Shown here: positions 1 to 64,000 of the stretch, in pieces
Position numbering within the stretch: the first letter of the stretch is position 1
Layout of the letters: the number at the start of each line of letters is the position of its first letter
NCBI GenBank assembly: GCA_032622095.1
Contig: CP136064.1
Span: 248,963,827-249,027,826 of the forward strand
Length of the DNA stretch: 64,000 nucleotides
DNA from: Siphonodentalium dalli
Taxonomy: Eukaryota > Mollusca > Scaphopoda > Gadilida > Siphonodentaliidae
Direction: 5' to 3'
Position numbers and translations under genes: made by a program
The notes under the pieces: generated by a model
What the model saw: the letters and a program-made list of their open reading frames with translations, nothing else
Told to the model about the DNA's origin: nothing
Databases searched by the model: none

Positions 1-322
1 GCTCGTTAGCGCGATAATTTCAACAAACGTCATCCGATTCAACTAAAATTTGGTATATAAGTGTCTTCCAATAATATCCTGAACGAGTTCGAAAACCAGC
101 CTGGCCCAATAAAATTTGATAGAGTTATGGCCCTTAATTAGTCATTTTTCGTGAATTTTTAGCTCGTTAGCGCGATAACTTCAACAAACGTCCTCCGATT
201 TGTTTAAAATTTGGAATAGACATACTTGCCAAGAATATTTCGGACGAGTTCGAAAACCAGCCTGGCCCGATAAATTTTGATGGAGTTATGGCCCTTAATT
301 AGTCATTTTTCGATTTTACCTA
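1..322. repeat. Two tandem copies of a ~161 bp module
   Basis: Each copy starts GCTCGTTAGCGCGATAA (positions 1 and 162) and ends with GAGTTATGGCCCTTAATTAG. The motif 'GATAACT ... ATTTGGTATGT ... GAGTTATGGCCC' recurs at 13200-13520 and 17920-18040, so this is a dispersed repeat family. No coding potential. Confidence 0.85.
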
Positions 323-533
323 TTAATTAGTCTACCGATACTGATGCACACCAATTGGCGGTAGCCACCGGCGGTAAGCCACCGAAAACGAGACACAGCA
401 TATCTGATGCCACCTCTTGTTAGTAATATAAATTGAATGCTATTTTCTTTCAGTGGGCAAAGCATCTGAGTGCTCACTTATCAGTTCTGGAGTCATTGAT
501 ATAGGTGCATAATGTCCTTATCGTTTAAATTAA

Positions 534-924
534 GGCACGATTGGCCTTTGCAGGGGTATTGCTGTTAAAATAGTCACACCTGTTAAAATAGCCATAAACA
601 GAAAGAACAGTAAAACATAGAAACATTTTGTTATTATGCCAATCTTAAATATCGCGTAAATAGTATGTTATTCTGTCTGTGTTAATATCAACTATAGTAC
701 ACTGTGTCATCTAAACAAATGCCAGATTCTGCAACTTTTTTGGCTTTTGTTTACATAACAAAGCATACAAACTTAACAATAACATACTATTTACGCGATA
801 TTTATGATTGGTATAAGAACAATGGGTCTGAATATATTCTAATATTCTTTCTGTTTATGGCGGTTTTAATGGATGTGACTATTTATTTTAACAGCAATAC
901 CCACCGCGAAGGACATCCATGCAT
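534..924. mobile_element. TTAA-flanked fold-back element (GGCACG ends)
   Basis: TTAA sits at 530-533 and 925-928. Internally GGGTATTGCTGTTAAAATAG (553) faces its complement at ~873-900. The interior resembles 28385-28600 and 58480-58740. The 74-residue open frame at 704-928 is a by-product. Confidence 0.5.
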
Positions 925-954
925 TTAAAGATGTCACATCCGATTTGAAGCCTA

Positions 955-1345
955 ATTAGTGAAAATTTCCTCAGCCCAATTTCAGGTTACCAGGCAAAAG
1001 AAAATTGAAAAATAATTGCAAATACCATGATTCGTAACGCACAGAAATTGCGAAAATCTACCAAATCATCCATGAGTAATACATCAAAAAGATCACAAAA
1101 GCTCTATAATTGAGAACGCTCGTTATTATCTGCCGCATTTGGGCAACGTAAGCATTTGAGGCGATCATTGGAAATTTTGCTGGGCTGACAAATTTTTTAA
1201 AACATTGCTCAAACTTTGGAAAATCAATACCTGACCACCAAAACATCCTATTAATGTGCTCATGGGTAGGATCCAACTATTTTCTGATAAAGAAAATGTA
1301 CCAATTGTAGTTTTATGTTGTCGAATTGAATCGGACAGGGCATCT
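955..1345. repeat. Dispersed repeat shared with 52540-54350
   Basis: Phrases such as AGGCAAAAGAAAAT, TTGGGCAACG, GGCTGACAAAT and ATTTTCTGATAAAGAAAA recur in the same order at 52560-53850, and partly again at 54215-54340. No gene seen. From 1346 to 1950 I see nothing recognisable. Confidence 0.6.
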
Positions 1346-1950
1346 TTAAGTAGCAGAGACATTGTCCTATGTGATTTGAAATATATAGGTACATAACCAT
1401 TTGATGTATACAACAGTAATCTCAATCACGATTTGTTGGTAATCACCTGAGAGTTTTATCTTTTTCAGCATTCTTTTTGAATGATCGTTCTAGTTCATAC
1501 GAGAAATAGATTGTGTTTATCGTAAGTGGGTCATCTCTGGGAACTTCATCAGAGATTTTCACAGTTGATTGATTTCTACTAATTCCTTGTCTGAAGTACC
1601 TGAAATTCAAATTATATCATTAGTTTGTTTTCTAAATAATATACTCTCACAGCAATTGACAGAATGTATAGTTAAACAATAAGTATGTTGAAGATTTTGG
1701 TCTAGAAACCACCTAAATATATCTCACACTTAAAAGCACAAGTAGATAAAGACACCACATGTCCCAGGTTACAGCAACTTGGATTGTGGAGCATGCATCA
1801 GTTGTTTCCAATCATCCCCTTCAAGATATTCAACTTGGAGAAATAAATTATCTTTTTCAGCCCCACCCCATGAGTTGAAAACATTGTATACACTACTATA
1901 GCATCTTAACTATAGTCCATTCTGAAAAAAATTCAAAATTGGTCTATTTA

Positions 1951-4900
1951 CTCTAGTAGCTGAGGGCGTTTTGTATGCACTTTTATGTCCAGAGCAAAAC
2001 TCTTCACGAATCCACTAATTGAAGGTACACAAACAATATTTGGTTGGTGACACATTTCCCATTGAGGGCGAAATGGGTCAAATGGCCATGCCCCTTTTTG
2101 AGCGAAGTACTACCACCCGCCGTGACTATATCTCCAGAACCGTTGGCCAAAGGGGGTCGTGTGGCCACTCAAAATGTGCGGAATGGCAACATTATGGGGG
2201 GTCAGTAATACATTTTCATATCCAAAAGTCAATGGTTTTTAAGATAATTGCCAAAAACAAAAACAAAATCCATTTTAAGGGCCCAATTTTGGGGTTCAGC
2301 ACTTTTATCTCAAAGCTGAGCCCCCAATTCGAATTTTATTGATCTATATCCATCGGTGCCACATATAGGTATAATTTCTGTACCATTATCGGATGGGATT
2401 GACCTCCAATGAGCTCTTGACTCTGAAAATCCACATTATGGGGGGTCAGTAATACATTTTCATATCCAAAAGTCAATGGTTTCTAAGATAATTGCCAAAA
2501 AACGATTTCAGCATGTTACGCACCACAAGTATACAATACCACCAATGCCACAGCATATGTATGACACTTTTTAAAGAACTATCCGAATTCTCTGATCGAC
2601 TTAAGAGCACAATTGACCACACACAATGGGATTAGCTGGAAATTGCTGCTGAGGATGTGTTGATCCCGACACACAACGTGAGCTCTTCATGACTGAACAT
2701 GCCTTGGAAACTGGTGTGCTTTACCAAAAATCAGGTAACAATTGTGCTCTAATCAACAGAAATGTACAGATTGAACAAAACAGGTTTTCAAAATTTGTTA
2801 TCAACATTTAACAGCTGATCTGATTTAAGTGACCAAGATATGAAACATGCTAAACACTTTTACTAAATGGAATGACCAGCTGTTTGCTTCATGCAGCAGC
2901 CACATGTTGCGATCCTAAAATGGGTATTGCACCTGGGCATAGTAAAAACATGTTGTAATCAGATGGGAGATGACCATATATACCAGTATATATTTCAGAA
3001 GTAATCAATTCTTACAAAAGGACAACTCATCTCACAAAAAGTTTTAGGAAATGATGGAATGATCACTATTCAATCAATAGTAGAATGAGCCTTTGTCAGT
3101 CCCACATTAGTTTTGATTGGCCATGATAGTTGCATCACTTGCAGGTTGGAGAAGATGAGGGTCTATAATTTCACTAACATAATTCTTCATAATAGCTAAT
3201 AGCCCTCATAACTTACCATTTTAAAGATATTTTCATTTTCAATACCACCTCAGGTTAAGTGGTCCTGATAATTTTATATTATGCTGATGGGTACTGCTGG
3301 ATTGATATGTTTGTAGGTCAAAGCAATTCTGTCAAGTACCATCATTTTACCTAAAGTTGGTTATTTTTGCATTGTTTGGCTAACCCGAGCAATTTGTGCA
3401 AAAGTCAGTGCCTGTATGCAACATTCAAGAACATATATACTTCAAAATTGTATTGTGTACGCTGATGTTTGGTAAACAACAGGAATAGTCATCTCAATTA
3501 TGGCCAGTTTGTAAAAACCAGCACCCATTATTAAAATATTTCACAATATACATGTTTTTTAATGTTTTCTACACATTGTGGCTTATCCTCGATTCGTTCA
3601 GATCTCTTTGCTCTACCTGAATATCATACCAAATGTATTAGCATCACCACTAAACTTGGGATGAATACTGCCAAATGAATATATTGTGATAAGGGCAGTG
3701 GAAAAATAATGGTTGAGTCTTTTCTAAATATAATTCTAGTAAAACCTACACAATACGGTCTTGGTCTGATAAGACTCAGAGTCATGTTTATTTAGGAGTA
3801 TAGACATGAAGTCCACCAGTTTCATGAAAATTAAATGGGCTCTGCACTAGTAACATCTGGACTCCTGGGACCCATTAATATTGACAAATGCAACACAAAT
3901 GAAAAATACATAGTAACTTTCCTCAAACATAGATTATAACCTGACAATCATTGTGTTTGAATCAGTGTACATATGTATATGTAGGCATGGCCATAGCATG
4001 TTTTTGAAATACTGCAGAATGCAGACCATAAATTTCACTACAATATACATGTAGTTACTGCATGTACATCACACACATAAGGCGACTGACACACATAAAC
4101 GTACCTGCAGGGTTCACAATATTTGACATGTAAAGTATATATATATCTCATGTGCCTATAACATCAAACCAAACGGTTTACAGTACTTTTACTGACATTT
4201 TTGGAGTGGCACATATACATACATAAAAAATAAAAGTCAATTTAAAGGTACGAAATGAAAAATAAATTTGTGCAACTATAATGGAGATATATATTGCATT
4301 ACAACATCCACAAATCTACAAAATCTACAACATCCACAAATCTACAAAATCTACAAAAACATCTGACTATCATAGACATTGGTAATGTGATCATTTTTCC
4401 TTGATAAGTTGAAACATGAGGGAGGATTGCATAGCATGGCTACATGCAGAATGTAGATTTGTATGTATTTATATCTGCATATCAACTGATGCTTGTATTT
4501 TTCTTCTAACTCACTCCAGGCTAGCCATTATTTGTTCTAGAATAATGTACATGTTAGGGAAATTGTAGAACCTTTATACAAAATGGTGATGCAGCCAATC
4601 AAAATTGATGTGGGACTGATAAAGACACAACCTGCTCGACTACTGAATCATACTGATTGATCAAATTGTAGTAACTCAACATTTACTAAACCTACTTGTG
4701 GGCTGAGTATAATTCAATTCAACATTAGAATACCATAAAAACACCCTGTTCTCCCATAAGTTTAAAGAAAATAACACATTGAACTCATTTACAAGTATAT
4801 TGCTAATGTGATATATGTCATTCCATTTATAACCATTTTGGCAGCCATCTCACATCAAAGGCCATGGAATCTAGATAACAAAAGATGAACTACATTCAAA

Positions 4901-5521
4901 TTATTTCACCAGGTAACCTTTTTGTAGGAGTTTTAGGTTACTGATCAAATACCGTATAATTGATGATTTCCTCAACATCTTTGTTATTGGGAAAATGTCT
5001 GTTTTTCATTCTACGACCAATATATTCCATCCAAAAACCTTATTTTCAGGGTCAAGAGCTCCTTGGAGGTCAATCTCATCCAATAATGGTACAGAAATTA
5101 TAACTATATGTGGCACCGATGGATATAGATCAATAAAATTTGAATTGGGGGCTCAGCTTTGAGATAAAAGTGCTGAACCCCAAAATTGGGCCCTTAAAAA
5201 TGGATTGTTTTTGGTTTTTGGCAATTATCTTAAAAACCATTGACTTTTGGATATGAAAATGTATTACTGACCCCCCATAATGTGGCCATTCTGCACATTT
5301 TGAGTGGTCACACGACCCCCTATGTCCAACGGTTCTGGAGATATAGTCACGGCGGGTGGTAGTACTTCGCGCAAAAAGGGGCGTGGCAATTTGACCCATT
5401 TCGCCCTCAATGGGAAATGTGTCACCAACCAAATATTGTTCGTGTACCTTCAATTAGTGGATTCGTGAAGAGTTTTGCTCTGGACATAAAAGTGCATACA
5501 AAACGCCCTCAGCTACTAGAG
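1951..5521. mobile_element. 3.6 kb non-autonomous element with 480 bp terminal inverted repeats
   Basis: 1951-2430 and 5042-5521 are near-perfect reverse complements (ends CTCTAGTAGCTGAGGGCG), flanked by TA on both sides, as expected for TA-inserting transposons. About 75 bp of the repeat (2189-2262) is present again just inside the left arm (2431-2505). The interior has no open frame of note, but it contains a further decayed inverted pair (about 3088-3135 against 4576-4625). The 107-aa frames in each arm are mirror images and not genes. Confidence 0.85.
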
Positions 5522-5992
5522 TATATGGAGTTTCACCATCATGATTGCTTTCAAAAGAATACAAAATGATATTGTTCTCATTTTCTGATCTAGAGTTACC
5601 CTTCTTGATTTATATGAGAATGTTTTTTTGTCCGACGTGCAGACATGGGTTATCAGATCTGAATTAAATTTGGTTTGGATGTGTGGCATCATGACAGCTT
5701 TCAAAAGAGTCCCCAATGATTTTGTTTGCATTTTTTTGCTGTTTTTTTTGCTGTTATGGCCCTCAGTTTGTCAATTTTTCACAACTTTTGTCCGTCTGCT
5801 CTTGTGCTGATGTTTTTTAAGCATTATTTGAATGACTGATCTTACGGAGGAAAGAATAGTAGAGGTCCTCATTATTTGCCTTAATACCTGCAACCTTTTG
5901 TTTTTTATTAGGGAGAAGTGGATTGTTTTCAGGAAGCAGTCACTAATTCTGCAGTTTATTTGATACTTCAACGTCACCTTTAATATTGTCAT
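5522..5992. other. No gene; T-rich dispersed repeat
   Basis: Two similar halves carry 'CATGA..GCTTTCAAAAGA' (about 5540 and 5690) and a GTTATGGCCCT phrase. No supported coding sequence. Confidence 0.4.
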
Positions 5993-6496
5993 CAGGGACC
6001 GAAATATACTTTTGCCAAATGAAAATATTTTTTGCAAAATTCTATTAGAATTTGCCAAATGTTATCCCTGATAGTATCATTTTCTGCAACCTTGATTGAG
6101 TTTTATGTTTCGACACACGGGGTTTAAGCGACGTTTGATGTCGATAGTAAATCAATTAGTTGATAATTATACTCCCATCTTTATTGTGGTGTATCATACA
6201 ACAATAAACCAATCATCGAACAATAAAATGGTAGGAGAGTTGCTTCATCAGAAGGGAGCATCACAAGAGGATTAGCTAAACACTCAATACTGGTAATCCA
6301 TCCACCCATCGATAATAATGTTACCAGATTAACTGCATCTTAATGGAGGTGTTAACTTTTCCGAAACCATATAAAACACCACTAATATAATTCTATTGTG
6401 ATAGTTTCCTAAAATGAATGGTATTGATTTTTTGCCAAATGTGAATTATTTTTGCCATTGGCAAATTTGGCAAGTGGCAGCGCAGCGCGAACCCTG
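5993..6496. mobile_element. hAT-type non-autonomous element with perfect 8 bp target duplication
   Basis: Runs from CAGGG to CCCTG and is flanked by ATTGTCAT at 5985-5992 and 6497-6504. The ends carry 'TTTGCCAAATG' and 'GCCATTGGCAAATTTGGCAA'. A relative lies at 46013-46611. CAGGG termini plus 8 bp duplications define hAT insertions. Confidence 0.85.
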
Positions 6497-6684
6497 ATTG
6501 TCATCCAATAAGTATTATCCATATCTATTTAACCATTTATAATACTATTTAAATCAGAAAGTACACAATCCTTTTATGTACTGTTTCTTTTCTGTTCTAA
6601 CATGTGCATAGAAGAAAAGTCAATTCTCTGTAACAAACAATGATCGACAATTAACTTTTTTTCTGCCCAATTGGTTGCCCTTAA

Positions 6685-7066
6685 CCCTTTACCCAACAAA
6701 CCGGCCAAAACCGGCCAAATAAAGCTTCAACAGCCTAAAATATCTTCGGTCTGTCTCAATAGAACCATACAAATATGGATATCATTGGAACCGGCTCCTT
6801 GACCACATTGTGATAGTTACAGTTATGCCCTGTGCCAATGCATTCTCTTATATATGCGAGTCGACCATAGGTTGTCTCGCATATATAAGAGAATGCATTG
6901 GCCTAAAAAAATCTTTTTTTACCATTTTTTCCTTACATTCTTTAACAATTTTATAATTTTTAATGTTTTAAGCCAATGCATTCTCTTATATATGCGAGGC
7001 GACCTATGGTCGACTCGCATATATAAGAGAATGCATTGGCACAGGGCCCTTCTGTTGGGTAAAGGG
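6685..7066. mobile_element. TTAA-flanked MITE, type B (CCCTTTACCCAACA ends)
   Basis: TTAA at 6681-6684 and 7067-7070, with inverted ends CCCTTTACCCAACA/TGTTGGGTAAAGGG. It contains two copies of a ~68 bp palindrome built on CCAATGCATTCTCTTATA, inverted relative to each other. Other copies: 38737, 39307, 50338. TTAA target and CCC termini suggest piggyBac mobilisation. Confidence 0.85.
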
Positions 7067-7538
7067 TTAATTGACTTTAAATCTCTAAAGTGATGTGAAA
7101 CACTCATGCAGGGTTATCAAATAGAAATGGACAATAATCTTGCTCCAAGTAGTTAATTTTACAAATATGATATCCAAATTGACAACACACGTCACACCGT
7201 CATTACTGTATCTTTATTAAATACAGTGACTCTCGATGGGAAAGTCATTTTCGTTAGTTTATCCATGATAGTTGGGTCCCGAATCGTGAAGTAAATATTT
7301 ACAATTGAGCGTAGTTCAGACAATATTTTCTATGGAGTGGTACTGTCGATTTGGTTAATATTTTCCGTGATGTGAGTAGAATGCTACATTCCTCCCGCTG
7401 TCGTAGTGCTTGAATACTGACTTATCAGTTTCTCGCTCCCCAGCAAGTGCATAATATGTCTTTAAATATGCCGACAATTTTTAGTGGGCCTTTTCGTGGA
7501 CCTTTTTGTCAATGACCTTGTTTAATTTTATTTTTCAG

Positions 7539-7686
7539 GCTTAAGGGTACAATTAGTTCTAATTGGAAAGATACTGTAGAATTTTCAGATAATTTCAAAA
7601 ACAGTCACCAGCTGCTACATGAGCCCGGTTATTATCCTGCGAGGAATGGTGAAGTCATCACGGACCTCAAACGATTCCTCAGTGAG
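7539..7686 (+). CDS. NAGS: NAGS exon 1 of the visible set
   Basis: Follows a pyrimidine-rich acceptor ending TTTTTCAG. One base completes a codon from a missing upstream exon, then 49 codons end in ITDLKRFLSE, which reads directly into exon 2. The frame upstream holds no ATG before a TGA at 7513-7515, so this cannot be the first coding exon. The first ~35 residues are poorly conserved, so the acceptor could be slightly different. The donor is GTGATT, a weak match. Confidence 0.8.
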
Positions 7687-10600
7687 GTGATTATTATTAA
7701 CCCTTCAATGACTGGAGCTTCCTGAAATTTTGCGATAACCCTGTGATAATGCATTCTCTTATATATGCGAGTCTCCCACATAAGAGATTGTATTGGCCTA
7801 ACAATATTTACCTTGACCTTGTAAGCCAATGCATTCTCATGTATATGCGAGGATCCCTATGGGAGACTCACATATATAAGAGAATGCACTGACACAGGAT
7901 CTTTAATGTTGCACCAGAGCATCTCCCGTCATGTAAGGGTTAACATTCTCTTCTCATTTCTCTAGGGCTTCATTATATGAACCAGCCTAGAGGTTTCAAA
8001 TTGGGATAAGTGACTTCTCCCTATTTGATTATTAGGGAGAAATGGACTATTATCAAGGAGAAGTCATAATGGCTCAAGTTCAATTTACGCCCCAACATCA
8101 CCATTCTATAATCCATAAAGTACAGTAATGCCCTAAATAATCGACTCCTTAATCACATCAGAATTATGGGTAACTTTTCAGGATTCAGTCGGAAATATGG
8201 CTTGTTGCCATTCATCGGAAAGCTCTTACTGACAGCTTTCAGATGAATGGCAACAAGCCATATTTCCGACTAAATCCTGAAAAATTAACCATAATTCTGC
8301 TGTGGTTAAGGAGTCGATTATTTAGGCCATTACCGTATTATGCAATACAATAGACCAGAATTAAAATGATTATAATGAGTAAGGACACCATTATAATAAG
8401 AAAACAAGGTTTAAATATACTGTTGGGACATATGCATATTGGTACATGAGAGAGAAGTCACTTCTCCCAAGGACAAAATTAGGGAGAAGTTACACAATTT
8501 AGGGAGTTATGAGTTATGAATTTTCGAAACAAAGTGTATTACAAAATAAAACAACTTATTTTGGGAAAAACCCCAATCACTTAAAATAGATTGCGACAGT
8601 GTAAAAATTACTTGGTTAAATTTTTTACTGTGCTCCGATAACTTTTATCCAAAAAAAAATCAAAAAAAATCATGTCTTCAGATGCTCGTATTTTGGGGAC
8701 AATTTCATAATTTGGGCAAAATTTTTACTGGCTCTAATTTGGGGGAATTTAAATGAATTCCCATACATATAATCTTTGTATGTTTTGTCATATGAATTTT
8801 GATTTATTGTAACATGCATACTCACTATAGATCAAACGTATTTTGGTAAATTTATTTCCATTAATATTAGGAGATATACAAAATTTCACCATTTGTTTTG
8901 AACAAAAAATCCATAAAAATTAGCTCGCCAATTGGCATCGTTTTCTTTACGCTGAGGAATTGAAAAATTACTTTTATTATAGCTAAACATATTTTTTTCT
9001 AGGTTGGATCTGATCCCAGAGAAGCTAGGTATTGGTTGAAGCAGTTCAAAGTTTCAGAGCATGTCCGTCCATTTGCATTAGTCCAGCTTGACCCTGATGT
9101 GTTCTCAGATGTCACACATGTGAGTGGCCCATTACATGACTATAGTATTAACATATACACATATTCAACATATACACATATTCTAAAAATAAGTGTCCCA
9201 TCGCACATGTGAGCGTTCTCAGATATCACAAAGGTGAGTGTTCTCAGATATCACACAGATGAGTGTTCTCAGACATCACACAGGAGGGCATTCTCAGACA
9301 AAATTAGGGAGAAGTGACACATTTTAGGGAGATGATATGTCCCAAGTTGCCCTCTAGGCTTGTCCCTGGTGACATCACACATGTGAGTGTTAGAATCACA
9401 GGTGAGTTTAGACATCACAGGTGAGATTTAGACATCACACAGGTTGTGTTATCAGACATCACACAGATCAGTCTTAGACATCACAGGTGAGTTTAGACAT
9501 CACACAGGTTGTGTTATCAGACATCACACGGATGAGTGTTAGACATCACACGGATGAGTGTTAGACATCACACAGTTGAGTCTTAGACATCACACAGGTG
9601 AGTGTTAGACATCAGACAGGTGAGTGTTAGACATCAGGCATGTGAGTGTTAGGTATCACACAGGTGAGTCTTAGGCATAACACAGGTGAGTGTTAGACAT
9701 CAGACAGGTGAGTGTTAGACATCACACAGGTGAGTGTTAGACATCAGACAGGTGAGTGTTAGACATCAGACAGGTGAGTGTTAGGTATCACACAGGTGAG
9801 TCTTAGGCATAACACAGGTGAGTGTTAGACATCAGACAGGTGAGTGTTAGACATCAGACAGGTGAGTGTTAGACATCACACAGGTGAGTCTTAGACATCA
9901 CACAGGTGGGGTTATCAGACATCACACAGGTGGGGTTATCAGACATCACACAGGTGGGGTTATCAGACAGCACACAGGTGGGGTTATCAGACATCACACA
10001 GGTGGGGTTATCAGACATCACACAAATGAGTGTTAGACATCACACAGGTGAGTGTTGGACATCAGGCATGTGAGTGTTAGGCATTGCCCAGGTGAGTGTG
10101 AGGCATCACACATGTGAGTGTTAGGCAGCACACAGGTGAGTGTTGGACATCACACAGGTGAGTGTTGGACATCACACAGGTAGGGTTATCAGACATCACA
10201 CAGGTGAGTGTTAGACATCACACATGTGAGTGTATGACATCACACAGTTGAGTGTTAGACATCACATAGATGAGTGTTAGACAGGTGGGGTTATCAGACA
10301 TCACACAGGTGAGTGTTAGACATCACACAGTTGAGTGTTGGACATCACACAGGTGAGTGTTAGGCATCACACAGGTGGGGTTATCAGACATCACACAGGT
10401 GAGTCTTAGACATCACACAGTTGAGTGTTGGACATCACACAGGTGAGTGTTAGGCATCACACAGTTGAGTGTTGGACATCACACAGGTGAGTGTTAGGCA
10501 TCACACAGGTGAGTGTTACACATCACACAGGTGAGTGTTAGGCATCACACAGGTGAGTGTTAGGCATCACACAGGTGAGTGTTAGACATCACACAGGTGA

Positions 10601-13600
10601 GTGTTAGACATCACACAGGTGAGTGTTAGGCATCACACAGGTGAGTGTTAGACATCACACAGGTGGGGTTATCAGACATCACACAGGTGAGTCTTAGACA
10701 TCACACAGTTGAGTGTTGGACATCACACAGGTGAGTGTTAGGCATCACACAGTTGAGTGTTGGACATCACACAGGTGAGTGTTAGGCATCACACAGGTGA
10801 GTGTTAGACATCACACAGGTGAGTGTTAGGCATCACACAGGTGAGTGTTAGGCATCACACAGGTGAGTGTTAGACATCACACAGGTGAGTGTTAGGCATC
10901 ACACAGGTGAGTGTTAGACATCACACAGGTGGGGTTATCAGACATCACACAGGTGAGTCTTAGACATCACACAGTTGAGTGTTGGACATCACACAGGTGA
11001 GTGTTAGGCATCACACAGGTGAGTGTTGGACATCACACAGGTGAGTCTTAGACATCACACTGTTGAGTGTTGGACATCACACAGGTGAGTGTTGGAAATC
11101 ACACAGGTGAGGATATCAGACATCTCACAGCTGAGTGTTAGACATCAGACAGGTGATTGTTACACACCACACAGGTGAGTCTTAGACATCACACAGTTGA
11201 GTGTTAGACATCACGCAGGTGAGTGTTAGACATCACACAGGTGAGTGTTGGACATCACACAGGTGAGTTTTGGACATCACACAGGTGAGTTTTAGACATC
11301 ACACATGTGAAACTTAGACATCACACAGGTGGGGTTATCATACATCACACAGGTGAGTGGTAGACATCACACAGGTTGTGTTATCAGACATCACACAGGT
11401 GAGCTTTAGACATCACGCATGTGGGGTTATCAGACATCACACAGGTGAGCTTTAGACATCACACAGGTGGGGTTATCAGACATCACACAGGTGGGGTTAT
11501 CAGACATCACACATGTGGGGTTATCAGACATTACAGGGATGAGTGTTAGACATCACACAGGTGAGTGTTAGACATCACACAGCTGAGTGTTAGACATCAC
11601 ACAGGTGAGTCCTAGACATCACACAGGTGAGTCCTAGACATCACACAGGTGAGTGATAGACATTACACAGGTGGGGTTATCAGACATCACACAGGTGAGT
11701 GATAGACATCACTCAGGTGGGGTTATCAGACATCACACAGGTGGGGTTATCAGACATCACACATATGAGTGTTAGACATCACACAGGTGGGGTTATCATA
11801 CATCACACAGGTGGGGTTATCAGACATCACACAGTTGAGTGTTAGACATCACGCAGGTGGGGTTATCAGACATCACACGGATGAGTGTTATGCATCACAC
11901 AGGTGAGTGTTGAACATCACACAGGTGAGACTTTGACATCACAAAGGTGAGTGTTAGACATCACACAGGTGAGTGATAGACATCACATAGATGAGTCTTA
12001 GACATCACACAGGTGGGGTTATCAGACATCACACAGGTGAGTGTTGGACATCACACAGGTGGGGTTATCAGACATCACACAGGTGGGGTTATCAAACATC
12101 ACACATGTGAGACTAGGCATCACACAGGTGGGGTTATCAGACATCACACAGGTGGGGTTATCAGACATCACACAGGTGGGGTTATCATACATCACACAGG
12201 TGGGGTTATCAGACACCACACATGTGAGTGTTAGGCATCACACAGGTGAGTGTTTGACATCACAGGTGAGTTTTAGACATCACGCAGGTGAGTATAAGGG
12301 TGCAGCTTGATCCCAAAGAGCTCTCAGACATCACACGGGTGATTATAAGCAAACTAGAAACATGAGACAAATTTAATCCCATATGTTCTCGTGTTAAATT
12401 ATATATATCTTTTTTTACATTGATGCTATGATCCAGTGAAATTATGTAATTATTTATTGTTATTCTTTACTCTTACTTCAGTTTATGCAGTACTATTTTC
12501 TTCGCACTCACTGACAATGTCCTCGGTTATGTTCGTCAAAGTTAAACAGAATTCTGATTACATAAGACTGATAATAGTGGCATGATACAGTTGTGTGAAT
12601 GACTTCTCATTACTGCACTCATGTGAAATATTGCACAAGGTGATTTTAGATTTCATTTTTATGTGTATCCATACCATGTATGGTACACATAATGCCGACA
12701 TCTGTGGATCAACTGTCCATCCATCCTTCTAGCTGTACATCTCTCTGTCCATCTATCCATCCAAATGTCCAGACAGATACTATCTGATGCAATATTTCAA
12801 ATAATTTTTATCCGATCATGTTCATATTGTATGTGCATGCTTATGATGACACACCCCTTACCTGTATAGTTTTGGTTTCAATCGGTTGATCAGGTTTAGA
12901 AAATATTGACCCTTCCAATCCATTTTGTAAAGCATGCTATCTGATGCAAAAACTTTTTTCATCTGATCTTCATATTTCTCATCTGTGATCTTGTATAGAT
13001 TTGATATTGATTTATTAACCCTTTTACTTTTGAACCAGGTTTAATCATGTAATTAAATCATGTAGTCTCAAGCTGGGACTTTTAGCTCCTATGTATTGTA
13101 TTATTGAGGAACAGGTATTAAAAAATAAATATATTATCTGCCTTGTTTTTATATGCCTGTTTTAAAAAAGCGATGTATTATGTTATTGGACCGTCCATCC
13201 ATCCGTCTTTCCCCGTCCATTCTCATTTCCGGATGATAACTGAAAGGAATGGACGTAAATTTGGTATGTGGGTTTACTAGCACAAAATACAGGTCAATTT
13301 CGAATTTCAGATTCACCCGCTAATTTTTACAAGAGTTAAGGCCCTTTTTTATAGAATTTGCACTTAATTTTCATTTCCAGTTGATAACTTTAGTATGTCT
13401 GAATTGAATGGAATAAAATTTGGTATGTGAGTTTACTAGCCCAAAATATAGGTCAAGTTTGAATTTTGGTTCCGCTCGCCAATTTTCACCTGAGTTATGG
13501 CCCATTGTTGAAATTATCACTGGTGTATGCTCCTGTTCCATGTTGTAAAGTTCCCAGCGAGAACTTCAAAAAGTGACCTTGGTACCTGTTTGTACATGAA

Positions 13601-16600
13601 CTGTTGGCTCATGTTCACACATTTTTTTTATTAAATGCGCTAAAAGAGCCTGTTCTGACCCATCCTCGGTCATTTTAACCAGAGCTAATTACAAACAAAC
13701 ATTCGAACAAAAAAAATGAAATTTCAACAAAAAGACAAAATTTGAACTCGAAATTACTATATTTTTTAGCTGAACTTTACTTGTAAAGTTTGAGCTATTG
13801 CCATGGATTGGTATCAGTCGACAATGTGTACATGTGCATGTGTGGAGACGTTCGTCAACAATTTGCATTAGCACAGGTCAGATCGTCATGAAATTTGTCA
13901 TGCATGTTAACATTGACATGCAGATGGGAACGAGTCATTTTGGGGTCATTCCTCCATTAACCATGGCGCCGGCAGCCATCTTCGATTTTACTCTTTGCAA
14001 GACTAAATCCTTTGGTATGGGCAACAAGTCATGCCGGTACCTTTGGTCAGATCATTATGAAATTTGTTATGGCTGTTGATAATGACATGTAGATGGGAAC
14101 GAGTCATTTTGGGGTCATTCAGCAAAATAACATGGCTGCCAGTGGCCATCTTGGATTTCAAAATTCAATTTATTATTCCATTCATTTCTCATCACAAAAA
14201 ATTTACTTCTTCGCATAGTTGATATAATGAACTGCAGTGTCATGGACACTTTAATTTATTTTGGTGTTACATTAAAATCATTTTGATATCTTTGTTTCTT
14301 TGTTGACAGGTTGAACAGTTTGCCTCATGTATCTCATTTCTACAGAGGAACTGTATGAGACCGGTGGTTATTGTAGGTAAACATATCGATGATTCATCAC
14401 AACTTACACCAGAAAAACTCAAGGTAAATGATTTCTCTTCTCACATGGATCTTTCTTGTTTGAATCTCCATATAATATATTTGTAAATTTTATCTTATCA
14501 GACTGATTGAATACATAGTGAAGATTTTTAAATAATGTTGATATTTTGCTGAAAACATAAATAATTTATAATTTACGATCCAGAACCTGCATTTCTATAA
14601 ATATGTTCACACAAGCCAAGTGTGTCTGATTATGATTATGATTTCGCAGAATATGGTTCTCTGATGGTGAATTTAGTGATATTCTGCACAGCGTGCGAGC
14701 ATCACCAAATTCACCCTCTGTGGACCTCATTCTGTTTAAGCCTCATCTTCTGGGAGGTATCTATAATCTCAAATTAACATTGTTTTTAGTTACTTTTTTC
14801 CTTCTGTTAAGTTTTAATATCCCCCCTAATTTGCAGAAGATAATGCATAATCAAGGTAAGTAATGGGTGAACATCACCAACTTCGACTGGTGAACTTCAA
14901 TCTGAGCTTCATAGTTGAAAAAAACTTTTTGCCCCAATTCCTTTTGTATATTATGAAAATAAAATTAGTTTCAAGTCAACTTCAATCTGATCCTAGTTCT
15001 CCCATAGCAGATGAGGCCTAAGCAGAATGAGGTTTCCAGAGGGTGAATTTGGTGAATCTAGCCCGCTGTGCGGAATATCGTCACTAAATTCACCCTCTGG
15101 CGACCTCATTCTGCAATTGTCAGACACACTATATCGAGGCTTGTTTTCACAGCAAATGAGGCTGAAGCTAGGTGCTGATTGCATGGTGCTAACGAGTCTA
15201 CTGGAGCTGAATGGTGTGCATGCACGACCGATGTTCTCTGGCAGTAACATTCTACAGTCCACACAGCCAAACCCGTGAGTGCTGCTGTTACTAACTGTAC
15301 TAACCGTTCAGCCTGTAATTCTCTTAACCCTTTCATGACGTGAGCAACGCTGGTGCAGCATTAAATATCTTGTGCCATTGCATTATCTTATATATGAGAG
15401 TCTCCCATAGGGAGCCTCGCATATATAAGATAATGCAATGGCTTACAGGTAATGGTAAATATTGTTAGGCCAATGTATTATCTTATATATGTGAGGCTCA
15501 CTATGGGAGACTCTCATATATAAGAGAATGCATTGGCACAGGGTTTTTGCAAAATTTCAGGAAGCTCCAGTCATGGAAGGGTTATCATAACTGAGATTCA
15601 ATCTGAAATGTAAAGACCATGACCTCCAATCGTTCAATTGTGACCTCTAAAGACTAAATATTTTGGAACTCCCATAGGGAATCTCGCATATATATGAGAA
15701 TGGACTGGCTTACAAGGTCAAGGTAAATATTGTTAGGCCAATGTATTTTCTTATAATTTCGAGGCTCCCTATGGGAGACTTACATGTATAAGAGAATGCA
15801 CTGGCACAGGATCTTTAATGCTGCACCAGCACAGCTCCCACCATGAAAGGGTTAAATAAAACTGAGAATCAATTTGAAAGATCAAAACCATGACCATCAT
15901 AATTATTCAATCATTCAATTTTTTTATGGTACCTATACCATATCAATGTTTATATACAGTGCCAAATGACAATACCCTTACTTTACTTAACCCTTCAAAT
16001 TGTTAAAATTAAAACACAATTACAATTCCTTGGCTTTTCTGCTTATATTTCTGTAGACATTCAGAACATGGCTTAAAGGCCCACTTATTTTTCAAATCAT
16101 AGCGGAAACCCTGTATACATAGTGTCCATTCTCACAATTATATTATGTAAAACAAATTTATACATTATGCATGATGGAGACCTAAAATATAGACATATTA
16201 AAGTTATCCTGTCAAAAAAAAAAATTTAAAGAGCAAAATTATTCTCTTTTGCAGAAACAACGGTTTCTTTTGAGCATGTCCTACTTTATACTAATTACAT
16301 CCATGCTAATATTTATATATACAACAATAGCATAGTTTTTTTGTAGATGAACGAATATTTCGCGAGGCTCCTCTTTCAACAAGATGAGATATCGTCCTTC
16401 TCAAAACACACTATGCTATTGTTGTACTTATCTTATATTGACCTTACCTTATTAGCTCAACTTTAATTTGTAAAGTTTGAGCTATTGCCATGGCTTTGTC
16501 ATCCGTGTGTGCGTGTGTACATAAGGCGTCAACAATGCAGGCTACAGGTCGTACCTTTTGTCGGATCATTATGAAATTTGTCATAGCTGTTGACATCAAC

Positions 16601-19600
16601 ATTTAGACCAGAATGATTAATTTTGGGGTCATTCGCAAAATAAACATGGCCGCCAGTGGCCATCTTGGATTTCAAAATTCAATCCATTAGCACGGGCCAC
16701 AGGTCGTACTGTTCGTCTGATCATCATGAAATTTGTCATGGATGATAATATTGACATGTAGATGGGAACGAGTAATTTTGGGGTCATTCGGCCAAAAAAC
16801 ATGGCCGCCAGCAGCCATCTTGGATTTTACTCTTTGTATGACTAAATCCTTTAGCACGGGGCTACAGGTCGTATATTTAGTCTGATCATCATAAAAGTTG
16901 TCATGGCTGTTGAAATTGGAATGTAGATGGGAACGAGTCATTTTGGGGTCATTCGGACAAAAAAGATGGCCGCCAGCAGCCATCTTGCATTTAAAAATTT
17001 AATCCATTAGCACGGGCCACAGGTCGTACTGTTCGTCTGATCATCATGAAATTTGTCATGGATGTTAATATTGACATGTAGATGGGAACGAGTAATTTTG
17101 GGGTCATTTGGCTAAAAAACATGGCCACCAGCAGCCATCTTGGATTTTACTCTTTGTATGACTAAATTCTTTAGTATGGGCTACAGGTCGTACCTTTAAT
17201 CGGATCGTCATAAAATTTGTCATGAATGTTAATAATGACATGTAGATGGGAACGAGTCATTTTGGGGTCATTCGGCCATAAAACATGGCCGCCAGCAGCC
17301 ATCTTGGATTTTACTCTTTGTATGACTAAATTCTTTAGCATGGGCTACAGGTCGTACCTTTAGTCTGATCGTCATAAAATTTGTCATTGATGTTAACGAT
17401 GACATGTAGATGGGAACGACTCATTTTGGTGTCATTCGGCCAAAAACATGGCCTCCAGCAGCCATCTTGGATTTTACTTTTCTCTTCATGTCTATAAACT
17501 AGTATTAGACAGTCAACTTTCCACATTCCTAATTGCTCCATTGACTGTAATACATTAAATTATTCCCTTTCCAAGTTGAGCTACAGTGTCATTGACACTT
17601 TCATTTATTTATTTCTTGATTTTTTGGGGGACCTTTTTGAGGTTTTTTCTGAGTGAAACTATGTTTTCACCCATTTTGTTTACAAAAATGGCTGTTACAG
17701 AAAAGACAACTAAATCCATCCGTTTTGTTAAACAAATTTATCTTTAGCATTTTAACTCCATGCCAGTAATTTATAATTAAAGTTGAAAATGTTCCAATTT
17801 TTGTGTTTACCCATACCATAGTATGGTAAACATAGTGTCGTTGTCCGGATTGACCACTCGTCGTTAGTCCGTCAGTCTGTCTGTCTGTCTGTCTGGCTGT
17901 AGACACTTTACGCATGGTGCGATAACTCGAACATTTTATATCTGATCGGAACCAAATTTTGTATATGAATTTCTTAGCATAAAAGACAGATCGAGTTCGA
18001 ATATGGGTTTGATTGGACTATTTTTAACTGAGTTATGGCCCTTTTTCGAAAATATATATTCACTCCAAAAAAAAAAATTTATTTCCTTGCTCAATTTAAC
18101 CAAAAAAAAAATGAATATGAATAAATAAATAAAAATAATATATAATAAAATATTTTTTGTTTAAATAATTAAAAAAAAAAATTTGAAAAACTAACACCAT
18201 TATAACTCTGCCAAGGGTATCCTGAGTCACCACACCAAATTTGGTTTAAAATCGGTCCATAATCTTGTGTTATGTACTGGTAAATTTGTTTGGAGCGACT
18301 TTAAACTTTAAACCCAATTCATCAATTCCATCTCATGCCTTTGGACTACTTAGCTATTGATAAGTCTATATTATTTCCTGATGTCTCTTATGCCAGTTGA
18401 TGTGCAAATAATCTGATAAAGAAAGCTATGGTATCTAATTTAAAATAAAGATTCAAAAATAAACATCACATGTTATTAACCGTAGGCTTGGACATCTGTG
18501 CTGTTGAGTGATATCTTCAGATGGTCTGAGGTCATTATAATTGTTATTGGTTTAATGGAGAAGTCAGTGTTGACAGCTCTGCTATTTAATTGATATTAAT
18601 GGGTCAGCAGTCAGGTGGCTTATCTGTATACTATATTGTTGTTAGAATGTGATACATTATTATTGTAAACTTAAATTGGACTCTCTTAACCCAAGTATTC
18701 CATGTCCAGGCCACCTTTCACATTTAACCCAAGGCTGTGGTGGTTTAGCTGTACCAGTGCATTCTCTTATATAAATGCGAGTGACCCATAAATTCCAATA
18801 ATTTGTGTTATGTACATTTGTCTATAATAGTACATAACAGTATACTCTATAATTCAACACCAAAACTCTCATTTATGATTCCGATCATAGTAATTTACTC
18901 TCGCCAAGGGATGGGTTAACATCTGCCGATCGTGATCGGCCTCTCGTTACTTGATTATCACATAATTTTCATTTAATTTTAATAGAAAAGGCAATAATTC
19001 TATTTGATTTGATCATTTCAGAAACGAACTTGTCGGAACACTTTCTGGTGTTAATTCAGATCCGGTGAGATGGTGCTTACACACTAAACACATTCCCATC
19101 ATTCCGGCAGTGGGAGAGACATCGGTCGGCCAGTTAGTCGCCCTCGACATGTGGCATGTCACAGAGGAGTTGGCTAAAGCATTGGAGCCTATGAAAATCA
19201 TGAAGATTAACACAGTTGGTGGATTACTCGATGAAGATGGTCATGTATGTACATGTCAGTTTAAGAATCTACATTCAATTACTATTAATTACTAGGCGAT
19301 TGCCCGTCAAATATGACAGATTTCAATGATGGCATCACTATCAATACAGGCTATTAATTGTGTCCACCGATCCAAGCAGCATAACTCTAAATTTATTGTA
19401 GTACATTGTGCCATGATAACAGGTAAAATATTGCTTGTATGGTCCTCAGAAAACGTGCTATATCTCAGGTTTTCTTTAACCGATCGTGTGTTATATTCTA
19501 AGACGTGCAACCTGACATGGTCAAAATTTGGGCGCAATCGGACATGAGGGTCATATATTTTTAAACGCGCCAAAATCATGACAGAGTTACAGACACACAC

Positions 19601-22600
19601 ACAAAAACTTGCCTTTTATATAGATAGATGATAGGGCTGTAACGATTCATCGTGAATTCAATGTATGATGATATGCATTCAACCGATACACATATTGTAT
19701 CATGTCGTGTCTATCGCGATACAGGAAATCAAGCAATTTCTGAAGATGGGCATGTGTAAAAGAGCAAAACCGAGAATGTTCTCTCAAGTTTAAATGTATA
19801 TTATGTGTATTTGACTCATTAGGCTAACAATTAAACTGTATCTTTATTTATAATGAACTCTACCTCCAGTTATAAACAAGTTGGTCTGATAATTCAGGTG
19901 GTATTCAATAGGAATACTAATTTAGTGTATCTTGATATGTATCGTATCATTGATAATATATCATGATTCATATCATATCATATCAGATCTGAATGAATTT
20001 TGATACGGAGGTTTGACTGAGTTATCGACCTTTATTTGTAAATTTTTGACAATTTATGTCTGTCCGGCTTGGTAACTCAAACAAATATGAACTGATTCCA
20101 ATAAATTTGGGTATTCATGCAGGTTTTATTCAGTCATCACAGGCCAGATTAAAACATCTTTCGAATTGAGCCACATCAGAAAATTAATAAACCTCAGCGG
20201 AAAGCCACCTTGGCAGGGGGGATACTCTGGGTGGCGGTGGATACTCTGGGTGGGGTGTACTCTGGGTGGGGGATACTCTGATCAGGGAATACTCTGGGCA
20301 GGGGATACTCTAGGCGGGGAGGGGGATACTCTGGGCGGGGGAGATACTCTGGGAGGGGGTTACTCTGGACGGCGGGATACTCTGGGTGGTGGTGGATACT
20401 CTGCTCAGCTGGGGATAATCTGGGCGGTGATTGATACTCTGTATGGCAGGGGATACACTGTATGGCAGGGGATACTCTGTGCATCAGGGGGTACTCTGGG
20501 TGGCGGGGGATACTCTGTGCAGCAGGGGATACTCTGGGTGGGCGGGGAATACTCTGTGCATCAGGGGGTAGTCTGGGTGGCGGGGGATACTCTGGGCAGC
20601 GGGGGATACTCTGCACTTGTTGTGATTGGTAGTCAACTGTATATTATGATGCAATTCTGAGTCATTTGCAGAATGAGGTCCCCAGAGGGTGAATTTAGTG
20701 ATGCTATCCCACACAGTGGGCTAATTTCACCAAATCACCCTCTTGGAACCTCATTCTGCATGGCCTCATCTGCTATGGGAGACATGGACTCAGATTGAAG
20801 TTCCCAATTGGGGAATATTAAGTGATGTTCACCCATTGGGAACCTCTATTTTGCAATGTGTTGTCTGCTAATTTGTGGATATAGATAAACTAAACTAAAA
20901 AAAATAGAATCTACGTGAGAAACTTTCCAGAGAAGATGAGGCCTGAGCAGAATCAGGTCCCCAGAGGGTGAATTTAGTGATGCTAGCCGCTATGTGAATA
21001 GCATCACTAAATTCACCCTCTGGGGACCTCATTCTGCAAATGACAGGCACCTTATTCTCAGGCCTGATTATGATGCAAGCAAGAACTTAATTTTCCAGAT
21101 CACATTATACAAATTTGGTGTTTTGACTCGGGCTAACCTGGCAGAGGTTATTACTGTTATAATTTAATTAAATTTTTATTTTTTTTATTTTAAATGTTTG
21201 TTAATTTGGGCAAGGAGCTCAAATCTTAAAAAAAAAAAAAAAAATTTAAAAACATTTTTTTTTAACGATCAAACTGTTTAAATGATCAAAATGTGCACAA
21301 AGCACACACAGAGGCAGGCCCCTAATGCACAAAGGGGACACAGACCCCTTTTGAAGGGGCTGCAGTCCCCTCCGAGTGTTTCATCTGGTATAGTGATAAT
21401 TCAACCATAGTAATCTGAGCACATTTTGAGCACAACTGTATGCATTTTGATCACTGCTGTATTGTAATGCAATTATATAGTGCATTGCAGTATGATACAG
21501 CAGTGATCAAAATATACATGTATTTGTATACAAAAACAATGACTTGTTTATGTTTATAGATGGTAAATATAGAAATGTGTGTTAACTTTTGCCATCAAGA
21601 CTTCTGTCAGATGAATAGGGATGATAAGTATTTATATATTTACTTATTTATGGAAGGTCATAACTTGAGGAGCACGAGGGGAAGAGGCTTTCCCTTAGAA
21701 ACAAACTATTTGCTATATCTGGACGTATATTATATTTGCAGGTTATTGCCAACATTAATATTCCAGCAGACCTATCCATTGAGAAACCCTGGTGTACTCC
21801 GGAGATTAAGGATCGAGTAAGCTCTTATTTATGAAAAACACTGATCATGCATCTCAGTCTATTTCATTTTTAAGTCATTATATTCATGTTTGAGTAAATT
21901 GAGTTATTCACAGACACTAGATACCTGAACAGCTTATCAAAAACTTCGAAATAAAAGCATCATGAGAAATCACCCTGCTCTCATGTTGAATCTACAGTTT
22001 TCCTTTTCGGAAGGAAATTTCTCCCAATAGGTGATTTGATTACATTAACATGTCAACTTTGCCCCTTTTCGACTAGGAATCTGTCGATTATTATTAGGCT
22101 TGCCACTATTTGATTAATCAGCTAACCTTCAACAGGTGTGGTAGTCGATGGTTTAGTATTTACTTTCATCGATGAATCACTCAAGGGGGATGGGGTGGGT
22201 ATGGTTGTGTATGTAAGCAGGACTATGCACTGATACCATGTCTGGAAGTAACAGTTAACAGTGTATGCAGTACATTTTACCCCGACAGCCTGTTCTTATT
22301 GCTGCTTCCTTTGCCTTTGCAGTCGCAGTCAACGTCTGGCAGTCATCTTTGATTATGTGTGACTTGTTCTGACAGTCTTTGGTGGGCCAGCGGCTTCCTT
22401 TGCCTTTGATATCAGCGCTGATGCAACTTATAAAATGTCCAGGTTATACATGGCAGTAAAAGTGACTGCATCCCCGTCACCCCCACAAAAGCTCAAATAT
22501 CTGCCACTGTCTACCTATGTCCTTGTTAACTTTAGTGCAAGTGCACGCTGCAGTTTTGCACCTTTAGCCGACTTAATGCGAAGCACGTGCTCTGCCGAAA

Positions 22601-25600
22601 TACATATCTGTGGCTCATGGACGAGAATAGCTTTACTTCATGCAATTATTGCAGTTTCTGTGCTGTCGTGTGTGCAGTTTTCAGAAACATTGGGCTCATC
22701 CGCAAATTCTGGGCAGTATTGATTAGTAAGGGCATGTTCATAATTACATTGGGACGAATGAGAGCAAGAGTATTCCTTTTTGTATGTGAAATAAAACACG
22801 GAACACTGACTGTTCAGAATGGATGTAAAGTAGCCATTGTAATTTTACATTTATCACTTTGTTCACCTGCATGTAATATAGGGTGCATATATTAACGATT
22901 AATCGATTAACCATCGACTATAATGGTCGATGAGTCGTTTCTAAAAACTCATAGTTGTGGCAACCCTTATTATTATCCTGGTATCTTCAAATATTTTAAC
23001 AATATAGATAGTTGGAAGAAAATTTTGATTCAATGTTTGTTCACAGAATACAAATTTTCTTTTCCTAAAAAAAAGCCACCGGTAAAATAAAGCCATCTTA
23101 TTCGAAGGACGTGTGGCTTAGTTTAAATTTTATTGTGTATGTATCACTATCGGCACCATCACCATGTTTTGTTTATATTTTGAGCAATCGACTCATGAGT
23201 GTGCTCTCTTTCTCACTCATTGTTTTTCTTTAGATCCAGAGAATCTCAGATCTCTTGTACCAGCTCCCCGCCAGCAGTTCTGTCGTAATCACGTCTGTCG
23301 ACAAAATGCTACAGGAACTCTTCACACACAGAGGTCTGTATTGTGTTCAATCTAAGAATTCACAGCAATTAATACACAGAACGAGACATGTGTTATACCT
23401 TTTACTGGCGCTGCGCTGGAGCAGCATTTAAAGATAATGTGCCAGTGCATTCTCTTATATATGCGAGTGTCCCATAGGGAGCCTCGCATATATAAGAGAA
23501 TGTATTGGCTTACAAGGTGATGGTAATTATTGTTAGGCCAATGTATTCTCTTATATAAGCGAGGCTCCCTATGGGAGACTTGCAAAAATAAGAGAATGCA
23601 TTGGCACAGTGTTTTCGCAAAATTTCAGGAAGCTCCAGTCATAGAAGGGTTAATGGGTTTGCCATATTGACAAACCCATTAACACACGTGTCGTTCTGTG
23701 TTTATTACACGCACCTGTCCTAGATTCTGTGACAGATAAAAAACCAGACTTAATACAAGGTCTATTCAGGCACAGTATCACATTATGTAATCAAGTAACG
23801 GCGGGGAAGCAATTACGTTGGCACTGATCGATGTCTAATGGCAGTGATCGAGTTACAACGGCGTTGGGTTGCAATTGATTGATTATATGTCAGTACAACT
23901 GAACACCATGGTAAACAAGAGGTAAGTAATGAAATCGTCCTTGACATTGCCAATTAGTAAAATTATGAAGCTGTCTATAACGATCGAGACATGACATTAA
24001 TTTACTTTTTTTTCATTCACAATTTTCCCATGGCGTTGTGAGATTTCGAAAATCTTCCCTGCTGTAGCAATATTTAGGTATAAATGATATACATCTATAT
24101 ATATAAAACCTGTTGTCTGTGTATGTGTATGTGTGTATAACTCGGTCACGCTTTTGGCGCGTTTATAACTTTTCAACCATGGGTACAATGTGGCCCAAAT
24201 TTGTACCACGGCCTATATTTTGTCGTAAAAGATGACTCACCAAATTTCACGCCGATTGATCAAAGCAAACCGGAGATCTAACATGGTCCCCAAATGCAGT
24301 ATTTGCACTCAAGTATAGACACTATTTCTTATGACGTTTGTCGAAATGACATCATGTGACGTCGCACGCAAGCCCACACTTGCTTTTCTATTGTAGACGA
24401 ACCGTGCGCATGGTGAGCTCTGCCAAAGCGTTGTTGGAAATAGGCACTAAATTAATTTGTCATTTCAGGTTGAATGTGAATATAAGTAACAATGTTGATT
24501 TTGTCGTGGAAGTTCATATAGTGGGGTGTATAGGGTCGAGACTCGAACGCTCTACCATCGTTGGGAATGGGTGCTAATTATGGTATTTTAATTTGCCAGT
24601 TCGCTGTGAACATAATAAAGAATGCTGTCTTTGTTATGAAAGTTTTGCATTGAGTGTGGAATCGAAAGGTATAGTAATAAAGTAAAATATCTTGATTGTT
24701 GCGTTCTATATGTGCATGCATATATGTCGGTTGGGGGGGGGATAGAAAATACAGTTTTATTGAACTAAAGTGTTCCCACAAATGGGCCTGTGTTCCTTAG
24801 GCTGTGTGATGAATACAGGCTCCCAAGTGGTCCATTTAAGATCAAAATGTGCCATCGCTGAATGAAGGCTCCCGAATTGAGTACGTTTCAGTTAGTATAT
24901 AGTAATATTTAAATATGCTGATTTTGTTTTGTTCAATGTGTGCATGTGTATATGTGAGGTGGTGTGTAGAAATATAGTTTTAGTGAAATAAAGTGTTCCC
25001 TCGCGCATCCAGTGATAAAAAAGAGAAGCATGACCATTCCATTTCTAATATAGAAATGTGAATTTGTTCATGACGGCGGACACGAGAAAGTAACAAAGAA
25101 CATGTAAATACCCGTCATTTTGTGATGGGCAATCCCCTAGTTATATATAAACATCGTAAATTACGTTATACTCGCAAAACATCAACTTTTTGTTAAAAGA
25201 CTTAGGCCCAACCTATATATATATACATGCCCTCTATAGACATCGACTATATACCTACAGTACTTCGTACGGGTGCATAATAATACCCAGTCTGTGTAAA
25301 CATACACTCAGATTCATACCGATACTGTTTTTTTGTATATATGGGTATGCAGTTTACTCCAGACTGAATAATACCACATATTTGGCATAGACCTAACATA
25401 CCTGACTTGATATGGTATATCCCATTGTGAATGTGTTTTGGGATCTTAAACTGTAAGAATTGTATAGTAAGTAATGGAATTATGCACTAAACAAAATAAT
25501 TGACAGTTCTAAAATAAAATCCAAACACGAATTTAATCCTTTTTGTCAGTGGGGAGATCGCTCAACGCCTTTGTTCGCCCACGTCACCGCCGTTTCCTTC

Positions 25601-28600
25601 TGATTGGATGAAACCTGGACCTTTTTACTTTGTTTTTTTTTGTCGAAAGTCATAGAAACATTGGCAATTTCAAGCTAGAAACTGACATTCGCATGGAGTA
25701 GGTATTTTCTGCAAAACATTTAGACTACTGGTATGTGGATTAAAGCTGCGTATATATAACAGATGTAATTTATATAAATTGGGGCATTAATAAATGTATA
25801 TAAACAAAAGCGAGAGATAAATACACACCTTAAAATAATGTGTTACAAAACTACTCGCCTCGATTATTCTAAAAATAGTAACAATTGCCACCGTTGTTTG
25901 CCGTTAAACATCCTTGTAACTCAATAACCGTCATTGGACATCGATCCGCACTGACAAAATTGCATCCCTGCTGTTACTTGATTACATAGTGTGAGTATAC
26001 AGGGCTTGTTTTGTCTCATCTGTCATGTGTGATGATGTTTTTGTTTTAAAGTTCCTGTTTCCTGAATGAATACCTTCGAAAATCACTACCAAATCTACAG
26101 AATTGACAAAACAGACATTCAATGATGCATGGGTTTGTTAATCGACTGTGGTTAAAATATTACAGTCAGAAAAAGCTGTTCATTTCTCTGACAACAATGA
26201 TTGCGCTACTTTGCACAAAACAGTTAAAACTATTAAATGATAAAAAAAATTTTTTTACAGTTAATCCTCTGTGTTATTGTCATGGAGGTCATGCACGCAG
26301 TCATTTTAACAATGCTTATTAATGGCAACATTGTATTCCATGTATGTATAATGGTCACTGTTTTATGACCAGCGATTGTAAGATAATAAGTTAATCAGCC
26401 GAATGTTGATGATGGATTAATTAGTGTCTCTTTGTACCAATACTGTTGAAATAATATGTATGCTTTGATGACATAGACTGGTATTTTGTAACATTGCTAC
26501 TTTAATATATATTAATATAACACTAACTTGTCGAAAGCATTTCTTTTGTGTGTGCATGAGTTTATCTTCAAATGGGAATTGTTCCTAACTTTTCCACACA
26601 ATTCAACACTCAATTTAATTTGGCAGGTCATTTTTTGAATTTGGTAAAAACAAATTTCATTTTGGCTAAAGTAAAATTGGTCCAGCACCAACACTGATCT
26701 ATTCTACTAGGAGTTTCTTGCAAGTTTCTTGATGACTTTTTCTCTGTATGTGCATTTCTAACCTCCATATTTATATATGTAGGGTGTGGAACATTCTTCA
26801 AAATTACAGAACCTATCCTACTGTATAAAAGTCTAGAAGGGATAGATATTCCAAGGCTACAAGACCTTTTAAATAAGTGAGTAAACTGTAATAACTATTG
26901 ACTACATCACCTGTGCATATTTCATTTTAGTCCCAGTTTCCTTGGATGTAAGCTAGCTAGTGATATCGGTAGGGCTTGATACTAATTTACATCCAAGCCC
27001 CATTCATGATCCATCAATTTCAATTAAAGGCACGGGCGGCGTTCGTTGCAGAAATATTCATATTTGTTCAAAATCGCCATCAACAGAACGAATATTAAAA
27101 TATATATAGTTTTGTTCATATGCCAAACATAATCAGCGTGTAAATAGTATATTGTCGTCAAGACGTGCGATGGTGTACGCAGGCTCCAAGCTAGGGGGTG
27201 ATTGGGGCGAAGATCTCGCCTTAAAGTCGGCGACTTCGCCCTCGAATGTCCTCAAGGCGAAAACGAAGTCGCTTTCCAAATTTGACCAAACTTGCCTGGA
27301 ATTTACCGGTGAAAATTTTACTTGATATGCCAACCAAATATATTAAATATATCTGTCATAATTGATCTATTTGAAGTCTTAAGAATATCAAGTGTAACAG
27401 TTATTATAATGATATCAAATGATTATCCCCATTGTTCATTAATCAACAAACACTATTCAACGTAATGACTATTCACTGGTATTCACATTGTCATTGAAAC
27501 CCTTGATTCCAGTACAGCCACTGGCTTCAATGACATTGTATCTATCAGCCGACATCAAAGAGATTATTACCTCTGTCGGCAAAAAAAAAAACCACTTGTC
27601 ACAATCAGTGTCAATGTACTTTAATCTAGCAGTAAACCAATGCAGTGTTACGTCATGTCACGTGCTGTTATGCATGCTTGGTTTCCTTCAGTGGTATTGT
27701 ACAATACCACTCAAAACTAAGTGGTGTAGTGAAATCAAAAGCCCTTCCTCAGACGGAGAGTGTCTCATGTTGGATTCTTATAATGATATTTTATTAATTG
27801 GATAGGGAATACATACACTAACAACTATTAAAGTTTTAATTGTTTTTATTTCTAATTAAACATTTTGTTGGTGTAGACCTTGTTTTGATGTGAACGGTTA
27901 CGCACTCTTCATCGCGGCGACTGCCAAAACACACCCGTGTTCCGAAGTTGTAGCCCAGAATGCAGCAGTTGTAGGCCAGAATTCAACCCACTATTGACTT
28001 ACCAGTACCATTGTGCATTGTATAAGGCGCATGCACATTTTGAGGGGAAATACTAGGTAAAAAAGTAGCGACCTAGTCAGAAATCTATGCTAAATAGATA
28101 TTTTGAAATTAATAAGTGTTTCTTATGTTTTTCTTAAGTCTCCCCACTTCTCCCTATTTTGGACTGAAGTCGCCCTAAAATCTCTAGAGGGAGAAGTCAC
28201 TTCGCCCTGTCATTAATCCCTAGCTTGGGCCCTGGGTGTACGTAAAGAGCCTGCTCGTGTTACAGAAGTTTTGCTTCTGTTTACATAACACAGCGCAATT
28301 CTATTGGTTAATCACACACAAATGATATAAACGCTCTTTATTATTTCCATATAAGGAAAACAGTAACAAATAATGCTCTTTATGTTTACCGTATCCGGAT
28401 CTAAACAAAAGCCAGGTTCCGTAGCGTTTTTTGCTTTTGTTTACATAACAAATGAATAACATTTGACAATAACATACTGTTTATGCCGTATATCTGATTG
28501 GTATAAGAACAAAGTCTGTCTATATTTTACTTTTATTTCTGTTTATGGCGGTTTTTGACGGAGGTGAATATTTTAACAGCATATCCAACGCCGCCCGTAT

Positions 28601-31600
28601 CTTTAACTTTATCATAAAAAATCATCACAGAATGCTATATTTATTGGAAAGAGTGATATCTTACAGTCATAACGATGTATTATAATCGTAACATTTATGT
28701 TAAATTACGTAGAGAATATGCCGTTGTTTGGAGTGCTGTCATGAAGGTCATCTTTAGTTGTGAAATTTCATTCTGTTTCCTAACCTCCTGCCTACTATAC
28801 GTCAGTATTGAGTATGGACGTAAAATGTCATGCTGTGTGCTATACGTCAGTACTGAGTACGGACCTAATTCAGCACACTGGCATTCGGCCATTATCCATA
28901 ACTGGAAATTAGAGATTGGTGCATCGAAACAACTGTATTTCAATGTTCCATTATTGTGAATAATACTAGCCTTTCAGTTGAGTCAGTTTTAAGGTTTTCG
29001 TGATATTTCCGTTATATTTTCAACTGGAAAATGGCCATAACATCATCAGCCCAACACACGACGTCATAACATCATTAGCAGTGTAAAGGTTAAATATATT
29101 ATATATATATTTACTTTTACCAAATGAAGTCAACTCTTCATAGCTTGTGTTTGCATAATGTTTTTAAATAAAATTTATCTTTCTTATCTTATCTTATCTA
29201 ACAATGTCATTGAGTTACATTTTATCTTATTCCACAGAGCTTTCTCCAAAGAGCTGTCAGCCGATTACTTCGACAACATAAGAGACAATGTGCATGCTAT
29301 ATATCTTTCTGAAGAGTAAGTCATATCATTAACCCTTCCATGACTGGAGCTTCGTGAAATTTTAAGAAAACTGTGCCAATGCATACAAATCTCCCATAGG
29401 CAGCCTCGCATATTTAAGAGAATACATTGACCTAACATATTTACCTTGACCTTGAAAGCCAGCGCATACTCTTATATATGCGAGGCTCGCATATATAAGA
29501 AAATGCACTGGCACAGGATCTTTAATGCTGCACCAGCACCGCTCCCGCCATGAAATGGTTAAACCCTCCAGAATTATTGAGTGTGAGAATTATGTATCAC
29601 TGGAGAGCCTATGTGTAGTTATACCACTGTAACAAAGTTATGGGGGGGTACATACGAATCAGCTTGTCCATCTGTCTGTCGAGCCGTCTTTCCATCTGTC
29701 CATGGATGCAACTTTGACCACGTTTGTATTCCTACATTTTTTGGCAAATTGTTTTAAAAACTTGGGACAAATATTTAGTAATCGGATAATACATTATATT
29801 TATTCCCAATAAAATTATCCATTGTCCATTGATCAGTCTGATTCATTTGTTTTTGCAGCAACGTTATCATGGACGCTATCCTGAAAATTGGGCAAATATC
29901 CAAATGCGGTACGAATTTTGAGCGTTCAGTCAAGCAATACAAAAACATGAGCATGGCTGAAATGCAATGACATAATATAACTTACAGTCTCCGTAAGGAA
30001 CAGAAACATGCAATTTAATCATCAACTACTCTGTCAAATGTTTCTAGCATTGAGTTTCCAAGTTGTTTTCTCACTACGATGACACCGGAACTCTCATTCC
30101 ACGATTTCGCATCATCCATGACATCATGTGGAACGACGGTTAGACTCTCCCATTTTGTCTTTGAAGTATAACTATGTGAAGTGACTCGTCAACTGCAACA
30201 TCTATACATTGATACATCAAGTCATGCCCTAGCCTCTCGACTAATCCAGGCCTGTCCATATGAAAAATTGACGAGGGCTACAAAATCGCCCACGTGAACC
30301 CCAGTGACAGGTGCTAATAGCCCTCGTGATTTATTCATGCTATTTGCTTAGCCAGATACATGTATACTCCAAAAGGAACAGACCAGACTGAGACTGGAGA
30401 ATGTATTTGTATGTTATCAATAAAGTTGTTCAATCTTATTTATTCTTGTTTTGAGTGTTTATGTTTGCCTACCCCTGGGATTGTTACACTGACCAACATC
30501 AAATTGATATGTTGTGTTTGATACTACGCTAGGTAAATGTAGGTAACCTAGGTAAGTGTAGTTATGGAAATGGTTATGGTTTAGAAAGCAAACAATGACA
30601 AATTTGGAGGGTTTGAACATTGATATCATATTATTATAAATTTAACAGAATGATTGATTGTTCACACTGAAAATTATTTGAAACGAGGGAACTCAGGATC
30701 ATGTTAAAACAAAATTTCAAAATTATGACATATCTGGGATTATCTGGCAATGTGTTATGCCACCAGCAAAGTTTTATATTCATTCAGATTCTGAATGGTC
30801 TGATTCCAAAACATCGTCAGAGTCCGACTCACTCCCATCTATGCAGGGAAGTTCAAGTCCGGTTGAATCATTACTGTCACTACTGCATAGGCGTTTCCGC
30901 TTTCGTTTGTAATGAAGTGGGTTGATTGAACCCGACGGATCAAGTTTTAACTTGCGCCTGGATGCGGAAGAGCACTGTCAATCGGTCACAGTGGCGTGCA
31001 CATATTTTACACCACACGCGTTCTACAAAATTAATCCTGCCCGTTTGCGTTAACAATATCATAGCCAATCTGGCCTCCAGTATTCCATCCTTCCAAAGTT
31101 TTTAACTGAACGTGGCAGCCTTTTTGATCAGCCATTATTGCATTATAGTTAATTTGGCTCCCTGAATAGAGTCACAGCTCAACTATGGACAGAGCCCCAG
31201 TTCAAAACATGTGGAAGGTGCAGGCATGTAAAAATAGCAAGCAGATTCAGTTATCAATGTGCCGACGATGCTGACGTAATACTCGTCATGTATGACGAGC
31301 ACGTGTTGCAGGAAGAGCACGTGGTGTTAAACTCATGACACTGTCTAGACATCAAAGAACACAGATGCCGACGATGACGTTCGTCACATTTGACCCGACT
31401 GGCTTCAATCAGATTGTCTTAACCCCTGACTTGCCATTTAAAGCACATTGATTTTGAAAGCCGACGCGGGCTGCACGCGGGCTATCGAAATCGCCCGCGT
31501 AAAATGACAGGCCTGCTAATCAAATGCACTCATATCAATGGAATCCAAAGTAGTTATAATTACATTATAATAAACTTTAATGAAACAAGAGTTATGGTCT

Positions 31601-34600
31601 AATTATCATTTATTCTTGTAGGTACAGTGCTGCAGCTATCATTCTGCGTGATAAAAAGATCGGGGTTCCATATCTGGATAAATTTGCTGTTTCTTTGAAA
31701 GCACAGGTGAGATTGTTATTCTTTCCAATCGCCAAGGTTTTGATTTGCTTTATGTCTTTCAGAAAGCCAGTATGTAAATATTGTGATATTCATATATTCT
31801 ATCCCAAGGTACAATACTTCAATAGTATGCCTATAATACCTATGAATACCCTAAACATATCGAATACATCCACAATCAACCATTAAACCAAAATGTATTT
31901 GCTGTATGGTTGCAGAGCTCAACTATAGTTTCAACTGGTTATTGGTCCCTCTATAATCTCCATTGACTGTCCGCCACCTCCACCGTTCACTGTGTCTCCC
32001 TCCAAAATACTGTATGTGATATCCCTTTCTGTTTTGGGTAGTCCATAATTAGGAATAGGAAGTGGAACATTAACATTTGTGACTACTCGGTGGTGTCACT
32101 TTTCACACATACTTTGTTTTGTATCTCAATATGCCAAACCCAGCATAAAGGATCTTTGTTTTCATGCAGGGAGAGGGCACTGGACTGATGGTTTGGGACT
32201 GTATGAGGACAGATTTTAATCAGATGTTCTGGAGATCCCGCATTGATAACGTGGTGAATCCATGGTAGGTATAAAACATTCCTATATTAGTACATAGAAG
32301 TGGTCTCCATATCCCATCGAGTTGAGAAGGTGAGATCTGACAATCTGCCACAGGTGCTTCTCCTTACATCATCCATTTGTTTTCTGTCACCCCCCCCCCC
32401 AAATTTTTTTTGGGGGATATAGAAATCACCGGTGTCTGTCCATCCGTACATACAAGATAGTTTCCAGATGATAACTTTAGTTTTAGTTATCTGAATTTTA
32501 CTTTAGTTTTCAATTCACCAAGCATTGGTATCTAATTGGAAGCGAGTAAAATATGTGACTGTGCTGCCATGAGTCGTGTAATCAAGACAACCGTAATGTT
32601 ATTTTCTATAGATACTATTAAGGCCAAAAAAAAAGTGTTTTGATTCTCGGGCAATTTTTTTTGAGAATCGATGAGGGAGCGAGGGTTTTATTTTTGTCCC
32701 CCGACGTTTCCGTCGGAGGACTATAGAAATTACCCTCGTCTGTCCGTCTGTGTGTCGTACCGTGTGTCCGTCCGTCCGTGCGTCCGAGATTGGGTACCTT
32801 CATGGTGTAATCAACTCCTCCTACAGTTTTAAACGTAGAGATTTGAAACTCTGGGATATTGTTCCTAACATGTTGGTGATTTGCAACATCTATATAGCTA
32901 ATAAAAAATATCATTTTTTCCATATTTTCGGGGGGTTTTTTACTTAGAAAATTTGGAACATTTTTGCCTTTTGGATGAGATTGGGTACCTTCAAGGTGTA
33001 ATCAACTCCTCCTACAGTTTTAAATGTAGAGATTTTAAACTCTGGGATATTGTTCCTAACATGTTGGTGATTTGCAACATCTATATAGCTAATAAAAAAT
33101 ATCATTTTTTCCATATTTTTGGGGGGTTTTCGACCTCGAAAATTTTGAACATTTTTGCCTTTTGGATGATATTGGGTACCTTCATGGTGTAATCAACTCC
33201 TCCTACAGTTTTAAATGTAGAGATTTGAAACTCTGGGATATTGTTCCTAACATGTTGGTGATTTGCAACATCTATATAGCTAATACAAAAATATCATTTT
33301 TTCGCATTTGCATGCGTTTGTTCATCGGGTTGTTTTGTCCAAGAAATTTTGCCATGGTTATTACAAGATTGTTCCAGTACTGATATGATATTGTTGCTAT
33401 AAACACATTGGTGGTTTGCAACATCTATATACTGTATAACATTGTTGCAAATAGTATCCTTCTAACAAATCCAATCATGAAGTTTACCACTCGAGTCAGG
33501 GGACATGTGGTCTGCAACCTTTTATTATTTTTTATTTTTGTTATGGGGATAATGCCCATAGTTAGCATGGGTTATTATACCTTCCCAGGTTAAGAAAATC
33601 TAAGGAGAACATTGTTTTGATATAAACTAATGTATTCCACTATAAAGGATGACCAATTATCACATTATACTACCCGTACATCAAATCTTAAATAAAGAAT
33701 GACATAAATATATGAAATTGTACTATCCCTACATCATATAGGGATATACCAGAATTATATATATATACACTAGTACAATGTATATTTCAATTTCTGAACC
33801 ATTGTTGATATATGTATGTACCTTTTTATAGTATATATCTATTTATATCAGACCTGTTTACTTTCATAATTGGAAATAGGGAGATTTGTCCTCAGAAATA
33901 GGAAAATTTAGAAGAAAAAAAGGGAGATTTTTTTCAATGTCAGTAACATGGAAAACACTTCATATTTTTTATTTAACTGTCATAGACTGTTTGTTGCATT
34001 TGGTTTGCATCTGCCACACCTCAGTTACCTATTTCTTGATTTTCTGCATTCAAAGGCACACCCTTTCAGTAGTTTCACAGTTTAGTACAGCTATGATCTA
34101 TGCACAATTAACGGCCTTGACACCGACCGATTACCAAGTGTCTCTAATTTCTAAAATCACTGAATCATTGGGAATAAAATTACGATTTTTCGGTTGGATC
34201 ACGCTTTATTTCCATCAAGCCAAAATACACGATTAAAAATATATTTGCACACTATAAAATGGTGCTCTCGGATAATTTTGTCGCCAAATATATTCACTAA
34301 CATCGGTGAATTTAAAGAGAATACGCATGGACAGAATTGATTGAGGTCTGTTCGATTTGCGGTCTCACGGTTACTGCGTATATAAAACACGGAATACCAC
34401 AAAGACGGAAACGGAACTAAAACAAACAAAGTTTAAATCAGGATTATAAATTTTATTACGCCTTTTTTGTAATTGCGGCTATGACCGAGAATCAAAACAT
34501 ATTTTTTTTTTGGCCTAACAGGAAGTTGTTCTGGTGCTGTAAGAGTAACCCCATGGAACACATCGATAGATTTGATCACCGCAAAAAGGATATCTGACTT

Positions 34601-37600
34601 CCAAAGCATGTAATGTAGATATAAAGTGGTTTTTGTCAAGTTTCTTTTAAATGTTTTGGTGGATTGAATTACAATGGAGATAAATGTACCCTGTTTCATT
34701 ATATATTCGGGGATTTGAGCATAAAAACAGTTTGTGAACTCACCGGCAAGCCAACTCTTTCACAAACTGTTTTCAGACTCGAATCTCTGAATATCCAACT
34801 TAACAGAGTTTATCTCATAATTACAGAATACGGACCAGTAATTATCACCAGTAATTATCACCAGTATTCAGAAAGTTTATAGATGTCCATGATATATAGA
34901 AAGTTATTATATCTCAAGAAATCCACTAAGTCTATCCAAGCCTGAATATAGTGTGTCCCCAGAGGGTGAATTTAGTGACACTATCCCGCATGGTGGGCTA
35001 GCATCACCAAATTCACCCTCTGGGGACCTCATTCTGCTTAGGCCTCAACTGCTATGGGAGCCCCAGGATCATATTGAAGTTCCCAGTTGAAGTTGGTGAT
35101 GTTCACCCATTGGTCACCTTGATTATGCAATTTATCTTCTGCAAATTGGGGATATAGAGACTTCCCAGAAGGGAAAAAGTAACTATAAACAATGTTAATT
35201 TGAGGCTATAGATATAGGTGAGGCCTATGCAGAATGAGGTCCCCAGAGGGTGAATTTGGTGATGCTAACCCGATGTCTGGCCTAGCATCACTAAATTCAC
35301 CCTCTGGGGACCTCATTTAGCAGATGACGGACACACTAAACTTAGGCTTGAGTCTATTAGCTACAAGCTGCACTTTAAACCTTTCTATAGTAAATGGATT
35401 CTCCCACCAAGTTATAAAACTTTACATTGGAATGGTCTGTTATTCATCTGGAGGGATGTTTGGGAACACTAAGCAGGCGACAGATAATACAACTGCAGAA
35501 GGTGCTATATGTATTGGAGGGAAATGTTCAGATAATAAATTCAACAAACAACCTATGGTCGATTGTTGGAACTTATTGTCTGATCATTTCCTAAGGGATA
35601 ACTACTTGTCAATGAGTATTTAGTATAGAAAGCGTTAAAAATTCAGTTATAATTTGTTTACAAGAATTTGTTCATTCTTCTTTTTTTTTGGTCTTCCAGG
35701 TACTTCAAACATTGTGAGGGTAGCTGGAGCAATGGTAAATGGATAGTATTTTGGTAAGTTTTGATATTTTAGAAATTGTGGAATCTTATATATAAATTTA
35801 CATATAAATTTGTATTATATTTTCATAAACTCTTTATGTCAAAATATAAATCATATCCCCACTTCAAGAGGACATAACGTGTTATCCTACTCTCATGATG
35901 TTATGCTACTCTCAGCATTGCATCATGACGTCAATTTTTTAGTCACTCGGTATCCTTGCGTGTTATTTTAACAGAAGTGGCTGGTGGTGTTGTAGCTAAA
36001 TTTAAGAACATATGTGACCCACCATATCAAATCCAGTCGGAAGTCGGGATTTTTTTTACCCTGTGCCAATGCATTCTCTTATATATGCGAGTCGACCATA
36101 GGTCGCCTCGCATATATAAGAGAATGCATTGGCCTAACAATTTTTTATAATTTTTTCTTGTATTCTTTAACAATTTTATAATTTCACCCATACAGAGCCC
36201 CAGACAAACATGAGCAGACGACACTCTTCTATATGCTTCTATATATGTGTGGGGCTCCCTGCAGGGTAATGGATGTTTTTTATTTTATGTCCTAAAAATT
36301 TTAAGAAACATTTATTTAAAAAACATGATAAAAAATTGTTAGGCCAATGCATTCTCTTATATATGCAAGGCGACCTATGGTCGACTCGCATATATATAAG
36401 AGAATGCATTGGCACAGGGTAAAAAAAATCCCGACTTACGACTGGATTTGATACGGCGGGTCACATATTATAGGTTTAACCATGTGTTTTATTGTAGTCC
36501 AGCTCAAATTTGTATAGAAAATATAATAAACACAACAGTCAACTCTTCTGGGTAGCGTACAGGTTTTCACCTCTCGTGAGATGCAATGATTATTTTCACC
36601 TGGCTAGCGCCTCGTAAAAATAATCCTCTGTGTCTCACTTGAGGAGAAAACCGTACGCTATTCAGAACAGTTAACTATTGTCTATATATCCATACTTTTT
36701 ATTGAATGGAAAATCTTACATAGTATATCTAGTGAGAACATGGAGTACACACATCAATCATTAAATATTGAACATGGAGTACACAGATCAATCATTAAAT
36801 ATTGAACATGGAGTACACAGATCAATCATTAAATATTGAACATGGAGTACACAGATCAATCATTAAATATTGAACATGGAGTACACAGATCAATCATTAA
36901 AGATTGAACATGGAGTACACAGATCAATCATTAAATATTGAACATGGAGTACACAGATCAATCATTAAAGATTGAACATGGAGTACACAGATCAATCATT
37001 AAAGATTGAACATGGAGTACACAGATCAATCATTAAATATTGAACATGGAGTACACAGATCAATCATTAAATATTGAACATGGAGTACACAGATCAATCA
37101 TTAAAGATTGAACATGGAGTACACAGATCAATCATTAAATATTGAACATGGAGTACACAGATCAATCATTAAATATTGAACATGGAGTACACAGATCAAT
37201 CATTAAAGATTGAACATGGAGTACACAGATCAATCATTAAATATTGAACATGGAGTACACAGATCAATCATTAAAGATTGAACATGGAGTACACAGATCA
37301 ATCATTAAATATTGAACATGGAGTACACAGATCAATCATTAAAGATTGAACATGGAGTACACAGATCAATCATTAAAGATTGAACATGGAGTACACAGAT
37401 CAATCATTAAATATTGAACATGGAGTACACAGATCAATCATTAAATATTGAACATGGAGTACACAGATCAATCATTAAAGATTGAACATGGAGTACACAG
37501 ATCAATCATTAAATATTGAACATGGAGTACACAGATCAATCATTAAATATTGAACATGGAGTACACAGATCAATCATTAAAGATTGAACATGGAGTACAC

Positions 37601-40600
37601 AGATCAATCATTAAATATTGAACATGGAGTACACAGATCAATCATTAAAGATTGAACATGGAGTACACAGATCAATCATTAAAGATTGAACATGGAGTAC
37701 ACAGATCAATCATTAAAGATTGAACATGGAGTACACAGATCAATCATTAAATATTGAACATGGAGTACACAGATCAATCATTAAAGATTGAACATGGAGT
37801 ACACAGATCAATCATTAAAGATTGAACATGGAGTACACAGATCAATCATTAAAGATTGAACATGGAGTACACAGATCAATCATTAAAGATTGAACATGGA
37901 GTACACAGATCAATCATTAAAGATTGAACATGGAGTACACAGATCAATCATTAAATATTGAACATGGAGTACACAGATCAATCATTAAAGATTGAACATG
38001 GAGTACACAGATCAATCATTAAAGATTGAACATGGAGTACACAGATCAATCATTAAAGATTGAACATGGAGTACACAGATCAATCATTAAAGATTGAACA
38101 TGGAGTACACAGATCAATCATTAAAGATTGAACATGGAGTACACAGATCAATCATTAAATATTGAACATGGAGTACACAGATCAATCATTAAAGATTGAA
38201 CATGGAGTACACAGATCAATCATTAAAGATTGAACATGGAGTACACAGATCAATCATTAAAGATTGAACATGGAGTACACAGATCAATCATTAAATATTG
38301 AACATGGAGTACACAGATCAATCATTAAAGATTGAACATGGAGTACACAGATCAATCATTAAATATTGAACATGGAGTACACAGATCAATCATTAAAGAT
38401 TGAACATGGAGTACACAGATCAATCATTAAAGATTGAACATGGAGTACACAGATCAATCATTAAATATTGAACATGGAGTACACAGATCAATCATTAAAG
38501 ATTGAACATGGAGTACACAGATCAATCATTAAAGATTGAACATGGAGTACACAGATCAATCATTAAATATTGAACATGGAGTACACAGATCAATCATTAA
38601 AGATTGAACATGGAGTACACAGATCAATCATTACAGATTGAACATGGAGTACACAGATCAATCATTAAAGATTGAACATGGAGTACACAGATCAATCATT
38701 AAAGATTGAACATGGAGTACACAGATCAATCATTAACCCATTACCCAACAGAAGGGCCCTGTGCCAATGCATTCTCTTATATATGCGAGTCGACCATAGG
38801 TCGCCTCGCATATATAAGAGAATGCATTGGCTTAACAAATTAAAAATTATAAAATTGTTAAAGAATGTAAGAAAAAATGGTAAAAAGTGTTAAAAAAAGA
38901 TTTGTTTTTAGGCCTATGGTCGACTCGCATATATAAGAGAATGCATTGGCACAGGGCTAACTGTAACTATCACAATGTGGTCAAGGAGCCGGTTCCAATG
39001 ATATCCATATTTGTATGGTTCTATTGAGACAGACCGAAGATATTTTAGGCTGTTGAAGCTTTATTTGGCCGGTTTTGGCCGGTTTGTTGGGTAAAGGGTT
39101 AAAGATTGAACATGGAGTACACAGATCAATCATTAAAGATTGTCTATGTCTTCCTATAATAAGTGTTATAAATCTAGTTTCCTGTGTATAAGATAATATA
39201 TATGAATCGAGACCCCTGTCCAGAAACGCATCTTTATTTCAAATTTTCTGGTATAATACATACAATCAATTTGTGACATGATACTCCTAGCCAAAACGTT
39301 GTTTAACCCTTTACCCAACAGAAGGGCCCTGTGCCAATGCATTCTCTTATATATGCGAGTCGACCATAGGTCGCCTCGCATATATAAGAGAATGCATTGG
39401 CTTAACACATTAAAAATTATAAAATTGTTAAAGAATGTAAGAAAAAATGGTAAAAAGTGTTAAAAAAAGATTTGTTTTAGGCCAATGCATTCTCTTATAT
39501 ATGCGAGGCGACCTATGGTCGACTCGCATATATAAGAGAATGCATTGGCACAGGGCATAACTGTAACTATCACAATGTGGTCAAGGAGCCGGTTCCAATG
39601 ATATCCATATTTGTATGGTTCTATTGAGACAGACCGAAGATATTTTAGGCTGTTGAAGCTTTATTTGGCCGGTTTTGGCCTGGTTTGTTGGGTAAAGGGT
39701 TAATGGGTAACCAATAAGTGGTAAGTGGGTGTCTGACCAGGTAACAACATCATGTAGGGTTAGAGAAAATCACACCCAGCATCCCGGGATGATAGTAAAA
39801 AGTCAAAATGAAATGCTGGCTGACGGCCCGAAGGCTTTTTGTTTGATATGTCAAATTAGGATAAGCTGAAAGAAAAATGGCCTGAAACCAATTAGTCACA
39901 TTTGTTATATAGCAAGCACAAACTTGGCTACTTTGAGTTATGTTTGCCAGAATGCTTGCGTTTATACCACTATTGGATCCTCAGACCATATATAGACCCC
40001 GGCCCACATGGAGTTAAATGTGCTCTAAATGATATAGATATGAGTCTATATAAGATTAATAAAGGACAACGTGAGTAAATTTCAGTGTAGGAAAAAATGT
40101 TCATTACTCATTTTTCCGGCCCCGACACACCCATATTCACCCACCCCCACCTTGTGTCTGGTAAAATGCATGTCATGAATCTCTACTCTGTGTCCGTATA
40201 GAGATCATAATCCACCACTTCAAAATGGGGACGTGTTCAAGTTCTGACAGGGAAGGTTATAACATTGACACAAACATTGCAGCTATAATATATTTCTTGA
40301 ATAATATCTGTTCCTCGGTAATAATTATGTACCGATATTGAAGGATATTCCACAGTAAGTGTAGGTTCCAGCTCGAGATTGCATGCATGAACTATGTCAA
40401 ATTGCCAAGTCTGATTTGCATCCCTTACAGTCGTGGAATTTCTTCCGGGTATGGGTAGCATGACCCCTACTGTGAAATAGATTATTAAGGAACATGTACA
40501 CTAACAAAGAAATATATTCCCTGCTTTGTTTGTTGAATGCTATGAAGTTCCCCGTCAGAACATAACAAAGTTCCCATAATTTAAACGGGTGGAATATAAT

Positions 40601-41133
40601 CTCTACGTGCGTAGCCAGAGTAGACATTAACGACATGGTCTAATAGTTGTCGACCATTCCTGTATTTTATAAGAGAGAGAAATATATTCAGCACATGCTT
40701 TGGAAACAGACAATCGTACATTTTACTGCCGCATATATAGGCTTGAAATACAAAGGCATCTCAACATAATAGTTATTATTATATTATTATTATTAATATT
40801 ATGTTCCTGTCTAAAGTCCCCTTGTAATATAGTTGCAATTTTAAAATAAGCACCAAATTATTGTATAATATATTTCGTGAATCGAAAATTGGTAACGACG
40901 CTGGAAAAGCTTGCAGGGACAAATACGTCATATCAAAATGGCGGCGTTTCCGGTCGAGATTGGCAGGTCGATTATTGCTATAATTAAAAACGTCTATTTA
41001 TGTTTGCAGGTATGGAATACCAGAACCCAATGAGATGTCAATAGTTATCGAGTATGCACTTGGGAAAACATCATCTTTCAATGAAAATAAAGAAATCTGT
41101 ACCGATGATAAAACATTAACTTTAGGACAGTGA
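7539..41133 (+). CDS. NAGS: N-acetylglutamate synthase, mitochondrial (13 visible exons, 5' end missing)
   Basis: Makes N-acetylglutamate from acetyl-CoA and glutamate in the mitochondrial matrix, the first step of arginine synthesis and the source of the CPS1 activator. Thirteen exons (7539-7686, 9003-9119, 14310-14423, 15153-15274, 19022-19244, 21742-21816, 23234-23333, 26783-26876, 29238-29315, 31622-31706, 32170-32264, 35700-35753, 41010-41133) join in frame with GT-AG introns into 475 residues. Residues ~40-330 match the amino-acid-kinase fold (GSDPREARYWLKQF, RPVVIVG). Residues ~335-475 match the vertebrate-type NAGS GNAT domain (PYLDKF, QGEGTG, FWRSR, NPWYFKH, WIVFWYG). Human NAGS is about 534 aa, so some 40-80 N-terminal residues, including the targeting peptide, must come from an upstream exon. 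No frameshift or internal stop was seen. The family call rests on remembered conserved motifs, not an alignment. Confidence 0.95.
7701..7939. mobile_element. TTAA-flanked MITE, type A, 14 bp from the exon 1 donor
   Basis: TTAA at 7697-7700 and 7940-7943, with ends CCCTTCAATGACTGGAGC and ATGTAAGGG. It has two degraded CCAATGCATTCTC palindromes. The insertion begins 14 bp after NAGS exon 1 ends at 7686. Confidence 0.8.
8123..8336. mobile_element. TA-flanked palindromic MITE (CAGTAATGC ends), copy 1
   Basis: Almost the whole 214 bp is one hairpin: ~105 bp arms meeting near 8228. TA at 8121 and 8337. Arms contain CGGAAATATGGCTTGTTGCC. Sister copies: 42495, 44284, 48561. Confidence 0.85.
9003..9119 (+). 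CDS. NAGS: NAGS exon 2
   Basis: 39 codons, phase 0 at both ends, visible residues 50-88. It contains VGSDPREARYWLKQF and PFALVQLDPDVF, strongly conserved near the start of the NAGS kinase-like domain. The acceptor is TTTTTTTCTAG and the donor is CAT|GTGAGT. The last ~20 bases plus the donor are the apparent source of the minisatellite that fills the next intron. Confidence 0.93.
9200..12299. repeat. Minisatellite derived from the NAGS exon 2 end and splice donor
   Basis: Roughly 130-140 tandem units. Main forms: 22 bp (ACATCACACAGGTGAGTG + TTAG) and 24 bp (ACATCACACAGGTGGGG + TTATCAG). The first units (9219-9290) are ~25 bp and read GTTCTCAGATATCACAC..GTGAGT, nearly identical to the exon 2 end GTTCTCAGATGTCACACAT plus donor GTGAGTG. 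A fragment of a dispersed 'AGGGAGAAGTGAC' repeat interrupts it at ~9301-9370. Stops occur in most frames, so the HHTGG-type open frames are not genes. Confidence 0.95.
12300..12338 (+). pseudogene. Relic second copy of the NAGS exon 2 tail
   Basis: Codons read VQLDPKELSDITR followed by GTGATT, against VQLDPDVFSDVTH followed by GTGAGT in exon 2. It closes the minisatellite on its downstream side and reaches further into the exon than any array unit, so it looks like the far end of an old exon-tail duplication. Confidence 0.6.
12360..13190. other. Intron 2 remainder, no gene
   Basis: AT-rich sequence with a 'CCATACCATGTATGGTACACAT' style module (12665-12900), related to one at 17805-18040. Nothing coding recognised. 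Confidence 0.4.
13191..13520. repeat. Two copies of the 'gagttatggccc' module
   Basis: Two ~165 bp units each contain TTTGGTATGTG, GTTTACTAGC and GAGTTA(A/T)GGCCC. Same family as 1-322. Confidence 0.7.
13768..14262. repeat. Module repeat with YY1-like motif
   Basis: Starts with the palindrome-like AACTTTACTTGTAAAGTTTG followed by ATTGCCATGG, then two ~160 bp units ('GATGGGAACGAGTCATTTTG', 'GCCATCTT'), and ends near GTGTCATGGACACTTTAATT. The same family occurs at 16450-17600 and 42760-43110. Confidence 0.75.
14310..14423 (+). CDS. NAGS: NAGS exon 3
   Basis: 38 codons, phase 0 at both ends, visible residues 89-126. It encodes VEQFASCISFLQRN followed by MRPVVIVG, the beta strand and glycine of the amino-acid-kinase fold. 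Acceptor TTGTTGACAG, donor AAG|GTAAAT. Confidence 0.93.
14612..15143. mobile_element. hAT-type MITE inserted at the exon 4 acceptor
   Basis: Ends CAAGCC/GGCTTG with two internal palindromes (about 14648-14738 and 15022-15115) built on GAGGTCCCCAGAGGGTGAAT. Flanks TGTTCACA (14604-14611) and TTTTCACA (15144-15151) look like an 8 bp target duplication. Sister copies have comparable 8 bp repeats at 20651, 34937 and 52866. Confidence 0.8.
15153..15274 (+). CDS. NAGS: NAGS exon 4
   Basis: 40 codons plus two bases, visible residues 127-166 and part of 167. It encodes MRLKLGADCMVLTSLLELNG and a segment ending STQPNP. The acceptor TTTTCACAG is the downstream target-site copy of a MITE that ends at 15143 (see findings). 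The donor is GTGAGT. Confidence 0.92.
15328..15581. mobile_element. TTAA-flanked MITE, type A
   Basis: Starts CCCTTTCATGACG after TTAA (15324-15327), ends TCATGGAAGG followed by TTAT. Two CATT(A/C)TCTTATATATG palindromes. It begins 53 bp after the exon 4 donor. Confidence 0.8.
15661..15851. mobile_element. 5'-truncated type A MITE
   Basis: Second half of the type A element, ending CATGAAAGGG then TTAA at 15852-15855. The left terminus is missing. Confidence 0.65.
16450..17610. repeat. Six-unit tandem module with YY1-like sites
   Basis: About six units of 155-165 bp. Each has GGGCTACAGGTCGTAC, GATGGGAACGAGTCATTTTG, ATGGCCGCCAGCAG and GCCATCTTGGATTT. It starts with AACTTTAATTTGTAAAGTTT and ends near GTGTCATTGACACTTTCATT, like the copy at 13768. 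Confidence 0.8.
17611..19021. other. Intron 4 remainder, no gene
   Basis: Contains another 'taccatagtatggtaaacatag' type module with CTGTCTGTCTGTCTG (17805-18040), A-rich tracts, and a fragment of a type A MITE (18728-18790) after TTAA. Confidence 0.4.
19022..19244 (+). CDS. NAGS: NAGS exon 5
   Basis: One base completes Pro167, then 74 codons. This is the largest visible exon. It carries HIPIIPAVGETSVGQLVALD, the substrate-side region of the kinase-like fold, and ends INTVGGLLDEDGH. Donor CAT|GTATGT. A minus-strand Helitron starts 47 bp downstream. Confidence 0.94.
19292..19628 (-). mobile_element. Non-autonomous Helitron (minus strand)
   Basis: On the minus strand it starts TCTATCTATATAAAAGGC after an A and ends in a short hairpin (TTGACGGGCAA region) then CTAG before T. 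TC start, CTRR end and A|T insertion without duplication are Helitron hallmarks. Confidence 0.75.
19629..20216. other. Decayed repeat, no gene
   Basis: Contains AGGGCTGTAACGATTCATCG and TATCGCGATAC phrases, typical of degraded hAT ends in animal genomes, and a piece resembling the gagttatggccc family. Nothing coding. Confidence 0.35.
20217..20612. repeat. G-rich minisatellite, ~20 bp unit
   Basis: About twenty degenerate copies of GGGGGATACTCTGGGTGGC with frequent runs of 3-5 G. The 164-aa and 140-aa frames on either strand are repeat translations (GYSG/PEYP repeats). Confidence 0.9.
20651..21066. mobile_element. hAT-type MITE (GAGGTCCCCAGAGGG family)
   Basis: Flanked by ATTATGAT at 20643-20650 and 21067-21074. 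It carries two ~95 bp palindromes at about 20670-20760 and 20950-21040. The left terminus is internally shortened. Confidence 0.8.
21742..21816 (+). CDS. NAGS: NAGS exon 6
   Basis: 25 codons, phase 0 at both ends, residues 242-266: VIANINIPADL, then EKPWCTPEIKDR. Acceptor TATATTTGCAG, donor CGA|GTAAGC. Confidence 0.9.
22095..22968. mobile_element. hAT-type element with 8 bp duplication
   Basis: Ends TAGGCTTGCCAC and GTGGCAACCCTT, flanked by ATTATTAT at 22087-22094 and 22969-22976. Subterminal TCGATTAA/TTAATCG repeats. Interior frames of 95-102 aa are not recognisable transposase. Confidence 0.75.
23234..23333 (+). CDS. NAGS: NAGS exon 7
   Basis: 33 codons plus one base, residues 267-299. 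It encodes IQRISDLLYQLPASSSVVIT, then DKMLQELFTHRG across the joint, the end of the kinase-like domain that precedes the conserved GxGT(L/F)F motif. Acceptor TTTTTCTTTAG, donor G|GTCTGT. Confidence 0.92.
23398..23649. mobile_element. Type A MITE in intron 7
   Basis: Palindromes on CCAGTGCATTCTCTTATATA, ending CATAGAAGGG then TTAA at 23650-23653. The left TTAA is eroded. It starts ~64 bp after the exon 7 donor. Confidence 0.75.
24094..25140 (+). mobile_element. Non-autonomous Helitron
   Basis: Starts TCTATATATATAAAACC after A, and ends with hairpin CCCGTCATTTTGTGATGGGC and then CCCTAG before T. No Rep/helicase coding sequence. Internal tandem similarity ('AAGTGTTCCC' at ~24770 and ~24990). 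Confidence 0.8.
25141..26782. other. Intron 7 remainder, nothing recognised
   Basis: Plain AT-rich intron sequence. Short open frames here (60-66 aa) show no family features. Confidence 0.4.
26783..26876 (+). CDS. NAGS: NAGS exon 8
   Basis: Two bases complete Gly300, followed by CGTFFKITEPIL and a linker ending PRLQDLLN, with two bases of Lys331. This matches the GxGTxFK motif and linker between the kinase-like and GNAT domains of animal NAGS. Acceptor TATATATGTAG, donor GTGAGT. Confidence 0.92.
27028..28602. mobile_element. TTAA-flanked element with AGGCACGGGCGG ends
   Basis: TTAA at 27024-27027 and 28603-28606. Inverted ends AGGCACGGGCGGCGTT and AACGCCGCCCGTATCT. An inner inverted pair (CCAAGCTAGGG at ~27188 and CCCTAGCTTGGG at ~28219) suggests a second element nested inside. 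Confidence 0.7.
29238..29315 (+). CDS. NAGS: NAGS exon 9
   Basis: One base plus 25 codons plus two bases, residues 332-356. It encodes AFSKELSADYFDNIRD and HAIYLSE, the start of the GNAT domain. Donor GA|GTAAGT. A TTAA-flanked MITE starts 17 bp after the exon end. Confidence 0.92.
29333..29558. mobile_element. Type A MITE, 17 bp from the exon 9 donor
   Basis: TTAA at 29329-29332 and 29559-29562. Ends CCCTTCCATGACTGGAGC and GCCATGAAATGG. Confidence 0.8.
29859..29970 (+). CDS. Candidate alternative last exon of NAGS
   Basis: A strong acceptor (TTTGTTTTTGCAG) is followed by an open frame that matches the phase left by NAGS exon 9: one base plus 36 codons, starting NVIMDAILKIGQ and ending in TGA. 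An AATAAA follows at 30419. Splicing exon 9 here would give a protein with the kinase-like domain but almost no acetyltransferase domain. I do not recognise the peptide; it could instead be the last exon of a nested gene, a retroposed fragment or chance. Confidence 0.25.
30247..31515. mobile_element. Candidate transposon with CAGGCCTGTC ends
   Basis: Inverted CAGGCCTGTC/GACAGGCCTG termini flanked by CTAATC (30241-30246 and 31516-31521), with a subterminal AAAATCGCCC/CGAAATCGCCCGCGT similarity. No transposase seen; superfamily uncertain. Confidence 0.5.
30419..30424 (+). promoter_or_regulatory. AATAAA polyadenylation signal candidate
   Basis: Lies 449 bp after the stop of the candidate alternative last exon and is followed by a T-rich stretch. 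It sits inside a CAGGCCTGTC-ended repeat (30247-31515), so any such transcript would borrow its poly(A) signal from mobile DNA. Confidence 0.3.
31622..31706 (+). CDS. NAGS: NAGS exon 10
   Basis: Residues 357 (split codon) to 385. It encodes YSAAAIIL and GVPYLDKFAVSLKAQ, the acetyl-CoA-binding beta strand region of the NAGS GNAT domain. PYLDKF is a hallmark of animal NAGS. Acceptor TTCTTGTAG, donor CAG|GTGAGA. Confidence 0.95.
32170..32264 (+). CDS. NAGS: NAGS exon 11
   Basis: 31 codons plus two bases, residues 386-416. It begins GEGTGLMVWDC, completing the Q-G-x-G-x-G acetyl-CoA loop with exon 10, and contains MFWRSRID and NPW across the joint. Acceptor TTCATGCAG, donor TG|GTAGGT. Confidence 0.95.
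32788..33300. repeat. Three tandem ~191 bp units
   Basis: Units begin GATTGGGTACCTTCA(T/A)GG or GATATTGGGTACC at about 32788, 32980 and 33171, each containing CAACTCCTCCTACAG and GATTTGCAACATCTATATAG. The near-identical 65-79 aa frames are repeat translations. Confidence 0.85.
34937..35350. mobile_element. hAT-type MITE in intron 11
   Basis: Ends CAAGCCTG and AGGCTTG, flanked by AGTCTATC (34929-34936) and AGTCTATT (35351-35358). Two ~95 bp palindromes at its ends. Confidence 0.85.
35700..35753 (+). CDS. NAGS: NAGS exon 12
   Basis: A 54-base exon. Split Trp417, YFKHCEGSWSNGKWIVF, split Trp435. The NPWYFKH...W..FW signature is characteristic of the NAGS acetyltransferase domain. Acceptor GTCTTCCAG, donor TG|GTAAGT. 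Confidence 0.95.
36013..36465. mobile_element. TA-flanked MITE with the shared palindromic core
   Basis: Ends TGTGACCCACC and GGCGGGTCACA with TA on both sides. Inside the ends lie two inverted copies of the CCAATGCATTCTCTTATA palindrome and a spacer. Sister copy at 47831. Confidence 0.8.
36736..39141. repeat. 34 bp satellite array, interrupted by a MITE
   Basis: Unit GAACATGGAGTACACAGATC + AATCATTAAA + (T/G)ATT, around 60 copies with almost no other variation. Copies differ mainly at one site (TATT or GATT). The array is split at 38737-39098 by a type B MITE inserted in its TTAA; two more units follow it. Confidence 0.95.
38737..39098. mobile_element. Type B MITE inside the 34 bp satellite
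   Basis: The unit's TTAA is duplicated at 38733-38736 and 39099-39102, showing exact TTAA target duplication. The left arm of its second palindrome is deleted relative to the copies at 39307 and 50338. Confidence 0.95.
39307..39699. mobile_element. Type B MITE
   Basis: TTAA at 39303-39306 and 39700-39703. Nearly identical to the copy 205 bp upstream, but with both palindromes intact. Confidence 0.9.
41010..41133 (+). CDS. NAGS: NAGS exon 13, C-terminus and stop
   Basis: Completes Trp435, continues YGIPEPNEMSIVIEYALGKT and ends LTLGQ with TGA at 41131-41133. The acceptor is TTTGCAG. The tail after the GNAT fold is variable in this family, so its length is unremarkable. Confidence 0.92.
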
Positions 41134-41231
41134 TATAGTAATGAATAATTATCTTATGATGATCGTCTTTGTGTTATGCTCAAAAGCTCAACTTCCTATT
41201 TTTGTCACTGAGTTATTAATTTAAGTGTTAA

Positions 41232-41478
41232 CCCTTTCATGATGGGAGTAGTACTGGTGCAGCATTAAATATCCTGTGCCAGTGCATTCTCTTATATATG
41301 CGAGTCTCCCATAGTGAGCCTCGCACATATAAGAGAATACACTGATTTACAAGATCATGTCAATATTGTTAGGCCAATGCATTCTCTGATATATGTGAGG
41401 TGCCCTATGGGAGACTTGCATATATAAGATTGGCACAGGGTTTTCGCAAAATTTCAGGAAGCTCCAGTCATGGAAGAG
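41232..41478. mobile_element. Type A MITE in the NAGS 3' UTR
   Basis: TTAA at 41228-41231 and 41479-41482. Ends CCCTTTCATGATGGGAG and TCATGGAAGAG. It starts 98 bp after the NAGS stop codon. Confidence 0.85.
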
Positions 41479-41483
41479 TTAAT

Positions 41484-41489
41484 AATAAA
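41484..41489 (+). promoter_or_regulatory. Likely NAGS polyadenylation signal (AATAAA)
   Basis: First AATAAA after the NAGS stop, 351 bp downstream and only 5 bp past the end of a TTAA-flanked MITE (41232-41478). If used, the 3' UTR would contain the whole palindromic MITE. Confidence 0.5.
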
Positions 41490-41498
41490 GTGTATAAC

Positions 41499-41630
41499 AG
41501 GGTTTGTTTTAAGTATTTAAATTGTGTGATCTGTTAACATCCGGGGTTTGTTTTGTGTATTTATATTGGGTGATCTATGAACATCCAGGGTTTGTTTTGT
41601 GTATTTAAATTGTGTGATCTATGAACAGTG
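41499..41630. repeat. Three tandem ~44 bp units downstream of NAGS
   Basis: GGTTTGTTTT...GTATTTA...TTG(T/G)GTGATCT repeated at about 41501, 41545 and 41589. No coding meaning. Confidence 0.7.
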
Positions 41631-42494
41631 TGAATCAAGGTCTGCAAAAGATTATTGAAATTTACAATTATTTTTGTTATGTCTTTTAAATTCTCAAAAA
41701 CATGGAAAAATTCTAGAAAAATAAAGGAGATTTTCTCTACCAGATCTATAACCCTAACTTAATGATACTGCCAGTTGAAAAATTTCTCAAACTCAATGTT
41801 CAATGATCACACAACTGTGAGTCAAAATAGTTCTGTTATCTTTGATAGTATCCATATAGTGAGCAAGCTATATGTAAACAATAAAATTTTATGTTGACAT
41901 ATTACATGCACACGGGTCCAGGAATATATTTTTTAAATTTTATTATATTATTTTTAGAATTTGATAAGGTTTTTAATTTGGGATTAGATTTTTCAAACTT
42001 GTTTTGCTTTATCATATTTTATGGATGTTAGTGATGAAGACAAAAAAAATCCTGGACCCCTGTGATTACATGCCACCTGTAGTTGTGTGTTTTTTGTTTG
42101 ATTTTTGTCAAAAACATAATGCGTTACTGCCATTCAACTTCTTGTTTTTGCCTCTGATCCCTTTGATACAATACAATACAATAGTATACAATCGAGGTTG
42201 ACACAAGGAACTGTCAACCCAAGGAAGTCAGTATTCACTCCAATATTGACTTCAAGGGTTCAGAATTCCTCATGTCAACCTCGAAACCATTTGATAACTG
42301 TTTCGTTATATGATACCCTTATTATATTATTGGTTGCACCGATTTGAAGATTGGAAACTCATTCTATTTTAAGCACAAAGTGTTCCGTAGAAATTTTTGT
42401 TAACCTCTTGTGGATAAATGTTTACTTCATCCATTTTCAAATAGAAAGGAAATGAACATCGTCAAATGATGGTATTTATAGGGCCAGGGACCTA

Positions 42495-42717
42495 CAGTAA
42501 TGCTCTAAATAATCAACTCTTTAACCACAGCAGAATTATGAGTAATTTTTCAGGATTTAGTCGGAAATATTGCTTGTTGCCATCCATCGTAAAGCTCTCA
42601 CTGAGAGCTCTCCGATGAATGGCAACAAGCCATATTTCCGACTAAATCCTGAAAAGTTACCCATAATTCTGCTGTGGTTAAGGAGTCGATTATTTAGAGC
42701 ATTACTGAACGTCACTA
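42495..42717. mobile_element. TA-type palindromic MITE, copy 2
   Basis: Hairpin arms as at 8123, left TA present at 42493-42494, right flank changed to AA. Confidence 0.8.
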
Positions 42718-42765
42718 ATGCTGTTATTTGGAACTCTTGCATTGGATCAAGTATAGGAGTTATTA

Positions 42766-43110
42766 GCTCAACTTTACTTTGTAAAGTTTGAACTATTGCC
42801 ATGGCTTGGTATCTGTCGTCTGTGTGTGCGTGTGTGATTCGTCAACAATTTCCTTTAGCACGGGCTACAGGTCGTACCTTTGGTCGGATCATTATAAAAT
42901 AGCTGTTGACATTGATATGTAGATGGGAACGAGTCATTTTGGGGGTCATTCAAAATTCAATCCATTAGCACGGGCTACAGGTCCTACTGTTCGTCTGATC
43001 ATCATGAAATTTGTCATGGATATTAATATTGACATGTAGATGGGAACGAGTCATTTTGGGGTCGATCGGCCATAAAACATGGCCGCTGGCAGTCATCTTG
43101 GATTTTACTC
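42766..43110. repeat. Module repeat of the 13768 family, two units
   Basis: AACTTTACTTTGTAAAGTTTG start, GGGCTACAGGTC and GATGGGAACGAGTCATTTTG units. The first unit is internally shortened. Confidence 0.7.
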
Positions 43111-43340
43111 TTTGTTGTACTTATTTGTGAAAAGGATTATGTGCATTATATGAACATCTATTAAATGGTTAAGGCTTGTTTGATATTCCAAATTGGGGTA
43201 CAATCGATACCTAATTTACTTGTAAATTTCAGATATAAATGTGATTTTTTAACTCTTAGTCATCTTTTAAAGTGCATTTTAATTTACCACAGCTCATGTA
43301 CTAGTTCATCCCACCAGACAAATGTTTATATATGTTTTAA

Positions 43341-43502
43341 CCCTTTCAGTGCCAACTCCGATTTTTGTATCAACCCATATTTCCTTGATCATTTTTAGCA
43401 GAGCTCTTTCCATCAATGTATCACATTATTATAATCAATAAATTTGAAAAATGATCAAGGAAATATGGGTTGATACAAAAATCGGACTTGGCACTGAAAG
43501 GG
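43341..43502. mobile_element. TTAA-flanked fold-back MITE (CCCTTTCAGTGCCAA)
   Basis: TTAA at 43337-43340 and 43503-43506. ~60 bp arms meet around a short loop near 43420. Confidence 0.85.
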
Positions 43503-43816
43503 TTAATATAGGAACTTGGAAGGTCAATTTATATTAATTTAAAACCTAGTCCCATTTTTCCACTTTATACTAGAATGTTCCTGTCTCCGCAATATATGCA
43601 CAAATGAGCCCCAACCAACCCCGAGTTTAGTGTGTCTGTCATTTGCAGACTGAGGTCCCCAGAGGGTGAATTTAGTGACTCTATTCCGCATAGCAAGCTA
43701 GCATCACTAAATTCACCCTCTGGGGACCTCATTCTGCTTAGGCCTCATATCTGGAAAGTTTCTTTACTATCAAATTTCTATAGAAACTTCTTCACATTGA
43801 TTTTATATCTTTATTA

Positions 43817-45851
43817 GGGGGTGTTTATACATTAGCCGGATAAGATCCTATTCGCTTTAGCCGGTTAGCGATAACAATAGAGTGTTTATACTTCGCCGGG
43901 TAAGAATTACATCTATCCGGATATGCAGCTATTCGGTTAACATTGTCTGGATTAAATTATTCAATACAAGCAACCTGTTGTCGTATAGATTCTAATTCGC
44001 TCTGAATTTAAGTTATATCTTTATCTGGTGTCATGCCGTCACGGATGATTGCCTTTCAACAATTAACTCGAGCAATATTGTTGTGTTAGCACTGATTCAC
44101 CTGTGTATATGGTTCAGTGTGTCAGTTTGATTGTCTCTAATCGGTTGTCCATCGGTGGTCACGCACCTTGAGTATAAGCTATTATTATAAATACTAACTG
44201 ATGACGGTACACATACTCTGCTTGTGCATGGTACATTTGTTGCGCATTCGAGGGAATTAACTGTGTGTGTTCATGTACATGTACAGTAATGCTCTAATTA
44301 ATCGACCTCTTAACCAAAGCAGAATTATGGGTAACTTTTCAGGATTTAGTCGGAAATATGGCTTGTTGCCATTCATCGGAAAGCTCTCGGGGAGAGCTTT
44401 CCGATGAATGGCAACAAGCCATATTTCCGACTAAATCCTGAAAATTTACCCATAATTCTGCTTTGGTTAAGAGGTCGATTAATTAGAGCATTACTGTATG
44501 TTCATATATATGGAAGAAATGGGATGGCACATTTCAATGTATTCAAACTTAATGGACAATTAGTTCAATAATCTAAATCTGAGTGCGCCGTGGACATATA
44601 TACATAGGGTCTAGAGGGCCTGCTTTGGAGGTGTGGGACTGTTCATCTTTGGAATTTCCAACTGTACCAAACCTTGAATCTCACCAAACTCACAAGTTCG
44701 CATAAATCCATGTACGTACCATGTTGGGCTTTAATCTAACTTTCCAACCATAGTAATCCTCTAGACGGCCCCGTATTGAGCGATTTCCTGTAGATGTGAA
44801 CCTGTGTCTAAACCTGGAAATTGGCCAATCCTAACATGTTTAGTGGTCTGACATCAAGCAACTTGAACCCCGATTTGATTCAGTTAAATTAGACAGCTGT
44901 TTAACTGACAACGGGGGTGGGACCAAGACATAATATTATCAACCGACTATGGTTATGGCCAGGTGAGAGAAAATTTTGAAATCTGAAAATTGCAAAATCC
45001 TAGCATCCAGACTTGCCTTAAGATTTCCATTTGTTGGACATTTTCCAAACTTGACACACCTCTAAGGTTGGATCATTTCCAACTGATGGCCATTTCAGTC
45101 CAATAATTTGGCATAAAAATAAGCAAATGTTGGTTTTAAAAAATCACCACTAATAAATTGGAAAATCAAACTACGAGAACAATTTCAACAAGTTTGTTGA
45201 TGTCAAATTTCCAACTAATGTTGTGTCAGGTATGAAATTTCCACCTTTTGAATATTTTGATTAATGTTGGGATGAGACACCCCATCGCCATGGCCCTGTA
45301 TACATGGACATGTTGAACGCCCAAATAAAATGAAAACCATATTTTATTGTATAATGTGCCAATGGAAAATGTGTCACATTTGATTCGCGATGTTGAAACT
45401 TATATATATAATATAAAATCAAATCCGAATGATTAGACACCAATTTGTAGATGCGACGAAAATATCTCAAAACTGTCAATGAACATGCTTTTGGCGCGAC
45501 ACTCACTTCACAGATTGTCTATGAACTCAAACAAACCTTTAACAATGTTTAAATATCTTTAAATTGGATTTAAGTTGGATATTAATAATTTTGGCATTTC
45601 CATTTCTAAAATTTTTCACTTCACTATACTGCCCAACCATACCTCTAGCAGGAAGTGGCTAGATGTTTACAGGTGTACAGCAATATCATATTCCAGTTTA
45701 GTGAGAAGTAAAAGGAAAACTATTAACAAGTAAAGAAGACACATAAATATATGCGTATCTTCGCTGGCGAAGTGTAAACACTCTGCAGTAACTTTCGCTT
45801 GTTAACGGGTTCGCCGCTTAGATCACTCACCGGCTATGTGTAAACGGCATC
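43817..45851. mobile_element. PIF/Harbinger-like non-autonomous element
   Basis: Flanked by TTA (43814-43816 and 45852-45854). Ends GGGGGTGTTTATACATTAGC and, inverted, GATGCCGTTTACACATAGCC, with AAGTGTAAACACTC/GAGTGTTTATACTTC subterminal repeats. No transposase. It hosts the palindromic MITE at 44284. Confidence 0.65.
44284..44496. mobile_element. TA-type palindromic MITE, copy 3
   Basis: TA at 44282-44283 and 44497-44498. Near-perfect hairpin with loop at CTCTCGGGGAGAG (~44390). Confidence 0.85.
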
Positions 45852-46012
45852 TTAGTTTAGTTTCTCTATATCCCCAAATTGGCAGACGCCATATTGTATA
45901 ATATTCACCATTTGGAAACTTCAATCTGAGTCTTTGTCTCCCATAGCAGATGAGGCCATGCGGAATGAGGTCCACAGAGAGTGAATTTGGTGATGCTAGC
46001 CTGCTTTGCGGG

Positions 46013-46611
46013 CAGGGTTCGCGCTGCCACTTGCCAAATTTGCCAATGGCAAAAATAATTCACATTTGGCAAAAAATATTTTCATTTAGCAAGTCACTTT
46101 TTAATTCCTCAAGACAGTTGAAAAATGTTGGTCAATCAATACCATTCATTTCAGGAAAATCTTAAAACATAATTATATCAGTGATGTTTTATAAGGTTTA
46201 GGAAAAGTTAACACCTCTATTAAGATGTAGTTAATCTCATAGCATCAGTACTGATGTTGGAGGGATTACTAGTATGTAGTGCGGTGGTGGTGTTTCAATG
46301 CTAACCGTCCTGTGATGTGCCCTTCTGTTGAAGCAACCGTTCTACCCTTGTATTGTTTGGTGATTGGCTTATTGTTGTATGATAAACCACAATAGAGATG
46401 CGAGTGTAATTAATTATTAACTAACTGATTTTCTATCGATATCAAAAGTCGTTCAAACCGCGAGTGTCGAAACATAAGAGTTAAGGTTGCAGAAAATGAT
46501 ACTACCGGTATCAGGGATAGCATTTGGCAAATGCTAAAATAATTTGGCAAAAAATATTTTCATTTGGCAAATTATTTGGCAAGTATAAATTTTGGTTCAG
46601 CGCGGACCCTG
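46013..46611. mobile_element. hAT-type element with 8 bp duplication
   Basis: CAGGGTTCGCGCTGCC to GCGCGGACCCTG. Flanks TTTGCGGG (46005-46012) and TGTGCGGG (46612-46619). Related to 5993-6496. Confidence 0.85.
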
Positions 46612-46689
46612 TGTGCGGGGATAGCGTCACTAAATTCACCCTCTGGGGACCTCATTCTGCAAATGACAGGAACACTAAACCCAGGCTTG

Positions 46690-47830
46690 GAGAGAACTAG
46701 TGCATTTTCTGATGAAGGTAAACTTTGCCCACAAACCATAAAAGTTTGCAAATAGCTTATGAACATCATTCAATTCATTTTCCTGTTGATAGAGGCGTGC
46801 AGGTAATTTACATATCAGCATGTTAAAAACACCCACATGCATGAGTACATTAATAGAGTTACTGTTCTACCAGCTGCAACATTATTTATATGATGTTCCA
46901 TTCAAAAATATCTTTATATGCATACATTTCGCAAATACAGATAATTGGGTTGACAGTATATGTTATGTATATATACTGCAGTATGTATGGCTCAAACTAA
47001 TATTTTGTGATATGTTGATGAACATTTTTATAGGCCTACAATTTCATTCACAGCAAATGCACAAGCTCTGCTAATTTGAACCATGTCAAGGGGCGTGGTT
47101 TGTTGTCAACAACTATTTTTTATACAGAAAAACATTTGTATATGTCTCATTTATCAAGATAAATCTCAATTTTTAATCTGTATAACAAAGTAATTTATTT
47201 CCGTTGAATTTTAATACTGTGTTATTTAATGGACCATTAACCCTGACATAATGAAGTCTTTTTTGCATTTTGGTTGGATTGTTTTAAAAGTTGACACTTT
47301 ACACAGATCTGGCAAGATATAGATGGGTGCTTATCAACTTTGCATATTTGGATGTTAGGTGTATGCTGCAATATTTGATAAAAAATATGTAACTTGTATA
47401 AATTTGCATGAGTTGTTCTTGTGTTATGTCATAGATAAAAGCCTTTCACATGTCACATAGTACATGTACGTTGTATGAATCAAATTAATATTTTATCAGC
47501 CAATGACATGCTTTTCATGAACTTTTATCAAAGGGTGATATGTTTCTGGCATGACACACGAACCAGGTATTCTCAAATATTTACTTGCACCTGATATTAC
47601 TTCCATGACATTGTGTATCCTGTGTTGGGGTACTCTCTTGAACGCCTAATAGTAGTACAGGTCAGACTAAATTATAATATTACTGGGTGGAAAGTCTCCA
47701 AAATTTTAATAACAGTACAGGCCAGTATAATAGTACAGGATGCACCGGTACTTCCATATAAAAATTACCAGAATTCAGCTATACTAGTACATAGTTTATT
47801 GTAAATGTTAGAGAAAGACACTTGTGAATA
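46690..47830. other. Intergenic, nothing recognised
   Basis: AT-rich sequence with short open frames up to 84 aa and no family features. Confidence 0.4.
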
Positions 47831-48262
47831 TGTGACCCGCCATATCAAATCCAGTCGTAAGTCGGGATTTTTTTACCCTGTGCCAATGCATTCTCTTATA
47901 TATGCGAGTCGACCTATATAAGAGAATGCATTGGCCTAACAATTTTTTATAATTTTTTTAAATAAATGTTTCTTACAATTTTTAGGACATAAAATAAAAA
48001 ACATCCATTACCCTGCAGGGAGCCCCACACATATATAGAAGAGTGTCGTCTGCTCATGTTTGTCTGGGGCTCTGTATGGGTAAAATTATAAAATTGTTAA
48101 AGAATACAAGAAAAAATTATTAAAATTGTAAAAAATTGTTAGGCCAATGCATTCTCTTATATATGCGAGGCGACCTATGGTCGACTCGCATATATAAGAG
48201 AATGCATTGGCACACGGTAAAAAAATCCCGACTTACGACTGGATTTGATATGGCGGGTCACA
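47831..48262. mobile_element. TA-flanked MITE with the shared palindromic core, copy 2
   Basis: Ends TGTGACCCGCC and GGCGGGTCACA, TA on both sides. Spacer in opposite orientation to 36013. Its left palindrome has lost its centre. Confidence 0.85.
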
Positions 48263-48560
48263 TATAAAGATAAATATGTACCCATTAACTGCAGTATATA
48301 CTTTTATTTTTTAGCAGTTCATACTGAAAATTGAATAATCAAAGAATTAGGCAGGTGAACCCCAGGTTCACGTATTGGACATTGTGATAATTAATAAACG
48401 TACAGGGCCAAATAAGGATTGTACATGTGCAAATGTCATCAGGAAAAAAATTAACGAACATGTATGACTATTAGGCACCTGAGAGTAGTTAAAGGACAAC
48501 TCCATCATAGTTACTGCAGTTGAACTGGCCCCTTTAACAATTCTTTGCAATAAGCATATA

Positions 48561-48774
48561 CAGTAATGCCATAATTAATCGACTGCTTAACCACAGCAGA
48601 ATTATGGGTAACTTTTCAGGATTTAGTCGAAAATATGGCTTGTTGCCATTCATCGAAAGCTCTCCCCCCGAGAGCTTTCCGATGAATGACAACAAGCCAT
48701 ATTTCCGACTAAATCCTTAAAAGTTACCCATAATTCTGCTGTGGTTAAGCAGTCGATTAATTATGGCATTACTG
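48561..48774. mobile_element. TA-type palindromic MITE, copy 4
   Basis: TA at 48559-48560 and 48775-48776. Arms as in the other three copies, loop CTCCCCCCGAGAG. Confidence 0.85.
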
Positions 48775-49588
48775 TATACCAAATACTCAAAATAATTATG
48801 TGATTCCTACTTGATGTCAAGACAATCAATTCAAATATAGTTAAATGTTCAGGTATGTCCTAAAGCTGTCAGTTGATGGAGTCCAGAAAAATAACTATAC
48901 AAAATTTCACAAATATAAATAAAACAGGCCGGCATGTTGACGGCAATTAAAATGTGTCTCATGACTTCACACGTGTGACATGGTGCCAGGTCAGTAAGCC
49001 AAAGAGATCACTCGAGCACTTTTTGATTGGCTAAATCACATTTCACTTACTATTTTGTTGTTGTTTGGTAATCGGGTCACACACACACAGATAACTGGTC
49101 ATGTGAAATTTGGGTTATTCACATAAAGGATTTTCTGAAACAAGTGAACATGTTATGATATTAACGCAGTTTTTGTAGACATGAGTAACTCTACTCATCT
49201 GACTGCGTTTGACAACATTAGTAAGCGACATCTTCTCTTCAGTTAGCCACAATTTTATTGCACAAAACAGTTCTTATTTCTGGTTACGCGTTCCAATGCA
49301 GACCCCATATGTGTCCATTGGACACCACACTATACCATAGGAGCTGGCAATGTCACTTGTCATTGGGGTAATGTGTATTACAAACGTCTCTATTGGAAGA
49401 TGAGACCGTACTCATATTTTGTTGAATTTAAGTATGTAATGATGGTATTTAACTATTTATGATATATGATAACTATGAATTTGTAAGTAATTTTTAAATA
49501 TTAAACATAAGTAATAAACGGTGAATTCAATGTACATCAGTTTTGACTGAGAAAAATACAGCAAACTTTAATCATTCTGAATTGAAGT
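48775..49588. other. Intergenic, nothing recognised
   Basis: No repeat family or coding feature identified. Confidence 0.35.
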
Positions 49589-49958
49589 CAAGCTTGCAAA
49601 TAGTGTGTCTGTCATTTGCAGAATGAGATCCCCAGATGGTCAATTTAGTGATGCTAGCCCTCTGGGAACCTATTTTCTGCTGAGGCCCTTAACTCCTATG
49701 GGAGACCTCATTGGAAGTTGGTGATGTTCACCCATTAGTCACCTCGATAATGCATTTTACCTTCTGCAAATTAGGGGATACAGAATGAACAGCAGGGAAA
49801 AACCTACCAAATACAATGTAATTCGAGACTACAGATACTTCCCCAGAAGATGAGATCTAAGCAGAATTAGCTCCGCAGAGAGTGAATATTTAGTGATGCT
49901 AGCCCACTGTGCTGGGGACCTCAATCTGCAAATGACAGGCACACTATTTCTAGGCTTG
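49589..49958. mobile_element. Decayed hAT-type MITE
   Basis: CAAGCTTGCAAATAGTGTGT start and TAGGCTTG end, but both palindromes have lost an arm and no target duplication is visible. Confidence 0.65.
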
Positions 49959-50337
49959 CAGAGGGCCATCGGATTTTCTAGCAATTACTGGCTTTAATTT
50001 AATGGATAGAAAGAAGTTAGACCAAAGTCTTTCCCTTTGTTGCCATACAGCGATATGAATGTATTTACCATACTCTATTCAAGAAAAATCTGTGATCTTT
50101 GTAACCAACTTGAGATAACTTTTCTAGTGCATCAAAATTGTTCATTTTACTCATGTTTTTGTTTGCAATTGCACATATACATAAGGATAATATATTATTA
50201 GTCAGAGTGTCAGAGATTTAAGTCCATATTTGATCCAGATTCACCACATTCAATTGAACTGAATTCTCTTTAAAGGTTAAAAATTAACTTTTTCTTTTTA
50301 AAAGGGATGTTTTAGAATCACAATGATTAAGTCTTAA

Positions 50338-50731
50338 CCCTTTACCCAACAGAAGGGCCCTGTGCCAATGCATTCTCTTATATATGCGAGTCGACCATAG
50401 GTCGCCTCGCATATATAAGAGAATGCATTGGCTTAACACATTAAAAATTATAAAATTGTTAAAGAATGTAAGAAAAAATGGTAAAAAGTGTTAAAAAAAG
50501 ATTTTTTTTTTAGGCCAATGCATTCTCTTATATATGCGAGGCGACCTATGGTCGACTCGCATATATAAGAGAATGCATTGGCACAGGGCATAACTGTAAC
50601 TATCACAATGTGGTCAAGGAGCCGGTTCCAATGATACCCATATTTGTATGGTTCTATTGAGACAGACCGAAGATATTTTAGGCTGTTGAAGCTTTATTTG
50701 GCCGGTTTTGGCCGGTTTGTTGGGTAAAGGG
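50338..50731. mobile_element. Type B MITE between a ~65 bp direct duplication
   Basis: TTAA at 50334-50337 and 50732-50735. The ~65 bp before it (from ~50273) is repeated directly after it (50736-50797). Confidence 0.9.
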
Positions 50732-50799
50732 TTAAAGGTTAAAAATTAACTTTTTCTTTTTAAAAGGGATGTTTTAGAATCACAATGATTAACTCTTAA

Positions 50800-51485
50800 A
50801 GGCCCATATATTTTTCGAACCCCCCCCCCCCCCCCCCCCCCAGATCACATTGTATACAGCATATTCCATAGTATATACCATTTGGAAGAGGAAGCTCAAA
50901 TACATTGTGTTACTAACTTACCCACAGGACCTAATGGGTTCATATTTGATGTGGATGTTCCCTTGGTGACTCCATTCAGATTTGTTAAGATGAGGTCACC
51001 AGGTCATAGAATAGTGAATCCAGCACCATAACTCTTTCCCTCCATAGAAATTCTTAAAATAACTTCTTCTCCAGAACCATATTTGTGTGGTTCATTATCT
51101 GAATCACATTCAGATTTGTTCAAATGAGGTTACCAGCTAAAAAAAAAATTAAAAAAAAAATTACATTTAAAAAAAATTTGTTACGTGTGAAGGCTCCTCA
51201 GGTGACTGCGATCCAGATTTGTTCAAATGGAGACGACCTGTCAAAAAGGGGCTGAGTTAGAGGTCTTAACAAATTTCTCTTTAAATAAATCACTGAGACT
51301 CATTAAAACTTCCCCTTTCCATCAAACCCGCCTCCACCACACCACCAGACCCCCACCCCTGCCTCCTAATAACTGTTAAGTATTCTAGTAGAATATATCT
51401 ATTTTTGGTTCCTCTTTCAAATGGTATATAATATGGAATATATTTTATATAATGTGATCTGGGCAAAAGAAAATTAAGTGGGCCT
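50800..51485. mobile_element. TTAA-type element with AGGCCCA ends
   Basis: Starts TTAA+AGGCCCATATATTTTTCG and ends AATTAAGTGGGCCT+TTAG. Subterminal CAGATCACAT/ATGTGATCTG. A 22-base run of C follows the left end (~50821). Relative at 59996. Confidence 0.7.
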
Positions 51486-51857
51486 TTAGTACTTACTCTG
51501 TATTATATTAATTGTAGTCCATGTGGATCACAAAAATTGCTTTCATAAATGTTATACTATTATCAGCACTCAATGTAATTCTTATATATGAATTATATGC
51601 ACCAACTCTATTTGGCAGAATCATTGCTGTTCATTTATCTGCAAAAATTTGTTTCAAATTATAAAGGTGTTAATATTTACATTTGTTCGGAGTTCAGCCG
51701 TTGTGTCATCTAAAATGGTATGGATGGCATGGCTAGAGTTTCCGGTAATATTAGTTGAATTCTACGTTCTTTCAGTTGGAAAGGTGCCTGTGTTCTCACT
51801 TATCCATTCGATTCACTGAAATAAGAACATAATATGTCTTTAATGTTTTCAGCATTA

Positions 51858-52182
51858 TCTATTATATATTTTGGAACTTCTGTCTGTAGTATGTATGTTT
51901 GTATGTGTGTTATAGACTCGAAAACTGCTCGACCGATCCGACTCAAATTTGGTATGTAGGCCTACTTTGATACGTGAAACAATTTCATGTGCGACCATGT
52001 CCTTGACCTCGCTTATATACGCTCATATAGGCATGTTTCTGGACCTCGACCAATCCGACTTGAGTTTGGTATGGAGGCCTACATTGATCCCGGGAACAAT
52101 ATGGGCGGGTCCAATTTCACAATTTCAGTTTCTGGTAAAGAAATCCCTAAATAGCCCAGACAAAGTCACGCACATCAGCTAG
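51858..52182 (+). mobile_element. Short Helitron, first of a head-to-tail pair
   Basis: Starts TCTATTATATATTTTGG after A. Ends AGTCACGCACATCAGCTAG. Confidence 0.75.
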
Positions 52183-52477
52183 TCGATTATATATTTGAGA
52201 ACATGTCTGTCTGTCTGTGTTTATGTATGTATGTGTGTTATAGACTCGAAAACTGCTCGTCCGATCTGACTCAAATTTGGTATGTAGGCCTACTTTGATC
52301 CCGGGAACAATATGGGCGGGTCCAATTTCACATGCGACCGTGTCCTTGATCTATCTTGACCTCGCTCATATATGCTCATATAGGCATGTTTCTGGACCGA
52401 TCGAACAATAGTTTTTCATGGAGGTGATCATAACGAAATCCCTAAATAGCCCGGATGAAGTCGGGCACATCAGCTAG
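52183..52477 (+). mobile_element. Short Helitron, second of the pair
   Basis: Begins TCGATTATATATTTGAG directly at the end of the first copy. Ends with hairpin GCCCGGATGAAGTCGGGC then ACATCAGCTAG before T. Confidence 0.8.
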
Positions 52478-52624
52478 TTTGTCTATATTTCAGAGAGTCC
52501 ACAGTCCAATTTGACAACATATAAGTATTTCCTAAGACAATTTTGAAGAATTTTCTGCTTATCAGGCAAAAGAAAATAAAAAATAATTGCAACCACCATC
52601 ATTCATCATCCATACAGGGACCAG

Positions 52625-52747
52625 CCTAGTCCAAGTCTTCTTGTACTAAAACCAGCTAAGATATTGGGATGGCGATTTTCTGTTTAAAGACCGGCACCTC
52701 CATCCCAATATCTTAGCCGGTTTTAGTACGAGAAGACTTGGACTAGG
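52625..52747. repeat. Fold-back, ~48 bp arms
   Basis: CCTAGTCCAAGTCTTCTTGT pairs with the segment ending GAAGACTTGGACTAGG, around a loop near 52687. Confidence 0.75.
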
Positions 52748-52865
52748 ACCAGCCTTGAGGGTGACTTGGGAGATATCTTCTCCCTAAAATGTCCCACTTC
52801 TCCTTATTTTTGTCCCAGGGAGAAGTGACTTCTCTATCATGTACCAGAATGCATATGTCACAGCA

Positions 52866-53320
52866 CAACCCTGCAAATAGTGTGTCTGTCATATGCAGAA
52901 TGAGGTCCCCAGAGGGTGAATTTAGTGACGCTATCCCGCATAGTGGGCTAGCATCACTAAATTCACCCTCTGGGGACCTCATTCTGCTTGGGCCCTCAAC
53001 TGATATGGCAGACCTAGGATCAGATTGAAGTTCCTCAGTTGAAGTTGGTGATGTTCACCCATTGGGCACCTCAATTATGAATTTTATCTTCTGCAAATTA
53101 GCCTCAGCCCCGGGATATAGAAACTTCCTAGAAGGGAAATGTAACTAAAAACAATCTTAATTTGATGCTATAGATACTTCCCAGAAGATGAAGCCTAAGC
53201 AGAATGAGGTCTCCAGAGGGTGAATATGGTGATGCTAGCCCGCTTTGTGGGATAGCATCACTAAATTCACCCTCTGGGGACCTCATTCTGCAAATGACAG
53301 ACACGCTATTTGCAGGCTTG
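52866..53320. mobile_element. hAT-type MITE
   Basis: Flanks TCACAGCA (52858-52865) and TCACATCA (53321-53328). Two palindromes at 52895-52990 and 53200-53290. Confidence 0.85.
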
Positions 53321-53394
53321 TCACATCAGCATATATAAATAATATTTTGTGATTATAATGACCTCCTTTCTCATTATAGTGGTTTTATAAATGG

Positions 53395-54360
53395 GCTCTT
53401 GTGTTCCATAATACTTACAGGATCATAGAAGGATGATGTTGAGGTGTAAATTGAACTTCAGCCATTGGTACTTCTCCCTGATTACAGCCCACTTCTCCCT
53501 AATAACCAAACAGGGAGATGTGACTTTTCTGCAATTTGTAATCTATAGGCTGGTCCCGCATCCATAAGTAATTTATCGAAGACGATCACCAAAGCTCATA
53601 ATTGAGAGCGCTCTTTATTATCTACCACTTTTGGGCAACGGAATCATGGACGCTCTTTATAAAAGGCGATCATTGTAACGTTTGCCAGGCTGACAAATCT
53701 TCTAAATGTTTTAAAGCTTACTCTTTTGAAAGTCAATATCTGGCCAACACAACCTTCTATTAATGGGCGATTGGGTCCAATCTAATTATTTTCTGATGAA
53801 GAAAACATGCAGATCGTAGTTTTATGGTGTCAAATTAGACGGGACATCTTTAATTGATTGTTTGGGTTTAATGTCGCTTTCAGCAACTAAGGCCATATCA
53901 CGACATTGCCAGTTTTAGTGGTGGAGGAAATCCGCACACTTATGGCCAATCTAACAGTGATTTCAATGGCTGATAAACTCGTCGACCATGTGCGGCAAAC
54001 CACCGGCCAATGGCGAGTAACTGGCAACTCCACCAGATAACGATGTCGAGTTACAAAGTCCACAATCGAAACATGACATGTAGATTTGAACCCTTATCGC
54101 CAGTGCTGGAGGGCGAAACGGCTTGGAGTTATACCCATAACTGATTGAGCCACCAGTGTACAAAGCTGAAAACAAGAATGAAGATGAACATTATGAAAGC
54201 AGAAATTATGCATCTTTAAGCTTATTCTTTTGATAGTTAATATCTGGCCATCAAAACCTTTCAATGGGCTCATGGGTCCGATATAATTATTTTCTGGTAT
54301 AGAAAATGTATAAATGGAGGTTTATGGTGTCAAATCGGACAGGGCTTCTTTAACGAATGT
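53395..54360. repeat. Dispersed repeat shared with 955-1345 and 7975-8100
   Basis: Contains 'agggagaagtgac'-type phrases (inverted relative to 7975-8100) and two copies of the GGCTGACAAAT / TTTTCTGATGAAGAAAA block also seen at 1100-1345. From 54361 to 54940 nothing is recognised. Confidence 0.5.
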
Positions 54361-54941
54361 TTTGTTAATGATGATAGATAGAACTATTATACCACATTCT
54401 GAAGCATTTGAATCAAAATAATTATTTTTTCTTGATATGTCAGCCATGTCGGCATGATTTATTCTTGTACAGTCAGTTTATTAATTAACTATTTTAGATA
54501 TATGTATTAACGTTAATGTTCTTAATGCACCCAGTGCCATGTTCTGTTGTTATGTAAACTTTAGAAGTTTCAACACTTGAATAAATGAATAAAAAATAAG
54601 AAAAAAACTCTATTGAATTTATTTATAGTTTCTCTCTCCTATGGCCACTAGTATAAAATGTGCCACAAGTGGTTCATTTGAAACATAATCATAAATGAAT
54701 TTACATAAGGAAGTATTTTATGCTGCTAGTTTGAGAAAGTGTGCATTTTCTTGATTAAATCAATATTAAAATAATACTATGTACACATTCCCAAAGACCA
54801 GGGAAGTTTTCACACGTAAAGCCAGCTGATTATCTAGGTCTAACTCACTTAACCTTTGTTCTTCTTTGTGAATTACTTCAGTTGTTTTGTTGTCTTTTTG
54901 GCTTTAATGAGGAAAAATTGCTCACCAGCAGAATTTCTTAA

Positions 54942-55959
54942 CTCTTTCACTGCCGATCGCGACTACATCCGAATTACCCATACACTGCCGATAGCGACTT
55001 GAGTCGAAATCGGGTACATGCTGCCAGCAGGATGGGTAGTTGTGGCCACATACATGACATTTTTATAAGTTCCAGACTATATAACACCAGGAATCATGTG
55101 AGATAGTGCAGATAAGAAAGAGGCAGTCTCTGTATATAGGACTATATAACGCGAACCATTATATAAGGGCACTTGGTGATGTCATGGTCACGTGGTCTTT
55201 TCATAGGTCACGTGTGTATCTCTAGCTATCACATTTTTACCAATAATATAAAATGGAAACTTAAATACAGCAACCTACCCAATATAATATGTTCATCATT
55301 TGCTTATAACATAATGAAGTCGGAAAATACCCAAAACATACTGGTGTTATATATAGATCCAAGATGGCCACCAAGGTCAGGTGACCAATTTGAGGTGTCC
55401 AATGTGGCTCCAACATGTCTATATGGTCCAACAACATAAGTCAGACATTTACAATATATTGAAATGTTAATGCTTTACCCTCACCTATACATGTATGTAC
55501 ATGGTATATGTGACCAATCACGCATAAGTTCAATATAATCACCATGGTCACATGACCTATTCAAATATGGGTATATTTAGCACATTTGTACGGGTATGGG
55601 TCCCTCCCTGAAAGATGACACCTAATGTGAGAAATAAATGTTGAGAATGACCAATTTATGGCAATTTTCTGCATCGATAGCACCCATATATACCCATATA
55701 CGCATGAATAGGCATCAAACACAGCCATTAGTGTGTAAACCAAGATGGCCACCAATGTCACGTGACCTCTATGGCGGTGGTGTGAGTGGCTATGAACTTG
55801 CGATGCCTATGTCTAGTCACATATGAAGTTTCAACACATTATTCCAAGCAATACTTGAGATACACTATGTTACTTATATACACCCATAATGCTTGTATAC
55901 ATGTATTGTATGCTTGGCAGTGGGGAATCCGTATGTGGTGCTGAGTGGCAGTGAAAGAG
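54942..55959. mobile_element. TTAA-flanked 1.0 kb element (CTCTTTCACTGCC ends)
   Basis: TTAA at 54938-54941 and 55960-55963. Inverted ends CTCTTTCACTGCC/GGCAGTGAAAGAG with repeated subterminal CACTGCCGAT. Contains two CCAAGATGGCCACCAA motifs (55368, 55740). Confidence 0.85.
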
Positions 55960-56732
55960 TTAAAGATGGTCTATCACTTTCAGGCCACAATTCCAACAAC
56001 AACATAATTTTTAAAATTGTGATTTCAAGTCTACAAATAACTATTTTGGTAATTAAACACAGATAAAACTGAAGATATGGTATATTATTTGTCTACAAAA
56101 GCATAATAAAGTGGTTTATTTCGATCGTAATTCACGGTAAATGTGTTAGCTGAAATCCAATGTGCATTGATTGAGGGTGCTAATATGACGAATACTCTTC
56201 GGATTTCTGTTCTACAAATACCCCCAAAAACTTCCGATATTGTCATAAGAAATTCTAAATGAAATTGATATTATTTGATGGAAGCTTTTTGTAAGTAAGT
56301 AATGCTTTATTCTCAGACTGTATACATGGTACATGAGAAAACGTATATACACTATAATTATACAAATAAAACTTTCCAGGGTTTGTTCCGAATATTGGAA
56401 CGTATTGTAATTACAAATAGATAAAAAACAATGCAGACAATAATCAGTTACGATCCAACTTTGCATTATTATGCATGTCCGGAATAGAAAAATCAAATTT
56501 CCACAGACCAATCTAAAGATTCTAATCGAACCAAAAAAAAAGGAAATCACATGAGGTATTACATCATGATCAATATATAGTGCTGTTTTGTCATTGTTTT
56601 TGAAACCAAGATGTTATGAATAACGATTTACCAATATCACGCACATGATTACTCTCAGGTAGGGCAGCGAAAGCAACCAATGTCAAGGGGACACAACTTC
56701 CAGAAAAGGGCACTTTTCGGTCAGAGGTAAAG

Positions 56733-56739
56733 TATAAAA
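56733..56739 (+). promoter_or_regulatory. TATA box inside the left inverted repeat
   Basis: TATAAAA about 200 bp before the ORF start at 56937. The right repeat has the mirrored TATA box pointing inward. Confidence 0.45.
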
Positions 56740-56936
56740 GGCAACATTTTGGTAATCAAACAGGTTCTGGTGATCGTTGAGCGGAGCGCACGATACTTTG
56801 CTTTGTTGTGTGCTTGCTGTTCCGATCATCAGACGTTAGCACGAGTGAGTTGTGTGGATTGTAACCTTCGGGGAGCAGCCGCCCTCGTGCTAACGCCGGC
56901 GAGTGAGATGGTTTTGGATTAGGCTCAGGACGGATT

Positions 56937-57677
56937 ATGGAATTAATCCCCGACGCAGCTATGCAGAGAAGTCGGATTGTGGACACTGCCAGCTGGTCAC
57001 TCCAGGCTGACAGGGGCTTTCTGGTTATCTGCGTTGAATTCCGGACAGAGGATGCTGGTATCCAGAGGTCTTCTGCCCGGGACAGGAACGCCGCAACCAG
57101 CCGTGGTTTGAAGAAGGGGCCCCCAAAGAGAAAGACGTCATCAAAGAGAAGAAGGGACGCCGCCAGACGGGTGAAATGGAAGGTGGGGGTGACTGTTGAT
57201 CTGCCGGTCACCCCTCCCCGTGTGGTCCAGCCGACGTCCACTGTCACAGCCGGTGGGTCGGAGTTGTCTGAGAGACGCAAAGACGACCCGACCTGCCTGG
57301 AGATAGGCGACATCAGACCAGCTAGCGGGGACTCCGTTGATCAGCCGGAGGTCCCTGCTGTCGTCACCATACAGGCCCCCCCCTGCGGACTCGGAAATGG
57401 AGATCGAACCACCACCACCGTCTCCACCGATGACACCGAGGTACGAAGAGCAGCCGGTGTCACCACCCCCAGGGAGAGGGAGTCAAAGAAAGACAGATTC
57501 GACCGCCTGCACTACGACCTCATCTACAAACTTCAACAGGCCAGAGGAAACTACCCATTTACAAAAGCAGACAAAGCCCTCATCCTCGACAAAATCGTCT
57601 ACGAGGGTGCAGATGCGGCCGATCCAGCTGACAGAAAGATAAGATATTCCATCCGGAATGAGGCTGGAGTCAAGTAA
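56937..57677 (+). CDS. Transposon-borne 246-aa protein, function unknown
   Basis: Longest open frame of the window, lying inside the inverted-repeat element. Residues ~59-82 are a dense basic block (KKGPPKRKTSSKRRR then ARRVKWK), likely a nuclear localisation or nucleic-acid-binding segment. Residues 83-180 are low in order (P/T/S-rich). Residues 184-246 form a more ordered charged domain (DRFDRLHYDLIYKLQQARG, then YPFTKADKALILDKI, then DRKIRYSIR). This last part reminds me of the N-terminal segment of gypsy-type or Ginger/KRBA2-like integrases, but that is memory only. After the TAA at 57675 the same frame stays open for 28 more codons (P-rich, then Lys-rich) to a second TAA at 57762. A short out-of-frame ATG precedes it at 56908. 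No integrase catalytic domain is present, so the element is probably non-autonomous. Confidence 0.6.
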   Translation: MELIPDAAMQRSRIVDTASWSLQADRGFLVICVEFRTEDAGIQRSSARDRNAATSRGLKKGPPKRKTSSKRRRDAARRVKWKVGVTVDLPVTPPRVVQPTSTVTAGGSELSERRKDDPTCLEIGDIRPASGDSVDQPEVPAVVTIQAPPCGLGNGDRTTTTVSTDDTEVRRAAGVTTPRERESKKDRFDRLHYDLIYKLQQARGNYPFTKADKALILDKIVYEGADAADPADRKIRYSIRNEAGVK

Positions 57678-57817
57678 ACACCCGAATACTACCCACCCAC
57701 TCCTTCGGAACCAGCAGCACGTCCACCAGAGGCAAAGAAAAAACAAAAGAAGAAATCATATTAAACATGTCAAAATCTGTGGGTTTTTTTTCTTCTTTTT
57801 TTGTTTTTCTTGATCTT

Positions 57818-57823
57818 AATAAA
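57818..57823 (+). promoter_or_regulatory. AATAAA after the transposon ORF
   Basis: Lies 141 bp after the first stop, preceded by a T-rich tract. A GC hairpin (GGGCCTCTCGGCCC) follows at ~57852. Confidence 0.5.
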
Positions 57824-58248
57824 GGCAAAAATATGAGGGATTAAGGAAACGGGCCTCTCGGCCCTTTCGACAATCCCGGGGATAGCCACCCCAAACCACT
57901 CACCTCATATCAAACAGGTGTAATCCGGACAGGTGTCCTCAATTCATATCAATTATTTTATACCTTAGAATTGATATAAATCTTGCTGGGAAGAGATAGA
58001 CTCTATCTCTAATATGATATGAACTTGATCCTTGAAAGTTCTAAAAATGTTTGATTACCAAAATGTTGCCTTTTATACTTTACCTATGACCGAAAAGTGC
58101 CCTTTTCTGGAAGTTGTGTCCCCTTGACATTGGTTGCTTTCGCTGCCCTACCTGAGAGTGACATTGTATCAAGTCATAGGAAGTGTGGCTCTAGCGTTTT
58201 ATGATGTTCAAATATCACGCTAGGTTGTGAGCCACGCCTCACTCTTAA

Positions 58249-58743
58249 AGGCACGTGAGGCCTTAGTTGTCGAAAATATTCATATTTGTTCCAATCACCG
58301 TAAACAGAAAAACATTAAAACGCATACAGTTTCGTTCATATATACCATGACCATCGCGTAAACAGCATGTTATCACAAAGACCTACTATATTTTACCTCA
58401 GCAAGAGCCTGATTGTGTTACAGAAGACAGAACAATGATACTGGCTAATCACACACAAATGGCATAAACGCTCTTTATTAGTTCCATATCAGGAATTCAC
58501 CAACAAAGAACGCTCTTTATGTTTACCATCATAATATAAACAAACACCAGAAAAGTAACTTTTTATGCTTTTGTTTACATAACAATGGTCAAACAGATGA
58601 CAATAACATACTGTTTATGCGATATTTCTTATTTGTATACGGACAAAGTCTGTCTACATTTTTATGTTATTTCTGTTTGTGGCGGTTTTTGACGGGTGTA
58701 AATATTTTCACAGGACACCCACCGCCAAAGGCCAACCGTACCT
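58249..58743. mobile_element. TTAA-flanked element with AGGCACG ends
   Basis: TTAA at 58245-58248 and 58744-58747. Ends AGGCACGTGAGGCCTTAG and AAAGGCCAACCGTACCT. Shares interior with 534-924 and 27028-28602. Confidence 0.75.
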
Positions 58744-58934
58744 TTAACTGTGCCTGGTTCAGCAGTTGTGCTCAGGTGCAAGATAATATATTTGGTGCTC
58801 AGTAAAATTTCTCTTACATTTTTAAACACTGCACTTAATTAGCAAGCGGTACACGTGTGTCTATGGTGAATCGGTGATAACACATTTATTCGGAGTACAC
58901 ACATTTCCTGTTCCAGAAATGGAGTCACCTGTGT

Positions 58935-59668
58935 ATGGGGCGCCATTCTTCTATTTATTACCAATTTTGTGATATAAATAATTCATTTTGTGATAACACA
59001 AGATGAATATATGATATCACAATATCGAATATATGATTTCATAAAATTGTAAGCATAAAAAAGTAAGCATTTAGTGATATCACATATTTGATAATTCAAT
59101 TTTTTTTATATCATATATTCATTTTGTGATATAAATAATTCGGATGAAAAGACTATTTATTGATATCACTAATATTACAGGTTAAATTTTATGATATCAC
59201 AAAATCGAATATATGATATCGGTAAATATTTTATAATATCACAAAATGATTTTTTGATATCACAAAATCGAATTATTGATATCATAAAATAGTAAGCATT
59301 TAGTTATATCAATAATTTGATTTTGTGATATCATAAAACGTTGGGGAATTAGTGATATCACAAAACAAGTAAGAATTTAGTGATATCAATAGTTCGAATT
59401 TATGATGTCATAAAATGATTTAACGATATCAAAATTGTTGAAGGAATAGTAGCCCAGCTATGTCATTTTCTATTGATTGATATCACAAAAGGAATTGGTG
59501 AAATCACAAATTGGAATTAGTTATATCATAAAATAATTTTGTGATGTCATAAAATATTTAATGACATCATATAATCGATTTTGTGATATCATATATTCAG
59601 TTCACTTAGTGATATCATGAATTATTGATATAACTAAATAGGTAATAAATAGAAGAGCGGCGCCCCAT
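58935..59668. mobile_element. Fold-back element filled with GATATCA repeats
   Basis: Ends ATGGGGCGCCATTCTTCTAT and its complement near 59645-59668. The interior is an irregular series of TTTTGTGATATCA and TGATATCACAAAAT words in both orientations, with no coding. Confidence 0.75.
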
Positions 59669-59995
59669 AATTCCAAACTCCACTCAGAAGAGGCAACAAG
59701 AGATACTAGGCCAAATGTTTTTAGTCAGTGAGTATTGAAGATATAGAACAACCTGGCAGAAGAGGACGTCAACGCTGAAACTCTAAACCATACCAGTTCA
59801 AGAACCGACTTGATGATTATTATAGAAAGAACACACATTCTCAGACGAGTCGGGCGTTGACTATATGTTAAAACATAGGGCATGCATTCGGTGAGCCAGA
59901 CATAGAAGACGTGGACATAGGGCACCAGCCAGCGTCCTCCAACAACATAAGGTAAGGTGTGGTATGATAAGGGAAGGTACATTAAAGGCCCACTT

Positions 59996-60480
59996 AATTT
60001 TCGAACCGCCAGATCACATATATAAAATATATGCCATGTTATATACCATTTGAAAGAGGAAGCTCCAAAACATTGTATTTATAAACTTATCCGGTGTAAT
60101 AAACTGTGAACATGTTGTTTTTGTTCAGTTACCGACGTGTTTTGTGCTTAAGTTTCATCTGTTTTTCCATATATTGCAGTGCAAAGCGTATTTTCAATGG
60201 AGGGGGAATAGCACTATATCTTAAAGATAGAGTTATTCCCCTTCCATTGAAAATACATTTTAGTTTGAATTCTGTTGCATTCTTGAAGCCATAACGGAGG
60301 GATCTTTCAATGATTTCAGCTGTTTTCTATTTCTCTATGGGCATCTTCTGAGACACAGTCGTTTCAAATGGTGATGAATTATAGTATTTTAATTATATTT
60401 TATGACATGGATTGTTATTAAAACCGTATATCAGTACACTATAGAAAAAATAATCGGTGACTCGAAAATTAAGTGGGCCT
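59996..60480. mobile_element. TTAA-flanked element with AGGCCCACTTA ends
   Basis: TTAA at 59992-59995 and 60481-60484. Ends AGGCCCACTTAATTTTCGAA/CTCGAAAATTAAGTGGGCCT. An internal hairpin (GTATTTTCAATGGAGGGGGA and its complement) lies at ~60189-60256. Confidence 0.85.
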
Positions 60481-60570
60481 TTAAAAATCTTGTCGCACGG
60501 GCGTCGCTCGATAATAATATCTACCTTACTTTACATAAGCATTAATTATTATGTTAATGCATTTGAAGTA

Positions 60571-60590
60571 TCTATATCTATATTTGCGAA

Positions 60591-60621
<31 letters not shown>

Positions 60622-63314
60622 GTTCTATAGAAATTCACAGGGAACCATCTAGGTGATGCCAAAGGGGTCTACTAGGGGTAGCTTTTTACGAGAAAGATAA
60701 TGGTCGGGGTTAGAATTTTCTAAAGTGACGCCGTTGTTGTCAGGGGCAGAAAAGGGGGAGGGCAGACAAAAAATTTGTCGCCGATTGCCACCAAACTTAT
60801 ATATAATCATTCCCATAATATGAGGAATCTAATGGCGTGGTTTAAATGTGGCAAAAGTCGCGCCGTTCGCGTCAGGGGTGCCCGGAAGGGGGTAGGCAGA
60901 TTTTGTTTCTGTCGCCGATTGCCACGAAACTTACATATAATCATCCCCATGATATGAAGAATCCAACGATGTGGTTTAAATAGGTCAAAAGTGGCGTCAT
61001 TTGAGTCAGGGATGAACGGAAGGGGAGAGGGGCACCAAAATTGATAAAACTAATTTTAGCGCCGATTTCCATCAAATTGATATATATTCTTCTTCATGAT
61101 ACAATGAATCTAATTGTGCGATTTAACAACGCCAAATTGTTGTTTTTGGATGAGACATTGGGAGGGGTGGGCACTAAATTTGATAATAAGTCGCCGATTG
61201 CCACCACACTTATACAAAATCATCCCCATGGTATGAGGAGTCTAATTGTGTGGCTTTTATCTGTCAAATGTGGCCTCATTCGAGTCAGGGTTGCATTGAA
61301 AGGGACAGGGGCACCAAAATTGATGCAAAAATATTTTTATCGCCAATTTCCACCAAATTGATACACGTTCTTATCCTTCTTATCCATGATACGATGAATC
61401 TAATCGTGATTTAAAGACGCCATAGTGGTGCTGTTTGGGTGAGAGATGGAGAGGGGATGGATTGGCACCAAATTTTATATAAAAATAAAGTTTAGTTGCC
61501 GATTATCACTAAACTTATAAACAATCATCTCCATGATATCAGGAGTGTAATCGTGTGGTTTAAGGATGTCACAAGTTGGGCCATTCGAGTCAGTGGTATA
61601 TAGAGATGAGAGGGACACAACAAATTATATTTATATGTTTAGTGCCGATTTCCACCAGATTGATACATATTCTTCTCCGTGATACGAGGAATCTTATCGT
61701 GTGATTTAGATGCACCACATTGGTGCCCTATGGGTGAGAGATATGGGGACCTTAAATTTGATACGAATTTGTATACTCGCCAATTTTCACCAATTTCATA
61801 TATATGCATCTCTAATCGCTAATGAGTCTTAGTGTGTGTAGCTTGAGTCCGGAATAGGGACGGGAGGGTCACCAAAACTGATACAAAATATTTTTAGTAC
61901 CAATTACCATCAAATTCAGACAGTTCTTCTCAAATGATACAAGAAATAAAATCGTGCTGTCTGTCTGTCTTTTTGTCTGTCTGTGTGCGTTCTATATATA
62001 ACTTCACGCGGTACAATCGATATGGCACCAAGGCGTTCTAAGAGGGGTAACTTTCTACAGGGAAGATAATGGTGCGGATTGAAATTTTCTAAAATGACGC
62101 TGTTGGTGGGAGGGGAAATTTTTAAAATATGGTGAAATAGTTTTGTCGCTGATTTCCATCAAACGAATACATAATCACTTTCGCAATATGGCGTTAAATC
62201 ACATTTGGTGTCGTTCGCGTCACGGATGGCGTGCGGATATTCACTATCATTGGTAAGATTGCTATTTGCCGATGTCCACATATAAGTTATATACAGTCAC
62301 CAGGCCATCTCCATATCATTTTAAGTAGTTGGGCGTTCACATTTCACAATCCCCACATATGGTGACCCACATAAGTCACTTGAACAATTCTATCTTCTTA
62401 ACAGTCATATTTATATGGGAATGGCAATCAAGGCATTCACACAATGAGCTAGCAAAAAGAGATAACTAGAAGAAGCATTAAACGTATATTTATCATTTTA
62501 TATTGAAGAGATACATATATTCGTGCAAACTGAGAGACCTCGAACCGTCAGAGGATTGCATATATATAATAACAAAATTGAGTCTGTTCCATTCAATACA
62601 GTTTCCACAAAAAGTTACAATTTGTCAAGAGATATGGAGGACTGTTCAAAAATAGTGGTAACAGTGTGCATGCAGTCAAATATAGTTTCTTCTGATATAC
62701 AAGAAAATGCAATTAGTAACACAAGACTTTTCAGGATCCTACCAATACTGACATCTGACAAGGGTTTTAGAACAGACTCATCGACTGACATAAACAACTC
62801 AAAATCTCGCTCTGTGCCTGGCACATGTAGCTGATATATTTGCGCAGCAACATTTCGTTAAAACTAAGAATATTTAGTCAATATATAGCACCTGGAAATT
62901 TCTTTCAAACATCTGTATCTTCATGGAGATATGATAGCCAGGTGTCCTCGAGATCTTAGTCCAACCCACTAGATTGATTGATACATATCAATATGTAAAA
63001 CCAAATTATCATCTTTTATCGAATTAATGTGTTTATGATGTTCATGTATCATATTATAACGTCTAATGTATACGCAGTTGTAAATAAATAAATACTTCAT
63101 TATTGGTGGAACGGATTAATCGCGATAAACACAATGACAATTGACAAGGTGAGCCACTACTTATATTCCATGACTGTAATAACCATATTTTGTGATTCTA
63201 TTTGAATATACAATTTATGAGAAAACGTATAACACTTTAAGCAAGAGCGTTCTCTATTCCCAACAAATATCCACAGCATACATTAACCCGGGCAACGCCG
63301 GGTAACCCTGCTAG
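60571..63314 (+). mobile_element. Non-autonomous Helitron, 2.7 kb
   Basis: Starts TCTATATCTATATTTGCG after A. Ends with hairpin CCCGGGCAACGCCGGG, then TAACCCTGCTAG before T. The inside holds about ten degenerate ~140 bp units ('CGCCGATT(G/T)CCACCAAA'), and the start module (CTGTCTGTCTG...GGGGTA..TTTTTACG) is repeated at ~61960. No Rep or helicase frame. Confidence 0.85.
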
Positions 63315-64000
63315 TATATTATACAGACAGCCTCGCTGTTGTTATATTCAATACAAATACACTAGAAGTACAAGGAAGCAGAGATTAACACGGTGTATGA
63401 GATACATAACGTGTGAGTTGCTGGGGTGGTGTTTCTGGTTTAATTCCAGACTCGACATTGTCTCCGAACAAGATGAATATGTAGTTGATAGATAATTAGC
63501 GAGACAGACACGTATCTTTTCTTGGTGTGTTAAGGTTGTCCAACCTGCTTCTTTCGAAAGTCAATTCTGACTACCCAAACATATGTGCCCATCTTCCATC
63601 CCATTATTCTCAACTATCCGTTTTATTGCGTTTCCTGATACAGCTGTACACTAGTGTATGTTTCATTTCTCGAATCTTATACACATGTAAGATATTGAGA
63701 AGTACATGTCAAAATGTCCATTGCGTCAAATGTGCTTGCTTCAGTGAGTGTGAACAAATTCTCATTTGGATAGTAAAAAGAAAAGAATGAAACCGACTTG
63801 TAATAGAGTTATCCCTCTTCCAGCGCATGAGTTGACAATGGCCGATCAAATAAGATAGGGTTTTCGTCGGCCTTTCAAAGAGACTGGACAATGCCGTACA
63901 TGGTTTGGAAGAAACTAAATTGTTGTAAATTTTATTTACAATCAACCGAACAGACACATTCCCACACATTTAGTTATAATATGGAACGCTGTCGATATAC
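63315..64000. other. No recognised feature
   Basis: Short frames of 86-87 aa on both strands show no family features. Confidence 0.4.

Follow-up and report, generated by a model that had tools for sequence, protein, structure and literature searches.

A NAGS-like gene in the DNA analysed here (a stretch of 64,000 nt, hereafter the window) raises the question of how the spliceosome keeps to the right site when the intron that follows offers dozens of donors stronger than the authentic one, and of where such donors come from. Its spliced structure marks the DNA as eukaryotic. When its first three exons are joined they form a single open frame, and the translation of eight exons, which were joined by hand for the Pfam search, matched the families NAT (3.1e-10) and AA_kinase (3.3e-06). 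Nine distinct PDB sequences, including 3s6k, 3zzi and 4k30, match part of this translation, the last of them being a mitochondrial N-acetylglutamate synthase by its PDB name. Pfam searches with ten other picked reading frames and an Rfam search of the window gave no matches. Exon 2 ends in phase 0 at the boundary CAT/GTGAGT (the slash marks the end of the exon), and the PDB alignments contain a gap in the region of its last residues. The parts of the gene considered here are:

7539-7686, plus strand: NAGS-like exon 1, in one open frame with exons 2 and 3
9003-9119, plus strand: NAGS-like exon 2 and probable source of the repeat unit, 117 nt, phase 0, ending in GATGTGTTCTCAGATGTCACACAT; supported by open frame, Pfam and PDB relatives
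9120-9125, plus strand: authentic 5' splice site of intron 2, GTGAGT, as predicted from the gene model
9120-14309, plus strand: intron 2, 5190 nt
14310-14423, plus strand: NAGS-like exon 3, to which any exon 2 donor would be joined

Intron 2 contains a tandem array whose units carry sequence from the end of exon 2 together with the 5' splice site. A preliminary description had placed the array at 9119-12299; the tandem array stands but those limits do not, the repeats starting near 9200 with four 25-bp units, continuing with about 130 units mostly of 22 or 24 bp, and ending at about 12345. Its components are:

9200-9298, plus strand: 25-bp units, the nearest in sequence to the exon junction (for example GTGAGTGTTCTCAGATATCACACAG); TRF, period 25, 4.0 copies
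9358-9389, plus strand: abbreviated, gapped version of the longer exon end (GCTTGTCCCTGGTGACATCACACATGTGAGTG), with 15 exact junction bases
9371-12293, plus strand: main array, mostly 22- and 24-bp units; TRF, period 22, 130.8 copies
12300-12344, plus strand: extended, diverged copy of the end of exon 2 with its donor, at the 3' terminus of the array, with frame VQLDPKELSDITR against VQLDPDVFSDVTH; 33 of 45 bases

For the analysis of the units, region 9371-12345 (which leaves the 25-bp units outside) was split into 134 rows anchored on the 22-bp consensus, the first row and the last three being no true units. Ninety-one rows measured 22 bp and 31 measured 24 bp, the remaining 12 differing from both lengths; 67 of the sequences were distinct, and the lengths of 22 or 24 bp previously given for the later units were thus confirmed. 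Removal of CTC from the 25-bp form GTGAGTGTTCTCAGACATCACACAG gives the 22-bp unit. This exact 25-bp form is absent from the window, and the unit at 9259 has, by comparison with it, an A at +1. Among eight bins, which together held 90 of the 91 22-bp units, 10300-11000 was the most uniform, and divergence did not fall smoothly from the edges to the core. In 10375-10950, which is also the least changed part of the array, runs of seven and six identical units occur repeatedly. Autocorrelation of the whole array gave no significant higher-order repeat (best lag, 14 of 132; maximum among shuffles, 0.15).

The derivation of the units from the exon junction was assessed by comparison with shuffled sequences. 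The 25-bp units agree with the junction GTGTTCTCAGATGTCACACATGTGAGTG at 25 of 28 bases, and their score of 41 was not reached in any of 1000 shuffles, as it would be expected from the earlier claim that the unit corresponds to the end of exon 2 plus its donor. The 24-bp stretch tested against the exon was also above all 1000 shuffles, and the score of the 22-bp core alone was reached by 3 of 1000. At the 3' edge, the copy at 12300-12344 is in register with the units, sharing 18 of 24 bases inside the unit and 15 of 21 in the stretch that precedes it; further upstream of these 21 bases the likeness is 10 of 30. Among 63,980 positions per strand only the exon and the 12300 copy reach 15 of 21. 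Two other places on each strand, four in all, reach 14 of 21, so that the weight of this test, for which the 21-base stretch was picked after the likeness had been noticed, lies in the position of the copy at the edge of the array. The copy at 9358-9389 contains the 15 exact bases TCACACATGTGAGTG and has a score of 30, above all 1000 shuffles (highest, 29). The portion of 9358-9389 upstream of the unit was weak when taken alone (55 of 2000 shuffles), and an upstream extension of the exon likeness scored without register was likewise weak, being equalled by 63 and 55 of 2000 shuffles. A comparison with exon 2 placed its 12 best windows within 8941-12420, at the exon and the array. Exon-like copies are thus found at both edges, where they record the birth of such an array, and the core looks derived. 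Neither edge copy figured in the preliminary description. Since exon 2 codes for part of a conserved enzyme, it is probably the source of the repeat and not the reverse.

The rest of the window was free of related repeats at E values up to 1, save for one 11-base match of the 24-bp unit, and no dispersed satellite was seen within it. Together with the 25-bp units at the 5' edge and the exon copy that keeps register at the 3' edge, this gives good support to the initial proposal that the array was made from the 5' splice site of its own gene. When 14 junctions of the gene, 30 nt on each side, were compared with their neighbouring 6 kb (the acceptors of exons 1 and 4 being left out), only the exon 2 donor had array copies (10 hits); among the other 13, four had a single hit each (12 to 19 bases) and nine had none. 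Eight other picked TRF arrays contained no AGGT[A/G]AG on either strand, and a single GT[A/G]AGT was found in one of them. The array at 58991-59575, with TGATATCACA units of similar period, was considered as a possible relative and was not supported, since among 500 shuffles of each unit its score was reached 28 times with the 25-bp unit, 11 times with the 22-bp unit, a borderline case, and 285 times with the 24-bp unit. Exact searches for one 28-base pattern in viral contigs and for one 18-base pattern in prokaryote genomes, both of little power for an animal repeat, yielded no match. We make no claim on prior publication of the array.

Region 9120-12345 contains 72 GTGAGT motifs including the authentic one and, as a consequence, 71 decoys, which are present in the sense strand only. 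Sixty-three of them read CAG/GTGAGT, a sequence absent from the remainder of the window on either strand, and the window outside this region has 12 GTGAGT motifs on the plus strand and 12 on the minus strand. In 200 dinucleotide shuffles of the same region the mean number of GTGAGT was 4.9 (maximum 14) and that of CAGGTGAGT was 0.3 (maximum 2). GT is kept in 102 of the 122 full-length units (22 or 24 bp). The preliminary description had counted well over a hundred decoy donors, which is right only for rows starting with GT (109 of 134) and not for exact GTGAGT (71) or CAG/GTGAGT (63). It was correct in that most 22-bp units (59 of 91) carry CAG/GTGAGT, and in that this is a better donor than the authentic CAT/GTGAGT by both measures used, a donor weight matrix and pairing with the 5' end of U1. 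With this matrix, 76 of the 336 GT sites of the array equalled or exceeded the authentic donor and 70 exceeded it, against 13 of 3401 plus-strand GT sites outside the array. Pairing of the authentic donor with the U1 5' end gave -6.7 kcal/mol, that of the CAG/GTGAGT decoys listed ranged from -12.2 to -14.1 kcal/mol, and 116 of the 336 sites matched or surpassed the authentic one in pairing. As the CAG/GTGAGT decoys out-pair the authentic donor, tolerance of the array is not self-evident. About 130 units with 63 consensus donors would constitute a severe natural test of 5' splice-site choice, which would be relevant to NAGS biology only if the decoys are used in RNA.

The consequences of decoy use depend on one further feature:

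9210-9212, plus strand: in-frame TGA ahead of every GTGAGT decoy and the first stop met by all 71 products of these decoys

All the GTGAGT decoys are located beyond this TGA and therefore each of the 71 joins to exon 3 stops there, in line with the stop that had been noted when reading on from exon 2. The use of these decoys would in this way cost protein, probably through transcript decay.

The known repeats closest to this array are the mirages of amphioxus, which in the excerpts of PMC3087553 are minisatellite-like repeats spanning exon-intron boundaries of Adh3 and of the globin genes BflGb6 and BflGb9. The same excerpts give units of 10-72 bp and somatic instability for the Adh3 mirage, suggest from Adh3 data and globin RT-PCR that regular splicing is not interfered with, and state that mirage sites could act as cryptic splice sites, that the boundaries of the clusters escape homogenisation and that mirages may be a route to intron gain (PMC3087553). 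A TnC mirage and similar repeats in PGBD5 are added in PMC3902484, where the splicing of Adh and TnC is again called accurate. Three of the four sequence features of mirages examined are found in the NAGS-like gene. The repeats are tandem and come from an exon-intron boundary of the same gene, they adjoin that boundary (the array runs from about 9200 and intron 2 from 9120), and many units carry a splice signal, namely GT in 102 of 122 and GTGAGT in the 71 decoys. On the fourth, edges outside homogenisation, the observations point both ways: there are exon-like edge copies and a most uniform stretch at 10300-11000, but no gradient from edge to core. Unit length is also within the range of the Adh3 mirage. 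In contrast, the copy number is far above the 6 and 3 copies of the two BflGb6 haplotypes in the PMC3087553 excerpts, and the array has 63 decoys closer to the donor consensus than the authentic site, so that it differs from the published examples, as excerpted, in having many more copies and decoys better than the authentic donor. It seems to be a large representative of a class of repeats that has rarely been described.

The donor minisatellite of human IFI6 (6-16, G1P3), reportedly the subject of Turri et al. in 1995, is another published case of this kind; its unit is of 12 bp and spans an exon-intron boundary. Two of its downstream repeat units are used as donors, giving isoforms, according to the excerpt of PMC4526556; unlike these, every GTGAGT decoy of the NAGS-like gene lies beyond the stop at 9210. 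TERT VNTR6-1 is, like the present array, a long intronic minisatellite (38-bp unit, 24-66.5 copies) and its deletion shows an effect on splicing, which is ascribed to G-quadruplexes; in contrast to the present array, no derivation from a splice site is described in the excerpt of that work (PMC11830802). Tandem repeats altering the structure of human genes, some of them through new splice sites, appear in the excerpt of PMC2812944.

We consider that these data are best explained, with a probability of roughly 0.75, by a minisatellite of the mirage type that arose through slippage at the junction and that splicing tolerates, perhaps at the cost of a low level of mis-splicing. The first step would have been a slipped or unequal duplication, about 25 bp long, that spanned the exon 2 end and the 5' splice site and placed a second copy of the junction in intron 2; its slip point may have been the imperfect repeat TGATGTG...TGAGTGG. 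Repeated unequal exchange would then have expanded the array. Both shorter forms are seen in the array; by the order we infer, the 22-bp unit would have arisen from the 25-bp unit by loss of CTC and the 24-bp unit would be a separate line. The transcript would carry the 71 GTGAGT decoys and splicing would most likely stay at 9119, presumably held there by exon definition. A transcript spliced at any GTGAGT decoy would contain the stop at 9210 and should be fit for nonsense-mediated decay. The array would be mostly a tolerated passenger, perhaps with some splicing noise, undisturbed splicing being presumed by analogy with the other genes, although cryptic use of mirage sites is considered possible in PMC3087553 itself.

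An unlikely alternative is that the decoys have a regulatory role, U1 snRNP bound to the strong ones competing with the site at 9119, and that a decoy-spliced share, which would grow with array length, is degraded and tunes NAGS output. The 70 GT sites above the authentic donor in the weight matrix and the common stop of all the GTGAGT decoys are consistent with this, as are the human cases in the excerpts on IFI6 (PMC4526556) and TERT (PMC11830802). So is the invariance of positions +2 to +4 in all 91 22-bp units (about 0.03 in an overdispersed model with rate variation); together with GT in all 31 24-bp units, which carry GTGGGG and vary at +3 and +4, it could hint at constraint. However, donors kept for a purpose would be expected to conserve +1, and this is instead the second most changed of the 22 positions among the 42 distinct 22-bp units, its G being lost in 20 of 91. 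In addition, the nine donor positions taken together showed no significantly better preservation than the other positions of the unit (permutation, 0.14); selection on them is not shown. The earlier suggestion of U1 sequestering or length-dependent control of NAGS output thus found no support in these data. Amphioxus mirages, moreover, are reported with undisturbed splicing in the excerpts of PMC3087553 and PMC3902484. That the array acts as a length-variable splicing attenuator, the stronger decoys diverting a share of NAGS transcripts to decay and array length setting the output, is quite unlikely. If it were so, natural differences in array length would be functional alleles, and length would set the output of the enzyme making the urea cycle activator.

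It is very unlikely that the array reflects a mirage-driven turnover of introns, in which duplications of the exon end would have shifted or created intron 2 here. Position c.426 of human NAGS lies, by the human protein and in a comparison of two species, about 11 codons upstream of the position of this intron 2. The first human intron starts after c.426 according to the excerpt of PMC10623101, and intron gain from mirages is the proposal of PMC3087553 already mentioned, both in favour of such a turnover. Against it, the acceptor junction of exon 3 (30 nt on each side) had no duplicate within 6 kb at E values up to 0.05, and the 12 best windows for exon 2 are confined to the exon and the array. 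It is highly improbable, on the sequence features that bear on it, that the array serves as a platform loading U1 snRNP on the nascent transcript and shielding the intron from premature polyadenylation without any splicing. Its putative U1-complementary sites are in the sense strand only and it has no AATAAA or ATTAAA, against six in the 1964 nt between the array and the end of intron 2, but 14 such signals are present in intron 4 (3747 nt) and 8 in intron 5 (3989 nt), and no such donor array was seen in them. Finally, an unrelated minisatellite resembling exon 2 by chance or convergence is hardly credible. In its favour, the 22-bp core taken alone is only moderately exon-like (3 of 1000 shuffles); against it, none of 1000 shuffles reached the scores of the 25-bp units, of the 24-bp stretch examined or of either edge copy, and the 12300 copy extends in register past the unit.

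The array offers almost only donors and is nearly devoid of acceptor-like sites. An AG with at least 12 pyrimidines in the 18 upstream positions was found in 1 of 352 cases inside the array and in 380 of 3026 outside it, although the scarcity is partly trivial because of the composition of the repeat. Pseudo-exons within the array were considered and are unlikely, as only that one AG of 352 reaches the pyrimidine content of the weakest of the seven authentic acceptors measured. Near the start of a unit, one GT site, CAT/GTGAGC, is present at 9208/9209, before the stop at 9210, and scores below the authentic donor.

The gapped exon copy, a shorter likeness of the end of exon 2 at the 5' edge of the main minisatellite of NAGS intron 2 (9358-9389), lies in a region (9337-9389) with an acceptor-like stretch (TTGCCCTCTAG) upstream of the copy and GTGAGTG following it. 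Both elements together could spell a candidate cryptic microexon of 25 nt (9358-9382), as judged from the sequence, and its inclusion would shift the frame. At the opposite edge, the longer and diverged 3' terminal copy (12300-12344) was translated in frame from 12306 to 12338 as LDPKELSDITR, the exon counterpart being LDPDVFSDVTH. Several of the substitutions between them are conservative, and a tilt to third-position changes was assessed by eye only.

Presumably, judging from the human protein, the human c.426 intron site is placed about 11 codons upstream of the 9119/9120 intron of the window and, as a consequence, NAGS intron positions seem to differ between both. According to PMC10623101, intron 1 of human NAGS follows c.426.

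Other repeated features of the window were:

36736-38736, tandem array, 34-bp unit, about 59 copies, 98% matches
20217-20613, G-rich 19/38-bp array (GGGGGATACTCTGGGTGGC), in a different intron of the NAGS-like gene
58991-59575, degenerate array, 21-22 bp unit, TGATATCA-rich
2019-2342 (+) and 5130-5453 (-), near-identical 107-aa reading frames in opposite orientation

The array at 58991-59575 was considered as a relative of the NAGS array, the kinship not being convincing. The two 107-aa frames suggest an inverted repeat or a mobile-element pair.
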